A stretch of 64,000 nt of DNA from Poseidonibacter lekithochrous (GTDB taxonomy: Bacteria; Campylobacterota; Campylobacteria; Campylobacterales; Arcobacteraceae), in NCBI RefSeq assembly GCF_013283835.1, contig NZ_CP054052.1, positions 3,100,001-3,164,000 on the forward strand. Direction: 5' to 3'. The translations under genes were made by a program, and so were the position numbers. Of this stretch, positions 1-64,000 are shown piece by piece. The number at the start of each line of letters is the position of its first letter. The first letter of the stretch is position 1. The notes beneath the pieces were generated by a model. It searched no databases. It worked only from the letters and a program-made list of their open reading frames with translations, and had not been told where the DNA came from.

Positions 1-66
1 TTTGGAGCTGCGTTAATTATTGTAGCAACCTTGGTTTCGGAGTTACAATTTAAAAGAAAAAAATAA
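1..66 (+). CDS. C-terminal fragment of a membrane protein, possibly EamA-type transporter
   Basis: The first 21 codons of the window read in frame to a TAA stop at 64-66. They give a short hydrophobic stretch (GAALIIVATLVSEL) followed by a basic tail (QFKRKK). A last transmembrane helix with a positively charged cytoplasmic end is typical of EamA/DMT-family transporters, but this is too short to be sure. The rest of the gene lies left of the window. Confidence 0.4.
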   Translation, partial: FGAALIIVATLVSELQFKRKK

Positions 67-135
67 TAATTTTTATGCTTTTTTAATGCGACTTTTACTT
101 GCTACTATTTAATATTAAATTTAAAGGAGTAGCAA

Positions 136-1248
136 GTGCAAAAGTTTTTATATGTAACAGATCAAGAAGAATACACTGATCACAGTTTTATAGGTCCTTT
201 ATTTGAAAAATATTTAAATAAACATTTCGAAATTAAAATAGTATATTTCTCAAAAACTAAACAAAATTTTGAAGAAAAAGATGAAAAATCTTATATTCTT
301 CCAGAGAAAGATAAAAAAAATCCAATTGAAGCATTAGAAAAAAATGGTATTGATTTTGCTGACTATGAATTTGTAGCAGTTAGAAATGATACAGATATTC
401 TAAAAGAAGTACTAAGACAAAAAGCAACACATGATTACAAAGTTGCCTTTAGATTATCTTTCCCAAAAAGAATTGCAAAACTTCAAACTGACGAAGCTAA
501 TCACAAAAAAAGTTTCTTAGATGTGATTAACAATAAAATCAAAACTTACAGTGAAACAAACTTAATTAATGAGTGTGATATATTCTTACCAACATCAAGA
601 CAAATGAGAGATGATTACTTAAAAGATGTTAAAACTAGAACATTTGTAATTCCATCTGCAATTGACCCTGAGGTATTACAACATAATATTCAACATGAAG
701 GTAATGAAAAAAGATTTTTCTACGCTGGCACATTAGATAAACTTAGAGAATTTGAGACAGTTCTAGATGCCTTTAATGATATTCATAGTGATAAATTTAA
801 AATTATGATTTCATCAAAAGATCCAGAATATACAAGTGATATGATTTCAAAATTCCCAAATATTCAAGATAATGTTGAAGTATATAATGCTAAAACAAAA
901 CAAGAATTATTAGAACTAATTGCAAAAGCAGATATTGGATTAGCCTCTTTACCTGATATTGCACTGTTTAATAGTTCAACACCAATGAAAGTATTAGATT
1001 ATTATTCTAGTGCTATTCCTTGTGTAATGACACATAATGAAAATAACTCTTCAATTTTTGAAGATAACTATAGTGGTTGGTTGTGTGAATTTGATAAAGA
1101 CTCAATTAGATGTAAATTAGAGCATATTATTAATCTATCTAAAGATGAAGTAACTGAAGTAGGTGAAAATGGTCAAAAAAGATTATTAGATATTAGAAAC
1201 TACGAAAGAATTGCTGCTGATTTAGCACACCAATTAAATATATTATAA
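136..1248 (+). CDS. Glycosyltransferase, GT-B fold (GT4-like)
   Basis: A 370-residue protein probably transfers a sugar from a nucleotide-sugar donor, although neither donor nor acceptor can be read from the sequence. The C-terminal half has the GT-B donor-domain pattern: FFYAGTLDKLREFETVLDAF around residue 195-215, then a region near 290-310 (STPMKVLDYYSSAIPCVMT) that matches the donor-binding helix of group 1 glycosyltransferases. The start is a GTG at 136 with a good ribosome binding site, AAAGGAG, five bases upstream. No signal peptide or membrane segment is visible, so it is likely cytoplasmic or peripheral. It stands alone between a membrane-protein end and a convergent methyltransferase, so context does not say which polysaccharide or glycolipid it serves. 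Confidence 0.75.
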   Translation: MQKFLYVTDQEEYTDHSFIGPLFEKYLNKHFEIKIVYFSKTKQNFEEKDEKSYILPEKDKKNPIEALEKNGIDFADYEFVAVRNDTDILKEVLRQKATHDYKVAFRLSFPKRIAKLQTDEANHKKSFLDVINNKIKTYSETNLINECDIFLPTSRQMRDDYLKDVKTRTFVIPSAIDPEVLQHNIQHEGNEKRFFYAGTLDKLREFETVLDAFNDIHSDKFKIMISSKDPEYTSDMISKFPNIQDNVEVYNAKTKQELLELIAKADIGLASLPDIALFNSSTPMKVLDYYSSAIPCVMTHNENNSSIFEDNYSGWLCEFDKDSIRCKLEHIINLSKDEVTEVGENGQKRLLDIRNYERIAADLAHQLNIL

Positions 1249-1276
1249 AAAAAGGGTAATTTAATTACCCTTTTTT
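1249..1276. terminator. Bidirectional rho-independent terminator
   Basis: AAAAAAGGGTAAT and ATTACCCTTTTTT form a hairpin with a two-base loop, with A-run and T-run on the two sides, so it can stop transcription from both directions. It serves the glycosyltransferase and overlaps the last codons of the convergent methyltransferase gene. Confidence 0.8.
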
Positions 1277-2059
1277 ATTCCAAGAGATAACAGCCCATTC
1301 AACAGGTTCTGATTCTTGTTTTGAAGATAAATCTATATTTTCATAATAATCTTCTAAAGCTTTTATATCAGTATTTGATAATTCACCCAAAGACCATTTA
1401 ATAGATTCTACGAATTTTTCTTTTAAAGTATATATTGTAGATCTTCCTTCACTTTGTACAAAGTTTACACTTGCGTTTATTCCAAGTGAATAAAGAATAT
1501 TTATTACATAGATATAATCTGGTTTTTTGATTACTTCTTTTTGAAGTACATCTAAGATTTCATCAGATACAAAAGTTCCACCCTTTTTAAAAGAAATTAC
1601 AACTTTTTTATTTGCTTTTTCATTTAGCTTTAAAAGGGCTTCTTTCATATCTTTTACTTCCATAGAACGTGAAGCAATAACCAAATCTGTATTTGGTACA
1701 TCTTCCCATGAGTCATACCAAGATTTGTTTATAGTTTTTATATTATTAAGATTTTGCTCTTTAGCGTTTTGTTCTAATATTTCAAGCATTCCACTTGAAT
1801 AGTCTAAACAAAATACCTCATCAAGAGTATTTGCTAATTTTAAAGATAAGTTTCCAACTCCACATCCAACATCTAGTGAGCTTTTTATACCATCAAGATT
1901 TAGTAATGATAAAAACTGCTCATTATAAATTGAGTTATGAACTCTTTTATTCATATGAGGTGCTTTTTCATCCCAAGCCTCTTTGCCTTTGGCTTTAAAA
2001 GATGTAAGTTCTTTTTGTTTTACATAAAGTTCATTGAAATCTATATCTTCGTATTTCAT
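1265..2059 (-). CDS. Class I SAM-dependent methyltransferase
   Basis: A 264-residue soluble protein. Motif I (LDVGCGVGNLSLKL, about residues 63-76) and the following acidic strand end (VFCLDYSSGML) identify the SAM-binding Rossmann fold. The C-terminal part is unlike well-known metabolic methyltransferases, so the substrate is unknown. The gene lies directly downstream of an ArsR-type repressor (19-base gap, same strand). An ArsR gene paired with a small-molecule methyltransferase is a recurring arrangement, and suggests an induced detoxification or metabolite-modifying enzyme. Its last codons are inside the terminator hairpin. Confidence 0.75.
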   Translation of the reverse strand: MKYEDIDFNELYVKQKELTSFKAKGKEAWDEKAPHMNKRVHNSIYNEQFLSLLNLDGIKSSLDVGCGVGNLSLKLANTLDEVFCLDYSSGMLEILEQNAKEQNLNNIKTINKSWYDSWEDVPNTDLVIASRSMEVKDMKEALLKLNEKANKKVVISFKKGGTFVSDEILDVLQKEVIKKPDYIYVINILYSLGINASVNFVQSEGRSTIYTLKEKFVESIKWSLGELSNTDIKALEDYYENIDLSSKQESEPVEWAVISWNKKG

Positions 2060-2078
2060 TTTTTACCTTTTTTAATAT

Positions 2079-2387
2079 TTAATTATTATTCAGCCCATAT
2101 AAAACTGCATCTAATAAACCAGGGAAACGTTTATCAAGTTCTTCTTTTCTTAAAGAATTAATATAATGTTTTCCTTCCGCTTGCATATATATAATTCCTG
2201 ATTCTCGTAATACTCTAAAGTGGTGTGAAGCTGTTGACTTTGCTATACCTATAGTCAAGTCTCCACAAGATTGTTTTTCATTTTTTGCAAGGTTATTAAC
2301 AAAAGAAAGTCTTACTGAATCACTTAATGCATAAAGTATTTGTTCTAAGGAAATTGTTTCAATAGGGGGATGATTGTATTTTCTCAT
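2079..2387 (-). CDS. ArsR-family winged-helix transcriptional regulator
   Basis: A 102-residue winged-helix repressor. The recognition helix is in TIGIAKSTASHHFRVLRESG (about residues 45-64), followed by the wing IYMQAEGKHYINSL. The classical ArsR metal box (ELCVCDL) is absent. Only one Cys (in SCGDL) sits near that place, so metal sensing by the arsenic-type site is unlikely. It is transcribed with the methyltransferase and is divergent from the monooxygenase-like gene at 2472. An inverted repeat in the shared promoter region is its probable operator. Confidence 0.85.
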   Translation of the reverse strand: MRKYNHPPIETISLEQILYALSDSVRLSFVNNLAKNEKQSCGDLTIGIAKSTASHHFRVLRESGIIYMQAEGKHYINSLRKEELDKRFPGLLDAVLYGLNNN

Positions 2388-2423
2388 AGTTACAATTTTA
2401 TCATACTTAGGGTAAAATCTTTT

Positions 2424-2443
2424 AGTTCGATTGTCATAGAACT
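2424..2443. promoter_or_regulatory. Candidate ArsR operator (inverted repeat)
   Basis: AGTTCGAT-TGTC-ATAGAACT: two 8-base arms matching at 7 of 8 positions around a 4-base centre, in the 84-base gap between the divergent ArsR and monooxygenase-like genes. The TTCGAT-type half site and the spacing resemble operators of winged-helix ArsR proteins. Binding by this ArsR is inferred from position. Confidence 0.5.
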
Positions 2444-2471
2444 ATAAAACAATTAGATTTAAGGAATCAAA

Positions 2472-2774
2472 ATGATTATTGCCATTGTAAAAGCAAGAAT
2501 AATAGAAGAAAAAAAAGATGAGTTAAAAGAAATAGCAAATATATTACAATATGATTTTTCTGTAAATGAAAAAGGTTGTGAACAATATGAATCATATATA
2601 GATGGTAATACTTTTTTAACAATTGAAAGATGGTCATCTCAAGAAGAATTAGATATTCATTTAGAAGCAGAACATGTAAAGAAATATGTTCCTTTATTAA
2701 GAGAATGTGTTGAAGATGGAATTTTTGATGTGCAATTTATTAAAAGTAATGATGTATCATTTGTAAAGATATAG
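2472..2774 (+). CDS. Antibiotic biosynthesis monooxygenase (ABM) domain protein, quinol monooxygenase-like
   Basis: A 100-residue single-domain protein of the ABM/YgiN type, a dimeric ferredoxin-like barrel fold. The pattern fits: a first strand (MIIAIVKARI), a Cys-Glu-Gln-Tyr element near residue 38 (GCEQYESY), the segment FLTIERWSSQEELDIHL near 50-66, and a helix with the family His (EAEHVKKYV). YgiN-like proteins have been linked to quinol oxidation, but family members vary widely in substrate. It is divergent from the ArsR-methyltransferase pair and probably shares its control. RBS AAGGAATC lies upstream of ATG. Confidence 0.7.
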   Translation: MIIAIVKARIIEEKKDELKEIANILQYDFSVNEKGCEQYESYIDGNTFLTIERWSSQEELDIHLEAEHVKKYVPLLRECVEDGIFDVQFIKSNDVSFVKI

Positions 2775-2799
2775 TAGAAGAGGTTTTCTTCCACTATAT
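2769..2799. terminator. Terminator-like hairpin between convergent genes
   Basis: ATATAGTAGAAGA and TCTTCCACTATAT pair with one mismatch around a 5-base loop. It includes the stop codon of the ABM gene and precedes the end of folA. The T tract is weak (ATTTAAAG). Confidence 0.5.
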
Positions 2800-2806
2800 T
2801 TAAAGT

Positions 2807-3313
2807 TTAGTCTTTTTTAACCCATGTTTTAAATTTCCAAGCTGGAGATTTTACTTCACCTTGTTCATCTAAAATTACATCATAAGATTTTTCCTCAGAT
2901 AAATCCCAAGTAGAGAAATCAATTTCTTTTAGGTATGCATCTGCTTTACCTTCGTAATCTACTTCTGATAAATACATCTTATCTACGTAATCAAATAGTG
3001 TTTCATATATATTAGCACCACCAATGATAAATAGTTCTTCTTCTCCTGCTTCTCTTGCTTTATTAAAGGCTTCTTGCACATCATTAAAAGTATGAACACC
3101 CTCATGAGTGAAGTCACCTCTAGTTAATACTAAAGATGTTCTATTAGGAAGTGGTTTACCTATAGATTCAAATGTCTTTCTACCCATTAAGATATGATGA
3201 CCTGATGTTATAGTTTTGAAGTTTTTAAAATCCTCAGATATATGCCATAACATTTGATTATCAAGTCCTATTTCCCAATTCTTTCCGTATGCTACAATCA
3301 TTGAAATTTTCAT
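2807..3313 (-). CDS. folA: Dihydrofolate reductase
   Basis: Reduces dihydrofolate to tetrahydrofolate with NADPH, regenerating the cofactor oxidised by thymidylate synthase. The 168-residue length is normal. The family pattern is complete: the N-terminal strand and Met20-type loop (MIVAYGKNWEIGLDNQMLWH), a helix starting with the acidic active-site region (SEDFKNFK), the NADPH-binding MGRKTFESIG, and the IIGGANIYE glycine pair near 97-105. It lies 9 bases downstream of thyA on the same strand, the usual folate/dTMP pairing. RBS AAGGAT precedes the ATG. Confidence 0.95.
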   Translation of the reverse strand: MKISMIVAYGKNWEIGLDNQMLWHISEDFKNFKTITSGHHILMGRKTFESIGKPLPNRTSLVLTRGDFTHEGVHTFNDVQEAFNKAREAGEEELFIIGGANIYETLFDYVDKMYLSEVDYEGKADAYLKEIDFSTWDLSEEKSYDVILDEQGEVKSPAWKFKTWVKKD

Positions 3314-3322
3314 TCTTTATCC

Positions 3323-4186
3323 TTATACTGCCATTACAGCTTTAATTGATTCGTGAGATTCATATCCAACTAATTCAAAATCTTCCATTTTAAAATCTTC
3401 TATATTTTTAATATCAGGATTCATCTTCATAGTAGGAATAGCGAATGGTTCTCTTGATAATTGTAAATTTACTTGATCATAATGATTAGAATATATATGT
3501 GCATCACCGAATGTATGTACAAAATCTCCTACTTCTAAATCACATACTTGTGCAATCATCATAGTTAATAATGCATAAGAAGCAATATTAAAAGGAACTC
3601 CCAAGAATACATCTGCTGATCTTTGGTACAGTTGACAAGATAATTTCCCATCTGCTACATAGAATTGGAAGAATGTATGACATGGTGGTAATGCCATCTT
3701 CTCTAACTCACCTACATTCCAAGCTGATAAAATCATTCTTCTTGAATCTGGGTTTGTTTTGATTTGATTAATTAGTTCTGCTAACTGATCAATAGCTTTA
3801 CCATCTGTACCCATCCATGATCTCCATTGAGCTCCATATACAGGTCCTAATTCTTTAATAGTATCAGTATTCACATATCCTAGGTCTTTACCTTGTGCAT
3901 CTGCATTTGCAGTCCATACTGTTTTTTTACCTATTAAGTTTTTCGCTTTATCACCAAAGTGTAATTCAGCTAAACGTCTTTCATCTGTACTACCTTCAAT
4001 AAACCATAATAGCTCAGAAATAATTGCTTTTAAGAAAGTCTTTTTAGTAGTAACTAAAGGAAAGCCTTCACTTAAGTCAAATCTCATTTGGTATCCAAAT
4101 ACAGATGTAGTCCCTGTACCTGTTCTATCTTCTTTTTTTACACCTTTAGTTAAGATGTGGTCTAATAAATCTAAATATTGTTTCAA
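3323..4186 (-). CDS. thyA: Thymidylate synthase (TTG start)
   Basis: Makes dTMP from dUMP with methylene-tetrahydrofolate. Clear motifs include DRTGTGT near the N-terminus, [10 protein letters not shown], the catalytic Cys in [28 protein letters not shown], and HIYSNH near the C-terminus. The open frame runs 31 codons further upstream, but that extension is a hydrophobic, non-homologous stretch. A TTG codon at 4184-4186 gives a protein starting (M)[11 protein letters not shown], which matches the start of other ThyA proteins. It has AAGGAAA four bases upstream, so this start was chosen (287 residues). folA follows in the same transcript. Confidence 0.93.
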
Positions 4187-4283
4187 TTGCTTTCCTTCTT
4201 CGTATACTCTGTTTTGAAGATGTATTATATACAAATAAAAGTGAGATATTGATAAGAATAGAATTAAAATATATTTCAATTAT

Positions 4284-4302
4284 AATAATGAGTATCATTA
4301 AT
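4284..4302. promoter_or_regulatory. Fur-box-like site upstream of AraC regulator
   Basis: AATAATGAGTATCATTAAT matches the classical 19-base Fur consensus at 14 of 19 positions and contains the perfect inverted repeat AATGA-GTA-TCATT. It lies 60 bases upstream of the AraC-type regulator, ahead of a candidate -10 (TATAGT, 4331-4336). Iron-dependent repression of the regulator is inferred from the match and from the iron-uptake genes downstream. Confidence 0.6.
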
Positions 4303-4361
4303 TAATTTCGTTTTAAATATTTTTTACTACTATAGTTATTTTAGATGAAGGATAGTAAATC

Positions 4362-5324
4362 ATGGAAAATATAGATCATACTGAATTAATGGAAGTAGAT
4401 AAAAAACTAAATCCAGCATTTGAGCGAGAAACAGTACTTATGAATATAAAAGATAATTATGGCAAAGGCACTTTCATATGGCATGACTTCGGTAATGGAA
4501 TAGCCCACTCTAAATGTGACTATGTATTAAACAATGATTACAATATCCATATATCTTCAAATATTCCAGGTGCTGTTTTAATTTTTAATTTATCAAATAG
4601 CATTAAATACATCTATAAAAACAACAAAAAATTTACCCTTAAAAAAAATTCTTTTTTAATTGGTCTTTGTTCTGATGAGTTTTATACACAAATGTATTTG
4701 AAAAAAGATACAAGATATAAAGCTATTACTATAGGAATAAAAGAAAAGCTTTTTTTACAACTTGCAAAAAAACTAGAGAAAATTGATGAAAAAATGAAAA
4801 AAGTAAAAGATTCTAACCATTATATAATTGATGGAGGATATATGGATTCTTATCAACTTGATATGTTATCAAACTTTGAAGACTCGCCTATTAATGATAA
4901 TACCTTATCAAATCTACAAGCAGAATCTATAGCTTTAAATCTAACACATCATACTATTAACAAAGTAGTTAAAGAAAATATTTCCAATGAACACTTAGGA
5001 AATGAAAAAATAGAATCATTAGAGCGAGCAAAAGAGATAATTATTAAACACTATGCTTCACCTCTTAGTATAAAAGAGATTGCTTATAAGTCTGCTATTA
5101 ATGAGTGTTATCTAAAAAAAGATTTCAAAATATATTATGGTATGACTATTTATGAAATGCTTCAAAAACAAAGATTAAAAATAGCAAAGGAGTTACTAAA
5201 CGATAATTTCAGTGTAAAAGAGTCATGCTTTGAAGTTGGATACAAACATACTGGTAATTTTAGTAAACTTTTTTATAATCACTATGGTATTTCTCCTAGT
5301 CTTTATAGAAAACAACAACAATAA
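4362..5324 (+). CDS. AraC-family transcriptional regulator, PchR-like
   Basis: A 320-residue protein. The last 100 residues are a double helix-turn-helix of the AraC type: first HTH around SIKEIAYKSAINECYLKKDF, second around VKESCFEVGYKHTGNFSKLF, ending in YGISPSLYRK. The N-terminal 200 residues are a ligand-sensing region without strong identity to sugar-binding AraC. Regulators of this size next to TonB-dependent siderophore receptors are usually PchR-like activators that respond to the ferric siderophore. The next gene, on the same strand, is such a receptor. Direct repeats between them are the likely binding site. RBS GAAGGAT. Confidence 0.8.
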   Translation: MENIDHTELMEVDKKLNPAFERETVLMNIKDNYGKGTFIWHDFGNGIAHSKCDYVLNNDYNIHISSNIPGAVLIFNLSNSIKYIYKNNKKFTLKKNSFLIGLCSDEFYTQMYLKKDTRYKAITIGIKEKLFLQLAKKLEKIDEKMKKVKDSNHYIIDGGYMDSYQLDMLSNFEDSPINDNTLSNLQAESIALNLTHHTINKVVKENISNEHLGNEKIESLERAKEIIIKHYASPLSIKEIAYKSAINECYLKKDFKIYYGMTIYEMLQKQRLKIAKELLNDNFSVKESCFEVGYKHTGNFSKLFYNHYGISPSLYRKQQQ

Positions 5325-5330
5325 ATCATT

Positions 5331-5373
5331 TTCCTTTTCGTAGATAAAATATTCCTTTTCGTGACAGTATAAT
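5331..5373 (+). promoter_or_regulatory. 21-bp spaced direct repeats and -10 element, candidate AraC/PchR site
   Basis: TTCCTTTTCGT occurs twice, at 5331-5341 and 5352-5362. The repeats start exactly 21 bases apart, two turns of the helix, which is the spacing of paired half sites bound by AraC proteins. A consensus TATAAT follows at 5368-5373 with no good -35 in front, as expected for an activator-dependent promoter of the receptor operon. The regulator gene directly upstream is the obvious candidate to bind it. Confidence 0.6.
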
Positions 5374-5429
5374 ATTGATAACCACAATCATTTAATGTAA
5401 CATGTTGGAAATTTTACAAGGAGATGTTT

Positions 5430-7511
5430 ATGAAACATATTCATTTACAAAGACACTTATCAATTACATTAAGTGCATTAATACTTACAAATACAATTAT
5501 GTTAGCAGATGATAAAAAAGAAAATATAAAACTTAATAGCATTGAAATAGTTGAAGATACAAAAACAAAATATCTTTACAATAAGAAGATGAGTGCAAAT
5601 AGAAGTAATATAGAACTAAAAAATACTGCAAAATCAATTCAAATTTTTAATGAAGATTTTATCAAAGATGCAAGTCTTCAAAATATTGAAGATGTAATAA
5701 AATTCTCTTCAAATACTATTTATACAGGAGACAGTCACGGAAGAACTAATCAAATTTCAATGAGAGGGTTTGAAGGAGTTCCTATTTTGATTGATGGACT
5801 AAAAGTAACAAATAAACTTGCCCATCCAGATATTAATAACTTTGAAACAGTAGAAGTACAAAAAGGTCCAGACTCATTACAATATGGAGAATCAAGTCCA
5901 GGAGGAATAGTAAATCTAGTTAAAAAGAAACCTAGTAAAGAATCTATAGGTGAGATTGGTTTTGAATTTAATGACAATACAGCACAAAAAGCAAATATTG
6001 ACTTAGGTGGAAGTTTAAATGAAGAGGACTCTTTATATTATAGACTTGTATCTACTATAAAAAAAGACAAAGGTTATGTAAATAACAATACTGATACAAA
6101 TGGTATTTTCTTAGCTCCTAGTTTAGCTTATGATATAAATGATAATAATACTTTAACTTTTGTTAGTGAATATACAAAAGAGACTTCACCTTCTACCTTT
6201 GGAACATATGTAAATAAACAAGGAGAATTAGTATCTTCATTAGAAAATACTATTTCAAATCCTGATGAAAAATTCAAGAAAACTCAAAAACTTGTAGGTC
6301 TTGATTTAGATAGTACTTTTAATACTTGGAATTCACACTTTAAATATAGATATATTAATTACGTTGGAGATAATGCAGATGTTCATATGCCATTTATGTA
6401 TAATGAAACTACAAATACACTTTCTAGAATCTATGCAAAACAAAAACAAAAGTTCCAAGAACATGCTTTACAATATACAGTAAATAAAAAACTAAATATT
6501 TTAAATCTAGATCATAATATTACCCTTGGAGCTGATTATAATAAAGCCTATTCAAAATTAGATATGTATGCGGATATGGGAACTACTTATAGTATTAATC
6601 TTTCAAATCCTTCTTATGAAGAACTAACAAGATTATCAGACCATAGTTCAGCTAGAGATATGTCAACTGAAAAAACTTATGTTAAATCATGGGGTACATT
6701 CTTACAAGATAGTATAAACTTAAGTGATAGTTTAATATTAAATGCCGGACTAAGATATAGTGAATCAAAACCTAAAACAGGACAAAAAACAGATGCGTAT
6801 ACTCCATCTTTAGGATTGGTTTATCATGTAACGCCTAAAACTATACTATATACAAATTACTCTGAATCATTTAAACCAAATAGTAATAAAGATATAAACA
6901 AAAAAATATTAGATCCTGAAACAGGAAATGGACTTGAATTAGGTATTAAACAAAAATTACTAGATGACAAATTTAACTTAACAGCAGCAGTATTCAAAAT
7001 AAACAAAGAAAATATTGCAAAGCTTGACCCAAATGATGTTACAAACCAATCATATAAAGCAAGTGGAGAACAAGAAAGTAAAGGTTTTGAAATAGATATA
7101 AGTGGAGAAATAACATCAAACTTATCTATTATTGCATCTTATGGATATACAAAAACAAAAGATAAAGATAATGACAATTTGAAACTAACAAATGTTCCAG
7201 AACATACGGCGAATATTTTCACAACATATAATCTTGCCTCATTTAATCTGCCAAGTATACATATTGGTGGAGGAGCTAGATATATAGGAAATAGATATGC
7301 TGATGAAGCAAATAAAATAGAACTTGATTCTGCAATTGTTTATAATGCAAATATTGGATACAAAAAAAATAATTGGAAAGCAAATCTTAGTATTCAAAAT
7401 CTAAGTGATGAGAAATATGTAGATGGAGCCCTTTCAAGCAATGCACGTGGTACAAGAGTATATGCAGGAACTCCTAAAACTGTATATGCAACTATTTCTT
7501 ATGCTTTTTAA
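5430..7511 (+). CDS. TonB-dependent siderophore receptor
   Basis: Outer-membrane receptor of about 693 residues importing a ferric siderophore using TonB energy. It has an N-terminal signal peptide (ends near IMLA-DD) and a plug domain at about 45-165, with the family pattern SIQIFNEDFI, then ISMRGFEG, PILIDGLK, VEVQKGPDSLQYG and SSPGGIVNLV. A 22-strand type barrel follows and ends in an aromatic residue (TISYAF). An ATG six bases upstream is abutted by AAGGAG with no spacing, so the ATG at 5430 (six-base spacing) is the better start. It heads an operon with three accessory membrane proteins and lies behind an AraC regulator. The actual siderophore cannot be read from the sequence. Confidence 0.92.
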   Translation: MKHIHLQRHLSITLSALILTNTIMLADDKKENIKLNSIEIVEDTKTKYLYNKKMSANRSNIELKNTAKSIQIFNEDFIKDASLQNIEDVIKFSSNTIYTGDSHGRTNQISMRGFEGVPILIDGLKVTNKLAHPDINNFETVEVQKGPDSLQYGESSPGGIVNLVKKKPSKESIGEIGFEFNDNTAQKANIDLGGSLNEEDSLYYRLVSTIKKDKGYVNNNTDTNGIFLAPSLAYDINDNNTLTFVSEYTKETSPSTFGTYVNKQGELVSSLENTISNPDEKFKKTQKLVGLDLDSTFNTWNSHFKYRYINYVGDNADVHMPFMYNETTNTLSRIYAKQKQKFQEHALQYTVNKKLNILNLDHNITLGADYNKAYSKLDMYADMGTTYSINLSNPSYEELTRLSDHSSARDMSTEKTYVKSWGTFLQDSINLSDSLILNAGLRYSESKPKTGQKTDAYTPSLGLVYHVTPKTILYTNYSESFKPNSNKDINKKILDPETGNGLELGIKQKLLDDKFNLTAAVFKINKENIAKLDPNDVTNQSYKASGEQESKGFEIDISGEITSNLSIIASYGYTKTKDKDNDNLKLTNVPEHTANIFTTYNLASFNLPSIHIGGGARYIGNRYADEANKIELDSAIVYNANIGYKKNNWKANLSIQNLSDEKYVDGALSSNARGTRVYAGTPKTVYATISYAF

Positions 7512-7526
7512 TAAAAAAGTATTCAA

Positions 7527-7838
7527 ATGTTAAAGAGGTTTTACAAGTACCTAATTATCCCAGAAGATAATGCTAAAAAAATAGGTACATTTAGAATAGT
7601 AAGCGCCATTTTTGGTGGCTTACTAGTAGCTTATTTAGGAATGTCTTTACTTGCAATAATAATTCCCCTAAAAGTTCAAGAGTCAGCAGTTATTTCAATT
7701 ATGTTTAATACTTTGGCTTGGGCAAGTGTTGCTGTATATATAGCTTTATCATATACAAAACTTGCGGCACTTCTTAAAGTTCTAATTCCAAGTATTATTT
7801 TTTCAATTGCCATAGTATTTTATATAAGAGGTTTCTAA
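7527..7838 (+). CDS. Small membrane protein, DUF3649-like iron-uptake accessory
   Basis: A 103-residue protein with three predicted membrane helices (about 24-47, 55-75, 82-101). The segment with Gly-Gly near residue 30, then IIPLKVQESAVISIMF and a Trp-containing second helix, resembles DUF3649 proteins that sit between TonB-dependent receptors and PepSY proteins in other bacteria. That assignment was made from memory of the pattern and context. Its stop codon overlaps the start of the PepSY gene (TAATG), so the two are translationally coupled. No experimentally defined role is known to me. Confidence 0.6.
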   Translation: MLKRFYKYLIIPEDNAKKIGTFRIVSAIFGGLLVAYLGMSLLAIIIPLKVQESAVISIMFNTLAWASVAVYIALSYTKLAALLKVLIPSIIFSIAIVFYIRGF

Positions 7839-9415
7839 TGAAAGAAAATAAATCAAAACTTTTTAAACAAAGACTTTTTAGAATACATGCAGCAGTAGGT
7901 ATTCTTGTTTCTTCTTTTATGTATATTTCAATCTTTTTTGGAGTATTTACAATATTTTTACCTTATATAAAAACATGGGAAAAACCATCTAGATATATAG
8001 AGGATATCAACATTATGAATATTGATTACAATAGTATGATAAATGAAGTTTTAAAAAACCCAGACTTTCCAAAAGATGATATTCTAATAAATCTTCCAGG
8101 AAATATGGGAGATCCTGCTGTTGTAATTACTCATCGATTTGCAAAAGAACAAGTATTTAATCCTAAAACTAATGAGAAAATAAACAATGAAACTAAAGAA
8201 CAAACTGGACTTGCGGATTTTATAAATCATTTACATTATGGAAGACCTTTAAAATCCATAGGAATGATTTTCTTTGGTTTTATAGCTACTGCAACCCTTG
8301 CTTTAATACTTACAGGTCTTATACTCATAATAAAAATGAAGTTTAAAAATAAAGGGAAAAACCAACAATCAATATTTTCAAAAGTTCATGTAAAGATTTT
8401 TTCATGGATATTTTTTCCTTTAATTTTAATAACACTAAGTGGAGCTTTGATGAATGTGGGATTAATTAGTGCAGGTCCTATGTCACAAATAATTACAAAA
8501 GGAGAAGCAAAAAGTATTGATGCTGTTGTAGGAACAGTACTATTTGCACAAAATAAAGCAAGTAAAAAAGCAAATAAACCTGCAAAAATGAAAGATATAA
8601 AAAATTTATTAATAAAAGCACAAGAGATAAATCCCCAACTTATTTTTAAACAAATAAAATTAGTAAACTGGAATGATAAAAATGCACAAGTTGAAATAAT
8701 AGGATATAACCCTTATAAACCGTTTTTTAATGGGGGTATTTTTAATAAACCTACAATTATATTAAGTGCTGTTAACGCAGACCTAATAAAAAATCAAAAG
8801 GTAATGGATAAAGTCTGGACGGTATTTGTAGCTGAAATAATATTCTTCTTACACTTCTTATTTGGTATTGATATTTTTTCAAGGGTGTTAATAGCCGTAT
8901 TAATGATATTATCTGCTATTGCTATTGGGTTTGGAACTATGTTATTTCTTGAGAAAAAGGCAAAAAAATTTGATGATAAAATCACTTTTTATCACTGGAT
9001 AGGAAAGTTTTCACTTGCAAGCATGATTGGTATTATTCCCTCAATTGCTATGTTATTTGTACTTCAATGGATGTTACCTTTTGATTTAGAGGATAGATTA
9101 ATATGGCAACAAGGAATATTTTATAATATTTGGCTATTTACTCTATTTTGGTCTTTTTATAAAATAAACTCTTATGAAGTAGCTAAAAACTTTTTCTTTA
9201 TTGGGGGGTTATTATTTATAATTTCAGTAATGTTACATTTGATTTTTTTAAATATTCCTATACTAGAATTTTTTAATCTAAGTAGTATATTCACAGTTGA
9301 TATATCTTTAGTTTTACTTGGAATAATACTAATATACATCTCAGAGAAACTACCAAAAAATAGAGATGAAGCTAAGTTATTTTGGACACTAAAAAAACAA
9401 AAGGATAATAAGTGA
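7838..9415 (+). CDS. PepSY-domain membrane protein (PiuB-like)
   Basis: A 525-residue inner-membrane protein with several hydrophobic helices. The first follows the family start RLFRIHAAVGILVS. A large periplasmic part is followed by a His-containing region (FINHLHYGRPL, about 127-137) and a helix. More helices occur around residues 180-210, and the C-terminal half has another group (FLHFLFGIDIFSRVLIAVL). This is the PepSY-associated TM family often encoded with siderophore receptors and sometimes called PiuB. Its members are thought to reduce or release iron from the siderophore in the periplasm. Position and overlaps on both sides (TAATG before, GTGA after) put it in the receptor operon. 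Confidence 0.8.
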   Translation: MKENKSKLFKQRLFRIHAAVGILVSSFMYISIFFGVFTIFLPYIKTWEKPSRYIEDINIMNIDYNSMINEVLKNPDFPKDDILINLPGNMGDPAVVITHRFAKEQVFNPKTNEKINNETKEQTGLADFINHLHYGRPLKSIGMIFFGFIATATLALILTGLILIIKMKFKNKGKNQQSIFSKVHVKIFSWIFFPLILITLSGALMNVGLISAGPMSQIITKGEAKSIDAVVGTVLFAQNKASKKANKPAKMKDIKNLLIKAQEINPQLIFKQIKLVNWNDKNAQVEIIGYNPYKPFFNGGIFNKPTIILSAVNADLIKNQKVMDKVWTVFVAEIIFFLHFLFGIDIFSRVLIAVLMILSAIAIGFGTMLFLEKKAKKFDDKITFYHWIGKFSLASMIGIIPSIAMLFVLQWMLPFDLEDRLIWQQGIFYNIWLFTLFWSFYKINSYEVAKNFFFIGGLLFIISVMLHLIFLNIPILEFFNLSSIFTVDISLVLLGIILIYISEKLPKNRDEAKLFWTLKKQKDNK

Positions 9416-9897
9416 AAAAATATTTAATACTATTTCTACTATTGATCCTTTATACAAATATTAATGCCCATGAATTAGAAGTAAATGTCATTGATAATAA
9501 AAATAATACTATTACAATTTCTGCACTTCTAAATACAGGTGAGAGTGCAGTAGGAGTTTTAGTAAGATTAGAAGATAAAAATACAAAAGAAATAATCTTC
9601 CAGAAAAGACTTCCAAAAAGTAATCAATTAACAACAAATATTCCAAAAGTTGCTTATATTATTGTCTTTGATGAAGGAGATGATGACTTAACAATAGAAG
9701 AAGGAATTCCACCGAAAGAAGGTTTTCAAGAACAAAAAAAGAAAGAGAAGAAAAAAAGTAGAGGAGATGCTCATATCTCTACAAATAATGCTGTAGTTTT
9801 TTCTATAATTATTGCATTTTTATTACTACTATCCATTATGTTTATAGGAAAAAGAAATACGGATAAACTAATAAAAGAACTACAAAATAAAAGATAG
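9412..9897 (+). CDS. Secreted/anchored small protein of the siderophore operon, function unknown
   Basis: A 161-residue protein with a signal peptide (cleavage probably after NINA), a beta-rich domain of about 80 residues, a lysine-rich linker (QKKKEKKKSRGDAH) and one C-terminal membrane helix (about 128-146) with a basic end. The layout is like periplasmic domains anchored to the inner membrane, reminiscent of the soluble part of some nickel/cobalt uptake proteins, but I do not recognise the family. The GTG start overlaps the PepSY stop by four bases. It is the last gene of the receptor operon, so a role in metal uptake is inferred from context only. Confidence 0.6.
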   Translation: MKKYLILFLLLILYTNINAHELEVNVIDNKNNTITISALLNTGESAVGVLVRLEDKNTKEIIFQKRLPKSNQLTTNIPKVAYIIVFDEGDDDLTIEEGIPPKEGFQEQKKKEKKKSRGDAHISTNNAVVFSIIIAFLLLLSIMFIGKRNTDKLIKELQNKR

Positions 9898-9918
9898 CAA
9901 GCTTTTGCTATCTTTTAT
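9889..9918. terminator. Bidirectional terminator
   Basis: AAAAGATAGCAA and TTGCTATCTTTT form a perfect 12-bp stem with a 4-base loop. An A-run lies on one side and a T-rich stretch on the other, between the convergent siderophore operon and recQ. Confidence 0.8.
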
Positions 9919-9921
9919 TAT

Positions 9922-12024
9922 CTATTTTTTAGATAAATACTCAAACAGAGACAAGTGTTGTCTTAACTCTTGAATAGAACCATACTCTAAACCTTTTTCT
10001 ATCCATTGTTTTATTTCATCTGAAACTTCTAAAGGTTTTAATAACTCTTCTTTTTTCTCTTTTGATATTTTTTCATGTTCATTTAGTAAGTTTACATGAG
10101 ATAAAACAGATGTAAGACCTAAATCTCTTTTTTGTGCTATATCTTCTAGACTATTACCTTCTTGTAATAACTCATATGTATCTGTATATGTTTTTGTTAG
10201 TTTCTTTAAAGGAGCTCTTGTCTCAATCTTTTCTTTGAACTCTTCTTTTATATCTTTACAAAGGTTTAAAAACTCTTCCCCATATTTTTCAAACTTTTTT
10301 AGACCCACTCCATTTACTTCTAACATTTCTTCTTTTGTAGTTGGAAGTTTCGAGCTAAACTCTTTTAGACTCTTATCTCCAAAAATTACATAAGCAGGTA
10401 CTTCATGTTCACTAGCCATTTGTCTACGTAAGCTTCTAAACTTCTCATATAATTCTTCATCAAAAGATAAAACTTCTTGTGATTCTTCTTGTTTTATAGC
10501 AATTCCTAGTTTATCTTCATCCATTAAAAGTTTTTGATTCCCTTTTAATATATCCATACCTAAAGCATTTAGTTTAAGTACTCTAAACTCACCTAAATTT
10601 ACTGCTTGCATATCTATCAGTTTATCAGCTATTGCTACCCATTCATTTTTACTCTTATCTTTTCCTAATCCATATACCTTTAGTTGCTCATGTCCAAACT
10701 CTAATAGTTTTTGATTCTTTGAACCTCGAAGAATATCTATAATGTGATTTGTTCCAAATCTCTGTTCACTTCTATACACAGCAGATAAGAACTTTTGAGC
10801 CTCAACACTTACATCTACTTGAGCTATTTCACCTTTCGTGCAGTTATCACATAATGTATTACATTCATCTATCTCATCTTCAAAATATGAAGCAATTATT
10901 TTATGTCTACAATTGTTTGAAACACAATATCTATACATAAACTCTAACTTGTCAAGTCCAGTTTGTTTATATGAATCATCTATTGAGTCTTCTATTTGTA
11001 TCTTTCTTTTTACCTCATCACCTTTTGAGTAAAGTAAATATACATAAGACATAGCTCCATCACGTCCAGCTCGTCCTATTTCTTGATAGTAGTTTTCTAA
11101 TGTTTTAGGTAAAGATGTATGTATTACAAATCTAATATTTGATTTATCTATCCCCATACCAAATGCAATAGTTGCAACTACAATATCTACATTTTCATAT
11201 ACAAAATCATTAAATACTTCATCTTTACGTTCAGCACTTAATCCCGCATGATATGCTTTTGATTTATATCCATTATCTACTAAAAATTGTGCAGTTGATT
11301 CTGCTTCTTTTCTTGTAAAGGTATATATGATTCCACATAGTCCCCTATGTGATTTTAGGAAGTTTAATATCTGTGACTTTCCATTTGCAATTCTTGGTTC
11401 AACTTTGATATCAAGATTATCCCTTTGAGTCTTAGCTCTAAAGTGTTTTGCATTTACTAGATTTAAATTATTAGCTATATCTGCTTCAACTTTTTTAGTT
11501 GCAGTTGCAGTAAATGCAGCAATACAAGTATCAGGGAAAAACTGCTTAAGTCTATTAAGATTTCTATACTCAGCTCTAAACTCATGTCCCCATCCAGATA
11601 CACAGTGAGCTTCATCTATTACAAAATAGTTTATATTCACTCTTTGTAATACACTAACAAACTCATTAGATGTAAATCTCTCAGGTGCAACATATACAAA
11701 CTTCAGCTGTCCTGCTAAAAGTTTTTGCATAGTAAAACCATTTTCATCAGGTGTTTGAGAAGAAGATATCATTGAAGCTTCTATATCTAAATCATTAAGA
11801 GCTTTTACTTGGTCTTGCATAAGTGCTATAAGTGGAGAGATTACTACTGTAATCCCATCCATAAGAAGTGTTGGTAACTGATAACAAAGTGACTTTCCAC
11901 CACCAGTAGGAAGAATAGTTAATACATCTTGTTTTGAAAGAATTGAATCAACTACTTCTTCTTGGAAAGATCTAAAGTTATCATGTCCAAATATATTTTT
12001 TAGTATTTCTTGTTTTGTATTCAT
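9922..12024 (-). CDS. recQ: ATP-dependent DNA helicase RecQ
   Basis: 3'-5' DNA helicase for recombination repair. It is 700 residues, somewhat longer than E. coli RecQ. Helicase domain: Walker A TGGGKS (Lys near 44), the DEAH box at 137-140 with the RecQ aromatic-rich loop WGHEFR, and motif VI QEIGRAGRDG. The RecQ zinc-binding part follows (Cys residues in CRHKI and CDNC), then the RQC winged helix and an HRDC domain (about 520-590). A C-terminal extension of about 100 residues looks like a further helix-turn-helix domain of the kind found at some RecQ ends. It probably stands as a single gene, or follows a promoter in the short gap at 12025-12061. Confidence 0.95.
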   Translation of the reverse strand: MNTKQEILKNIFGHDNFRSFQEEVVDSILSKQDVLTILPTGGGKSLCYQLPTLLMDGITVVISPLIALMQDQVKALNDLDIEASMISSSQTPDENGFTMQKLLAGQLKFVYVAPERFTSNEFVSVLQRVNINYFVIDEAHCVSGWGHEFRAEYRNLNRLKQFFPDTCIAAFTATATKKVEADIANNLNLVNAKHFRAKTQRDNLDIKVEPRIANGKSQILNFLKSHRGLCGIIYTFTRKEAESTAQFLVDNGYKSKAYHAGLSAERKDEVFNDFVYENVDIVVATIAFGMGIDKSNIRFVIHTSLPKTLENYYQEIGRAGRDGAMSYVYLLYSKGDEVKRKIQIEDSIDDSYKQTGLDKLEFMYRYCVSNNCRHKIIASYFEDEIDECNTLCDNCTKGEIAQVDVSVEAQKFLSAVYRSEQRFGTNHIIDILRGSKNQKLLEFGHEQLKVYGLGKDKSKNEWVAIADKLIDMQAVNLGEFRVLKLNALGMDILKGNQKLLMDEDKLGIAIKQEESQEVLSFDEELYEKFRSLRRQMASEHEVPAYVIFGDKSLKEFSSKLPTTKEEMLEVNGVGLKKFEKYGEEFLNLCKDIKEEFKEKIETRAPLKKLTKTYTDTYELLQEGNSLEDIAQKRDLGLTSVLSHVNLLNEHEKISKEKKEELLKPLEVSDEIKQWIEKGLEYGSIQELRQHLSLFEYLSKK

Positions 12025-12061
12025 AACGGGATATTAGCATACTTTGAGTTAATGATTATAT

Positions 12062-13456
12062 TTATTTTTTATTTGCTTTCTCTTCTATATTTAAAATAGC
12101 CTGCTTTGGAAAGATATTTACATAATGTCCCTCTTTATTTACAAGATATAAGTGAGGTATATATCTTCTACTATTAGTTTTACGTTCTAGTTTATATATT
12201 AACTCATTTGATTCATTTATTTTTTTATATTTTAGATATTTACTTAGTCTTTTTGTACGATAGTTTATCAAAAGTAAATCAGCATAAACACCTCTAAAAT
12301 ACTTTTGTAGAAGATCAAAATCTTTTTTTGACGTAGATAAAGATATAAGAACTCTTTTATCTTCTTTTTTCATTCTGTTTTGTACTTCACTATATTTAGA
12401 ATCTATCTCTTTTTCAAAAACATACTTTTCCAATTTTTCAATCATTGATTTTATTCTATGATCAGCACTTAAAATATAATCATTTATAAACCATATTGGC
12501 TTAAATAAAACTTCCCATAACTCTAATTCTTTATATGTAACATAAGATAAGTTTTTTGCTATTTCCACTGCATTTTTATCATCTTTTATCTCATCTAAAA
12601 TCAAAGGGTAATTTGTTTTCTCTCTAAAGGTAGTAATAATAGGTTTTAATAAGAACTCTTTTTGTTTTATCACAAAATATTCACCATTATTTTTTTTGTA
12701 AATAGAGTAATAAAATTCTTCAAAGAAAAATGTTTTTTCTCTTTTATTATCAAGTATCAAATTTTCTGCATGAGAACCAGAAGTATCTGTAAAACTCATA
12801 TCTAATAAGTTTTGTTTTGCACTTATAAAGTTTATTAAAGCATGAATAAGAATAATTAAGACTACAAATTGTACTTTTTTATTTAAAAACCTAACATTAT
12901 CAATAAAACCTCTAAATAAGATTTTTAGTATATTTTGTTCTCTATATTTCTTTTCATAAGAGTTGTTTGTAGCAGTTTCAAAACTATTCAAACTAGAATC
13001 ATTATAATCATAAAGTTCAAGTAAATAAACTATTTCCTCATAATTTTTAAGTAGCGAATAAATCATTCCATCATTTAACATAATTATTCTTTTATCTTTT
13101 AAATAAAACCTAACGCTTAAATAATTATATGTACCATTGAAGAAATGAACTTTAGTATCTATTTTTTCTATTTGATTTTTATAGATTTTTATATCTTCCA
13201 CTAAAATATCATTTTCATATATTTGCCAAGAGAGTGTTTTATTATCAATTTGAAGGTCTAATTTCCTATTTACAAAAAGGGCATATATCAAACCTGCAGG
13301 ATAAAAGAAAAGTACTAGAAACATTAATAAAAACATTACTTTTACTATTAAATCCTCTGAATAATAAGCAATAAACAAAAATAAAAAAGAGAGAGGTGTC
13401 ATGAAGATTTTAATACCAATCTCTTTTTTTAGTATATAAGATTTATTATCTCTCAT
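12062..13456 (-). CDS. Membrane protein of unknown function
   Basis: A 464-residue protein I do not recognise. Two close membrane helices lie near the N-terminus (about 14-35 and 37-60), and a third lies around 193-213. Between them is a beta-rich domain of about 120 residues (DLQIDNKTLSWQIYENDILV and following), like a PH-type or photosystem-assembly-like domain in membrane proteins. The C-terminal 240 residues are probably cytoplasmic or periplasmic and end with a predicted strand-rich part. It precedes recQ on the same strand but has no clear functional link to it. Codon use is like its neighbours. Confidence 0.6.
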   Translation of the reverse strand: MRDNKSYILKKEIGIKIFMTPLSFLFLFIAYYSEDLIVKVMFLLMFLVLFFYPAGLIYALFVNRKLDLQIDNKTLSWQIYENDILVEDIKIYKNQIEKIDTKVHFFNGTYNYLSVRFYLKDKRIIMLNDGMIYSLLKNYEEIVYLLELYDYNDSSLNSFETATNNSYEKKYREQNILKILFRGFIDNVRFLNKKVQFVVLIILIHALINFISAKQNLLDMSFTDTSGSHAENLILDNKREKTFFFEEFYYSIYKKNNGEYFVIKQKEFLLKPIITTFREKTNYPLILDEIKDDKNAVEIAKNLSYVTYKELELWEVLFKPIWFINDYILSADHRIKSMIEKLEKYVFEKEIDSKYSEVQNRMKKEDKRVLISLSTSKKDFDLLQKYFRGVYADLLLINYRTKRLSKYLKYKKINESNELIYKLERKTNSRRYIPHLYLVNKEGHYVNIFPKQAILNIEEKANKK

Positions 13457-13493
13457 TTTACAACCTTTATTATTTAGGTTGTTATTTTATCAT

Positions 13494-14423
13494 TTATTTT
13501 GCTAAATATTCTTCTATATTATCAGCAACCATAGAAATAAGTCTAGTTCTAGCTTCTACACTTGCCCATCCAATATGTGGAGTTAAAAGTAATCTATCTT
13601 TGTTTTGTACTTTTAATAAAGGATTTGATTCTTCTATTGGTTCAACATTTACAACATCAATACCACAATAAATCTCTTTTTCATCTATTAGTTTTGATAA
13701 ATCAGCTTCATTTATAATTCCACCACGACCAAGGTTTAATAAAATCGCTCCATCTTTCATATTCTTCATATTTTCATAGTTTAATAAATCTTTTGTTTGC
13801 TCATTTAATGGACAATGAATTGAGATAATATCACAAGTACTTAGTAACTCATCAAGTTCAACTCTTTTAAATTCACTATTATTGTTTCGCCCAGAAGTTG
13901 AATAATATACTACTTCACAATCAAAAGCTTGAGCTCTTTTAGCAAAAGAAGAACCAATATCTCCAAGCCCAATAACCCCTACTCTTTTTTTATCTAGTTC
14001 AAAAAATGGTTTATCAATATGAGTAAAAATCTCAGACTTTTGCCAATTACCCTCATCTACATAATTTTTATAATAGTTTAGTTTTGAAACAAAATGAAAA
14101 ATCATTGAAAATGCAACTTGAGATACAGAAGAACTAGAGTATCCAGCTACATTTTTCACTTCAATTCCTTTTTGTTTTGCATACTCTAAATCTACATTGT
14201 TTTTACCAGTTGCACTAATACAAATAAGTTTTAGTTTTGAGTTTTCCATAACTTTTTTTGAAATCATTACTTTATTTGTGATTACAATATCTGCATCTTT
14301 TACTCTATCTTTCGTCTCATTCTCTTTTGTAATATCAAAAACTTCTACTTCACCAAACTTATTAAAGATATCTACATTTACATCATTGCCTAATGTTTTT
14401 CTATCTAAAATTACTATTTTCAT
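13494..14423 (-). CDS. D-2-hydroxyacid dehydrogenase (NAD-dependent)
   Basis: A 309-residue dehydrogenase that oxidises a D-2-hydroxy acid or reduces the keto acid with NAD(H). The nucleotide-binding glycine motif is GVIGLGDIGSSFAKRA (about 148-163). The catalytic triad can be seen: Arg in LLNLGRGGIINEADL, Glu in VVNVEPIEE and His in LTPHIGWAS. The closest well-known relatives are glycerate/hydroxypyruvate dehydrogenases, but the substrate is not determined by these motifs. It is the last gene of a three-gene operon (EamA transporter, tautomerase, this gene) behind two TetR-type operators, so it may act on an imported or exported organic acid. Confidence 0.85.
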   Translation of the reverse strand: MKIVILDRKTLGNDVNVDIFNKFGEVEVFDITKENETKDRVKDADIVITNKVMISKKVMENSKLKLICISATGKNNVDLEYAKQKGIEVKNVAGYSSSSVSQVAFSMIFHFVSKLNYYKNYVDEGNWQKSEIFTHIDKPFFELDKKRVGVIGLGDIGSSFAKRAQAFDCEVVYYSTSGRNNNSEFKRVELDELLSTCDIISIHCPLNEQTKDLLNYENMKNMKDGAILLNLGRGGIINEADLSKLIDEKEIYCGIDVVNVEPIEESNPLLKVQNKDRLLLTPHIGWASVEARTRLISMVADNIEEYLAK

Positions 14424-14432
14424 CTCTTTTCC

Positions 14433-14810
14433 TTAGCCTTTTATATATCTATATTCTTGTGTTAAGCCTTCAAAGCCCCAAGAATCTCCCTCAATTTCAT
14501 CAATTATAATATAACTTGCAGGTGTTATATCACCTAATATTTCTTTTAAATTTAAATATGTTTCTTTTATATATTGCGCTTTTTGATTCTTTGTATTAGT
14601 ACCTTTAGTGATTTTAATATCAACATTAAAAGTACTTAAATTATCTTTATTTATATTCCAAGTATCAAAGGGGACAAATTCTACTAAAACAGAAGTTACT
14701 TCTGGCTTTTTATTTAAAATATTTGTTGTATTTTCTAATATAATATCAACTATTTTCTCTCTTAATTCATCACTTTTTTTAACATTTGTTTTTACATTAA
14801 TATATGGCAT
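14433..14810 (-). CDS. Tautomerase-superfamily protein (4-OT-like)
   Basis: A 125-residue protein beginning Met-Pro-Tyr-Ile-Asn-Val. A proline directly after the initiator Met is the catalytic base of tautomerases such as 4-oxalocrotonate tautomerase. The beta-alpha-beta core (VKTNVKKSDELREKIVDII) and a second similar unit around residues 60-100 suggest a double-length monomer. It is placed 9 bases from both neighbours in an operon with a transporter and a D-2-hydroxyacid dehydrogenase, which suggests a small pathway handling a keto/enol acid. The substrate is unknown. Confidence 0.75.
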   Translation of the reverse strand: MPYINVKTNVKKSDELREKIVDIILENTTNILNKKPEVTSVLVEFVPFDTWNINKDNLSTFNVDIKITKGTNTKNQKAQYIKETYLNLKEILGDITPASYIIIDEIEGDSWGFEGLTQEYRYIKG

Positions 14811-14819
14811 TTCATTTCC

Positions 14820-15686
14820 TTATTTTTTATTAATTAACAATATTCCTACTAAAACTGCAAATATTCCAATGAACATAGTAATATCTATATCTATATCAAA
14901 TAGAAAGTAAGATATTAAAGCAGCACAAACTGGCATCATATAAAATACTGACGATACTTTTGATACTTCACCTTTTTCAATCATCACATACAATAAAGAT
15001 AAAGCCCCAATACTAACCCCAACACTCATATAAACTAAAGCTATTAAAAAATCCCCATTAAAAGTGATATTTATATCTTCAAAAAACAGAAGTATTGGTA
15101 CTACTAATATTGTAGAAGATAAGGTCTGTATTGCTCCGCCTGAGTATAAATTCATCTTTGAACAATATTTCTTTTGGTAAATATTCCCAAAACTAAGACC
15201 TAATAAGGCAATAATAGAAAAAACTATTCCTAAAATCTGTGAGCTTGAACCTCCTACTTTTGAAGAAACAACAAAGGCAACTCCTAAAATACCTAGAAGT
15301 AAACCTATTAAAATCTTCATATTAAATTTCTCACCCAATAACTTAACAGCTAAAAAAGTCACTACTATTGGTTGTAAAGCAATAATCAAAGCAGATAAAG
15401 ATGCCGATATTCCAAAGGATATTGATAAAAACACCCCAATAGAAAATACTCCTACTGTTAATAAACCAGCAGTACTTATATGTACAAATTCTAATAATGT
15501 ATTAGGCCATTGAACTCTTAGAACACTTGCAATTATTAATAAAATAAAAAATGCAATAAAAAATCTCAAAGCTAAAAAAGCCATAGGACTTGAATTTTCT
15601 AATCCAAAAGCAGTAAATACAAAACCACTTCCATAAAGAAATATAAATACTATTGGTAAAGCTAAAGTTTTCATTGAAAGTAACAT
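14820..15686 (-). CDS. EamA-family (DMT superfamily) transporter
   Basis: A 288-residue membrane protein with ten predicted helices in two repeats of five, the EamA arrangement. The start of the first repeat (VFIFLYGSGFVFTAFGLENS) and the second-repeat opening (ILGIVFSIIALLGLSFGNIY) are typical. Members export or import amino acids, nucleosides and other metabolites, so the substrate here is open. It is the first gene of an operon controlled by two palindromic operators just upstream, and a TetR gene lies immediately beyond them. Confidence 0.85.
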   Translation of the reverse strand: MLLSMKTLALPIVFIFLYGSGFVFTAFGLENSSPMAFLALRFFIAFFILLIIASVLRVQWPNTLLEFVHISTAGLLTVGVFSIGVFLSISFGISASLSALIIALQPIVVTFLAVKLLGEKFNMKILIGLLLGILGVAFVVSSKVGGSSSQILGIVFSIIALLGLSFGNIYQKKYCSKMNLYSGGAIQTLSSTILVVPILLFFEDINITFNGDFLIALVYMSVGVSIGALSLLYVMIEKGEVSKVSSVFYMMPVCAALISYFLFDIDIDITMFIGIFAVLVGILLINKK

Positions 15687-15694
15687 CTCATCTC

Positions 15695-15750
15695 CTTGAC
15701 TGTTTGGTCAAGTTAAACTATAGCAAAATCTTGACTGATTAGTCAAGATT
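15695..15750. promoter_or_regulatory. Two palindromic TetR-type operators
   Basis: CTTGAC-N6-GTCAAG occurs twice, at 15695-15712 and 15730-15747, with centres 35 bases apart. The second extends to 9-base arms (AATCTTGAC / GTCAAGATT, 15727-15750). Both lie between the tetR stop and the EamA start, so they sit in the promoter of the EamA operon. The second may also fold as a hairpin at the end of tetR. Binding by the adjacent TetR is inferred. Confidence 0.75.
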
Positions 15751-15767
15751 TTTAAATTGAAATTTTG

Positions 15768-16343
15768 TTATTTAGTTTTTAGTAGGTTTAGATAGTTATT
15801 AAGTTGTTCGATACAAACGTCGTAGTAGTGTGAATCAGAGGATTTTTTACTTGTAGTTAATCCACCTTGAATAGTTGCAAGAATGAACATTCCTACAGCT
15901 TTTGTATCTGTATCTTTTTTGATTTCACCAATTTCAACTGCTCTATCTAAAGCAATTTGGAATATTTCTTCAAATTTAAAATAAGATTTTTCAAGAGCAA
16001 TCTTAAAATCATTATCTTGATTTGATAATTCATGAACAAGATTATTTAATCTACATCCATAAATAAAGTTGTATAAAGGTTTATTTTTTAATACAGCCAT
16101 TATTGCTTCAATCATGTTTTCTTCACTTTCCAAAATAACACCGTATTTATTTTGAATGTAATCATCAACATGAACATCAATAATTGCTAATATCAATTCT
16201 TTTTTTGACTTAAAGAAGTGATACATACTTCCTTTATTCATAGAGGCTTTTTTTAATATCTTATCAACTGAAGTTGCATGATAACCATTTTGGTATATCT
16301 CTTCAAATGCGACTTTTAAAAGTTTGTCTTTTGATGAACTCAT
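15768..16343 (-). CDS. TetR-family transcriptional regulator
   Basis: A 191-residue repressor. The N-terminal HTH is clear (EIYQNGYHATSVDKILKKA, then NKGSMYHFFKSKKELILAII, residues 13-55). The C-terminal ligand-binding domain is all-helical with two Cys residues. It most likely binds the two palindromes just downstream and represses the EamA-tautomerase-dehydrogenase operon until a ligand appears. It is separated by only two bases from the HTH gene upstream and probably shares its transcript. Confidence 0.88.
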   Translation of the reverse strand: MSSSKDKLLKVAFEEIYQNGYHATSVDKILKKASMNKGSMYHFFKSKKELILAIIDVHVDDYIQNKYGVILESEENMIEAIMAVLKNKPLYNFIYGCRLNNLVHELSNQDNDFKIALEKSYFKFEEIFQIALDRAVEIGEIKKDTDTKAVGMFILATIQGGLTTSKKSSDSHYYDVCIEQLNNYLNLLKTK

Positions 16344-16345
16344 TA

Positions 16346-17323
16346 TTAGTTCCTTCTTTGCCCAGATTTTGGATCACTTACTTCTTTTTGTAAATCAAGA
16401 GATAAGTTATGATAGAAAAGTTCTCCATAATCTGTAGTTCTATTAATTGTTTCATAGGCTTGTCTAATATCATTATTGTATTTTAAAGCATCTTGTAAAA
16501 TCTTTATAATTTTAACTGACTCTAAAAAGTTTACATGAGATGGAGCTTCAATAGGCGAGCTATAATACTTATGCATTCTCTCAACTAAGTTTTTATTTCT
16601 AATTTCAATAAATACAGACTCAATAGGTGATTTAAAGAAAAGAATCTTTTGTTTTACATTAATAGATATATATGTAGTTTCCATTCCATATATTTTTCTT
16701 GAGAAAGAATCAAATAAAAATAGTTTCTTATTGTAGTTATTATTGAATAGTTCATATATAAGTTCTAAGATTTTAATCTTCTCTTCTTTAGTATAAAAGT
16801 TTCCAATACTTGCAAAACAAAAAGATAAAACAGACTTAATTGAATACCATTCAGTTGTATCATAATCATATCTTAACATCTGATCAATTCTTGATTGTTT
16901 TAAATCTTCTATATCTTTTGAAGTCTTAGTTCTGTACACTTTTTGTACGGCAGTATCTCTATACATAGGTCCAGGAAATTGTGCTTGAATAACAAATCTT
17001 CTATTTTTTTCAATTTCCATAATATATTTTAGACGTCCATAATAGTCTTCATCTATAATTCTAACCTCTTTTTGAGGTATTTGTGTAATAGACTTAAGGA
17101 ACTCTTCATCGGTACAACCCTCTTCCCAAACATAATCAGGATATCTAAATATTTGACAAATTTTTTCTTTTATATCATTACTAGGTTCTATATCTGTAAC
17201 ATTATCAATCCACGAAGTTACGGTTCTTCTATCTTTATTGATTAGTGAGGCAAACTTGGATATACTTAAGTTCGATCTCTTAAAAATCTCTATAAACTTT
17301 TCTATTGAGTTTTTGTAAGTCAT
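16346..17323 (-). CDS. HTH-type putative regulator, divergent from the prp operon
   Basis: A 325-residue protein I do not recognise as a named family. The first 50 residues form a lambda-repressor-like helix-turn-helix (SISKFASLINKDRRTVTSWI). The rest is a mixed alpha/beta region without membrane segments or a sigma-54 AAA domain. It is divergent from prpB with a 170-base promoter region full of short palindromes, so it is the best local candidate for control of propionate use. The proteobacterial PrpR (sigma-54 type) is not encoded in this window. Its position two bases from tetR means it might instead belong with that gene. Confidence 0.6.
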   Translation of the reverse strand: MTYKNSIEKFIEIFKRSNLSISKFASLINKDRRTVTSWIDNVTDIEPSNDIKEKICQIFRYPDYVWEEGCTDEEFLKSITQIPQKEVRIIDEDYYGRLKYIMEIEKNRRFVIQAQFPGPMYRDTAVQKVYRTKTSKDIEDLKQSRIDQMLRYDYDTTEWYSIKSVLSFCFASIGNFYTKEEKIKILELIYELFNNNYNKKLFLFDSFSRKIYGMETTYISINVKQKILFFKSPIESVFIEIRNKNLVERMHKYYSSPIEAPSHVNFLESVKIIKILQDALKYNNDIRQAYETINRTTDYGELFYHNLSLDLQKEVSDPKSGQRRN

Positions 17324-17497
17324 GCTCTACCTTATAATTTACTTTATTCAAAATTGTACCATTTTAAAGCATAAGAACAGATTTTGTACAAAATGCCAAT
17401 ATCTATAAAAAAGTTGTAATTTCTTATACAAAAATCATACACCACCTCCAATCATTAATCATGTATAATAGTTGTAATTTCAAATTAAAGGATGTGT
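17324..17497. promoter_or_regulatory. prp control region: palindromes, direct repeat, prpB promoter
   Basis: The region contains the perfect palindrome ATTTTGTACAAAAT (17381-17394), a related site AAATTGTACCATTTT (17351-17365), and a 12-base direct repeat AGTTGTAATTTC at 17412-17423 and 17470-17481. A consensus TATAAT lies at 17464-17469 for prpB, with no recognisable -35, suggesting activator dependence. The repeated TTGTA core could be the half site of the divergent HTH protein. RBS AAAGGA is at 17487-17492. Confidence 0.5.
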
Positions 17498-18382
17498 ATG
17501 AGCGCAGGAAAAAAATTTAGAGAAGCTTTAAAAGAAGAATCTCCTTTACAAATCGTAGGAACTATCAATGCATACCAAGCATTACAAGCTACTAAAGTAG
17601 GATACAAAGCAATTTACCTTTCAGGTGGAGGAATTGCAAATGCTTCATATGGTTTACCAGATTTAGGTATGACTATGATTGAAGATGTTTGTATTGACAT
17701 TAGAAGAGTTACTTCTATCTGTGATACTCCTGTAATTGTAGATGCCGATACTGGTTGGGGACATGCATTCAATGTTGCTAGAACAGTAAAAGAATTTATC
17801 AGATCTGGAGCTGCTGGACTTCATATTGAAGATCAAGTTGCTGCAAAAAGATGTGGACACAGACCAAATAAAGAGTTAGTATCTACAGAAGAAATGTGTG
17901 ACAGAATTAGAGCTGCTGTTGACGCTAAAAACCAATTAGACCCAGATTTCTACATTATTGCTAGAACTGATGCACATGCATCTGAAGGTCAAGAATCTGC
18001 AGTTGCAAGAGCTAAAGCATACGTTGAAGCTGGTGCAGATGCAATTTTCGCAGAAGCAGTACACACATTAAAAGAATATAAAGAATTTACTGACCAAATG
18101 ACTGTTCCAGTATTAGCAAACATTACTGAGTTTGGTGCAACTCCAATGTTTACTACTGAAGAATTAGGTTCAGTTGGTATTGAAATGGTACTTTACCCAT
18201 TATCAGCATTTAGAGCAATGAATAAAGCTGCTTTACATGTATACCAAGAATTAAGAGACAAAGGTACTCAAGAAAGTACATTAGATACGATGCAAACAAG
18301 AATGGAGCTTTACGATATGTTAGGTTACCATGATTATGAGCAAAAAATGGATTCATTATTTGCAGCAGGTAAATCGAAGTAA
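17498..18382 (+). CDS. prpB: Methylisocitrate lyase
   Basis: Cleaves 2-methylisocitrate to pyruvate and succinate, the last step of the methylcitrate cycle for propionyl-CoA. It has about 294 residues with the family opening [10 protein letters not shown], the substrate/Mg region [16 protein letters not shown], and the catalytic-loop Cys motif AAKRCGHRP. An ATG two codons upstream overlaps the RBS AAAGGA, so the start at 17498 is preferred and gives the usual MSAGKK beginning. It is the first gene of prpB-prpC-acnD-prpF and has its own promoter next to the divergent HTH gene. Confidence 0.95.
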
Positions 18383-18437
18383 TTTTACTTCGTTTACCAA
18401 ATAAAACAGAATACATACATTTAACTAAGGAGAGAAT

Positions 18438-19547
18438 ATGAGTGGTTTAGCAGGTGTTACAGCTGGTTCTTCAGCAATTTGTACATGTGGATTAGGAAAT
18501 GGTCTTAACTATAGAGGTTATGATATCGCAGATTTAGCTTTAAAAGCTGATTTTGAAGAGGTTGCATACCTTTTATTAGTTGGTGAATTACCAAATAAAA
18601 CTCAATTAGCAAAATTCCAAGCGGATATTATTGCTGGTAGAGATTTACCACAAAACTTAAAAGATATTTTAAAATCAATTCCAGCATCAGCACATCCAAT
18701 GGATGTTATGAAAACTGCAACTTCAGCTTTAGGTTGTATGGAACCAGAAGCAGAAGATTTCTCTGATCAAATGGAAAAGATTACTAGATTATTAGGTGCA
18801 TTCCCATCATTCTTAGTTTACTGGCATCACTGGCATGTAAACGGAAAAGAAGTTGAATTAGCTTCTGATGAAACTACAATTGCTGGTTACATTGTAGAAA
18901 GATTAAAAGAAAAAACTCCATTAGCAGTAGAAGTTAAAGCTATGAACGCAATGTTAACTTTATACGCTGAGCATGAATTTAATGCATCTACTTTTGCAAA
19001 TAGAATTACTGCATCTACATTATCTGATATCTATTCTTGTATGACTACAGGAATTGGAACTTTAAAAGGTCACTTACATGGTGGAGCTAATGAAGTTGCA
19101 ATTAAATTCGTACTTGGATTCACAGATGTAGATAACGCATTAACTTCAGTTGATGAATTATTCGCTAAAAAAGAAAAAATCATGGGATTCGGACACAGAG
19201 TATATAGAGAAGTAGATCCAAGATCTCCTATCGGATTCGACTTAGCTGACGAGTTAAAAGAATTACCAACTTCTGATCCTAAATTATTCGATATTGCTAA
19301 AGCAATTAGAGATAAAGTTAAAGCTGAAAAAGGTTTACCTGATAATATCGATTTCTTCGGTGGATTAATTTACCACTATATGCAAATTGAAAGATTATAT
19401 TATACTCCATTATTCATTATGTCAAGAGCTGCTGGATGGGCTGCACACGCATTTGAACAAAGAGCAAATAATAAAATTATCAGACCAAGTTCTGATTACA
19501 ATGGTGAAGAGCCAAGAGATTTCGTAGCTTTAGATAATAGAGCTTAA
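18438..19547 (+). CDS. prpC: 2-Methylcitrate synthase
   Basis: Condenses propionyl-CoA with oxaloacetate. The 369-residue protein is a short citrate-synthase-type enzyme. The catalytic His are in LKGHLHGGANEVA and GFGHRVYREVDPRS, and the Asp is in the NIDFFGGLIY segment. The length and PrpC-like placement after prpB favour methylcitrate over citrate synthase. RBS AAGGAG lies at the right distance. It may still have some citrate synthase activity, as known for the family. Confidence 0.93.
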   Translation: MSGLAGVTAGSSAICTCGLGNGLNYRGYDIADLALKADFEEVAYLLLVGELPNKTQLAKFQADIIAGRDLPQNLKDILKSIPASAHPMDVMKTATSALGCMEPEAEDFSDQMEKITRLLGAFPSFLVYWHHWHVNGKEVELASDETTIAGYIVERLKEKTPLAVEVKAMNAMLTLYAEHEFNASTFANRITASTLSDIYSCMTTGIGTLKGHLHGGANEVAIKFVLGFTDVDNALTSVDELFAKKEKIMGFGHRVYREVDPRSPIGFDLADELKELPTSDPKLFDIAKAIRDKVKAEKGLPDNIDFFGGLIYHYMQIERLYYTPLFIMSRAAGWAAHAFEQRANNKIIRPSSDYNGEEPRDFVALDNRA

Positions 19548-19615
19548 TCTCTCCCTTTTGGGAAACACAAGAAACATAAATATAAAACATAAAAAACTTA
19601 CATAAAAAAATACGA

Positions 19616-19710
19616 CTTTTAGTTAGACCCAAAAATAATGGGCTAGCTAAAAGATGTGCTACTAATGCTGCATTACAGTGGATACACAACTACAAATAAC
19701 ATTGGTAGCA
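19616..19710 (+). other. Structured intercistronic RNA between prpC and acnD
   Basis: Two stem-loops can be drawn in the 197-base gap. Hairpin 1: CTTTTAGTTAGACCC (19616-19630) with GGGCTAGCTAAAAG (19640-19653), imperfect. Hairpin 2: TGCTACTAATG (19657-19667) with CATTGGTAGCA (19700-19710), one wobble. Neither is followed by a T-run, so they look like processing or regulatory structures rather than a terminator. No function can be assigned. Confidence 0.4.
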
Positions 19711-19744
19711 AAACAAATAAAATTACATAAAATGGATATAAAAT

Positions 19745-22342
19745 ATGACAAATGAAAAATATCTTAAAGAACTTGAAGGTTTTAATACTAGCTTTTATGA
19801 TGTAAAAGCAGCTGTAGAAGACATTACTCCAGGTTCTTTTGAAAAATTAAACTATACTTCAAGAGTATTAGCAGAAAACTTACTTAGAAAATGTCCAAGT
19901 GCAGATTTAAAAGATTCACTTGTTCAATTAATTGAGAAAAGAACTGATAAAGATTTCCCTTGGTACCCATCAAGAGTTGTTACTCATGATATCCTTGGAC
20001 TTACAGCTTTAGTTGATTTAGCTGGTTTAAGAGAAGCAGTTGCAAGTGAAGGTGGAGACCCTAAAAAAGTTAACCCTGTTGTACCTACTCAATTAATCGT
20101 TGATCACTCTTTAGCAGTAGAATGTGGTGGATTTGATCCAGATGCATTCCAAAAGAATAGAGATATTGAAGATAGAAGAAATGCAGATAGATTCCACTTT
20201 ATTAACTGGACTAAAGAAGCATTTGATAATGTAGATGTTATTCCTCCAGGGAATGGTATTATGCACCAAATAAACTTAGAAAAAATGTCACCAGTAGTTC
20301 ACAATATCGATGGTATTGCTTCTCCTGATACATTAGTTGGTACAGATTCTCATACTCCTCACGTTGATGCACTTGGTGTTTTAGCAATTGGTGTTGGTGG
20401 ATTAGAAGCTGAAAACGTAATGTTAGGTAACCCATCTTATATGAGAGTTCCAGATATTATCGGTGTTAACATAGTAGGAACAAGAGCTGAAGGTATCACT
20501 GCGACTGATATTGCATTAGCTATGACTTCTTTCTTAAGAGAAAACAACGTAATTTCTGCTTATTTAGAATTCTTCGGTGAAGGTATGGAATACTTAAACT
20601 TAGGTGATAGAGCTACAATTGCAAACATGACTCCTGAGTATGGTGCATCTGCTGGTATGTTCGGAATTGATGAGCAGACTTTAGATTACTTAACACTTAC
20701 AGGTAGAGAATCAGATCAAGTTAAACTTGTTGAAGCTTATGCTAAAGCAAATGGTTTATGGGCAACTGATTTAACTAAAGCTACTTACGCAAGAGAATTA
20801 GTATTTGATTTAACTGCTGTTACTAGATCATTAGCTGGTCCTTCAAAACCTCATAAATTAGTACCTACTTCTACTTTAGAATCAGAAGGAATTACTGATA
20901 ATACTGTTGAGATTGGTGAAACTGACATGCCAGATGGTGCAATTTTAATTGCTGCTATTACTTCATGTACTAATACATCAAATCCAAGAAACGTTATTGC
21001 TGCTGGTTTAGTTGCTAAAAAAGCAAATGAATTAGGATTAAAAAGAAAACCATGGGTTAAATCATCTTTAGCACCAGGTTCTAAAATTGTTGAGGAATAC
21101 TTAAAAGACGCGAACTTACTTCCTGAACTAGAAAAATTAGGATTTGGTATTGTTGGTTTTGCTTGTACTACTTGTAATGGTATGTCAGGTGCTTTAGATC
21201 CAGTAATTCAAAAAGAAGTTACTGATAACGATATTTACTCTACTGCTGTATTATCTGGAAACAGAAACTTCGATGGTAGAATTCACCCATACGTAAAAGA
21301 AGCATTCTTAGCATCACCTCCATTAGTAGTAGCTTACGCATTAGCTGGTTCTATTAGATTTGATATTGAAAAAGATTCATTAGGTACTGATGCAAATGGA
21401 AACCCTATTACATTAAAAGATTTATGGCCATCTGATGAAGAAATCAACGCAGTTGAAAAAGCTTCAGTTAGACCAGAAATGTTTGGTGCAATTTATGATC
21501 CAATGTTTGCAAAAAATGCTTTAAGTGATATTGAGATTTCTCCATTCTATAACTGGAATACTCAATCAACTTATATTAACAAGCCTCCTTACTGGGAAGC
21601 TGAATATATGCAAATGCCTGAACTTAAAGGTATGAGACCATTAGGTGTATTCCCTGATAATATCACTACAGATCACTTATCTCCATCTAATGCAATTTTA
21701 CCAACATCAGCTTCTGGTGAGTATTGTTTATCTAAAGGTCTTCCAGTTGAAGATTTAAACTCTTATGCAACACATAGAGGGGATCACCATACAGCTTCAA
21801 GAGCTACATTAGCAAATCCAAAACTATTCAATGAAATGGTTAAAGATGAAAGCGGTGTTACTAAACAAGGTTCATTAACTAAAATCATGCCAGAAGGTAC
21901 TGAGTCTAGAATGTGGGAAGCTATTGAGACATATACTCAAAGAAAACAACCACTAATTATCGTAGCTGGTACTAACTATGGTCAAGGTTCTTCTAGAGAC
22001 TGGGCTGCAAAAGGTGTTAGACTTGCAGGTGTTGAAGTATTAATTGCTGAATCTATTGAAAGAATTCACAGAACTAACTTAGTTGGAATGGGTGTATTAC
22101 CATTACAATTCCAAGCGGACGACACTAGACATACTTATTCAATTGATGGTTCTGAAACTTTTGATATTGAAGGTGAAATCACTCCTAGAACTGACTTAAC
22201 AGTAGTTATGACTAGAGCAAATGGTGAAGTTGTTAAATTCACAGTATTATGTAGATTAGATACTTCTGCTGAAGTAGATGTTTACAAAAATGGTGGTATT
22301 TTACAAAAATTCGCTAAAGACGTTATTGCTGAAGGTAAATAA
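19745..22342 (+). CDS. acnD: Fe/S-dependent 2-methylcitrate dehydratase AcnD
   Basis: An aconitase-like [4Fe-4S] enzyme of 865 residues that dehydrates 2-methylcitrate to a methylaconitate isomer, which PrpF then isomerises. The cluster-binding Cys are visible (SCTNTSNPRNVI, then ACTTCNGMSGAL). The start of the swivel domain (NYGQGSSRDWAAKGVRLAGV) is intact. Together with prpF it replaces the iron-free PrpD used by enterics, and so depends on iron-sulfur supply. It is separated from prpC by 197 structured bases and from prpF by 129. Confidence 0.93.
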   Translation: MTNEKYLKELEGFNTSFYDVKAAVEDITPGSFEKLNYTSRVLAENLLRKCPSADLKDSLVQLIEKRTDKDFPWYPSRVVTHDILGLTALVDLAGLREAVASEGGDPKKVNPVVPTQLIVDHSLAVECGGFDPDAFQKNRDIEDRRNADRFHFINWTKEAFDNVDVIPPGNGIMHQINLEKMSPVVHNIDGIASPDTLVGTDSHTPHVDALGVLAIGVGGLEAENVMLGNPSYMRVPDIIGVNIVGTRAEGITATDIALAMTSFLRENNVISAYLEFFGEGMEYLNLGDRATIANMTPEYGASAGMFGIDEQTLDYLTLTGRESDQVKLVEAYAKANGLWATDLTKATYARELVFDLTAVTRSLAGPSKPHKLVPTSTLESEGITDNTVEIGETDMPDGAILIAAITSCTNTSNPRNVIAAGLVAKKANELGLKRKPWVKSSLAPGSKIVEEYLKDANLLPELEKLGFGIVGFACTTCNGMSGALDPVIQKEVTDNDIYSTAVLSGNRNFDGRIHPYVKEAFLASPPLVVAYALAGSIRFDIEKDSLGTDANGNPITLKDLWPSDEEINAVEKASVRPEMFGAIYDPMFAKNALSDIEISPFYNWNTQSTYINKPPYWEAEYMQMPELKGMRPLGVFPDNITTDHLSPSNAILPTSASGEYCLSKGLPVEDLNSYATHRGDHHTASRATLANPKLFNEMVKDESGVTKQGSLTKIMPEGTESRMWEAIETYTQRKQPLIIVAGTNYGQGSSRDWAAKGVRLAGVEVLIAESIERIHRTNLVGMGVLPLQFQADDTRHTYSIDGSETFDIEGEITPRTDLTVVMTRANGEVVKFTVLCRLDTSAEVDVYKNGGILQKFAKDVIAEGK

Positions 22343-22348
22343 TATCTC

Positions 22349-22409
22349 TTAGACTTTTGTCTAAAATAAATATGTAGAGAAGAGTTTTCTCTTCTTTACA
22401 ATATTTATT
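22349..22409 (+). other. Intercistronic hairpins between acnD and prpF
   Basis: A small hairpin TTAGAC-TTTT-GTCTAA (22349-22364) is followed by a long near-perfect one. In the latter, a 20-base arm at 22365-22384 (ending GTAGAGAAGAG) pairs across a TTTT loop with 22389-22409 (starting CTCTTCTTTAC), with one mismatch and one bulge. No T-run follows the second stem, so it is likely an mRNA-stabilising or processing structure, or a partial terminator. Confidence 0.55.
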
Positions 22410-22471
22410 AAAGAAATCATTGGATTTTTTTAATAAGTTTTAAACTCAAACATTTAAAAAGGAAACATAAT

Positions 22472-23650
22472 ATGGCTTATCAACCACAATTTAAAGTAAA
22501 AGCAACTTATATGAGAGGTGGTACTTCAAAAGGTACTTTCTTTAATATTGCAGATTTACCAAAAGAAGCACAAGAAGATGGTGCAAAAAGAGATAAATTA
22601 CTTCAAAGAATTGTAGGTTCTCCTGATGTTTATAAAAAACAAATGGATGGTATGGGAGGAGCTTCTTCTTCTACTTCTAAAGCTATTTTAGTTGGAAAAT
22701 CAGATGTTCCTAATCATGATGTAGATTACTACTTCTGCCAAGTTGCAATTGACAAAGATTTTGTTGATATGAGTGGAAACTGTGGAAACTTATCTTCTGC
22801 GGTTGGACCTTTTGCAATTACTGAAGGAATGGTAGAAAATGTACCTGAAAATGGAGTTTGTTGTGTAAGAATTTGGCAAGCAAATATCAAAAAAACTATT
22901 CTTTGTTACGTGACTATGGAAAATGGTATTGTAAAAGAAATGGGTGATTATGAAATTGATGGTGTTGCCTTCCCTGCTGAAGAGATTCAATTAGAATTCG
23001 TTGAGCCAGTTGATCCAAGTGAAGAATTATTCCCTACTGGAAACTTAGTAGATGATTTAGAAGTTGAAGGCGTAGGTACTTTTAAAGCTACTATGATTAC
23101 AGCAGGTATTCCTACTGTATTTGTAAATGCCCAAGAGATTGGATACAAAGGTACTGAACTTCAAGGTGATATTAACTCTGATACAGCTGCATTAGAGAGA
23201 TTTGAAAAAATTAGAATTGCAGGAGCTCTTAAAATGGGTGTTATGAAAGATGCAAGTGATGCATTAACTCAACAACATACGCCTAAAATTGCATTTGTTT
23301 CACCTGCTCAAGACTTTATTACTTCTTCTGGGAAAGAAGTTAAAGCAAATGAAATGGACTTACACGTAAGAGCATTATCTATGCAACAATTACACCATGC
23401 AATGATGGGAACAGCTTCTGTTGCTATTGGTGTTGCTGCTTGTATTCCAGGAACTTTAGTAAATATTGCTTCTGGTGGTGGAGAGAAAGAAACTGTAACT
23501 TTTGGTCATCCTTCTGGAGCTATTAAAGTTGGAGCTGCACTTTCACAAAAAGATGGTAAATACATCGTTGAAAAAGCTTCTATGTCTAGATCTGCTAGAA
23601 TTATCATGGATGGTAATGTTCATGTTCCTGCAGGAACTATGGATAAATAA
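22472..23650 (+). CDS. prpF: 2-Methylaconitate cis-trans isomerase PrpF
   Basis: Isomerises the AcnD product so that aconitase can hydrate it to methylisocitrate. The 392-residue protein has the diaminopimelate-epimerase-like fold. The typical N-terminal MRGGTSKGTFF, the glycine-rich DGMGGASSSTSKAIL, and SGNCGNLSSAVGPFAI with the active-site-region Cys are all visible. It is the last gene of the prp operon, followed by a strong terminator. Confidence 0.95.
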   Translation: MAYQPQFKVKATYMRGGTSKGTFFNIADLPKEAQEDGAKRDKLLQRIVGSPDVYKKQMDGMGGASSSTSKAILVGKSDVPNHDVDYYFCQVAIDKDFVDMSGNCGNLSSAVGPFAITEGMVENVPENGVCCVRIWQANIKKTILCYVTMENGIVKEMGDYEIDGVAFPAEEIQLEFVEPVDPSEELFPTGNLVDDLEVEGVGTFKATMITAGIPTVFVNAQEIGYKGTELQGDINSDTAALERFEKIRIAGALKMGVMKDASDALTQQHTPKIAFVSPAQDFITSSGKEVKANEMDLHVRALSMQQLHHAMMGTASVAIGVAACIPGTLVNIASGGGEKETVTFGHPSGAIKVGAALSQKDGKYIVEKASMSRSARIIMDGNVHVPAGTMDK

Positions 23651-23677
23651 TCCTTCCTTTTCTTCACAATTATCTTT

Positions 23678-23710
23678 AAAAGGTCTAGATTTTTATCTAG
23701 GCCTTTTTTT
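23678..23710 (+). terminator. Terminator after prpF
   Basis: AAAAGGTCTAGAT and ATCTAGGCCTTTT form a stem with one mismatch and a TTTT-type loop, followed by a run of seven or more T. It ends the prp operon. Confidence 0.85.
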
Positions 23711-23774
23711 ATTTATAAACAATTTATAAAAAACAGCTAATATAAAACAGATTACACAAATTGAGGATAAGAAT

Positions 23775-24779
23775 ATGAATAAGGCATTTGATTTTAACCC
23801 ATATGAAGCATTAAAATCAATACTAGAAGCAACATCCTTACATATAGGAAAAGATTTTATAAAATCTGCTGCTGATGAAATTAAAAAACTATATAAAGCT
23901 GATTTAGTATTTATCACTAAAGCTGTTAATTTTAATCCAACTACAAAAGTTGAAGTATTATATGCAACTAACAAAAATATACCAAAAGAATTTGAATTAG
24001 TTGGCACGCCTTGTGAATTAGTATTTCAAAACAAAATTGTAGAAATTCATGAAAATGTAAATAAGGATTTTTATAAAGAAAGAAATTCAGGCTTTGAAAG
24101 CTTTTATGGTGTTCCAATAAATAATGATGGAAATGAATGTATTGGACATATTTCAATATTCTCAAAAGAAAAAAGAAAATTAGCAAAAGAACTTGAAGAT
24201 ATAGCATTGATTTATTCACGTAAAATTGAGCGAGAAATCTTTAGATTAGAACTTGAAATAGAAAATGACAAGATTAGAGAAGAGTTGGAAAAGCTTACAA
24301 TTACTGACCCCTTAACTAATACTTACAATAGACGACACTTTATTAATTCATGTTCTGATTTATTCCAACAAGTAAAAAGATGTAGTATAAAAGCCACACT
24401 TGCTTATATAGATATTGATGACTTTAAAAATATTAATGATAAGTTTGGACATGATGGTGGAGATAAAGTATTAACTGAATTCTCTAATATCTTAAAAGAT
24501 CAAACAAGAAATGGAATTGATAAGATTTATAGAATTGGAGGAGAAGAGTTTTGTATTCTTAGTATAAATGCAACTTTAGATTCTACATATTTACATCTAA
24601 ATAGACTTATGAATACTTCAAATACATACTTTGAAAATAGTCAATATGGAAAAATCACATTAAGTGTTGGATTAGTTGAATTTACAAAAGAGCTTGAGAA
24701 TTTTAATGATTTAGTAAACATAGCAGATAAGAAAATGTATCAAGCTAAAAAGAATGGAAAAAATACAATTGTAAAATAA
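23775..24779 (+). CDS. Diguanylate cyclase with N-terminal GAF domain
   Basis: A 334-residue cytosolic protein. Residues about 15-150 look like a GAF sensor domain, followed by a short coiled coil. The GGDEF domain occupies about 170-334, with the start motif TDPLTNTYNRRHF and the active signature GGEEF at 255-259. It can therefore be expected to make cyclic di-GMP. No RxxD inhibitory site is placed before the signature. It is a single gene and ends five bases from the end of the LuxQ-like kinase on the opposite strand. That adjacency makes a link between AI-2 sensing and cyclic di-GMP conceivable but unproven. Confidence 0.9.
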   Translation: MNKAFDFNPYEALKSILEATSLHIGKDFIKSAADEIKKLYKADLVFITKAVNFNPTTKVEVLYATNKNIPKEFELVGTPCELVFQNKIVEIHENVNKDFYKERNSGFESFYGVPINNDGNECIGHISIFSKEKRKLAKELEDIALIYSRKIEREIFRLELEIENDKIREELEKLTITDPLTNTYNRRHFINSCSDLFQQVKRCSIKATLAYIDIDDFKNINDKFGHDGGDKVLTEFSNILKDQTRNGIDKIYRIGGEEFCILSINATLDSTYLHLNRLMNTSNTYFENSQYGKITLSVGLVEFTKELENFNDLVNIADKKMYQAKKNGKNTIVK

Positions 24780-24784
24780 AGATA

Positions 24785-26911
24785 CTAAAGAGGTATCTCT
24801 ATTTTAAACTCTTCACCTTTAAAGTTTTTATCTTCATATTCATACTCTATAGTTTTATTTGATAACTTACCATTAAAGTGTTTTTTAATTATTTCATTAG
24901 ACATGTATAATCCCAAACCAGTACCTTGGCTTTGATGTTTTGTTGTAAAATAAGGTTCATATATCTTTTCTGCAAGCTCTTCATCTATTCCACCTGCATT
25001 ATCATAAATACTTAGCGTTAAGACTTTATCTTTTACATCTGTTTTCATAAAGATATAATTCTCTTCTTTGTCCATAATACTTTTTTCACTTAAAGCATCT
25101 TTTGAATTATTTATTATATTTATTACAACTTGCATTAATTCAAATTTATAACCACTTATATAAATATCATCTAAATTTAGTATTAAATTAATATTGTTTG
25201 ATTTATATGATGATTCAAAAATTACTAAATTTTCTTTAATAGCTTCACAAACAGAAAAGTTTTCAATCTCATTATTAGGATTAAAGAAATATCTAAATTT
25301 ATCAATAATTGAAGATAGATAATCTACAGTTCCTAATAATTTATCTATATCTTTAATAGTTGCATTTTTATCTAAAGTATTTAGTTGTAATTGCATACTA
25401 ATAGTTGATGCGATTACACTAATTACTGTTAGAGGTTGTCTCCATTGATGTGCAATATTACCGATCATTTCTCCCATTGAAGCAAGCTTTGATTGTTGAT
25501 ATAACATTCTTTCTTTTTGTTGATTTTCTTCTTGAAGTACAACTAAATCATTAATATTTGTATGGAATCCTGTAAACCTACTTTGATGTTTTTTTGAATC
25601 ATAAAATAATTTACCTCTTATTTTAATCCACATAAAAGAGCCATTTTTACATTTAAATCTATATTCACTTTCAAATACTTCTGTTTTACCAGATAAATGT
25701 TCTTTTAAAGCAATCATTGTTTTTTCATAATCATCTTTATGAATACTTTTTTGCCAGAAACTTTTGTAAGTTTTAATATCATGGCTTGAATAACCTAACA
25801 TTGTTAAAAATCTTGGAGAGTAAAATATCTTCTTATTTTTTAAGTCAACATCCCATAATCCATCTTGAACACCATCAATAGCCCTAGAGTATTGTTCTTT
25901 CACATCTCTAAGTTCTGAGATAATTCCTTTTAATTCATAAGCAAATTTATCAAATTCTAAAACTTTTGTGTTTTCATATCTAATACTTTTATCATCTTTG
26001 ACTTTATATGCATAATTAAGAAGTTTAGAGAAAGGCTTAATAATAAACTTGTTTGATAAATAATATAAAAGTATAAAACAAAAAATTAGGAAAAGTAAAA
26101 GAACAAATGCTTGATGAAGAAAAGATTCTTTTAAAACATCAAAAGAATTATTTTTAGTAACATATATGATATTTAAAGATTTGTTTTCAAAAATTTCATA
26201 CCACATACTTGAATATATTGTTCTATCTCCTATATCAACACTATTATGATAAAACCTACTTAAATCAATTGCTATATTTTTTTGCGTAGAAGCAATAATA
26301 TTATTATCAAAAAATATATGCATATCAACCTGTTTTGACTTACTTTTTATATCATTAAGTAAAGCAAAATTATTATTCAATATTTTTGCAGCATAAATTA
26401 CAGCTTGTACTCTACCTGTATTATTGTCAATGATTTGTTTTGTACTTATCATTAAAACAATGTCTTCATTATTAACTTTTATATTAATAATTTTATGATT
26501 AATTGACGATTTTATCTTTCTAATTTCATCTATTATAGATTCTGTATCAAATAAAGAATTACTATAATCGTAAACTTCATTGTTCTTTTTAAAAAAAAGT
26601 AAATCAATACTATCTATATAAGATAAGGTTTCAATTTTATAAGAAATAGAATCAGGATTATTTAGATCATTGATATTTTCAAACTCTTTAGATATTTTTG
26701 ATACGATATTATCTAGATTATTTTGTTCATTCTCAATTATTAGTTTAGTAATATTGTAAGTTTGTTTGAAGTAGTCATCAATATTTTTGTCTACTACTTT
26801 TTGAGTATTAATATATGTAGAAAAAAGTACCGCAATACTTAATACAATAAAAAATACTAAAAGTAGTAAACTATTTAATAAAGATAAAGATAATTTTTTA
26901 TTTGTCATCAT
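24785..26911 (-). CDS. LuxQ-like sensor histidine kinase (AI-2 sensor partner)
   Basis: A 708-residue inner-membrane kinase. Helix 1 spans about 12-33, a periplasmic domain about 34-262, and helix 2 about 266-286. A linker and a PAS domain (about 340-460, ending FTGFHTNINDL) follow, then the His box IAHQWRQPL with His488 and an ATPase domain (DNAGGIDEE, GTGLGLYMSNEII). The periplasmic part carries LNNNFALLNDIKSKSKQVD (178-196), very like the corresponding stretch of Vibrio LuxQ and preceded by the similar IDNNTGRVQAV, so it is a LuxQ-type periplasmic domain. The cytoplasmic half is instead the local Campylobacterota kinase type and has no receiver domain. It overlaps the luxP-like gene by 14 bases. 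Homology was judged by eye. Confidence 0.8.
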   Translation of the reverse strand: MMTNKKLSLSLLNSLLLLVFFIVLSIAVLFSTYINTQKVVDKNIDDYFKQTYNITKLIIENEQNNLDNIVSKISKEFENINDLNNPDSISYKIETLSYIDSIDLLFFKKNNEVYDYSNSLFDTESIIDEIRKIKSSINHKIINIKVNNEDIVLMISTKQIIDNNTGRVQAVIYAAKILNNNFALLNDIKSKSKQVDMHIFFDNNIIASTQKNIAIDLSRFYHNSVDIGDRTIYSSMWYEIFENKSLNIIYVTKNNSFDVLKESFLHQAFVLLLFLIFCFILLYYLSNKFIIKPFSKLLNYAYKVKDDKSIRYENTKVLEFDKFAYELKGIISELRDVKEQYSRAIDGVQDGLWDVDLKNKKIFYSPRFLTMLGYSSHDIKTYKSFWQKSIHKDDYEKTMIALKEHLSGKTEVFESEYRFKCKNGSFMWIKIRGKLFYDSKKHQSRFTGFHTNINDLVVLQEENQQKERMLYQQSKLASMGEMIGNIAHQWRQPLTVISVIASTISMQLQLNTLDKNATIKDIDKLLGTVDYLSSIIDKFRYFFNPNNEIENFSVCEAIKENLVIFESSYKSNNINLILNLDDIYISGYKFELMQVVINIINNSKDALSEKSIMDKEENYIFMKTDVKDKVLTLSIYDNAGGIDEELAEKIYEPYFTTKHQSQGTGLGLYMSNEIIKKHFNGKLSNKTIEYEYEDKNFKGEEFKIEIPL

Positions 26912-27998
26912 CAGATGTATACCTGAATGCCCTTTTTTTAAGTTTTTCTAGTTCTTCTTGTTTTATTCCTCTCTCAACAAGAGCAAAATCCCCTGAAAAG
27001 ATTGTTGGTATTTTATCTCTTCTGTTTTCTAAATCAAGCTTAATACCTTCAGCCATAGCAACACCATTATCATCATTCATTCTCATAACAGTTACATCCA
27101 TAAAGCCATCTTGAATAGCTTTTAATTCGCTATTTCCACCGCCCCATCCATTTACTAAAACTTTTCCTACTAAATTTTTTTCCTTAAGTGCTTCTACTAC
27201 ACCTAAGGCAATATCAGTTGAGCAAGCATAAATAAATTTTACATCTGGATCAATTTTAAGTAAATCTAATGTTGCTAATCTAGCTTTGTCTTTACTTGTA
27301 TTTGTATAATATTCATGTACTACTTTTAAGTCTGAATTCTTTGATACATAATCAATAAATTTTGTACCTCTCATATATCCAATATAACCATTTGATGTAT
27401 ATAAAACGGCATATTTACCTTTTCCTTTTGTTTTTTTGATATAGTAATTAGCTAACATTTGACTACCTAGCATATGATCAAATCCTACATATAAAAAAGG
27501 TTGGTCTTTTTGCCATTTTCGTAAAGGTGTTGTGATATTTTGAAGAATTAATTTTGGTTTTTCTCTACTCATAATTCTTTCAATGAATTTAGCGTGTTTA
27601 CTAGCATCTAATACAAATACTAAATAATCTGTATTATCTTTGATAGCTTTTAAAAGTAGTTTTGATTGAACTCTTGTTTCAACGTGAGGTTTTGTGAAAT
27701 GAAGAACTAACTCATAGTTTATTCCAAGTTCATTAAGTCGTTTCTCAAATGAAACTTTACTTTTCATCCAATAGTCAGTTAGTTGTTTACCAGGGTAAAC
27801 TAAAACTATTCTAATTTTCTTATTCTCTTGTTTTATTTTTACTGCATCTTTTTGAATTTGTGCAATAAAATCATTACTTATTTTCTCTTGATTAGTAAAT
27901 TCTATATACTCATCAATAGCAAAATAGTCTGAATTACCTGCATTCAAAATATTGAATGCACACATTAAAATAATTAATTTGAAAATGTAATGTTTCAT
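26898..27998 (-). CDS. luxP: LuxP-like periplasmic autoinducer-2 binding protein
   Basis: A 366-residue periplasmic binding protein with a signal peptide (cleavage near LNA-GNS). Blocks match Vibrio harveyi LuxP closely: VYPGKQLTDYW, LILQNITTP, QPFLYVGFDH, FIYACSTDIALG, NGWGGG, DVTVMRMNDD and KKRAFRY at the end. The residues I recall as AI-2 contacts in LuxP are all kept at a constant offset except one: Gln72, Thr74 (Ser in Vibrio), Trp77, Asn154, Arg210, Thr261, Asp262, Trp285 and Arg306. The ATG at 27998 has AGGTGG upstream. The longer GTG start would lie inside that site. It is followed by the LuxQ-like kinase. Confidence 0.88.
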   Translation of the reverse strand: MKHYIFKLIILMCAFNILNAGNSDYFAIDEYIEFTNQEKISNDFIAQIQKDAVKIKQENKKIRIVLVYPGKQLTDYWMKSKVSFEKRLNELGINYELVLHFTKPHVETRVQSKLLLKAIKDNTDYLVFVLDASKHAKFIERIMSREKPKLILQNITTPLRKWQKDQPFLYVGFDHMLGSQMLANYYIKKTKGKGKYAVLYTSNGYIGYMRGTKFIDYVSKNSDLKVVHEYYTNTSKDKARLATLDLLKIDPDVKFIYACSTDIALGVVEALKEKNLVGKVLVNGWGGGNSELKAIQDGFMDVTVMRMNDDNGVAMAEGIKLDLENRRDKIPTIFSGDFALVERGIKQEELEKLKKRAFRYTSDDDK

Positions 27999-28078
27999 GG
28001 GAGCCACCTATTTTTAAGTTAAATTCCAATTATTATAACATAACAAATTAATTTTCTTAACGATTAATAATAAAGCCT

Positions 28079-28621
28079 TTATTTTACTAGGCTAGATATT
28101 TGCTTAAATACTGGATTTTTTGCGTTAACTGTTAGCTCAAATAAAATTGACTCATAAGTAGTAGGAATTACTCCTGCTTGAATTAATCTCTCCAGTGCCA
28201 TATCTGTATCTTTTTGTTTTCTTGAAGTTACACAATCTGTAACTAATACAGGTTGTAATCCAGCTTCTAATAAATCAATACAAGTTTGTAAAACACAAAC
28301 ATGAGTTTCAATACCAGCAACAATTACTACTTTTTTTCCTGCATTTTTAATAGCTTCCATAGTTGGTTCATTTTTACAACAAGAAAAAGTAGTTTTCTCA
28401 AAGTGAGGATCAGGATCAACAAATTCTCGTAAACTTGGGATTGTTTCCCCAATTCCTTTTTTATATTGTTCATTTACAATAAATGGAACTTCTAAAGTCT
28501 TAAGACCTTTTACTAATGTTACTAAGTTTTTCTCGATTTCATCTTTGTTTGTCATATAAGGGTAAAGTCTATCTTGTACATCAACTAAACAAAATAGTGT
28601 TTCTTCCACATTAATTCTCAT
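28079..28621 (-). CDS. Isochorismatase-family cysteine hydrolase
   Basis: A 180-residue hydrolase of the isochorismatase/nicotinamidase superfamily. The catalytic triad is visible: Asp in CLVDVQDRL, Lys in FEKTTFSCC and Cys in GIETHVCVLQT. Small stand-alone members include YcaC-like proteins of uncertain substrate. Nothing in the sequence selects nicotinamide or isochorismate. It is transcribed towards the luxP-like gene from about 80 bases away and may or may not share a transcript. A second, dissimilar member of the same superfamily lies at 53518-54078. Confidence 0.85.
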   Translation of the reverse strand: MRINVEETLFCLVDVQDRLYPYMTNKDEIEKNLVTLVKGLKTLEVPFIVNEQYKKGIGETIPSLREFVDPDPHFEKTTFSCCKNEPTMEAIKNAGKKVVIVAGIETHVCVLQTCIDLLEAGLQPVLVTDCVTSRKQKDTDMALERLIQAGVIPTTYESILFELTVNAKNPVFKQISSLVK

Positions 28622-28725
28622 TTGCTCTCCTTAATTTATATCTAACTATCATACTAAAAAATATATATAAATTTCTTGGAAAATATTGCTAATTTGAGTT
28701 TTTTTGGAAGATTTGAGCAGTGAGT

Positions 28726-28750
28726 ATTAAGAGGAAAAGTTCCTCTTAAT
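28726..28750. repeat. Perfect inverted repeat downstream of hemC
   Basis: ATTAAGAGGAA-AAG-TTCCTCTTAAT, 11-bp arms, just after the hemC stop. No T-run follows on either strand, so it is not a canonical terminator, though it may still protect or end the hemC transcript. Confidence 0.5.
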
Positions 28751-28759
28751 CTAAGTGGT

Positions 28760-29698
28760 TTATTTAAAAGCTACTTTTTCAGCTCTTTCTAGAAGTTCTT
28801 TTGCACCTTTTGAGATGAAAACTTTTGCAAGTTCAATTCCAGCAGTCTCGTAATCATCAATTGATATTTTAATATCATCTTTAATAGTCTCAGTTCCATC
28901 AGGCATTCCAACGATTGCTTGAAGTCTAATCTCTTTATCATCTAAGATTGTAGCTTTTACACCTATTGGCACTTGACACCCACCTTGTAGAGTATCAACA
29001 AAAGATCTCTCAATTGTAGATTCAATATGTGCATCTTTGTCATTTAATACAGAAACAATTTTTTTAATCTCTTCATTAGAAGTAACTTCAATTCCTAAAG
29101 TTGCTTGTCCCATAGAAGGAATCATAATATCAGTTGAAATAGGAGTAAAGTATTTTACTTCATTTTCAATTCCTAATTTTTGAACCCCTGTAGTTGCAAG
29201 AATAATTGCATCATACTCACCAGCATTTAACTTAGCAATTCTAGTATTAATATTTCCTCTTAAATCCAAAAGTTCAATATCAGGTCTGATTAGTTTAATT
29301 GCCATTCTTCTTCTTAAACTTGTAGTACCAATAACAGCACCTTGCGGTAAATCTTCAAAAGAAGCATATTTATTACTTAATAAAGCATCTCTAGCATCAA
29401 ATCTTTTTGTAACAGCTCCAAGTTCTAATCCCTCTTCAAATTTAGTTGGTACATCTTTTAATGAGTGAACAGCAATATGCGCATCACCATTTAACATAGC
29501 AAGTTCAAGTTCTTTAGTAAAAAGACCTTTCCCACCAATTTTTGCTAAAGGAACATCAAGGATTTTATCACCTTTTGTTACGAATTCTTGAAGTTCAACT
29601 TCCATATCTGGATAATGTTCTTGTAATTTCGCTTTGATATATTCACTTTGCCATAATGCTAATTGACTTCTTCTTGTTGCAATAACTAATTTTTCCAT
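28760..29698 (-). CDS. hemC: Hydroxymethylbilane synthase (porphobilinogen deaminase)
   Basis: Polymerises four porphobilinogen units into hydroxymethylbilane in heme biosynthesis. It has 312 residues with the family start LVIATRRSQLALWQ, the substrate region VHSLKDVPT, the cofactor-arm motif LRGNINTRIAKL, and the dipyrromethane-binding Cys in GGCQVPIGV. It follows the Dsb-like gene by only 4 bases, so the two are probably co-transcribed with dnaX and murI upstream. Confidence 0.96.
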   Translation of the reverse strand: MEKLVIATRRSQLALWQSEYIKAKLQEHYPDMEVELQEFVTKGDKILDVPLAKIGGKGLFTKELELAMLNGDAHIAVHSLKDVPTKFEEGLELGAVTKRFDARDALLSNKYASFEDLPQGAVIGTTSLRRRMAIKLIRPDIELLDLRGNINTRIAKLNAGEYDAIILATTGVQKLGIENEVKYFTPISTDIMIPSMGQATLGIEVTSNEEIKKIVSVLNDKDAHIESTIERSFVDTLQGGCQVPIGVKATILDDKEIRLQAIVGMPDGTETIKDDIKISIDDYETAGIELAKVFISKGAKELLERAEKVAFK

Positions 29699-29702
29699 AC
29701 TT

Positions 29703-30539
29703 CTATTTTCCTAATGTCTCAAATTTTAATCTTGTATTATCTTTTACACCATTAACAAAAATTGACGGTGTACCACTAACCATAACGTCTTTACCCATTT
29801 GGATATCAGAGTTTAATTCACTTTTTACTTTATAAATTGAAATATCTTTTAGTGTGATATTTGTTTTAAATTCAGTGTTAAATGCTTTTAAAATCTTTGC
29901 TTCATCTCTTTCGTTAGATTTGAAGTATTTATCCCAATCCATCTCATAAACTCTTAATTCAAGATTTTTGATATTTAGATGTTTAGCAACTTCCATTATT
30001 TTTGATAAAGGACCTGCTGCTGGATGTAATTTTAACAAAGGATAATGATAATAGTATAATGCAATTTTATTACTATTTTTATTCACATACTTTATTACAT
30101 CTGGGATATAATCCATACAAAATGGACATAAAGGATCAGAGAAAACTACTAGTTTATCTTTTGCCTTATGATTTCCAGCAATTAACTTAGATTCATCATA
30201 GTAATTAGCTGTCAAATTTGGAGTTACAATATCTTTTAAAGATTTTCCAGTTTTAGCATCTAATAAATCAAGAGCAATATACTCTCCATCAGAGAAAAGT
30301 ACATCTTTTGCATTAATTACTTTATTAGATTTAACCTTTGCTTCTACATCTAAGATGTACCCATTCCAACCTTTTACTGGTAGTTCTTTTTTTGTAGCTA
30401 TTTCTACACTTAGAACTTCAATATCAGGGTTCTTTTCTAATCTATTTATTTCAAAATCTATTACATTGTCATCAGCATTTGCAAATAAAAAAGTTGAGCA
30501 TAAAATGGACGAACATAATAATTTAAAAGCTATCTTCAT
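29703..30539 (-). CDS. Periplasmic thiol:disulfide oxidoreductase, DsbC/DsbG-like
   Basis: A 278-residue secreted protein with a signal peptide (cleavage near LFANA), a beta-rich N-terminal domain of about 100 residues, and a thioredoxin-like domain. Its active site CPFC lies in FSDPLCPFCMDYIPDV. The cis-Pro loop is VSGTPSIFVNG near the C-terminus. This layout fits a disulfide isomerase or oxidase of the DsbC/DsbG type, but the N-terminal part is not clearly the DsbC dimer domain. The gene is between dnaX and hemC. Its ATG lies 12 bases after the end of the long dnaX reading frame, with RBS AAAGGA. Confidence 0.8.
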   Translation of the reverse strand: MKIAFKLLCSSILCSTFLFANADDNVIDFEINRLEKNPDIEVLSVEIATKKELPVKGWNGYILDVEAKVKSNKVINAKDVLFSDGEYIALDLLDAKTGKSLKDIVTPNLTANYYDESKLIAGNHKAKDKLVVFSDPLCPFCMDYIPDVIKYVNKNSNKIALYYYHYPLLKLHPAAGPLSKIMEVAKHLNIKNLELRVYEMDWDKYFKSNERDEAKILKAFNTEFKTNITLKDISIYKVKSELNSDIQMGKDVMVSGTPSIFVNGVKDNTRLKFETLGK

Positions 30540-30551
30540 AAAATATTTCCT

Positions 30552-30833
30552 TTAACTTCTAGATTTAACTGTAATTTTCTTAACATCAAGTAACTCTTTT
30601 GCTTTATTAAGCATAGGAGAGTTAATAATATCGTTTAATTGTAACTCTTTTTGTGAAAGAGTTGGTTTAGCTGTCTTATGCATATCTGCAACACAACCAG
30701 AACCCACTTCAACATCTTCAATCATAGAACCAGAATCATTAGAATTATTATTCTCTATTGGCGCTTCATTTTGAATATTTTGTTGTGCTTCCTTAGGAGG
30801 GGCTTGAATGACCTTTTTAGGTTTAAGCTTGTC
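30552..30833 (-). CDS. dnaX: Frameshifted C-terminus of DnaX (+1 frame)
   Basis: A 93-codon reading frame in the +1 phase continues exactly where dnaX stops. It has no start codon with an RBS of its own, and the first ATG lies deep inside. The product is rich in Pro, Lys and Asn at first (PDKLKPKKVIQAPPKE), then has MIEDVEVGSGCVAD and ends KAKELLDVKKITVKSRS. I recall such an ending in DnaX of related Campylobacterota. The frame ends 12 bases before the next gene, normal operon spacing. It is reached by a +1 shift at CCC-C (30834-30837). The joined protein would have 767 residues. Confidence 0.75.
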   Translation of the reverse strand, partial: DKLKPKKVIQAPPKEAQQNIQNEAPIENNNSNDSGSMIEDVEVGSGCVADMHKTAKPTLSQKELQLNDIINSPMLNKAKELLDVKKITVKSRS

Positions 30834-32856
30834 GGGGTTCTTCCTTTTTAAAATCTAGCTCAACTTCGTTTCCAAAGATATCTTGAGCAAATGTTCTTAT
30901 TAAAGCAAAGTGTTTATATAAGAATTTTCTATCATCACCTTGAGCATAAGAAGCAATTGAAAGTTTATTATCAGTAAAACCTCTGAAAATAAAGTTTTTC
31001 TCAAAACATTCACCAAGTGAATAATCTCTATCATAAACTTTTTCAGTTAATTTAATATATAAAACATTCTCTACAACTTCAGTTTTTTTACTTGGTATTG
31101 GTTCTTCAACAGGTACAACTTCAACATCTGCACTTGGATTAAATGGTACTTGTTGCTCAACTGCTTGAACTTCAACTTCTTGAGAAACTATTTCTTTTAC
31201 TGCTTCATCAACTACTGTTTCTAAACTCTCATTAGGTGCAGGTGGAGTTATAAGCTCTTCTTGTTTTTGCTCAACTACTGGTGTTGGCGTTTGCATAGCT
31301 TGAGTTTGCTCTGGTACTGGTTGGTTTTCAATAGGTGCAGACATTCCCTCATCAAAAGGATTAGGATAAGACACAGTTTCAATAGCATCTACTAAACCTA
31401 AATCTACAAAAGAAGTGGACTCTACTAATACTTCATCAGCTGGTGTTAACTCTTCTATTTTAGTTTCAGGTAAATCATCTGGCATCATAATAGGCTCAGG
31501 AATTGGTGTAACACTTGGAGCTGAACTTGGCATATCATCAAAAGGATTAGAGTTAACAACACCTTCAACTACAATATTTTTCAACTCTTCTTCTACTGTT
31601 GATCTCTCTTCAATAGGTGTTTCATTTTTTACTTCTTCAACTATCTTTTCTTCAACAATAGGAGCAGAAACAACTGCTTCAGCTTCTTTTACAGGAGTTG
31701 GTTCTTGTATTACTGGTGTTGGTTCAACTAGAGGTGCTACAGGAGCCACTGGTGATTGTACTACCATTGGTGCAACATCTTGACTTGGTTCAATTCTTTG
31801 AATTTGATTGATAATATCGTCAATAGTTTTAATATCAACAGCTTCTACCATTTTCATTAATGTTAAAATAAGTACAAATCCACCATCAGAATTCATAGCA
31901 AGTAATTGTTTTGCATCACTTAAAATTCTAAAGAATCTATCAAATAAAAGTAAATCAAATCTTGTATCTTTTGCTAACATTTTGTGTTTTAAGAAAATTG
32001 TCATTTCATCACATACTTGTGATACTTCATAGTTTTCTAACTCTCTTACAATAGTAGTAATGTCACCTTTATTTAATACAACAGTAAATATTTTGTCCAT
32101 TACTTCAGGGTCAATAAGTCCAAGCATATCAACAACAGCAGATGTAGTTACTTTTCCTTTTGAGAAAATAATAGCTTGGTCAAGCATAGTTAAAGTATCT
32201 CTTAAACTTCCTTGTCCAGTTCTTGCTAAAATCTCTAAAGCAGATGATTCATAATCAATATTTTCTTCATTTAAAATATGTGATAAATGATGAATTACAT
32301 CAGAAGATGCAATTTTATTAAATCTAAAATGCTGAGTTCTTGAAAGAATTGTTGCAGGTAATTTAAGTGGGTCTGTAGTTGCAAGAATAAACTTCACAAA
32401 TCCAGGAGGTTCTTCTAGTGTTTTTAATAAAGCATTAAATGCTTGAGTAGTAAGCATATGAACTTCATCGATTATAAATACTTTAAATCTAGCAGAACTT
32501 GGTTTGTATTTTGTATGCTCAATCAGGTCTTTGATATCATCAATACCTCTATTTGAAGCAGCATCCATTTCTATAATATCCAAGTGTCTATTTGCATTTG
32601 CACTTTTACAATTATCACATACTTCACATGGTTTTGAAGTAGGACCCTCAAAACATAATAAAGCTTTTGCCATGATTCTAGCAGTAGAAGTCTTACCACT
32701 TCCTCTTAATCCACTGAATAAATATGCGTGAGATAATCTATTTGAATCTAACGCTAATGATAAAGTTTGAGAAACTGTACTTTGACCTACTAAATCTTCA
32801 AATCTATGAGGTCTATACTTTAACGCTAAAACTCTTTTTTCCATCATATCACTCAT
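30823..32856 (-). CDS. dnaX: DNA polymerase III subunit gamma/tau
   Basis: Clamp-loader ATPase that loads the beta clamp and, by its C-terminal region, ties the polymerase to the fork. Walker A is GLRGSGKTST (Lys55), the zinc module is CEVCDNC (Cys77-83) plus an earlier Cys, and the DExx box is IDEVHML, followed by the sensor I region (LATTDPLKLPATI). A long Pro/Glu/Val-rich low-complexity linker spans about 360-590. The in-frame end (677 residues, KKEEPRQA stop) comes just after an SD-like AAGGA, then CCC-CGA, where a +1 shift would add 93 residues (see the separate entry). It overlaps murI by ATGA. Confidence 0.93.
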   Translation of the reverse strand: MSDMMEKRVLALKYRPHRFEDLVGQSTVSQTLSLALDSNRLSHAYLFSGLRGSGKTSTARIMAKALLCFEGPTSKPCEVCDNCKSANANRHLDIIEMDAASNRGIDDIKDLIEHTKYKPSSARFKVFIIDEVHMLTTQAFNALLKTLEEPPGFVKFILATTDPLKLPATILSRTQHFRFNKIASSDVIHHLSHILNEENIDYESSALEILARTGQGSLRDTLTMLDQAIIFSKGKVTTSAVVDMLGLIDPEVMDKIFTVVLNKGDITTIVRELENYEVSQVCDEMTIFLKHKMLAKDTRFDLLLFDRFFRILSDAKQLLAMNSDGGFVLILTLMKMVEAVDIKTIDDIINQIQRIEPSQDVAPMVVQSPVAPVAPLVEPTPVIQEPTPVKEAEAVVSAPIVEEKIVEEVKNETPIEERSTVEEELKNIVVEGVVNSNPFDDMPSSAPSVTPIPEPIMMPDDLPETKIEELTPADEVLVESTSFVDLGLVDAIETVSYPNPFDEGMSAPIENQPVPEQTQAMQTPTPVVEQKQEELITPPAPNESLETVVDEAVKEIVSQEVEVQAVEQQVPFNPSADVEVVPVEEPIPSKKTEVVENVLYIKLTEKVYDRDYSLGECFEKNFIFRGFTDNKLSIASYAQGDDRKFLYKHFALIRTFAQDIFGNEVELDFKKEEPRQA

Positions 32857-33650
32857 ATTTCACATTTCCTAATTATAATTTTTTCATTTTGTTTACTGTT
32901 TTCAAATATCATATCTATCATATTTGTATTTATACTTCCAGTATGTAGTATAGAGATGTTAAGATTACCTTCATTCACATGTCCATTTTCACAACTTAGA
33001 CTTTTTAGTCTCTTTGCAATGGCTGAGCCTGTTTCTATTAGTTTTACTTCATAACCCATAACTTCTTGAATTACATCAGAAACCAAAGGATAATGAGTAC
33101 AACCTAAAACAATAGTATCTACACTATTTTCTCTCATAGGTTCAAGCCAAGAAGAAAGCATTGATTTTGTTTTTTCATGTAAAACATCACCATTTTCTAT
33201 CTGCTCAACTAAACCTGGGCATGCTTGCTCAAAAAGAGTAACTTCTTTTTGTTTTGATAACTTATCTACAAGTACTTGGTACTTATCACCATTCAAAGTA
33301 GCAGTTGTCGCTAAAACCCCAATCTTTGAAGTTTTTGTTGTTTCAATTGCCGGTTTAATACCAGGTTCTGTTCCTACAACCATTAGAGTTTTTTCAACTT
33401 CTCTTAAATACATAATAGATGCAGAAGTTGCTGTATTACAAGCAACTACTAATACATCAATATCATGATTTTCTATTAAAAAATCTGTAATTTGTTTGGA
33501 ACGTTCTAGTATTTGATTTGTAGTTTTTTGACCATAAGGAGCATAGGCTGTATCCGCCACATAATATATATCTGCACCCTTAAAAATATCTGTAATAGCC
33601 CTAACAATTGTTAGACCACCAAGACCAGAATCAAAAACCCCTACTTTCAA
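32853..33650 (-). CDS. murI: Glutamate racemase
   Basis: Makes D-glutamate for peptidoglycan. It has 265 residues. The two catalytic Cys are in VVACNTATSA and VLGCTHYPLVSD, and the N-terminal VFDSGLGGLTIV with its Asp/Ser pair is intact. It ends inside the dnaX start codon (ATGA overlap), which makes murI the first gene of a murI-dnaX-dsb-hemC transcript. The next gene upstream is divergent, 52 bases away. Confidence 0.95.
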   Translation of the reverse strand: MKVGVFDSGLGGLTIVRAITDIFKGADIYYVADTAYAPYGQKTTNQILERSKQITDFLIENHDIDVLVVACNTATSASIMYLREVEKTLMVVGTEPGIKPAIETTKTSKIGVLATTATLNGDKYQVLVDKLSKQKEVTLFEQACPGLVEQIENGDVLHEKTKSMLSSWLEPMRENSVDTIVLGCTHYPLVSDVIQEVMGYEVKLIETGSAIAKRLKSLSCENGHVNEGNLNISILHTGSINTNMIDMIFENSKQNEKIIIRKCEI

Positions 33651-33702
33651 ATGACACCTTATACTTAATTTATGAGATTATATCAAAAAAGTTATAACTA
33701 AT

Positions 33703-34401
33703 ATGTTAAAATTAACCTACTTTAAAACCAAAGGCAAGATTTTGTTTTCTCACTTTCATCCATACGAACCATTTTTACACCAAGATACAAAAAAAGTAAT
33801 AGTAGGAACTCTCCCACCACCTAGATTTTGTACTAAAGAATACAAAATAAATGATGTGCTTTTTTGTTATGGTTCACAAGATGGAATGTTATGGAAAAGC
33901 CTTGATAGAATCTATAATTTAAATCTGATTTATAATAACTCACAAGAAGCAGTTAATATGAGAAAAGAGTTTTTAATCTCTAAGAAAATTGGGGTTTGTG
34001 ATATTGTATCTTCTTGTAAAAGAGAAAAAATAGATGCAAGTGATTTGGGAATGAAAGATATAATATTACGAGATATTCTAGGATATATCAAAGAATATAA
34101 AACCATAGATACTCTTATTTTCACAGGTGGGAATTCTAAAAATGGCCCTGAGTATTTTTTGAGACAAGTACTAAAAAAAGAGAAGATTAAATATGAGGTA
34201 GTTTCTAGTGAAATACCAAAAGTTCATGAGTTTACATATGATAACAGAGTTATTAGAACTATATCTTTAACATCTCCATCAAATGCTGCTAATAGGTCTA
34301 TTGGGGCAAATGCTTTATATAAAAGCAAAAAGAGTGAAAACCCAAACTATTCAACTTTTGATTTTAGAGTTGAACAGTATGAGAAAGTTTTTAATTTGTA
34401 G
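33703..34401 (+). CDS. Uracil-DNA glycosylase superfamily-like protein
   Basis: A 232-residue soluble protein. The pattern HFHPYEPFLHQ, then VIVGTLPPPRF, a central GVCDIVSSCKREKIDAS and the late LTSPSNAANRS look like the motifs of the uracil-DNA glycosylase superfamily: a first motif with Gly-Thr-x-Pro-Pro and a second with Ser-Pro-Ser. I recall similar proteins in Bacteroidota annotated this way. The classical catalytic Asp/Asn arrangement of UDG families 1-5 cannot be confirmed by eye. Its 3' end overlaps the sensor kinase on the opposite strand by 11 bases. No strong RBS is seen at the ATG. Confidence 0.55.
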   Translation: MLKLTYFKTKGKILFSHFHPYEPFLHQDTKKVIVGTLPPPRFCTKEYKINDVLFCYGSQDGMLWKSLDRIYNLNLIYNNSQEAVNMRKEFLISKKIGVCDIVSSCKREKIDASDLGMKDIILRDILGYIKEYKTIDTLIFTGGNSKNGPEYFLRQVLKKEKIKYEVVSSEIPKVHEFTYDNRVIRTISLTSPSNAANRSIGANALYKSKKSENPNYSTFDFRVEQYEKVFNL

Positions 34402-35599
34402 TTACTTCGTAAATTGGAAGTTCAATAATAAACTTTGTTCCAAGTTGTGTATTACCAAAAGTAAGATTACCTTTTAAGCTTTTAGTAACGATATTAAAAC
34501 AGTTATATAATCCAATACCAGTACCTACGTTTTTATCTTTTGTAGTGAAATATGGATTAAAAATTTTGTTTTTAATCTCTTTGGGAATTCCTCCAGCATT
34601 ATCTTCAATAGTAATTATAATTTTATCTTCTTTTTTTCCTACAGAATATTTTACCCATTTATCTTCTATTTTATTTTCACATAATGCATCTTTTGCATTA
34701 TTTAAAATAGAGATTAATACTTGAAGTAATTCTCCTGATATTAGTCTAAAAGATATAGATTCTTCTTCAATATTACCTTCAATTATTTTTATCTCAGATA
34801 CAGCAAAACTAGGCTCAATTATTTGTAAAGCCATTTTCACTCTATCTTGAATAATCACATCTTTTTCTTTGTGACTTTCTTGAATATAGTCTCTAAATTC
34901 ATCAATAGTTGTAGATAAAAACTGAGTGTTTTCTACTATCTTATTTGCATAAGAACTAAAGTCTTCATTACTTAACATATCATGTTCTTGTTTTATTTTC
35001 ATACCACTTGCAGCAGTTGAAATAATACTTAAGGGCTGTCGCCATTGGTGGGCAATATTACCAATAAGATCGCCCATTTGAGCCATTTTCATTTGCTCAA
35101 ATATTTGTTTATCTTTTTTCTTGTTTAAATCTTTTTCTTTTTTAATTCTTTCTTCTAATTTAGAAGCTTTAGAACTTAGTTTTTTATTTTCGTTTTCTAG
35201 GTTCATCATATTTATACATGAGTTAATACTCATATTTAATTTTTTTCGTAAGCTTTCATAAATCGATTCTAAAAAAGAAAAGTCAGAATCTTTCTCATAA
35301 GAGCAGACCATTAGACCTTTTTCTAATTTGTATAATAAAAGATTAAATACTTCATCATATTTATATATATTAATTTTATTTTCATTTGTTTGTTGAAGTA
35401 AGTTATTCACATCATAATCTATTGTTTTACCAAGTGATGCGATATTTTTATTATGTTTATTATCAAGAAGATAGAAACTAGCATAAGTAGCTTTTGTTTC
35501 ATCTATAAAAGTTTCTAAGGTTTCGCCAATCATCTCATCAAGCTTCAAACTGTTTCCAATTGAGTTTTGACATTTATACGAAATCGATAGTTCGTTCAA
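34391..35599 (-). CDS. Cytosolic sensor histidine kinase
   Basis: A 402-residue kinase without membrane segments. Residues about 5-130 may be a GAF-like sensor, 135-170 are a strongly charged coiled coil, and the His box IAHQWRQPL has its His at 184. The ATPase domain follows, with ISILNNAKDAL (N box), DNAGGIPKE and GTGIGLYNCFNI. It belongs to the same kinase group as those at 24785, 44299 and 60892. No response regulator is adjacent, so its partner must be elsewhere. The stimulus would be cytoplasmic. Confidence 0.88.
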   Translation of the reverse strand: MNELSISYKCQNSIGNSLKLDEMIGETLETFIDETKATYASFYLLDNKHNKNIASLGKTIDYDVNNLLQQTNENKINIYKYDEVFNLLLYKLEKGLMVCSYEKDSDFSFLESIYESLRKKLNMSINSCINMMNLENENKKLSSKASKLEERIKKEKDLNKKKDKQIFEQMKMAQMGDLIGNIAHQWRQPLSIISTAASGMKIKQEHDMLSNEDFSSYANKIVENTQFLSTTIDEFRDYIQESHKEKDVIIQDRVKMALQIIEPSFAVSEIKIIEGNIEEESISFRLISGELLQVLISILNNAKDALCENKIEDKWVKYSVGKKEDKIIITIEDNAGGIPKEIKNKIFNPYFTTKDKNVGTGIGLYNCFNIVTKSLKGNLTFGNTQLGTKFIIELPIYEVTTN

Positions 35600-35729
35600 T
35601 TCAAATATCCTTAAAAAATAAGTTAATTACTTATTAAATACTGTTTTTTTGGGGTGTTATATAATAAAAAATACAATTTGATAAATAGTAGCGAAAAAAG
35701 TTTAAGAGAAGTATAGAGAAAAGGGGAAT

Positions 35730-35766
35730 TTTAGAACTTGCAATACAAAAAATCGCAAGTTCTAAA
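35730..35766 (-). terminator. Hairpin after metQ
   Basis: TTTAGAACTTGC (35730-35741) and GCAAGTTCTAAA (35755-35766) form a perfect 12-bp stem with a 13-base loop, just past the metQ stop. The T-tract on the minus strand is weak, so termination is plausible but not certain. Confidence 0.6.
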
Positions 35767-35774
35767 GAATTATA

Positions 35775-36581
35775 TTAGAAAGCTTCTACAATAGAACCTT
35801 TGTATTTGTCATTAATAAAGTTTCTAATCTCATTTGAGTTTAATACTTCATTTAATGCTTTGATGTAATCTTTGTTTTCATTACCTTCTTTTACAACAAG
35901 AATGTTTGCATAAGGAGAGTTTTTAGATTCAATTACTAAAGCATCTTTTAATGGATTTAAATTAGCAGCTAAAGCATAGTTAGTATTAATAACAGCAGCA
36001 TCTACTTCATCTAAAACTCTTGGTAATTGAGGAGCATCTAACTCTTTGATTTGGAAGTTTCTTGGATTCTTATCAATATCAAGTGCAGTTTTAAATTTAA
36101 CATCTTTGAAAGTTAATAAACCTTGTTCTTCTAAAATATTTAATGCTCTACTTTCATTTGTAGGATCATTAGGAACTGCAATTGTAGCACCATCTTTTAA
36201 TTCATTTAATGCTTCAATTTTCTTAGAGTAAACACCCATTGGTTCTAAGTGAACATTAACAGTTTTTACTAATTTAGTATTTTTGTTTTTGTTAAACTCT
36301 TCTAAGTATGGTAAATGTTGGAAAAAGTTAGCGTCAAGTTCACCTTCATCAACAGCAATGTTTGGTGTAACATAATCAGTAAATTCAACGATTTGTAATT
36401 CATAACCTTTAGCTTTTAATAAAGTTTGTGCAATCTCTAAGATCTCTGAATGAGGAACTGGAGTAGCTCCAACTTTAATAACTGTTTTTTTCTCTACTTT
36501 TGATTCTTTTGAATCAGTACAAGCTGTAAATGCTAATGCAACAACAGCAACTAATGCTAATTTTAAAATATTTTTAAACAT
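35775..36581 (-). CDS. metQ: Methionine ABC transporter substrate-binding lipoprotein
   Basis: A 268-residue lipoprotein of the NlpA/MetQ family. The signal peptide ends in the lipobox FTAC (Cys near residue 21). The mature part has the family start VIKVGATPVPHSEIL, then DYVTPNIAVDEGELDANFFQ and later PNDPTNESRALNIL. It captures methionine (D or L, or derivatives) for the MetNI pump. It is the last gene of metN-metI-metQ, 11 bases after metI. Confidence 0.93.
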   Translation of the reverse strand: MFKNILKLALVAVVALAFTACTDSKESKVEKKTVIKVGATPVPHSEILEIAQTLLKAKGYELQIVEFTDYVTPNIAVDEGELDANFFQHLPYLEEFNKNKNTKLVKTVNVHLEPMGVYSKKIEALNELKDGATIAVPNDPTNESRALNILEEQGLLTFKDVKFKTALDIDKNPRNFQIKELDAPQLPRVLDEVDAAVINTNYALAANLNPLKDALVIESKNSPYANILVVKEGNENKDYIKALNEVLNSNEIRNFINDKYKGSIVEAF

Positions 36582-36592
36582 ATATATTCTCC

Positions 36593-37231
36593 TTATTTTT
36601 TTGTAATTTTGTATAAATAGTCACCAAAACTTTGGCAGACTTGTACTAATGCAATTAAGATTAATACAGTGTAAATCATAGTATCTGTTTGGAATCTGTA
36701 GTAACCATATTTAATAGCTACATCTCCAAGACCTCCACCACCAACAGCTCCAGCCATTGCTGAGAAACCAATAACAGTAATTAATGTTAAAGTAATTGCT
36801 GAAATAATTGCAGGTAATGCTTCTATTAACATCACTTTGAAAATGATTTGAAAATCACTAGCCCCAAAAGACTTAGCAGCTTCAACAACACCTTTATCTA
36901 CCTCTTTTAATGCACTTTCAATAAGTCTTGCAATAAAAGGAGCAGCTCCAATAGTTAGAGGAATAATAGCAGCACTTGTACCAATACTTTTTCCAATTAA
37001 AAACTTTGTAACAGGGAAAAGAACAATCATTAAAATAATAAAAGGAAAAGATCTTAAAGTATTAATTACAACATCTAATATTGAATATACTTTTAGATTT
37101 TCTCTTAATCCACCTTTTGATGTTAAAATCAGAATAATTGCTAAGAAAAATCCAATAACAACAGCAAAAAATGTCGAAACTAATGACATATAAACAGTTT
37201 CACCTAATGCAGGTAATAAAATATCAACCAT
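36593..37231 (-). CDS. metI: Methionine ABC transporter permease
   Basis: A 212-residue membrane protein with five or six helices and the ABC-permease EAA-type loop (EAAKSFGASDFQIIFKVMLI), the MetI signature region. A TTG five codons upstream could extend it, but GGGAGG lies within that extension, eight bases before the ATG at 37231, so the ATG start is chosen. It overlaps the metN stop by one base (TAATG). Confidence 0.93.
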   Translation of the reverse strand: MVDILLPALGETVYMSLVSTFFAVVIGFFLAIILILTSKGGLRENLKVYSILDVVINTLRSFPFIILMIVLFPVTKFLIGKSIGTSAAIIPLTIGAAPFIARLIESALKEVDKGVVEAAKSFGASDFQIIFKVMLIEALPAIISAITLTLITVIGFSAMAGAVGGGGLGDVAIKYGYYRFQTDTMIYTVLILIALVQVCQSFGDYLYKITKK

Positions 37232-38187
37232 TATAATACCTCCCAAATAATTTCATGTTCTTTTATATAGTTCGTAACTTTTTCTTTATCACTTTGTTTA
37301 ATATTAATAACCATATTTCCAACAATATGAGTATTAATTTCTTCAAGTTTTCCCCATACAATATTAAAGTCCATATCTAACTCTCTTGCCATTTTTGTAA
37401 TAAATGATTGGAAAGCATTATCTTTTGGGAAATAAATTTTAATATTTACTCCATCCTCTGGAACTACTTCTGTTTCACCTAAAAATTCTTTCATTTTCTC
37501 ATCAGGTTTCAAAAACAACTCTTCAGTATCATCAAAACCAATAATATTTCCATGCTCTAATAAAAGAGCTTTTTGAGCAATTTGTTTTACAACTTCCATT
37601 TCATGTGTAACTAAAACAATTGTAATATTTAGTTTTTCATTAATCTCTTTTAATAAATTTAAAATAGATGTAGTTGTATTTGGGTCAAGTGCTGATGTTG
37701 CTTCATCTGAAAGTAAAACTTCTGGATCCAAAGTCAAAGCTCTTGCAATTGCAACTCTTTGTTTTTGTCCACCACTTAATTCACTAGGATATGATTGAAG
37801 TTTTTCATCTAATCCAACTAATGATAATAAATCTTTTACTTTTTTAGAAATTTCATCTTTACTGTATCCCCAAAGTTGCATTGGTAAAGCAACATTTTCA
37901 AATACAGTTTTTCTTTGAATTAATGAAAAGTGTTGAAATATCATTCCAATATTTTTTCTAAATTCTCTTAATTCATTTTTCTTAAGAGTTTTAATCTCTT
38001 TATTGTTAACTTGTAATGAACCATCACTATAATCTTCAAGTCCATTAATACATCTCATTAATGTAGATTTTCCTGCACCACTGTGTCCAACAATGGCAAA
38101 AATCTCACCTTTTTTAATATCAATAGAAATATTATTTAAAACTTTTACGTCACCATAGTGCTTATTCAGATTTTTAATATTTATCAA
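37231..38187 (-). CDS. metN: Methionine ABC transporter ATP-binding protein
   Basis: A 318-residue ATPase. Walker A is [12 protein letters not shown], the ABC signature is [15 protein letters not shown], and Walker B is [12 protein letters not shown]. The C-terminal NIL domain (about 240-318, [13 protein letters not shown] onward) is the regulatory methionine-binding domain of MetN. It is the first gene of metNIQ. No S-box or SAM riboswitch is visible in the 166 bases before it, where only AT-rich promoter-like sequence is seen. Confidence 0.94.
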
Positions 38188-38377
38188 TTTTTGTCCTTAT
38201 TCGTGATGCAATAGTATTAAAAAATGAATAAAAGATGTGTTAAAGAAGACATTTAAATGTAATTTTATGCAATTTTAATGAAGATTTATAGGAAATAAAA
38301 TTGACTATATTACTATAGTATTTGGAATAACTAGTATTATTTATTTAAAGATGTGAGGATTTATGTATTAGGTATAA

Positions 38378-38405
38378 AAAAAGAGAAGTTAAAAACTTCT
38401 CTTTT
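38378..38405 (-). terminator. Terminator after rho
   Basis: AAAAGAGAAGTT and AACTTCTCTTTT pair perfectly around a short loop, with a T-run on the minus strand directly after the stem. It starts at the rho stop codon. Confidence 0.85.
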
Positions 38406-39734
38406 CTATTCGTTCATTCCAGCGAAGAAAGCTTCGTTGTTTGGAGTTTTTTGCATTTTTGAATATAAGAATTTAAGTGCTTCAACTTCATCCATAGATG
38501 CAATAGCATTTCTAAGAATCCAAGTTTTTTGTAACACTTCAGGAGTAAGAAGTAATTCTTCTTTTCTAGTACCTGATTTAATAATATCAAGTGCTGGATA
38601 AACTCTTTTGTTAGCTGCATTTCTAGATAATACAACTTCTGAGTTTCCTGTTCCTTTGAATTCTTCAAAGATAACTTCATCCATTTTAGAACCAGTTTCA
38701 ATTAATGCAGTTGAGATAATAGTTAAAGAACCACCCTCTTCAATATTTCTAGCAGCACCAAAGAATCTTTTTGGTTTATGTAAAGCATTTGCATCAACCC
38801 CACCTGAAAGTACTTTTCCAGAACTTGGTGTTACAGTATTATATGCTCTTGCTAATCTTGTAATAGAATCTAATAAGATAACTACATCTTTTTTCATTTC
38901 TACAAGTCTTTTTGCTTTTTCAATTACGATTTCAGCAACTCTAACATGATTATGTGCAGGTAAATCAAAAGTAGATGAATAAACTTCACCTTTAACACTT
39001 CTTTGCATATCAGTAACCTCTTCAGGTCTTTCATCAATTAATAGTACCATTAAAGATACTTCAGGATGATTTTTACTAATACCATGAGCTAGCTCTTTTA
39101 ATAACTCGGTTTTACCAGTTTTAGGAGGAGCAACAATAAGACCTCTTTGCCCTTTACCCATAGGAGCAAATAAATCTAACATTCTTCCTGTCATTCTTTT
39201 AGAATCATACTCAAAACTAAATCTTTCAGTTGAGTATAAAGGAGTTAAGTTGTCAAATAATGGTCTGTTTTTTGATGCTTTGATTGGTAAGTAGTTAATT
39301 GCTTCAATTTTAAGTAAAGCGTTGTATTTTTCACTTTCTTTGTTTGGAGGTCTAACTTGTCCAGTTACGATATCTCCTGTTCTTAGTGCAAATTTTCTAA
39401 TTTGAGTAGCACTTACATAAGAATCATTTGATGTATCTGAGAAGTTACCATCGATTGCCCTTAAGAATCCAAATCCACCTTCTTTAATCTCTAAAATACC
39501 AGTGAATAAAATAAATCCACCTGCATCAATTTGATTTTTAAGAATCGAGAACATTAAATCTTGTCTTTTAAGTTCTTGTGGGTTTTCTACATCTAATTCT
39601 TTTGCAATATCTAGAAGTTGCTCAAGTGGTAGTTCTCTAAGTTGTTCAATTTTGTATCCCTCAACAGGAATGTGCGTTCTTGTTTTTCTAGCAGTAGTAG
39701 CTTTTGCTTTGCTCTGAGTTTTTGACTCTTCCAT
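38406..39734 (-). CDS. rho: Transcription termination factor Rho
   Basis: A hexameric RNA helicase ending transcripts. It has 442 residues with an N-terminal region ([20 protein letters not shown]), an RNA-binding fold ([20 protein letters not shown]), the ATPase Walker [18 protein letters not shown], the Walker B region [13 protein letters not shown], and the secondary RNA-binding Q loop region. The N-terminus carries a basic stretch of about 20 residues, common in this lineage. It is a single gene. The upstream 197 bases hold an AT-rich promoter region and the terminator of ahpC. Confidence 0.97.
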
Positions 39735-39870
39735 GAGTAATGTTAACCTTTTTTGATTTTACATATCATATATGTAGTAGTTTATTTGTAGTTTTTGTAG
39801 TTTTTTTAATTAGTAATAGCGTAATTGTAGTCTTTATTTAGATATTTGTCAATTAAATTGAAATAAGCAT

Positions 39871-39898
39871 AAAAAAAGGTGCCAAAAATTGACACCTT
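39871..39898 (-). terminator. Terminator after ahpC
   Basis: On the minus strand AAGGTGTCA and TGGCACCTT (one mismatch) form a hairpin followed by seven T. It ends the peroxiredoxin transcript. Confidence 0.8.
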
Positions 39899-39931
39899 AT
39901 ATAAGTATAGTATAGTTAAACTATTCTAATA

Positions 39932-40528
39932 TTATAAATCACCTTCGTGTTTACCTAAGTACTCAGCTACACCTTCAGTAGAAGCTTTCATACCTTCGTC
40001 ACCTTTATTCCAACCAGCAGGACAAACTTCACCGTGCTCGTTAGTAAATAACATAGTATCTACCATTCTAATCATTTCGTCAATGTTTCTTCCTAATGGT
40101 AAGTCATTGATTACTGCGTGTCTAACTGTTCCGTCTTTGTCAATTAAGAAAGAACCTCTTAAAGCTACTGCATCACCAAATAATACATCGTAATCTCTAG
40201 AGATTTGCTTAGATAAATCTGCAACTAATGGGTAAGAAATTCTTCCGATTCCACCATTATTAACGTCAGTTTCTCTCCATGCGAAGTGTGAGAATTGTGA
40301 ATCAACAGAAACACCAATTACATTAACACCTCTAGATGTAAATTCTTCAATTCTTTTTGAGAATGCAATGATTTCAGATGGACATACAAAAGTAAAGTCT
40401 AATGGATAAAAGAATAATACTGCACCATTTTCACCGATATTTTCATATAAATTAAAATCTTCTACAATTTGACCGTCTGCAAGTACAGCTGTTGCTGTAA
40501 AATCTGGAGCTTTTTTAGTTACTAACAT
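39932..40528 (-). CDS. ahpC: 2-Cys peroxiredoxin (alkyl hydroperoxide reductase C)
   Basis: Reduces hydrogen peroxide and organic hydroperoxides. It has 198 residues: the peroxidatic Cys in DFTFVCPSEI, the resolving Cys in HGEVCPAGWNKGDEG, and the GGIG loop. The C-terminal Tyr-Phe element of overoxidation-sensitive eukaryotic enzymes is missing (it ends EYLGKHEGDL), so it should be robust. The sequence is very close to Campylobacter jejuni AhpC as I remember it. It is divergent from fdxA, as in C. jejuni, across a 313-base region with Fur/PerR-like elements. Confidence 0.95.
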   Translation of the reverse strand: MLVTKKAPDFTATAVLADGQIVEDFNLYENIGENGAVLFFYPLDFTFVCPSEIIAFSKRIEEFTSRGVNVIGVSVDSQFSHFAWRETDVNNGGIGRISYPLVADLSKQISRDYDVLFGDAVALRGSFLIDKDGTVRHAVINDLPLGRNIDEMIRMVDTMLFTNEHGEVCPAGWNKGDEGMKASTEGVAEYLGKHEGDL

Positions 40529-40841
40529 TTTATTTCCTTTGATTATTTTTAAATTGTTGCCGTAATTATATACTAAATTTTTTTAAAATAAACTACAAGT
40601 TTCCTTAAATTTTAAAATTTGTATAATTTTTATCTTAAGATAAATTTTATCCTTAACTAGTTCTTTTTTTTAAGTTTTCTATAAAATCAATACAATAATC
40701 ATTATCATTTTTAATATGCTAAATAGTGACTGTTTCGATTTTACCGTACTTCTGCTCTCTCACTTGATAAATTTTCTCTTTTAAAGAAAATTTTATATTT
40801 ACTGTGATAAAGTTTTATAAATTTTAAATAGGAGATATACT
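40529..40841. promoter_or_regulatory. Divergent ahpC/fdxA control region with no gene
   Basis: These 313 bases hold no open frame of note. Seen within: a perfect 16-base palindrome TTTATCTTAAGATAAA (40629-40644); a Fur/PerR-like box (entered separately); a hairpin-like repeat AAATTTTCT / AGAAAATTT (40769-40777 and 40785-40793); and an RBS, AGGAGA, before fdxA. In C. jejuni the same pair responds to iron and peroxide stress through Fur and PerR. Regulation of the same sort is inferred here. Confidence 0.55.
40694..40712. promoter_or_regulatory. Fur/PerR-like box between ahpC and fdxA
   Basis: AATAATCATTATCATTTTT matches the 19-base Fur consensus at 15 of 19 positions. It lies 166 bases from ahpC and 130 bases from fdxA. 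Fur and PerR boxes overlap in sequence, so the protein bound cannot be told. Confidence 0.5.
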
Positions 40842-41117
40842 ATGGCAGTAAAAATTACTGATATCTGTATTAGCTGTGACGCATGTTTAGACGAGTGTCC
40901 AGTAGAAGCAATTGTTGATAACGACGATAACCCAACTGGTGAAGATACTTATTACGTATACGCTGATAAATGTGTTGAGTGTGTAGGACACAATGACGAA
41001 CCAGCATGTGCTGAAGCATGTCCAACTGAGGGATGTATCCAATGGGACGAAGTTGGTTCTGGATCAGTTGAAAAAGATGACAGAGGTGAGCCAAATACAC
41101 CTGTTGTTGAAGACTAA
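40842..41117 (+). CDS. fdxA: 2[4Fe-4S] ferredoxin
   Basis: A 91-residue electron carrier with two clusters. The first Cys set is CISCDACLDECP, and the second is CVECVGHNDEPACAEACP with the insertion typical of Alvin/YfhL-type ferredoxins. The C-terminal tail is acidic. The arrangement opposite ahpC matches C. jejuni, where fdxA is iron-induced and needed for tolerance of oxygen. RBS AGGAGA. Confidence 0.93.
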   Translation: MAVKITDICISCDACLDECPVEAIVDNDDNPTGEDTYYVYADKCVECVGHNDEPACAEACPTEGCIQWDEVGSGSVEKDDRGEPNTPVVED

Positions 41118-41148
41118 TTTTTAGTTAAAACTTAACAAATATTTATTC

Positions 41149-41187
41149 AAAAGGTAAGTAGTATTTTTTACTACTTGCCTTTTTTTA
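41149..41187 (+). terminator. Terminator after fdxA
   Basis: AAGGTAAGTAGTA and TACTACTTGCCTT form a stem with one mismatch and a T-rich loop, followed by seven T. Confidence 0.85.
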
Positions 41188-41233
41188 TTTAATTAGGTAT
41201 AATCCGCGACTTAAAAAAATATTAGGGATAAAT

Positions 41234-41647
41234 ATGGAACAAACACTTTCAATCATCAAACCTGACGCGGTAGCTAAAAACGTTGTTGGTCAAATCTTAT
41301 CAAGATTTGAAGCAGCAGACTTAAGAGTAGCAGCAACTAAAAAAATGCAATTAAGCAAAGCAGATGCAGAAGCATTCTATGCAGTACACGCTGAGAGACC
41401 ATTCTTTGGTGACTTAGTATCTTTCATGATTTCTGGACCAGTTGTTGTAACTGTTTTAGAAGGTGAAAATGCAATGTCTAAAAATAGAGACTTAATGGGT
41501 GCTACTAATCCTAAAGAAGCTGAAGCTGGTACAATTAGAGCAGATTTCGCTGAATCTATTGATGCAAATGCAGTACATGGTTCTGATTCTGTTGAGAATG
41601 CAGCAAACGAAATTAAATTCTTCTTCTCTGACAGAGAAATTTGTTAA
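41234..41647 (+). CDS. ndk: Nucleoside diphosphate kinase
   Basis: Balances nucleoside triphosphates by ping-pong phosphate transfer. It has 137 residues with the family start [13 protein letters not shown], and the catalytic His lies in [12 protein letters not shown]. The [10 protein letters not shown] and [16 protein letters not shown] segments are also normal. It leads a run of genes (DUF177, rpmF, plsX, fabH) on the same strand after a fresh promoter. Confidence 0.96.
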
Positions 41648-41673
41648 TAATTAGTTAATTAAACTAGTTTACA

Positions 41674-42048
41674 ATGAAAATAGAATTTAAAAAAGTACCT
41701 CAAAGCCCCAAAGAATTCAGCTCCGTGCTTGATTCAGTAGAAATTTCAGGTACTTTTTGTAAAATATCGCAATCGTTAGTAAAAATTGATGCAGTATTAA
41801 ATGGTAATACTACTATTGATTGTTGCAGATGTGGTATTACTGATAGCATTACTATTAATGAAAAGGCTAACTTTTTATTAAGTGATGGTATTTATCAAGA
41901 TACTGAATCGGAAGATTTAGTAATAGAAATAGACAATAGTATTATCGATTTTGATGAAATCATCGGAAGTGAAATTGAGTCAATAAAAAGTGATTACTAT
42001 CTTTGTGACAAATGTACGCAAGATAATGATTACGAACAAGAATTTTAA
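41674..42048 (+). CDS. DUF177 (YceD-type) protein upstream of rpmF
   Basis: A 124-residue protein. A CCRC Cys cluster near the middle (DCCRCG) and a CDKC pair near the end suggest zinc binding. The acidic middle and the position directly upstream of rpmF are typical of the DUF177/YceD family, linked in other organisms to ribosomal RNA or ribosome biogenesis. It starts 26 bases after ndk and ends 11 bases before rpmF. Confidence 0.75.
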
Positions 42049-42059
42049 GGAGAATAATT

Positions 42060-42212
42060 ATGGCAGTACCTAAGAGAAGAGTATCTCATTCAAGAGCAGC
42101 GAAAAGAAGAACTCATTATAAAATAACTTTAAAGAAACCAGTTAAAGATAGTGATGGTTCTTGGAAAATGCCTCATATGGTTAACCCAAACACTGGTGAA
42201 TACAAGAACTAA
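42060..42212 (+). CDS. rpmF: 50S ribosomal protein L32
   Basis: 50 residues, with the family start [20 protein letters not shown] and ending in a short tail (NTGEYKN). Zinc-binding Cys are absent, so this is a C-minus form. RBS AAGGAG is eight bases upstream. Its stop overlaps the plsX start (TAATG). The DUF177-rpmF-plsX-fabH order is widely conserved. Confidence 0.95.
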
Positions 42213-43204
42213 TGTATAAAATAGCAATAGATGCAATGGGTGGGGACTTCGGTCCTGAACCTATTATAGAGGGACTTATTGCAGCTTTAAAACAAAACAA
42301 TAACTTCACTGCTATTGCAGTTGGTAAAAAAGATGAATTAGTATCTTTAATACCAAATAACTTTCTATCAAGAATTGAGATATTAGATACAGATGATGTA
42401 ATTAGTATGAGCGATTCTGCTACAGATGCACTTAAAAGAAAAGAATCTACAATTTATAAAGCTATTGAATTAGTAAGAGATGGTAATGCTGATGCAATCG
42501 TATCTGCTGGACACTCTGGTGCTTCAATGTCTTTAGCAACACTTAGAATCGGAAGAATTAAGGGTGTATCAAGACCTGCTATTGCAACACTTATGCCTAC
42601 AAGCGAAAATCAAAATACTTTAGTATTAGACGTTGGAGCAAATGTAGACAGTGACGCTAAAAATCTATTCGAATTTGCTATTATGGGACAAGTTTATGCA
42701 GAAGATGTATTAAACTTAGATGATCCAATTGTTGGATTATTATCTAATGGTGAAGAAGAAAGTAAAGGTAATGAAGTTACTAAAGAAGCTTATGGCTTAA
42801 TATCTAAAATTCCTAATTTCGCAGGTAATGTTGAAGGTAGTGATATCTTCAAAGGAACAGTAGATGTTGTTGTTTGTGATGGTTTTGTAGGAAATATCCT
42901 ATTGAAAACAGCTGAGGGTGTTGCAGACACTATTGGCCAAATCATCAAGAAAAATTTAAAAAGATCTCTAATCTCTATAGCTGGTGCAGTTCTTATGAGA
43001 AAAGTATTTAAGAACTTAAAAGTTAGAGTTGATTATGCTGAATATGGTGGAGCTCCTTTACTTGGAGTTAAAGCCCCTGTAATTATTGCACATGGTAAAT
43101 CTAATCCTAAAGCAATTCAGAATGCGATTTTCCAAGCAATTACAGCAGCAAGTTCAAACCTTAACGGTGATATTGAAGAGAGATTAGCTCAATATAGTAA
43201 ATAA
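42212..43204 (+). CDS. plsX: Phosphate acyltransferase PlsX
   Basis: Converts acyl-ACP to acyl phosphate for phospholipid synthesis by PlsY. It is 330 residues: [16 protein letters not shown] at the start, then [13 protein letters not shown], and later the [15 protein letters not shown] segment. It overlaps rpmF by one base and is 33 bases before fabH. Confidence 0.96.
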
Positions 43205-43237
43205 TTTTTTATTTGCTATATATTTAAGGATATGTAA

Positions 43238-44236
43238 ATGACATATGCAGCTTTTAGATCTATTGGAGCTTACGTTCCTCCAAAGATTATGACAAATGCA
43301 GATTTTGAAAAAATCATTGATACAAGTGATGAATGGATTACAAAAAGAACAGGAATCAAAGAAAGAAGAATCTCGGAAGAGAATGAAGCTTCTTCTGATT
43401 TAGGTGCTAAAGCAGCAGCTCAAGCAATTGAGCGATCTGGACTTGCTAAAGAAGATATTGATTTAGTAATTTGTGCTACAGTAACTCCTGACTATTTATG
43501 TATGCCTTCAACGGCTTGTTTAATTGCTTCAAAACTGGATTTACCTCCTGTTCAAGCATTTGATGTTAGTGCAGCTTGTACTGGTTTTGTTTATGCAACA
43601 TCAGTAGCAAAAGCATTTATTGAATCAGGAATGAAAAAAAATGTTCTAATTGTTGGAGCAGAAACGTACACTTCTATTTTAGATTACACTGATAGAGCTA
43701 CTTGTTTTATTTTCGGTGATGGTGCCGGTGCAGCTATTATATCTGCAACAGAAGATAAATCAGAAGCAATTATCGATGTAAATTGTTCAAGTGATGGAAA
43801 CTACGATGATTTAATTAAAACTCCAGGTGGAGGAAGTAAACATCCATGTTCTCAAGAAGTACTTGATGCTAAAATGGCTTGTATTAGAATGAAAGGTAAT
43901 GAAACTTTCAAACTAGCTGTTAAAACTTTAACATCTGATGTTCAAGTAATGATGGAAAAACATAATATCTCAAATGATGATATTGACCATTTTATCCCAC
44001 ATCAAGCAAACTATAGAATTATTAGCGCTGTAGGAAAAGCATTAGGATTAAATGATGAGCAAACTGTTGTTACTGTTGATAAATACGGTAACACTTCAGC
44101 TGCTTCAATTCCAATGGCAATGAACTATGCTTATGAGCAAGGAAAAATTAAAAAGGGTGATACAATTTTATTTGACGCCTTTGGTGGTGGATTAACTTGG
44201 GGATCAGCTTTATTCCCATTCGCTCCAAAAAACTAG
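43238..44236 (+). CDS. fabH: Beta-ketoacyl-ACP synthase III
   Basis: Starts fatty-acid synthesis by joining acetyl-CoA and malonyl-ACP. It has 332 residues. The catalytic Cys is in VSAACTGFVYAT, the His in FIPHQANYRI and the Asn in YGNTSAASIP. It ends the DUF177-rpmF-plsX-fabH group and is followed by a hairpin terminator. Confidence 0.96.
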   Translation: MTYAAFRSIGAYVPPKIMTNADFEKIIDTSDEWITKRTGIKERRISEENEASSDLGAKAAAQAIERSGLAKEDIDLVICATVTPDYLCMPSTACLIASKLDLPPVQAFDVSAACTGFVYATSVAKAFIESGMKKNVLIVGAETYTSILDYTDRATCFIFGDGAGAAIISATEDKSEAIIDVNCSSDGNYDDLIKTPGGGSKHPCSQEVLDAKMACIRMKGNETFKLAVKTLTSDVQVMMEKHNISNDDIDHFIPHQANYRIISAVGKALGLNDEQTVVTVDKYGNTSAASIPMAMNYAYEQGKIKKGDTILFDAFGGGLTWGSALFPFAPKN

Positions 44237-44240
44237 TTTA

Positions 44241-44264
44241 TAAAAGGGCTTAAACCCTTTTATT
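44241..44264. terminator. Terminator after fabH
   Basis: AAAAGGG and CCCTTTT make a short stem with a 6-base loop and T-rich tail. It is convergent with the sensor kinase gene that ends at 44299. Confidence 0.7.
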
Positions 44265-44298
44265 TACGTACTCTAAATCTAAATAAACAATCTAATCT

Positions 44299-45945
44299 TT
44301 AAACTTTTAATCTAATTATAAATTTAGCTCCATTATTTGAGTTCTCAATATTTATATTTCCATTCATATTATTTTCAATAATCATTTTAGTCATATAAAG
44401 ACCTATTCCCGTACCTTGAGATTGGTGCTTTGTAGTAAAATATGGATCGAAGATTTTACCTATGATTTCTTCATCAATTCCACCAGCATTATCTAAAAGT
44501 GATATTTCAATATAATCATTTTCAGCTCTTACATCTATATCTATACTAGGATTTTCTACTGCTCTTAAAATTAATACATCTTTTGCATTGGTAATAATAT
44601 TTAGTAAGGCTTGTGAAAACTCATTTTTAAAGCTTATAAGGCTTAGATTTTCATCACTGTAATTTCTATTAACTTTTATATTTGCATGCTTTAGGGCTGA
44701 ATTAACGATGAATAAAGCACTATTGATACTATCTTTTATTAAAAATTCTTCTTTTTGTTTTTCTGGTTTATAATAGTTTCTAAAATCTTCAATTGTTTTA
44801 GACATAAAATCAATAATTGAATTTCCATCTTTTATTTTACAAAGAAGTTTATCACTAGTTAATTTACCTTTTTCATTATAAGCATCAAGATACATAAGTA
44901 TTGCACTTAATTGCATCAAAGGTTGTCTCCATTGATGTGCAATATTACCAATCATCTCTCCAAGCATTGCAAGTTTTGATTGCTGAAGTAAAAGTTGTTC
45001 ATTTTTTTCTTTCTCTTCTAAAGCATTTTTTTGAACTTCTAATCTATGTCCAATCTCTTTTTCAACCATCTCTTCAAGGTTTTTATTTATCTGTTTTAAC
45101 TCTTCTTCATTTTCATTTATCTTTTTTATTAAAAAAGAGAAGAAATAATTAACAATAATGGCAGCAAGAATAAATAAAACTATACTTGTAATAATTGATT
45201 CTCTAACTGTAGATATAAAAGCTTTTTTATCTTTTGTAATATCTAAAAAGAAAATTGCACTAGCAATATCTTCATTTTTAAAGTTTTTTAAACTCATAAT
45301 CTTTTTTACATAAAAACCATCTTCAAAATTAACCACTGGTTTATCATGTTCTTCTTCACACTTTATTGCCATTTGATTAAAAAAATCACTATTTTTATAT
45401 TTATTTAAAAACACATCATTATTTTTATTTTTATCTCTTGTAAAAAGAATTCCATTACTATTATCAAAGTCTTTTACACTTTGTAAGAAATATCTTGAAT
45501 CAATTGTATAAGCAACATAAGATTCTATATTTGCACTATTTTTTACAGGAACAATAACTTTATAAAAAATATCATTTTGTGAAACTACAATATCTAAAAA
45601 GCTTTTTCCTTTTAATACTTCACTAGTATATTTTGTTGATATTTTTTCTTTTTCAAAATTTACTATTTTTATATCTTTTAGGAATTTATCATTTTTTATT
45701 AATTCTAAAGCGATATTTTCATTTTTATTAATATATATAGTTTGTAATTCATAAAATTTAATTAACTCTTTTTTAAAAAATTCATTGTAATTGTCAAAGT
45801 TCTTTTTGTAATTAGTTTCAATTTGATTTAGGTAGTTTTTATTAGATATTCTATTTTGGAAATATAAAGTAAGAAGAAGAATTGAGATTAGCAAAAGTAT
45901 AAAGTATATACTTTTGTGTTTAATACATATTCCTGATTTAAACAT
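44299..45945 (-). CDS. Sensor histidine kinase (two-component partner of 45938-46615)
   Basis: A 548-residue membrane kinase. Helix 1 lies near residues 12-30, an extracytoplasmic domain of about 220 residues follows, and helix 2 near 250-272. A coiled-coil linker leads to the His box GNIAHQWRQPL with His337, then an ATPase domain (DNAGGIDEEIIGK, GTGIGLYMTKMII). A longer frame exists upstream, but the ATG at 45945 has GGAG seven bases ahead and overlaps the end of the response regulator by 8 bases, which indicates translational coupling. The ligand is unknown. Confidence 0.9.
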   Translation of the reverse strand: MFKSGICIKHKSIYFILLLISILLLTLYFQNRISNKNYLNQIETNYKKNFDNYNEFFKKELIKFYELQTIYINKNENIALELIKNDKFLKDIKIVNFEKEKISTKYTSEVLKGKSFLDIVVSQNDIFYKVIVPVKNSANIESYVAYTIDSRYFLQSVKDFDNSNGILFTRDKNKNNDVFLNKYKNSDFFNQMAIKCEEEHDKPVVNFEDGFYVKKIMSLKNFKNEDIASAIFFLDITKDKKAFISTVRESIITSIVLFILAAIIVNYFFSFLIKKINENEEELKQINKNLEEMVEKEIGHRLEVQKNALEEKEKNEQLLLQQSKLAMLGEMIGNIAHQWRQPLMQLSAILMYLDAYNEKGKLTSDKLLCKIKDGNSIIDFMSKTIEDFRNYYKPEKQKEEFLIKDSINSALFIVNSALKHANIKVNRNYSDENLSLISFKNEFSQALLNIITNAKDVLILRAVENPSIDIDVRAENDYIEISLLDNAGGIDEEIIGKIFDPYFTTKHQSQGTGIGLYMTKMIIENNMNGNINIENSNNGAKFIIRLKV

Positions 45946-46615
45946 TGTTAAGCTCCAGTTTGTACCCAATTTTGGATACATTTCTTATAAGTTCTTTGGA
46001 GGTTTTTTTTCGTAAATCTTTTATCAATGACTTTAAAGCATCCATACTTACTGGATCTTCCCAAACATGATACTCTATACTCTCGTAAGTTAGTACTTTA
46101 TTTTTATTTTCAATTAAAAGATTTAACAGTAATCTCTCTTTTTTGTTTAATGATATCTCACCATCACTCTTAATAATTGTTTGTTTAGTATAGTTAAACT
46201 TTATCTCATTATTAAGATACAAAACTTCATCATTTTTATTTTGTAATAATTCAACACAAGAATTCAAAGCGTCTAATAAGGCATCTTTATCAAAAGGTTT
46301 TACTAGATATTTTGTAATATATAATTCAACAGCATTCATTAAATACTCTTTTTCTGTATGAGCTGTCATAATAATTACTGGAATATTTATATCTTTTTGC
46401 CTAATCTCTTTTAATGCACTTAATCCATCTTTATGAGGCATATTAATATCTAATAAAAGAATTGAAGGCTTATATGTTTCATATAACTCTATAGCTTCTT
46501 TTCCATCATTAGCAGTTATTACTTTATTCACATATAGTTCTAAAACTTCTGTAACTGTTTGTAATATTGCATTTTCATCTTCTGCGTACAATACTGTTAA
46601 ATCTTCTAATTTCAT
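45938..46615 (-). CDS. OmpR/PhoB-family response regulator
   Basis: 225 residues. The receiver has the acidic pocket Glu12/Asp13, phosphoacceptor Asp56 (LLLDINMPHKDG), Thr84 and Lys106 (YLVKPF), all intact. The C-terminal winged helix (about 125-223) has the pattern LNKKERLLLNLLIENKNKVL and ends VSKIGYKLEL. It sits directly before the kinase at 44299 and is its obvious partner. A close but altered paralogue is at 52840-53508. Confidence 0.93.
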   Translation of the reverse strand: MKLEDLTVLYAEDENAILQTVTEVLELYVNKVITANDGKEAIELYETYKPSILLLDINMPHKDGLSALKEIRQKDINIPVIIMTAHTEKEYLMNAVELYITKYLVKPFDKDALLDALNSCVELLQNKNDEVLYLNNEIKFNYTKQTIIKSDGEISLNKKERLLLNLLIENKNKVLTYESIEYHVWEDPVSMDALKSLIKDLRKKTSKELIRNVSKIGYKLELNNV

Positions 46616-46651
46616 TTCTACTCTTTTATTAACAAAAGCACAAGGCTTTTG

Positions 46652-47212
46652 TTAATTTACTTTTTTTGCTTCAATATCAGCAGTGATTTTTACTTTTTCA
46701 CCTAAAAGTAATCCACCCGAATCTAATAATTTATTTGCTTTTAATCCAAAATCAACTCTATTGATTTTAGCTTCTAATGAGAATCCTAATTTAGTATTTC
46801 CCCATGGATCTTTTACAACTCCATTATTTTCATAATCGAACTCAACTTTTTTAGTAATACCTTTAATAGTTAAGTTTGCAATCATCATATCATCTTTGAT
46901 TTCAACTAATTCAAAAGACATATTTGGGAATTTTTTTACATCGAAGTAATCTGATTCTTTTAAATGAGCATCTCTTTTTTCATTTTGTGTGTTTACAGAG
47001 TTTACATCAACTTTACTTTTTAAAACTTTTAACTGTTTTGTTTTTTCATCATATTCAATATTTGCATCAAATTTATCAAAAGTACCATATACATTTGTAA
47101 TTGATAAGTGTTTGATTTTAAAACCTAATTTTGAGTGACCTGCATCTAAGGCATAAGTTCCTGCGAATAATGTAGAACCTGCAATTAATAATCCTGCTAA
47201 TACTTTTTTCAT
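46652..47212 (-). CDS. YceI-family periplasmic protein
   Basis: A 186-residue secreted protein of the YceI lipocalin-like family, which binds isoprenoid or amphiphilic lipids. The signal peptide ends near LFAGT. The family start TYALDAGHSKLGFKIKHL, the central LKESDYFDVKKFPNMSFEL and the end KVKITADIEA are clear. An inverted repeat (ATTAACAAAAGC / GCTTTTGTTAAT, 46628-46656) straddles the stop codon. Its T-tract is poor. Confidence 0.9.
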   Translation of the reverse strand: MKKVLAGLLIAGSTLFAGTYALDAGHSKLGFKIKHLSITNVYGTFDKFDANIEYDEKTKQLKVLKSKVDVNSVNTQNEKRDAHLKESDYFDVKKFPNMSFELVEIKDDMMIANLTIKGITKKVEFDYENNGVVKDPWGNTKLGFSLEAKINRVDFGLKANKLLDSGGLLLGEKVKITADIEAKKVN

Positions 47213-47345
47213 CGTTAACCTTTTTGTTTGACATGATGAAAGTATAAAAATAAATCGAGGGAAAAAAGGGGGAATTATAAGTATTCATCTTTAATTGATA
47301 TTTTATATAATATAATTATTTTATTATTTATTTTAAAGGCTACAT

Positions 47346-48152
47346 ATGCAAATAACAAGTAACACAAAAGCTAGTGGTATTTATGGTTCTCATACCCAGA
47401 AAGAAACAAATAAAATTTTTGACGAAGACCTAAAAAATACTTCAGAAAATGATATTAATGAAGTAAAAAATAACAATAATGGTAAATTCGTAAGATATTT
47501 AGAACATCATAATTCATTTAAAGATATTAATTCTAATGATTTATCTTTTTTCAAAGAGATTTTATGGGACAATAAAATTACTGATGAAGAGTATGAAAGT
47601 ATTCCATATGAAAAGTTAGACTCTTTTAATAAATTTATCACTCTACCTAAAAGTTTTGATACAAAAGATATTCCTATATTTCTTAGTGAAAAATCTTTTC
47701 ATTTAAATACAGCATATAACTATAGTGACGACTTAGATTTTAATAAGGCTTTATACAATACATACAAAGACTTATCACTTGAAGATATTTCTACACTATT
47801 TTTTGAATTAAATGCAAATATTAAACAAGCTAAAAAAGGAGAGGTTGTATCTATATTATACTTTACTGATATATATACTGAGAAACCAAAAAGTGATAAT
47901 CTAGAATATCAAGTAGATTTTACAAAACTTCTTACATCAATAATAGATCAGTCACAAGAACACCTAAATAGTCCTACAACACACCCTGAAATAAAAAAAC
48001 AACTAGAGAAAACAAAAGAATTATATTCAACTTTATTTGACAATTATAAACAAGTAAAAACTGAAACAAGATTAGATGAAGAAAAGCAGGAAACTAATAA
48101 AATAAATAGTAATTCTTTACAATATAATAGATTTTCATATATGAGACTTTAA
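47346..48152 (+). CDS. Hypothetical protein of unknown function
   Basis: A 268-residue protein that is very rich in Asn, Lys, Asp and Ser, with no membrane segment or signal peptide. The beginning (MQITSNTKASGIYGSH) is a flexible, uncharged polar stretch, like proteins exported by the flagellar apparatus, but this is only a resemblance. The C-terminal quarter is a predicted coiled coil (IKKQLEKTKELYSTLFDNYK). I do not recognise a family. It is a single gene with RBS AAAGG and convergent with azlD. Confidence 0.6.
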   Translation: MQITSNTKASGIYGSHTQKETNKIFDEDLKNTSENDINEVKNNNNGKFVRYLEHHNSFKDINSNDLSFFKEILWDNKITDEEYESIPYEKLDSFNKFITLPKSFDTKDIPIFLSEKSFHLNTAYNYSDDLDFNKALYNTYKDLSLEDISTLFFELNANIKQAKKGEVVSILYFTDIYTEKPKSDNLEYQVDFTKLLTSIIDQSQEHLNSPTTHPEIKKQLEKTKELYSTLFDNYKQVKTETRLDEEKQETNKINSNSLQYNRFSYMRL

Positions 48153-48173
48153 CTAAAACTTAATGATTTAGTA

Positions 48174-48494
48174 CTAAAAATACTGTACTAAAGCCATATA
48201 AAAAATCGTTCCTGCAAAAATAGAAATCAAATAGTTTTTTAAAGTTATATGTAGTAATGCCGTAAAAGCAATACCACCTACTTCTTTTAATCCATAAGGA
48301 GCAAGTGAGAAGTCTACATCTTTTACAGAATAAACTATAAGAATAGTCATAATAACTGCGGGAAAAAATCTTTCAATAAATACCACATAAGGTGGTAAGT
48401 CATTTTTTCTGAAAAATAAAAATGGGAAAACTCTCGTAAAGTAGTTAACTACTGCCATAATAACAATGGCTATATATATTTCATAACTACTCAT
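48174..48494 (-). CDS. azlD: Branched-chain amino acid export protein AzlD family
   Basis: A small membrane subunit of about 106 residues with three or four helices (FTRVFPFLFF near the N-terminus). The AzlD family works with AzlC as a two-component exporter of branched-chain amino acids. The ATG at 48494 has GAAGAG seven bases ahead and overlaps azlC by 8 bases. A TTG two codons further upstream is an alternative. Confidence 0.85.
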   Translation of the reverse strand: MSSYEIYIAIVIMAVVNYFTRVFPFLFFRKNDLPPYVVFIERFFPAVIMTILIVYSVKDVDFSLAPYGLKEVGGIAFTALLHITLKNYLISIFAGTIFYMALVQYF

Positions 48495-49173
48495 TTTCAA
48501 CTCTTCTTTTAAAAGTAAACATTAGTATTAGTGAACCTATAATTGATACGATTAACATCTTATCACTTGGTACAAAACAAAGTGCTAAAAATGATGCAAC
48601 TCCACCTATTATAAAAGGTACTGCATTTTGTAGGTTTTTATATTGTTCAATACATAAAACTACGAAAAGTGCTGTTAATGAAAACTCTAAACCAGCTGTA
48701 TTAAACTTAATATTACTTCCTACAATTGCTCCTAATGTTGCTCCTGTGAACCAATATGATTGATTAAAAGCTGTTAAAAAGAAGTAATACCATCTTTTTT
48801 TTAATTGCTCATCATCTTTTATAGTTGTAAGAAGTGCGTATGTTTCATCTGTTAAACCAAAAATTAAATATGGTTTTAGTTTTCCAGTTTTTTTGAATCT
48901 TTTAAGTAGGGATAAACCATAAAAAGATTGTCTAATATTTATAAACCAAGTTGCAATTGCAATATCTACAAATCCAGCTTTCGCATTAAAAAAGTTTATA
49001 GCAACAAATTGCAAGGCACCTGCATAAATAAAAAGACTCATAATTGGAGCTAAATACCAAGGATATTCAAAAGATACCAACAATAATCCAAAAGCAAAAC
49101 CTAAAACTCCATATCCCATCATAACGGGAATAGAAACTTTAAATGCGTGTTTTATTTCTTTTTCATATTTCAC
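48487..49173 (-). CDS. azlC: Branched-chain amino acid export permease AzlC family
   Basis: A 228-residue membrane protein of seven or eight helices. The family start VMMGYGVLGFAFGLLL, the FINIRQSFYGLSLLKRFK region and FGLTDETYALL are typical of AzlC. It is the first gene of azlCD. The SspB-like gene lies 17 bases upstream on the same strand and could share a transcript. Confidence 0.88.
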   Translation of the reverse strand: MKYEKEIKHAFKVSIPVMMGYGVLGFAFGLLLVSFEYPWYLAPIMSLFIYAGALQFVAINFFNAKAGFVDIAIATWFINIRQSFYGLSLLKRFKKTGKLKPYLIFGLTDETYALLTTIKDDEQLKKRWYYFFLTAFNQSYWFTGATLGAIVGSNIKFNTAGLEFSLTALFVVLCIEQYKNLQNAVPFIIGGVASFLALCFVPSDKMLIVSIIGSLILMFTFKRRVENE

Positions 49174-49190
49174 TAAAAAAGTTACACTTA

Positions 49191-49625
49191 TTACTTGAAT
49201 TTTTTGTTATTTGGATTACTTTTGAAAACATTCATTGAATTTTTCTTTGTATCTTTGTTGAATTTATCAACAGTCGCAACTGAATTAAGATATAAAATCG
49301 ATTCATCAACAACAACTTGAAAAATTGAATGAAGAGGAATTTTCACGTTTGAGCCGAAGTTTTCACTACCAAAACCAGCTTCAAAATGAAGACAGTCATC
49401 TTTAATTTCTACTGTTGTATACGTATAGTTTTCTAAAACAAAAAGTGTAAACTTTGGTAATTGTTCCTGAATAGTTGACGGTAATTCCGGATTAAATACA
49501 ACTGGTTCAATATTTGCTGTAACTGAAAAAGTATGGTTATTTTCTAATAAATACTCTATTGTTTCTTGTACTTGTTTTACAATCAAGTTTTTGTAGTTGT
49601 TATTTTCAATAATATCTGTAATCAT
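49191..49625 (-). CDS. Small conserved protein, possibly SspB-like ClpXP adaptor
   Basis: A 144-residue soluble protein. The central segment LHFEAGFG, then NVKIPLHSIFQVV, resembles the strand pattern of SspB (a small-residue-flanked Phe-Gly, then a Val-Pro-Leu strand), and it begins with a similar helix (EYLLENNHTF). The C-terminal tail is Lys/Asn-rich and disordered, as expected for SspB, whose tail binds ClpX. Identity is low and the match was made by eye, so treat the name as a suggestion. Confidence 0.4.
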   Translation of the reverse strand: MITDIIENNNYKNLIVKQVQETIEYLLENNHTFSVTANIEPVVFNPELPSTIQEQLPKFTLFVLENYTYTTVEIKDDCLHFEAGFGSENFGSNVKIPLHSIFQVVVDESILYLNSVATVDKFNKDTKKNSMNVFKSNPNNKKFK

Positions 49626-49668
49626 AATAATTAATACCTATTTTAAAATTTAATTGGTATTATAACTT

Positions 49669-50310
49669 ATGAAACAGATTATTTTGCTTATTTTTATTAT
49701 TTTTAGTTATACCAATGCTTATGAATTTAAACTAAATAAAAAAGACATATCTTATATAAAAAACTCTCCAGATAAAACTTTTATAGTAAATAGACTAAAA
49801 AAATATCAATACCTAAAGAAAAAAATAGTCAATTATGAACTATATAGAAAACTGTCACATATGAATGTATTTTTAAATAAAATAAGATCTAAACTTGATG
49901 TACCAAGTAAGGGTTTAGGTGACCATTGGGCAACACCAAAAGAGTTTTTAATAGGTGGTCATGGAGATTGTGAAGATTATGTAATTGCAAAATATTTTTC
50001 ACTATTAGAACTAGGTATTAAAAAAGAAAAACTATATTTTTCTGTAGTTGATATAAAAGGTCAAAGCCAAGCTCATATGGTTTTATTATATCTAGAAGAC
50101 AAAAGTAAAACTCCCCTAGTTTTAGATAATCTAAGCTCAAAAGTTTTATCTTTAAAAATAAGAAAAAAACTACAACCTAGGTTTGCTTTTAATGAAATTG
50201 ATTCATATAAATTAACAAATAAAGGTTTTACTAAAAAAGTTAATATCAACTGGGGAAAAGAAGATAAATGGAATAGACTTTTAAAAAGAGTTTATGAAAA
50301 AAACGAATAA
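49669..50310 (+). CDS. Periplasmic transglutaminase-like cysteine peptidase (LapG/BTLCP family)
   Basis: A 213-residue exported protease. The signal peptide ends after YTNA. The core has the family pattern LGDHWATPKEFLIGGHGDCEDYVIAK in parts: Trp-Ala-Thr-Pro-Lys-Glu-Phe, then the catalytic Cys in GDCEDY, a His in QAHMVLLYL and an Asp in LVLDNLSS. Related LapG proteases cut an adhesin from the cell surface when cyclic di-GMP is low. Here no adhesin or LapD-like receptor is adjacent. Its end overlaps the convergent pabC-like gene by 19 bases. Confidence 0.8.
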   Translation: MKQIILLIFIIFSYTNAYEFKLNKKDISYIKNSPDKTFIVNRLKKYQYLKKKIVNYELYRKLSHMNVFLNKIRSKLDVPSKGLGDHWATPKEFLIGGHGDCEDYVIAKYFSLLELGIKKEKLYFSVVDIKGQSQAHMVLLYLEDKSKTPLVLDNLSSKVLSLKIRKKLQPRFAFNEIDSYKLTNKGFTKKVNINWGKEDKWNRLLKRVYEKNE

Positions 50311-50864
50311 TCTTTTATTTCATCAAAATCAATCATTGCATTCATAAGTGCTAATTTTGTAGATTTTTTTAACATTTCAACTGTTATATCTTTTTCTATT
50401 ATTACTCTCTCTTCAAGTAACCTAGCTCTTGTAGTTCCATATAATAAAGGTAGTTTAGGAGTAATCCACATATTTTCATAATATATTGCAATATTTGCAA
50501 TACTTGTATCACTTAATAAATCATTTTTAATAATTATGATTTCATCACATGATTCTTTTTTTTCATATAATTCATCTAATTCACTCCTATCAAAATACTT
50601 TTTTGAATAATCAATATTATTGTCATATATTAATTTAAAAGTTTTGATTTCTTTTTTTTTATAAGGGAAGTATTTCACATCTAAAATACCAGAATCATCA
50701 TAAACTAATTTACATCGTAATAATTCACTATTAATAGGATATATATACTCTTGTAAGTTTAGATTCATAGCTATAGTATTAGCAACTCTTTTATTATGAA
50801 ATTCTAAATTATAAACCTCATAATCATCACATTTTATTGTTTCAAAAAAAACTTCTTTATTCAA
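50292..50864 (-). CDS. pabC: Aminotransferase class IV, aminodeoxychorismate lyase-like
   Basis: A short (190-residue) PLP-dependent class IV enzyme. The start FFETIKCDDYEVYNLEFHNK, the Lys-Tyr-x-x-Arg element (KYFDRSELDEL), the IIIIKNDLLSDTSIANIAIY block and the final PLLYGTTRARLLEE match the short PabC-like family that makes para-aminobenzoate for folate. The assignment is supported by pabB at 54144, folA and thyA in the same window. The substrate is inferred, not shown. It overlaps the LapG-like gene tail to tail. Confidence 0.75.
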   Translation of the reverse strand: MNKEVFFETIKCDDYEVYNLEFHNKRVANTIAMNLNLQEYIYPINSELLRCKLVYDDSGILDVKYFPYKKKEIKTFKLIYDNNIDYSKKYFDRSELDELYEKKESCDEIIIIKNDLLSDTSIANIAIYYENMWITPKLPLLYGTTRARLLEERVIIEKDITVEMLKKSTKLALMNAMIDFDEIKDYSFFS

Positions 50865-50933
50865 TATTACTTCTTTTATTAATGATTTAAATATAAAAGA
50901 TATAATAACAAAACTTTAGTTTAAGGCATATTC

Positions 50934-51710
50934 ATGAACAAAAAATATCAGCTGATTGTTGATACATATGATGATTTTTCAAAGACTTATAAATCAGCTT
51001 TTATTGGTATTCCTAAAGGCTTTGGAGGCTTAGAAGAAGATTACTTTGGAACACTTAAAAAATTCAAAAAACTATATCCAAATTTTAAAGCAAAAAACAA
51101 AATCCCAACGGTACTATTTATGCACGGTTCTGCTGGTCTAAACAAAGGTGTTAAATATAGAGAGTGGATTGTAAAAGAAGCTAAATTTATATTTTTTGCA
51201 CCTAATTCTTTTATTGTAAAAAATAGACCTACCTATGAAACACCAACAAAACTAGCAAATTATGAAAAAGTTCATAAATTCAGACAAGCAGAGATTCATT
51301 ATAATTTAGAGAAACTTCAAAAAATTTCTTTTATTGATATTAACAATATTTTTTTAATGGGTAATTCAGAAGGTGGACTTGCAGCTGCTTCTTTTAAAGG
51401 AAGAGAATTCAAAGGTAGAATTATCACAGCTTATTCATGTGAAAACTCATACTATTCTAAAAACTTTGAAATTGGAGCTAATAAAGATGAACCATTTCTA
51501 AATATCATTGGAACACATGACCAATATTTTGCAAATGAAGCAAAAGCCACAGAAGACCATGAAGTACAAGGACATTGTACAAAAGCTTTGATGAAACATA
51601 AAAATGCAAAGGTTATAATTCTTCCTCAAACAAAACACGATATTACTACTAATATCTATGTTAAAGATGACATTATAAACTTCTTAAAATTTTGGAGTAA
51701 AGAGAAATAA
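50934..51710 (+). CDS. Alpha/beta hydrolase (dienelactone-hydrolase-like)
   Basis: A 258-residue soluble hydrolase. The oxyanion-type strand VLFMHGSAGLNKG, the nucleophile elbow GNSEGG with Ser, the acid region IIGTHDQYF and a His in QTKHDITT fit the alpha/beta hydrolase triad. The substrate is unknown. It is a single gene with a terminator hairpin shared with the convergent Cj0069-family gene. Confidence 0.8.
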   Translation: MNKKYQLIVDTYDDFSKTYKSAFIGIPKGFGGLEEDYFGTLKKFKKLYPNFKAKNKIPTVLFMHGSAGLNKGVKYREWIVKEAKFIFFAPNSFIVKNRPTYETPTKLANYEKVHKFRQAEIHYNLEKLQKISFIDINNIFLMGNSEGGLAAASFKGREFKGRIITAYSCENSYYSKNFEIGANKDEPFLNIIGTHDQYFANEAKATEDHEVQGHCTKALMKHKNAKVIILPQTKHDITTNIYVKDDIINFLKFWSKEK

Positions 51711-51721
51711 TCTCTTTACTC
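51695..51721. terminator. Terminator-like hairpin, convergent genes
   Basis: GAGTAAAGAGA and TCTCTTTACTC form a perfect 11-bp stem with a 5-base loop, covering the hydrolase stop. The T-run is weak on both strands. Confidence 0.6.
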
Positions 51722-51727
51722 TTAGAC

Positions 51728-52753
51728 TTATTTTACAAATACTTGTGCTACATCTTTTGCATATTGAAGCTCAGTTGTAATACCAACACAAGAACAATTG
51801 ATTTCAGATAAAACATATTTATCACTTCCATCTTCATTGTAATCTAAAATATAATCCATAGTCCATAATAATGGGAAATTTTGACCTGCTAAAAATGGTT
51901 TTAAATCTTGTAGACCTTCCATTGTTAAAGATACAACATCTTTCCATTTATTCTCTTTTGGAGATTCATACTTATATTTAGCTCCTGAAAATAGTGTAGC
52001 TGAGAATTCACCTTCTTGAGGTTTTTTGTGAACAACTGAAATAGCTTTATCATTTACTAATAAAACTCTAATTTCACCCTCTTTAATTCTCTCTAAATAT
52101 CTACATCCAACAAAACCTGTTTTACCTTGGAAATATGCAGCATATTCACTATCTTCTTCAAAGTTCTTTTCAAATTTAGAAATAAACTCATGAATATCAT
52201 CATAAAAATACTTCTCATTATTTACAGCTTCTGTTGAAATAATAGAACCATCTTCTTGTTCCCTTACTAAATATACACCCTCACCTGTTGAGCCATAATT
52301 TGTTTTTAGTACTCTAATTCCATGTTTTTTTAAATCATCTGGAAATTTAGAAGCAAAGTCTGAGAATTTGTGATAGAAGTAAGATTCATCATCACCTAAA
52401 TTTGTGCCTTTTAATTTGGCTAAGATATCTTTAAAATCTAAGTTAATCATAACATCAGGATGAGTATGAATTTCAATTCCAGTATCCCCTAAGGCTTTTA
52501 GAAATTGAAAATATTCATCAACTTGTTTCAAGTTACCTGGGTTGATTCTAGAAATTACAGCATGGGCATTTTTCTTCAAGTACTCTAATAATTGATATTT
52601 TTTATTTGGTTTAAAAAATACAATTTCAGTCCTAAAAGAAGTTGCTTCTTCAATTGCTCGTAATATTGGTTTAGAATCTGGTCTAAATCCATCAAAACCT
52701 TTGTCGCTACCCTTAGCGTACTCAATAATAAAAATCGTTTTTTGTGTTTTCAT
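51728..52753 (-). CDS. Cj0069-family protein, ATP-grasp-like
   Basis: A 341-residue soluble protein that I recognise as the conserved Campylobacterota family named after Cj0069. The middle and end have an ATP-grasp look: a nucleotide-lid-type strand-loop GSTGEGVYLV (about 169-178), then the ISVVHKKPQEGEFS region and a final acid-Asn element LSEINCSCVG, where Glu and Asn would bind Mg-ATP. That suggests ligation of a carboxylate to an amine, with unknown partners. The function is untested as far as I know. Confidence 0.75.
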   Translation of the reverse strand: MKTQKTIFIIEYAKGSDKGFDGFRPDSKPILRAIEEATSFRTEIVFFKPNKKYQLLEYLKKNAHAVISRINPGNLKQVDEYFQFLKALGDTGIEIHTHPDVMINLDFKDILAKLKGTNLGDDESYFYHKFSDFASKFPDDLKKHGIRVLKTNYGSTGEGVYLVREQEDGSIISTEAVNNEKYFYDDIHEFISKFEKNFEEDSEYAAYFQGKTGFVGCRYLERIKEGEIRVLLVNDKAISVVHKKPQEGEFSATLFSGAKYKYESPKENKWKDVVSLTMEGLQDLKPFLAGQNFPLLWTMDYILDYNEDGSDKYVLSEINCSCVGITTELQYAKDVAQVFVK

Positions 52754-52839
52754 TACGTAATCCTATGTTAAAATAAAACATAATAATAAAATTATTTGAT
52801 TACAAAAAGGTTACGTTAAAGAAGATGATAAAAATTATT

Positions 52840-53508
52840 TTATATATTTAAACGGTAACCAATTCCAGAAATATTAACAATAAAAGTTTTGAAAGTTTTT
52901 TTACGTAAATCTCTTATAAGGGATTTAAAAGCACCTGCTGATACTTCATTATTCCAAATATGATATTCTATTTCTTCATAAGGAATTATTCTATGTGGAT
53001 TATTTATAAAAAGATTTATTAATAAACTCTCTTTTTTATTTAAAACATATGATTTATCTTCTTTTATAATACTTTGAGTTTCAAAATTAAAAAAGATTCC
53101 TTTTGATAGTTTCACATTACTATAAATTCTTCTCTCTATAATTTCCATTGCTTTTTGTAAAGCAGTAGTAAGTAGTTCATCACTAAAAGGTTTTACAATA
53201 TATTTACTAAGATATAATTCCATTAAATCAAGAATATATCTATTTTCATTGTTTTTAGTAAGAATTATAAATGCAGTTTTTATATCTTCACATCTTATCT
53301 CTTTTAGAAACTCAACAAAAGAGTTATCTTCAAAGTCACTATCTATGATAATTAAACAAGGTGAATATTTTTTATATTGATTTTTTGATTCTTCTGCATT
53401 TGAAGCATAAATGACTTTATTCACAGTTTTTTCTAAAACCATATTAACTCTATTTATATCTTCTTTATTTTCATTTACATACAAAACTAATAAATCATCT
53501 AACTGCAT
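52840..53508 (-). CDS. Orphan OmpR-like response regulator with altered acidic pocket
   Basis: A 222-residue paralogue of the regulator at 45938, with the same domain layout and a very similar effector domain (VLNKKESLLINLFINNPHRI, ending ISGIGYRLNI). In the receiver the Asp56, Thr84 and Lys106 positions are kept, but the acidic pair is replaced by Asn12 and Glu13 (LYVNEN). That may weaken Mg binding and phosphorylation. No kinase gene adjoins it. It may act without phosphorylation or be cross-controlled. Confidence 0.85.
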   Translation of the reverse strand: MQLDDLLVLYVNENKEDINRVNMVLEKTVNKVIYASNAEESKNQYKKYSPCLIIIDSDFEDNSFVEFLKEIRCEDIKTAFIILTKNNENRYILDLMELYLSKYIVKPFSDELLTTALQKAMEIIERRIYSNVKLSKGIFFNFETQSIIKEDKSYVLNKKESLLINLFINNPHRIIPYEEIEYHIWNNEVSAGAFKSLIRDLRKKTFKTFIVNISGIGYRLNI

Positions 53509-53517
53509 TTTATAACC

Positions 53518-54078
53518 TTATATAAGTTCTAATATTTTCTTTGTACTCTGTACTTTTGCATAAGCAAATTGTAGTGCTGACATAAATGAAGCATGTACCA
53601 TTTTTGAAGGAACTTTTACCCCATCAAATTCTAAGGGTAAAGTAGCACAAGAATCATGAGCAACAAAACAATTATATCCATAATCACTAGAAGCTCTAAC
53701 AACAGCATCAATACACATATGTGACATTGCTCCAACAATTACTAAATTCTTAGTATCCATCTCATCTAAAACTTCTTTTAAATTAGTATCAATAAAAGAG
53801 TTTACTTTATGTTTTAGAATCACTTTTTCACTATTTAGAGGTAATAAGTTTTTATATATCTTAGCGCCTTCTGTATTTTGAGCGAAAAAAGGAGCATCAT
53901 CTGATAAAAATTCATGTTTTACATGAACAATATTCATATTTTTTTCTCTGAATTCTTTTAATAAAAGTGAAGCATTATCAGCTGCATCTTCTGTATTATC
54001 TAATTTCCATTTGGCATCTTTGAAACTTGGGAAATAGTCATTTTGAAAGTCGATTAATAATAAAGTTGTATTTTCCAT
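53518..54078 (-). CDS. Isochorismatase-family cysteine hydrolase
   Basis: A 186-residue hydrolase. The triad is in LLIDFQNDYF (Asp), HKVNSFIDTNL (Lys) and GAMSHMCIDAVVRA (Cys). The short stand-alone form is like those annotated as cysteine hydrolases; the substrate is unknown. It lies 9 bases upstream of the orphan response regulator on the same strand, so the two may be co-transcribed. Confidence 0.85.
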   Translation of the reverse strand: MENTTLLLIDFQNDYFPSFKDAKWKLDNTEDAADNASLLLKEFREKNMNIVHVKHEFLSDDAPFFAQNTEGAKIYKNLLPLNSEKVILKHKVNSFIDTNLKEVLDEMDTKNLVIVGAMSHMCIDAVVRASSDYGYNCFVAHDSCATLPLEFDGVKVPSKMVHASFMSALQFAYAKVQSTKKILELI

Positions 54079-54143
54079 ATTTATTCCTTTTATTTTTGTT
54101 AATAAAATTATATAAATATATAGAAGGAAAAAAGAAGGATTAA

Positions 54144-55109
54144 TTAAAAAGGTAAATAGATTTTATCTAGTAATTCTTGGTATTCAGCATTTACATCAGA
54201 GTCACAAGTGATTCCACCACCACTTTTGTAATACTGTTCTTGTTTTTCATTCTCTTCAATAAATCTAATCATTACAGCAGAATCAAAAGACTTACCATCA
54301 TAAACTCCAAAAATTCCTGTATAGAAGTCTCTATCATAGTTTTCACTCTTCTGTAGTAATTCACAAGTTTTTTTCTTTGGAGTTCCAGTAATAGAACCTG
54401 CTGGAAGCATTTTTGTAATAATTGTTCCTATATTCTCTAACCAATTATCTTCTAAATGACCAGATATTTTAGAACTTACTTGCAGTAGTTTTTTATCACC
54501 AGCGTTAATTTTATCAATATATCTAAACTTCTCTACTCTAACTTTAGAAGAGACAATACCCAAATCGTTTCTTAATAAATCTACAACCATAGTATGTTCA
54601 GCCATCTCTTTTACATCACCTAAAATCTTAGCTTGTGCATTTGGGATTTTACTATCGATTGTACCTTTCATAGGATAGGTATATATTTTATTTTTTTTAA
54701 TCTCCACAAATCTCTCAGGTGAGAAACAAACAAAATTATCATTATTGTTTTTATATCTTAGTTTGAATTTTGCATTAACCTTTTCATAAATTTCATCAAG
54801 GCTAAAATCTGTTTTGATTTTTGTTTTTGCTGTTAGATTTAAAAGGTATGTATTTCCACTTCTAATTTCTTCTTGTAAAAAATCAAACTTCTTTTTATAC
54901 TCACTAAAAGTAATAGGAAATTTTTCAACTGTAGTTTTATGTTTAATTTTAGAAGTAGTTTTTGAATTGATTTCATATTTGATATTTTCAGGAAGTGAAG
55001 ATAGTTTTTCAATATGAAATTTTGTAAAATTGTAAGATACTATAAAGAAAAATGGCTCGTTAGACGAGCCATAATTATTTAATTTTTCTTCAATAAGTTT
55101 TTTGTTCAA
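54144..55109 (-). CDS. pabB: Aminodeoxychorismate synthase component I
   Basis: A 321-residue chorismate-binding enzyme, a short form lacking the N-terminal domain of longer homologues. The PabB-type Lys is present (YPMKGTIDS, where TrpE has Ala), supporting PabB over anthranilate synthase. The segments EHTMVVDLLRNDLG and MLPAGSITGTPKKKT are the chorismate-binding signatures. It is the second gene after pyrB on the same strand, and its partner could be the pabC-like gene at 50292. No glutaminase (PabA) is seen in the window. Confidence 0.88.
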   Translation of the reverse strand: MNKKLIEEKLNNYGSSNEPFFFIVSYNFTKFHIEKLSSLPENIKYEINSKTTSKIKHKTTVEKFPITFSEYKKKFDFLQEEIRSGNTYLLNLTAKTKIKTDFSLDEIYEKVNAKFKLRYKNNNDNFVCFSPERFVEIKKNKIYTYPMKGTIDSKIPNAQAKILGDVKEMAEHTMVVDLLRNDLGIVSSKVRVEKFRYIDKINAGDKKLLQVSSKISGHLEDNWLENIGTIITKMLPAGSITGTPKKKTCELLQKSENYDRDFYTGIFGVYDGKSFDSAVMIRFIEENEKQEQYYKSGGGITCDSDVNAEYQELLDKIYLPF

Positions 55110-55128
55110 GATATTAAATATTTTCTTT

Positions 55129-56007
55129 TTATTGTTTAATTAATTTTTTAAGTATTGCCATTCTTACAACAACACCATTTGTAACTTGCTCTAATACTTT
55201 ATTTCTTGGATCTACTAACATTTCATCAGAAATATCAACATTTCTATTTACTGGACCTGGGTGTAATAATAAAATATTTCTATCTCCAAATGTATCTTTT
55301 GTGATACAGTAATCTTTTGCATAATCATTTAAAGATTGGAAATAAATTTCATTATGTCTTTCAAGTTGTGTTCTTAAACTCATAACAACATCAACTTCAT
55401 CAATAATCTCAGAAATATTATTGTGTTGTTTATGATCACTTGATTCATGTTGGAAACACTCAGGTGCAACAAAACAAACTTCCATACCAAATCTTGGAAG
55501 AAGTTTTCTATTTGATCCTGCAACTCTTGAAGTTCTTACATCTCCAACAATTGCAACTTTTTTACCATCAGTTTGACCATCAAAGTGTTCAACAATTGTA
55601 AATAAGTCTAATAAAGCTTGTGTAGGGTGCGCATGTTTACCATCACCTGCGTTGATAATTGGACAATCAACGTGATTTACTAATGTTCCAGGTAATCCAC
55701 AATCACTATGTCTCATAATAATTGCATCAGGTTTCATTGCATTAATATTTGCAACAGTATCAAAAATAGTTTCACCTTTTGATCTAGATGAAGTTCCTAC
55801 ATCTAAAGATACTATTTCAGCTCCTAATCTTTTTGCAGCTATTTCAAAGGCACTTCTAGTTCTAGTTGAGTTCTCAAAGAATAGAGTAACAATAATTTTA
55901 CCTTTTAAAACATCTCTTGTTTTCATATCCAAAAATTCTCTAGCATCGTTGAAAAGTTCTAAAATTTCTTCTTTACTAAAGTCTGCTGTCCTAATTAAGT
56001 GCTGCAT
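55129..56007 (-). CDS. pyrB: Aspartate carbamoyltransferase catalytic subunit
   Basis: First committed step of pyrimidine synthesis. It has 292 residues with the carbamoyl phosphate loop [16 protein letters not shown], the [14 protein letters not shown] region and [11 protein letters not shown]. It lies 19 bases ahead of pabB, so both are probably co-transcribed. No PyrI regulatory subunit is next to it. Confidence 0.96.
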
Positions 56008-56105
56008 TTTTTCCCTTTAATTTTAGTTTGGATTTTAGCAAAAAGCTCTTTAAAATATAGACTTTTTATGTATAATACAAAACTTTATTTTTGGACAATA
56101 ATTAA

Positions 56106-58439
56106 ATGAAATATCAAATTTTACTACTACCTATAATTATAATGTTTTTTGCAGCCTGTTCTGTAAAACCCCTAGAACCCGTACAATATGAATTAAACAA
56201 AGAAGAAATATCTTTTGTAAATCAAATCAAACCTATTTTAGATAATAGATGTGTTTCTTGTCATTCTTGTTACAACTCACCTTGTCAGTTAAAACTATCT
56301 TCATATGAAGGATTAAAAAGAGGTGCTTCAAAAGAAGATATTTATGCAAATAGATTAAGTGCAAGTGACCCTACTCGGCTTTTTGTAGATGCGATAAATG
56401 AAAAACAATGGAGAGAAAAAGATTTTTATTCTGTTACGCAAGATTTAGAAAATACTAATGAATCAATAATGATGCAATATCTATTTCAAAAGATTGAAAA
56501 TCCTGAGATTATTGGAAAATATTCTCCTGAAAAAGATGAATTATCTTGTGTACAAGATAAAGACGAATTAGAAGAGTATTTTGAAGATAATCCCCATAAA
56601 GGGATGCCTTATGGTTTTCCAGCACTAAAAAAAGAAGAATACAATCTTTTAATGACATGGCTTAAACAAGGAGCTAACAGTGATATTGAAAAGATCAAAA
56701 CGCCAACAAAAGAAGATTTTTTAATCTCAAAATTTGAGAGTTTTTTCAATAAAAAAGATATTAAGTATAAAGTAAGTGCTAGATATATTTATGAACATCT
56801 ATTTTTAGCCCACATCTCTTTTGATGATAATAGTGAAAACTTCTATGAGTTAGTAAGATCAAGAACTCCTAGAGGGCAAAAAGTAGAAGTTATTCCTACA
56901 AGATTTCCTTATGATGAAATAAAAGAACCTTTTTATTATAGATTCCAAAAAATCAAATCTACAATAGTTCATAAAACTCATATGGTTTATAAGATGAATG
57001 GAAATAGACTACAACGATATAAAGATTTATTTATAAAACCAAAATGGGATATACAGCCATACTTAGCAACTTATGATAAAAATGTCGTTGCAAATGCCTT
57101 GAAAGTTTTTGAGCAAATTCCTGCAAAAACTAGATATGAATTTTTATTAGATGATATTCACTATATTATTATGACTTTTATTAGAGGTCCAGTTTGTAAA
57201 GGACAGATAGCATTAAATGTAATTCAAGATCATTTTTGGGTTATGTTTTTAGATCCAAAATATGATGCTTCATTATTTGATAGATATTTTTTACATGACA
57301 ATATTGAAAATTTATCAGTACCAAATCAACTAGGAGATAATCCAAATATATTAAAAACTTTTAAAATATTAGATAATTATGATTTAGCAAAACAGTACAA
57401 CAAAAATAAATCTGATGTTTATAAAAAATATTATCCAAATGGTTTGCCACTAAAAGCTTTATGGAAAGGTAATAGTTTTGATAAAACTAAAAATGACTCA
57501 ATGCTTACAATTTATAGACATTTTGATTCAGCCTCAGTTCATAAAGGCGCATTAGGTGATATTCCTAAAACCCTATGGTTAATTGATTATCCATTATTAG
57601 AAAGAATTTATTATTCATTAGTTGCAGGATTTGATGTATTTGGAAATACTCCACATCAACTATTAGTTCGAAAACATATGGATAGACTTAGAATTGAAGG
57701 AGAAAGTAACTTCTTAGAATTCTTACCAAAGAGCAGTAGAAAAGAGTATTTTAATTCTTGGTATCAAGGCTGGTTAGCTTCATATTTAAGTGTATATAAT
57801 CCAAGTGAACTAAAAAGTAATATCTCATATGATTCTTCTAATTATAAAGAAGAGTTTGTTTATAAAGCTTTTGATTATCTAAAAATCAAAAAAGACCCTA
57901 TTAATTTTTTAGGAAAAAACTATAAACAAAGTGCAATTAAAAAAGAGTATAAAACTAAAAAAGAGATAGAAGAAACACTAAAAACACTAACCTTAGCTAA
58001 TAGCTCAGAGTTTGTTAGGCAATTTACAGACTCAGAGTCAAATCTTGGATATTTAAGAATAAAAATGAACAATAAACAAGACTTAGTTTATACAGTTTTA
58101 GTAAATAGGTGGCATAACAATGTTGCTTTGTTATTCGATGAAGAATCAAGGCTAGATAGTTCAAAAGATAGGTTTAATTTTATTGAAGGATTTGTAGGTT
58201 CATACCCAAATGTATTTATTGAAGTTAAACAAGATGATTTAAGTGATTTTTTTGATTTATTAAAAAACTATCAAGATACACCAAATCACTTACAAAGAAT
58301 TCTAAAATACTCAATCAATAGAGCAAATAAAGATTTCTGGGATAAGTATGATTGGTTTGATAAAGAGTTTAAAAAACAAGACAAATTAAATTATGGGATA
58401 TTTGACTTGAATCGTTATATTAGTGAGGCTATTAATTAA
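56106..58439 (+). CDS. cti: Fatty acid cis/trans isomerase (lipoprotein)
   Basis: A 777-residue periplasmic heme enzyme that converts cis to trans unsaturated acyl chains in membrane lipids under solvent, heat or membrane stress. The signal peptide ends in a lipobox (FAAC, Cys18), so it is anchored. The cytochrome-type motif CVSCH is at 49-53, in the family context SCYNSPCQLKLSSYEG. The long central part (HKGMPYGFPAL and beyond) is also typical. It is a single gene upstream of argD, with 98 bases of promoter region before it. Confidence 0.93.
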   Translation: MKYQILLLPIIIMFFAACSVKPLEPVQYELNKEEISFVNQIKPILDNRCVSCHSCYNSPCQLKLSSYEGLKRGASKEDIYANRLSASDPTRLFVDAINEKQWREKDFYSVTQDLENTNESIMMQYLFQKIENPEIIGKYSPEKDELSCVQDKDELEEYFEDNPHKGMPYGFPALKKEEYNLLMTWLKQGANSDIEKIKTPTKEDFLISKFESFFNKKDIKYKVSARYIYEHLFLAHISFDDNSENFYELVRSRTPRGQKVEVIPTRFPYDEIKEPFYYRFQKIKSTIVHKTHMVYKMNGNRLQRYKDLFIKPKWDIQPYLATYDKNVVANALKVFEQIPAKTRYEFLLDDIHYIIMTFIRGPVCKGQIALNVIQDHFWVMFLDPKYDASLFDRYFLHDNIENLSVPNQLGDNPNILKTFKILDNYDLAKQYNKNKSDVYKKYYPNGLPLKALWKGNSFDKTKNDSMLTIYRHFDSASVHKGALGDIPKTLWLIDYPLLERIYYSLVAGFDVFGNTPHQLLVRKHMDRLRIEGESNFLEFLPKSSRKEYFNSWYQGWLASYLSVYNPSELKSNISYDSSNYKEEFVYKAFDYLKIKKDPINFLGKNYKQSAIKKEYKTKKEIEETLKTLTLANSSEFVRQFTDSESNLGYLRIKMNNKQDLVYTVLVNRWHNNVALLFDEESRLDSSKDRFNFIEGFVGSYPNVFIEVKQDDLSDFFDLLKNYQDTPNHLQRILKYSINRANKDFWDKYDWFDKEFKKQDKLNYGIFDLNRYISEAIN

Positions 58440-58519
58440 TAGTGGTTAATATAGCGTTTAAATAATTTTGATATAATCCCATTTAATATATATAAGTAAA
58501 AATATTTTAGGAACACAAT

Positions 58520-59707
58520 ATGATTGAACAATTAGATAAAGAATATGTACTACAAACTTACCCAAGAAATTATGTAAATTTCAAAAGAGGAGTTAACGCT
58601 ACTTTATTTGATGAAAATGAAAAAGACTATATTGATTTTACTTCAGGAATTGGAGTTGTATCTGTAGGTCATGGTAATGAAAGTGTTGCAAAAAAGATAT
58701 ATGAACAAGTAAGTAATATTACTCATATTTCTAATTTATACGCTATTGAACCTCAAGCAAAACTTGGGGAAAAAATAGCAAAACTTTCAAAAATGGATGT
58801 TGCCACATTTTTCGCAAATTCAGGAGCAGAAGCAAATGAAGGAGCTATTAAATTAGCTAGAAAATATGGAGAAACTAAATTTGATAACAAAAGATATAAA
58901 GTTATCACATTAGAGCATTCATTCCATGGAAGAACAATTACAACAGTAAGAGCTACTGGTCAAGAAGCTATGCATACAGATAACTTCTCACCATATCCAG
59001 ATGGATTCTCTTATGAAAATGAAATTGCTAATATTTATAAATCAATAGATAATGAAACAGTAGCAGTTATGATTGAACTAGTTCAAGGTGAAGGTGGAGT
59101 TCAACCTCTTGATAAAAAAGAGGTTCAAGATTTAGCAAAATTCTTAAAAGAAAAAGATATTTTATTAATCATTGATGAAGTACAAACAGGTGCATACAGA
59201 ACTGGTGAGTTCTTAGCAACTAACCTTTATGATATTCAACCTGACATTATTACAATGGCAAAAGGTTTAGGTGGAGGAGTTCCTATTGGAGCTGTTATTA
59301 CTACACATAAAGATCTATTTACTTATGGTGACCATGGTTCTACTTTTGGTGGTAACTACTTAAGTACTGCTGCTTCATTAGAAGTATTAGATATTTTAGA
59401 GAGAACTAAAGATTCAGGGGAATTAGATAAAACTATTTCATACTTTGAAAATAAAATTGGATCTTTATTCCAAAATAATAAAGAGATTTTTACATCAACA
59501 GTTGGAATTGGTTTAATGAAAGGTCTTAGAGTAAAAGATGCTGATACATTAGCTTCAATTCTAAAAGAATCATTTGAACAAGGTGTTTTATTATTAAGAG
59601 CTGGGAAAAATACATTAAGAATGTTACCTGCTTTAACTATTACAAATGATGAGATTGATGAAGGATTTAAAAGGTTAGAAAATGCACTTTCTAAAATCGC
59701 TAAGTAA
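58520..59707 (+). CDS. argD: Acetylornithine/succinyldiaminopimelate aminotransferase
   Basis: A 395-residue PLP aminotransferase of arginine synthesis. Family segments FANSGAEANEGAIKLARKY, HSFHGRT, the PLP-binding Lys in MAKGLGGGVPIGA and the FGGNYLST block are visible. It may also serve lysine synthesis, as ArgD does elsewhere. Its last 26 bases overlap the start of the TolC-like gene, so the two are coupled. RBS AGGAAC. Confidence 0.93.
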   Translation: MIEQLDKEYVLQTYPRNYVNFKRGVNATLFDENEKDYIDFTSGIGVVSVGHGNESVAKKIYEQVSNITHISNLYAIEPQAKLGEKIAKLSKMDVATFFANSGAEANEGAIKLARKYGETKFDNKRYKVITLEHSFHGRTITTVRATGQEAMHTDNFSPYPDGFSYENEIANIYKSIDNETVAVMIELVQGEGGVQPLDKKEVQDLAKFLKEKDILLIIDEVQTGAYRTGEFLATNLYDIQPDIITMAKGLGGGVPIGAVITTHKDLFTYGDHGSTFGGNYLSTAASLEVLDILERTKDSGELDKTISYFENKIGSLFQNNKEIFTSTVGIGLMKGLRVKDADTLASILKESFEQGVLLLRAGKNTLRMLPALTITNDEIDEGFKRLENALSKIAK

Positions 59708-60869
59708 ACTACTTTTAGGTAGTTTACTTCTCTCAAATCTACAAGCTTCAAACAATTTTGATGAAGAAATATTATCAGATACAAGAAAAAAGACTTTTGA
59801 TTTAAATGAAGAACAAATCAAAGAAGATAGTCTTAAACTAAAAAAAGATTGGATTAACCCAATTAATCTACAATATACTAAATATCTTGGTGAAGATTAT
59901 AAAAATGAAAAATCATTAATCAGTATTAACCAACCTATTTTTAGAAGTGGTGGAATTTATCAAGCTATTAAATATGCTGATTCTACTTATGATTCATCAT
60001 CTATTCAAATAAATCAAGAAAGAAAAAAGTTAATAAAAGAAGCTATTAATTTTTTATACTTAATTGAGAAAACAAATCTAAATATTAAAAAAACTAAACT
60101 TTCTGTTTTAAATGCACAAATTGATGTGAATAGAAAAAAAGAACAAGTACTTAATGGCTTTTTAGATAGTTCTTTTTTAGATAATGCTTTATTAACTCTA
60201 AATGATTCAAAACAGTCTTTAATTACATTAAAGTATCAAAAAATTGAATATATTAATAATTTCAATAATATTTCATCAAAAGATTATTCGGAATTTGAAT
60301 TACCAAAATTTGAGTTCTTCGATGAAAAAGAGTATATACAAAGAAATATTGATTTAGCAAAAGCTAAAGCAGATATTATCAAAGATGAAAACTTCAAAGC
60401 TATTACAATTGCAAAATATTTACCAAGTGTAAATGCTTTTTATAACTATTCAAAAAATCATTATACAAATGGTAAACCGGGACTTGAAAACTCATATGAG
60501 CAAGATTTCGGACTAACTGTTACCTTACCATTAGATAGTAGAACTTTTAATGATATTGAAAGTAAAAAGATTGAAGCATTAAAATCTAAACTATCATATA
60601 AAAATAAAATTGATGATGAAAAAACTTTTTATAAAAATCAAGTACAAAAAGTAAACATGTTAGAAGAAAGAATAGCTATTACAAAGGAAGATTTAGGGCT
60701 TTATAACTCTATTTTAACTATTATTAAAGAAGAAAAAGAAGCACAGCTAAAAACACAAAGTGATTTAGACACACTTCAAAACTCGCAAAAAATAAAATCT
60801 TTAGATTTAAAAATATTTGAGATTGATAGACAAATGGAATTATTGGAGTTATACGTAAAACTAAAATAA
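59682..60869 (+). CDS. TolC-family outer membrane protein
   Basis: A 395-residue protein with a signal peptide (cleavage near LQAS). The two-repeat, long coiled-coil pattern (NINIKK-type helices near 130-200, later LAKAKADII and LEERIAITKEDLGLYN) and the strand YLPSVNAFYNYSK fit an outer-membrane efflux channel. The ATG lies 26 bases inside argD, with AAAAGG ahead of it. No membrane-fusion protein or inner-membrane pump follows, so its partners are elsewhere. The next gene is a sensor kinase. Confidence 0.8.
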   Translation: MHFLKSLSKLLLGSLLLSNLQASNNFDEEILSDTRKKTFDLNEEQIKEDSLKLKKDWINPINLQYTKYLGEDYKNEKSLISINQPIFRSGGIYQAIKYADSTYDSSSIQINQERKKLIKEAINFLYLIEKTNLNIKKTKLSVLNAQIDVNRKKEQVLNGFLDSSFLDNALLTLNDSKQSLITLKYQKIEYINNFNNISSKDYSEFELPKFEFFDEKEYIQRNIDLAKAKADIIKDENFKAITIAKYLPSVNAFYNYSKNHYTNGKPGLENSYEQDFGLTVTLPLDSRTFNDIESKKIEALKSKLSYKNKIDDEKTFYKNQVQKVNMLEERIAITKEDLGLYNSILTIIKEEKEAQLKTQSDLDTLQNSQKIKSLDLKIFEIDRQMELLELYVKLK

Positions 60870-60891
60870 TATCTAGTTGTAGGAGAAGGTA

Positions 60892-62850
60892 ATGCAAGGA
60901 AATAAAAATTTTACTTTTTGGATTATCTTCCTCCCCATTCTATCCATCATATTAACCTCATCAATACTAACTTATAAATTTATATCCTATGAAAAACATG
61001 AAGCCCAAGAAGAGGCTATTAAACTTGAAAAAAGATTTACCCAAAATATAAAAAAAAGAATTCAAAATAGAATCAATAGAGTAATAAACCTAATTGAAAC
61101 AAAAATTCAAATTACTAAAGATGAAGAAAAGAAAAATGTCAAAAATATAATCCATATTGGTTATAAAACAATAGAAGAAACATATCTATCAAATAAACAT
61201 CTACCTTATGATGAAATAATTAAAATAATTAGACAAAGACTAAAAAACCTAAAGTTTTACAGTAATGAAAGTGGATACTTTTTTATACTAAATTTAAATG
61301 ACTTAGTTCTAATGCATCCACAAAAGTCAGAACAAAATAAAGTAGTTACAAATCTTCAAGATAAAAAAGGCAAATACTTTATTCAAAGTTTTAGAAATAT
61401 TGCTAATTCCAAAACGGGAGAAGGCTTTGATACTTGGTATTGGAAAAAACCAAACACAAGTAAAATAGCAGAAAAGATAGGTTATATAAAAGTATTTAAA
61501 CCTCTTAATTTATATATTGGTACTGCTAAATATAAAGAAGATATTGATAATAAAATCAAAATGGATGCTTTAAAATTAATTAATATTATTAAATATGACA
61601 AAGATGAATATGTATTTGTTATAAATAAAAAGGGAACAACTCTTGCTCATATAAATAAAAACTTTATAAATACTCCTATTTCAAAACTTACAGAAATAGA
61701 ACAAACAATCATAAATAATATTCTAAAAAAAGCAGAAAAAAAAGAAGGTAACTTTATAGAGTATATACCTACTAGCCATAACATAAATAAAAATCTATCA
61801 AAAAAGATATCTTTCGTAAAAACAATTCCTAGTTTAGACTGGATAGTGGGAACTGGTCAATATACAACTACTTTACAACTTGAACTTGAAAAAAGGAAAA
61901 AAGAGCTAACTCAAGAATTAACTCACACAACAAATGATATTTTAATTATCTCAATTGTAATAACTATGGTTCTAATTATAATACTTACTTCTATTTCAAG
62001 AAATCTACAATCTAAATTACGTGATTATGAATATCAACTAGCAAATAAAAATCAAAGTTTAAAAGAATTAAATGAAAGCTTAGAAGAAAAGGTAAAAAAA
62101 CAATTAATAAAAACACGTGAAAAAGAAGAGTTACTGCATCAACAATCAAAACTAGCAGCTATGGGAGAGATGATTGGAAATATTGCTCATCAATGGAGAC
62201 AACCCCTGTCAACTATCTCTACAGCAGCATCTGGAATGAAGATGCAGAATGAAATGAATCTATTAACAGAAAAAGAGATGAACCGTTCTCTTGATGCAAT
62301 TGTATTTAATACAAAAGCCTTATCTCAAACAATTGAAGACTTTAGAGGTTTCTTTAAAAAAGACAAAGAAAAAAGTTTATTTAGAATTGATAAGACTATA
62401 GAGAAAGTAATTTTATTACTCTCTGCTAGTTTAACAAATAAAGAAATTACTATTGTAAAAAACTTATCAGATGATGAAATATTTAATCTAGGAAATGAAT
62501 TAATGCAAGCCCTATTAAATATAATTAATAATGCTAAAGATGCCTTATTGGTAAATGAGATTGAAAATAAGTATATCTTTATTACAACATCACTAAAAGA
62601 TGACAAACTACATATAGAAATTAAAGATAATGCAGGAGGGATTCCTCTTGAGATAATGCATAAAGTCTTTGAACCTTACTTTACTACAAAGTTTAAATCA
62701 CAAGGTACAGGAATTGGTTTATATATGTCAAGAACTATTATTGTAAATCATATGAAAGGTAAAATTGAAGTATCTAACTCTACTTTTACTTATAAGGGAG
62801 AAAAGTATGAAGGGGCATGTTTCGATATTATTCTAGATAAAAAGAGTTAA
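60892..62850 (+). CDS. Double-Cache sensor histidine kinase
   Basis: A 652-residue kinase. Helix 1 (9-31) and helix 2 (350-368) enclose an extracytoplasmic region with two similar Cache units: NESGYFFILNLNDLVLMHP (about 125-143) and KDEYVFVINKKGTTLAHI (about 237-254). Small acids or amines are common ligands of such domains. A coiled coil and the His box IAHQWRQPL (His433) follow, then an ATPase domain (DNAGGIPLEIM, GTGIGLYMSR). No response regulator adjoins. It starts 23 bases after the TolC-like gene and may share its transcript. Confidence 0.92.
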   Translation: MQGNKNFTFWIIFLPILSIILTSSILTYKFISYEKHEAQEEAIKLEKRFTQNIKKRIQNRINRVINLIETKIQITKDEEKKNVKNIIHIGYKTIEETYLSNKHLPYDEIIKIIRQRLKNLKFYSNESGYFFILNLNDLVLMHPQKSEQNKVVTNLQDKKGKYFIQSFRNIANSKTGEGFDTWYWKKPNTSKIAEKIGYIKVFKPLNLYIGTAKYKEDIDNKIKMDALKLINIIKYDKDEYVFVINKKGTTLAHINKNFINTPISKLTEIEQTIINNILKKAEKKEGNFIEYIPTSHNINKNLSKKISFVKTIPSLDWIVGTGQYTTTLQLELEKRKKELTQELTHTTNDILIISIVITMVLIIILTSISRNLQSKLRDYEYQLANKNQSLKELNESLEEKVKKQLIKTREKEELLHQQSKLAAMGEMIGNIAHQWRQPLSTISTAASGMKMQNEMNLLTEKEMNRSLDAIVFNTKALSQTIEDFRGFFKKDKEKSLFRIDKTIEKVILLLSASLTNKEITIVKNLSDDEIFNLGNELMQALLNIINNAKDALLVNEIENKYIFITTSLKDDKLHIEIKDNAGGIPLEIMHKVFEPYFTTKFKSQGTGIGLYMSRTIIVNHMKGKIEVSNSTFTYKGEKYEGACFDIILDKKS

Positions 62851-62862
62851 ACTCTTTTTATA
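62836..62862. terminator. Bidirectional terminator
   Basis: AAAAAGAG and CTCTTTTT pair around a 5-base loop, with A-rich and T-rich flanks, between the Cache kinase and the convergent pyruvate kinase. Confidence 0.75.
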
Positions 62863-64000
62863 CTATTTTTTTGGAAGATTTAAATAATACTCTATCTCTG
62901 ATGGAGTTAAAATTTTAATTGTATTTGTACTTCCTGGCATACCTACAGGATAACCTACTGTTGCTACATAAGTTTCTGTTTTATCTAATGCACCTTTATC
63001 ATCTAATTGTTTTAACATCTTTTGGAACATTCTAGAGGCTTGAGCTTCTTTAATAGTACCAATTGGAGTTACACCCCATACTGAAGTTAAAGCACTTAAG
63101 ATTTTCTTTTTATGTGTAAAGGCTAAAATTGGAGTTCTTGGTCTATATCTAGACATTTTAATAGCTGATTTTCCAGAACTTGTTAAGGCTAAAATACCTT
63201 TTGCTCCTAAGTCATCTGCTAGTCTAGTTACTGTTGCTTGAATTACATCGAAATGATCAAGATAATCTAATTTGTCTTGTTTATCAAAACTATAAATATC
63301 TTCTGTTCTTGAGATAATATTACTCATTGTATCTACAACATTTACAGGATCTTCACCAACTGCACTCTCCTCAGAAAGCATAACAACATCAGTACCATCT
63401 AATACTGCATTTGCAACATCAGAGATTTCTGCTCTTGTAGCTCTTTCATTGTGAGTCATTGATAAAAGCATTTGTGTTGCTGTAATTACAGGCATACCTT
63501 TTATATTTGCTTTTTTAATTAACATTTTTTGAATTGTTGGTACATCATAATATGGAACTTCAATACCAAGGTCACCCCTTGCTACCATTAAACCATCACT
63601 ATGTTCAACAATATCATCGATATTCTCAACTGCATCAAACTTCTCAATTTTTGCAATTAATTTACCTTTATATCCATTAAGAAGTTTTCTTGCTCTTTTC
63701 ATATCGTTTCCATTTTGAACAAATGAAATAGCAAAATAATCTACTTGGTTCTCAACACCCCAAGCAATATCTTCTTCATCTTTTTTTGTAATTACATTAA
63801 TGTCAATTACAGTATTAGGGAAGTTTACACCTTTTCTTGAAGATAAGATTCCATGATTTTCAATTCTTGCTTTTACTTCATCATCTGTTTCGATAACTTT
63901 AGCTCTAATTGTTCCATCATATAAATAGATAAATTCACCAACTTGAACTTTATCTAGAATACCTGGGTAATTAATAGAAACAACATATTTTTTATCTGCT
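62863..64000 (-). CDS. pyk: Pyruvate kinase (partial, 5' end outside the window)
   Basis: Converts phosphoenolpyruvate and ADP to pyruvate and ATP. The reading frame is open from the right edge to the stop at 62863. The first internal ATG, in NDMKRARKLL, is not the real start, because upstream codons continue the homology: YLYDGTIRAKV, GVNFPNTVID, then DEEDIAWGVENQVDYFAISF. Later the catalytic region IAKIEKFDAVENIDDIV, GLMVARGDLGIEVP, TATQMLLSM and SEESAVGEDPV follow. At least 379 residues are present. Confidence 0.95.
   Translation of the reverse strand, partial: ADKKYVVSINYPGILDKVQVGEFIYLYDGTIRAKVIETDDEVKARIENHGILSSRKGVNFPNTVIDINVITKKDEEDIAWGVENQVDYFAISFVQNGNDMKRARKLLNGYKGKLIAKIEKFDAVENIDDIVEHSDGLMVARGDLGIEVPYYDVPTIQKMLIKKANIKGMPVITATQMLLSMTHNERATRAEISDVANAVLDGTDVVMLSEESAVGEDPVNVVDTMSNIISRTEDIYSFDKQDKLDYLDHFDVIQATVTRLADDLGAKGILALTSSGKSAIKMSRYRPRTPILAFTHKKKILSALTSVWGVTPIGTIKEAQASRMFQKMLKQLDDKGALDKTETYVATVGYPVGMPGSTNTIKILTPSEIEYYLNLPKK

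Follow-up and report, generated by a model that had tools for sequence, protein, structure and literature searches.

Two adjoining genes on the minus strand of the Poseidonibacter lekithochrous window (the whole stretch of 64,000 nucleotides analysed here) constitute, with a probability of about 0.87, an autoinducer-2 (AI-2) receptor pair of the LuxPQ family, in which AI-2 sensed by LuxP would switch a non-hybrid histidine kinase. Judged from the sequences, the receptor very probably senses AI-2 in the Vibrio manner, and the form of AI-2 that it binds is probably the furanosyl borate diester. Within the open-access literature, no earlier description of LuxPQ in Campylobacterota came to light; two papers there that mention both LuxP and Arcobacter do not, judged by title and abstract, concern an Arcobacter LuxP.

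The luxPQ locus and the predicted AI-2 pocket

The luxP-like gene (26898..27998, minus strand) encodes a predicted periplasmic AI-2-binding protein with an N-terminal signal peptide, as assigned from phmmer, contact residues, tree position and the start with its ribosome-binding site. The luxQ-like gene (24785..26911, minus strand), which encodes a membrane histidine kinase according to Pfam, NCBIfam and transmembrane (TM) prediction, lies directly downstream, its start overlapping the end of luxP by 14 nt, and the same luxP-luxQ order was found in relatives. The mechanical luxP start is GTG 28007; because this codon falls within the likely ribosome-binding site AGGTGG, upstream of an alternative ATG at 27998, the ATG is the better start, as the first-pass annotation had assumed. 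The pair is flanked on the luxP side by an isochorismatase-family gene on the same, minus strand (28079-28621) and on the luxQ side by a GAF-GGDEF gene on the opposite strand (23775-24779). A possible luxPQ promoter just upstream of the luxP ATG (28032..28060, minus strand; TTAAGA-17-TATAAT with TG) is a consensus match, in a region where a promoter scan gave promoter-like sites at chance level. An Rfam scan of the window gave no matches.

Among all PDB sequences, the best phmmer match of the luxP product was Vibrio (V. harveyi) LuxP (E 8e-99, 334 bits, residues 28-365), and the next family, a ribose-type sugar-binding protein, reached 54 bits. The identity was 44.5% to V. campbellii LuxP, compared with 22.7% to E. 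coli RbsB and 24.7% to AlsB. A maximum-likelihood tree placed the LuxP rows and two nearer Alphaproteobacterial binding proteins apart from RbsB, AlsB, LsrB and TorT (SH-aLRT 99), and separation alone was used because these outgroups are on very long branches. The LuxP identity first proposed for this protein was thus borne out by both the bit scores and its grouping with Vibrio LuxP, not RbsB. The window protein fell into a nine-row Campylobacterota clade (support 98) formed by Arcobacter and same-family genomes, with Arcobacter as its closest relatives, in line with the phylum suggested earlier, and this clade nests in the one that holds the Vibrio LuxP proteins. The tree gave no support for a recent transfer from Vibrio. 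Neither an Arcobacter-plus-Vibrio LuxP clade (AU p 0.26) nor a single origin of all Campylobacterota LuxP proteins (AU p 0.48) was rejected, so that more than one deep branching order of LuxP is compatible with the data.

In the alignment, nine of the ten AI-2 contacts were identical to those of V. campbellii LuxP, the sole change being S79T. Part of this contact list comes from PMC6452917 and PMC3794749, and the other contacts follow the V. harveyi structure. In V. campbellii numbering, with the window equivalents in brackets, they are Q77 (Q72), S79 (T74), W82 (W77), N159 (N154), R215 (R210), S265 (S260), T266 (T261), D267 (D262), W289 (W285) and R310 (R306). The codons of this predicted pocket, placed by alignment and all on the minus strand, lie at 27768..27785 (Q72, T74 and W77), 27537..27539 (N154), 27369..27371 (R210), 27213..27221 (S260, T261 and D262), 27144..27146 (W285) and 27081..27083 (R306). 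All of the contacts listed in the first-pass annotation were kept, S260 in addition, and Ser79 to Thr was likewise the only change it had seen; the numbering offset, which it described as constant, is 5 as far as D262 and drops to 4 for W285 and R306, owing to a one-residue insertion. The exact Vibrio contact pattern was present in 59 of the aligned LuxP sequences and absent from RbsB, AlsB, LsrB and TorT. Arg215 and Arg310 of Vibrio LuxP have been reported to interact with bound AI-2 (PMC3794749).

The substitution S79T, together with the replacement of Ser265 by Thr or Ala and of Gln77 by Glu in some aligned LuxP relatives, would also fit a LuxP-derived protein that senses a related ligand, such as a pentose, another furanone or non-borated AI-2, through the same LuxQ-type kinase, as would the resemblance of the LuxP fold to sugar-binding proteins and the occurrence of distant SBPs (about 30% identity) in ABC transporter operons, one of them beside an annotated autoinducer-2 kinase gene. 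We consider such a change of ligand improbable, as the other contacts, both arginines included, persist in the window protein and, over several phyla, in the majority of the LuxP relatives, and no ABC transporter genes adjoin luxP in the window. In addition, a 2025 iScience survey reports that AI-2 was bound by three LuxP proteins picked at random from Proteobacteria and Deferribacterota (PMC12268683), which also argues for AI-2 as the ligand.

The LuxQ-type sensor and its transmitter

The kinase consists of a TM helix (residues 11-29), a periplasmic sensor of about 240 aa, a second TM helix (268-286), and PAS, HisKA and HATPase domains. The sensor (residues 30-267; 26111..26824, minus strand) was identified as a LuxQ-type domain of double Cache/PAS fold by Pfam family PF09308, by a sequence profile and by fold match. 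PF09308 (LuxQ-periplasm) was matched with an E value of 9.6e-13 and 48.7 bits, against a curated cut-off of 25.7, and no dCache_1 match was found by Pfam in the kinase. The segment NNFALLNDIKSKS (residues 180-192), likened to LuxQ in the first-pass annotation, falls in the motif that is best conserved among the LuxQ-periplasm partners (GGxxLNDNxxLL in the consensus). When a profile built from 46 non-Vibrio sensors was run against all PDB sequences, the only matches were LuxQ of V. cholerae and of V. harveyi. An AlphaFold2 model of residues 1-300 (mean pLDDT 88.9) matched the LuxQ crystal structures with Z scores of 17.9-19.1, compared with 12.4 or less for every other entry listed (other dCache domains), and six LuxQ chains were top-ranked by Foldseek. 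The sensor is divergent, with 16-18% identity to the LuxQ structures; the LuxQ-periplasm assignment is nonetheless supported by profile, sequence and fold alike.

These results bear on a reading in which a binding protein of the ordinary ribose/galactose type adjoins an unrelated dCache kinase and the likeness to LuxPQ is superficial. Such an arrangement is suggested by Peripla_BP_4 being the only Pfam match above cut-off for the luxP product, and by the presence in this genome of a further protein-kinase pair that is truly RbsB-like. The LuxP bit score is six times that of any sugar-binding protein, the tree separates the two, and the sensor profile and fold specifically name LuxQ; phmmer, tree, profile and fold match together ruled this arrangement out, and we give it a negligible probability. 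The E values of 8e-99 for LuxP and 9.6e-13 for PF09308 likewise exclude a chance likeness.

In the cytoplasmic part, PAS_3 and HATPase_c were matched, and HisKA scored 25.5 bits, slightly below its cut-off of 26.9. Pfam and motif reading placed an HQWRQP H-box with the predicted phospho-accepting His488 at 25433..25450 (minus strand), and the ATP-binding motifs DNAGGI (24986-25003) and GTGLGL (24908-24925), both on the minus strand, are intact. No Response_reg match was found in the kinase, which ends after HATPase_c; this non-hybrid architecture had been overlooked at first. The transmitter (residues 461-708) is 48% identical to that of a second kinase of the same genome, one that is paired with an RbsB-like protein, suggesting that a LuxQ-type input module became linked to a transmitter of local type. 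This second pair (L119, 3231-6420; G000:C1, about 1771230-1774419) adjoins molybdate-transport-like genes, and consists of an RbsB-like protein (26% identity to RbsB) and an HQWRQP kinase that bears the related transmitter.

Distribution and relatives of the pair

LuxP was found in 9 of 397 sampled Campylobacterota genomes and, within Arcobacteraceae, the family of the window, in 19 of 104 genomes and 8 of 20 genera. A strong LuxQ-type sensor (200 bits or more) was present in 15 of the 104 family genomes. All 15 carry LuxP, a co-occurrence that supports the predicted binding between LuxP and the sensor. In three of the four LuxP genomes that have no strong sensor, luxP is located at a contig end or close to one; in G441 (L152), a 74% complete genome, luxP stands at the conserved site and is followed directly by prpF, with luxQ missing there. 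The order at this site is murI-dnaX-(a thioredoxin-like gene in most)-hemC-isochorismatase-[luxP-luxQ]-prpF-acnD, with adjoining insertions in some genomes, and two same-genus genomes without luxPQ have only a 127-aa ORF between the isochorismatase gene and prpF. These data point to an ancient presence in Arcobacteraceae, with repeated loss or gain. In one locus (L154, 4939-5798), luxP is split into two ORFs near a contig end, possibly as a decayed copy or an assembly error. A second Campylobacterota LuxP group (L062, L067, L068, L070 and L114) has another genome site and another tree position, and in Sulfurospirillum Kmv13 and UBA6211 the partner of LuxP is a diguanylate cyclase.

A scan of a genome collection yielded 80 loci, from Alpha- and Gammaproteobacteria, Desulfobacterota, Bdellovibrionota, Deferribacterota and Campylobacterota; the initial view of LuxPQ as best known from Vibrionaceae therefore underestimated its spread, pairs being present in several other phyla. 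PF09308 was matched by 70 of 71 sensor sequences (that of the window and 70 genes downstream of luxP relatives), and the Pfam-confirmed outputs of these LuxQ-type sensors include histidine kinases, hybrid kinases, GGDEF, GGDEF-EAL and SpoIIE phosphatase domains. By motif counts, the genes downstream of luxP relatives comprise 36 kinases and 22 GGDEF-bearing genes, one of the latter (L081, Denitrovibrio; separated from luxP by 606 bases and with one TM helix) not being counted as a LuxQ-type partner; a full-length partner was not read at 15 loci, of which several lie at a contig end. It is likely that LuxP and the LuxQ sensor form a widespread modular AI-2 input found in at least five phyla. 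Among Campylobacterota, this input would act on a non-hybrid kinase in Arcobacteraceae and on a diguanylate cyclase in a Sulfurospirillum and a relative, and the LuxU-LuxO relay of Vibrio would be the special case of one lineage.

Several individual loci were also observed. A Desulfococcaceae genome encodes a LuxQ-type sensor fused to a SpoIIE-type phosphatase (L007, 7224-9461), and Vibrio fluvialis luxPQ (L096, 4483-8169) is carried by a record of 83 kb that was typed as a mobilizable (MOBP) plasmid. In Alphaproteobacteria, one ABC transporter operon includes, near an annotated autoinducer-2 kinase gene, a gene for a LuxP-like protein of 30% identity (L097, 4393-5529), possibly an uptake relative of LuxP.

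The spread of LuxP has been described variously. It was found only in Vibrio by Sun et al. in 2004 (PMC524169), was cited in 2018 for Vibrionales and Oceanospirillales (PMC6022435), and was counted in 267 proteins, mainly of Proteobacteria, in the 2025 iScience survey, whose available passages include no case in Campylobacterota (PMC12268683). A 2016 paper on Cache domains counted 115 LuxQ-periplasm proteins, 112 of them kinases, with one in the column of c-di-GMP enzymes (PMC4822843). The Arcobacteraceae pair contrasts with the statement of another 2025 paper that LuxP occurs in Vibrio only (PMC12503165); the same paper notes that the role of AI-2 as a signal between species has been doubted on the ground of the narrow spread of LuxP and LsrB.

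Predicted output and comparison with known systems

A luxS gene, proposed as a check in the first-pass annotation, was found in the same genome (E 6.6e-57). It was equally present in every one of 30 Campylobacterota genomes, of which 9 have LuxP and 21 lack it, and luxS is therefore weak, non-discriminating evidence for AI-2 sensing. In this genome, no standalone Hpt protein of LuxU type was found (the five Hpt matches were all in ORFs of at least 704 aa), no RpoN DNA-binding domain of sigma-54 was found, and no LuxO-type sigma-54 activator was found, the Sigma54_activat matches reaching at most 30 bits as AAA+ cross-matches. Presumably, the latter are ClpA, ClpB, ClpX, ComM and MoxR/NorQ-type ATPases. 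The LuxU-LuxO-Qrr route is thus excluded for this genome as searched, a point that the first-pass annotation had overlooked, and the missing LuxU, sigma-54 and LuxO-type activator indicate a different internal circuit downstream of the receptor.

By analogy with Vibrio, LuxP, periplasmic by homology and signal peptide, would bind AI-2 and sit on the double-Cache sensor of the LuxQ-like kinase, with AI-2 binding switching the latter between kinase and phosphatase states. His488 would then pass its phosphate straight to the receiver of a response regulator encoded at another locus, with no LuxU or LuxO in between, a kinase-to-regulator route that is the simplest inference for the output; no response regulator was identified among the luxPQ neighbours. 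As the transmitter half belongs to a local Campylobacterota type, the Vibrio-like part is the input (LuxP and the sensor domain), and this input is joined to outputs that differ between lineages. Diguanylate cyclase genes adjoin luxPQ in several Arcobacteraceae: the GAF-GGDEF neighbour at 23775-24779 of the window recurs in L002 and, divergently oriented, in L006 (4768-5766), and in L003 an SBP_bac_3-GGDEF gene (4570-5985) stands immediately before luxP. Such neighbours hint at c-di-GMP as an output of luxPQ.

Since luxS is present, the organism would be able to hear its own AI-2 and, in addition, that of other species. The same receptor might instead report mainly the AI-2 of other species (eavesdropping) or the state of the cell's own methyl cycle, not population density. 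This use is possible, though the less likely one: luxS is general (30/30 genomes) while luxPQ is patchy (LuxP in 19/104 family genomes), and many relatives belong to Alphaproteobacteria, a group reported to prefer SahH over LuxS (PMC524169); the producer gene, on the other hand, makes self-sensing possible. The question concerns biological use only, which sequence cannot separate, and either use is compatible with a LuxPQ receptor. Read as such a receptor, the pair with its almost intact pocket is a candidate AI-2 receptor for some luxS-bearing Campylobacterota, shows a way in which AI-2 might work in the absence of LuxU and LuxO, and casts LuxPQ as a swappable input module.

The window pair resembles LuxPQ of V. 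harveyi and V. cholerae in its predicted AI-2-binding periplasmic protein, its matching pocket and the position of this gene just before that of a kinase with a double-Cache sensor. Unlike Vibrio LuxQ, which has a C-terminal receiver domain (as in L096), the window kinase is non-hybrid, with a PAS domain and an HQWRQP-type transmitter, and, unlike in Vibrio, its genome contains no LuxU, sigma-54 or LuxO-type activator. RbsB, AlsB, LsrB and TorT share the periplasmic binding protein fold and differ in pocket residues and tree position; TorT also operates with a kinase, TorS. The LuxP proteins of the 2025 survey likewise extend the family beyond Vibrio; its available text does not mention LuxQ, and, unlike in those passages, LuxP is described here in Campylobacterota, with its partner and output analysed (PMC12268683). 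The dCache_1 (CahR-type) receptors, reported in AI-2-sensing kinases and chemoreceptors of Campylobacterota, also combine a Cache-fold periplasmic sensor with the AI-2 signal (PMC12503165); they bind AI-2 directly, whereas here a separate LuxP is predicted to bind the ligand and the sensor belongs to the LuxQ family.
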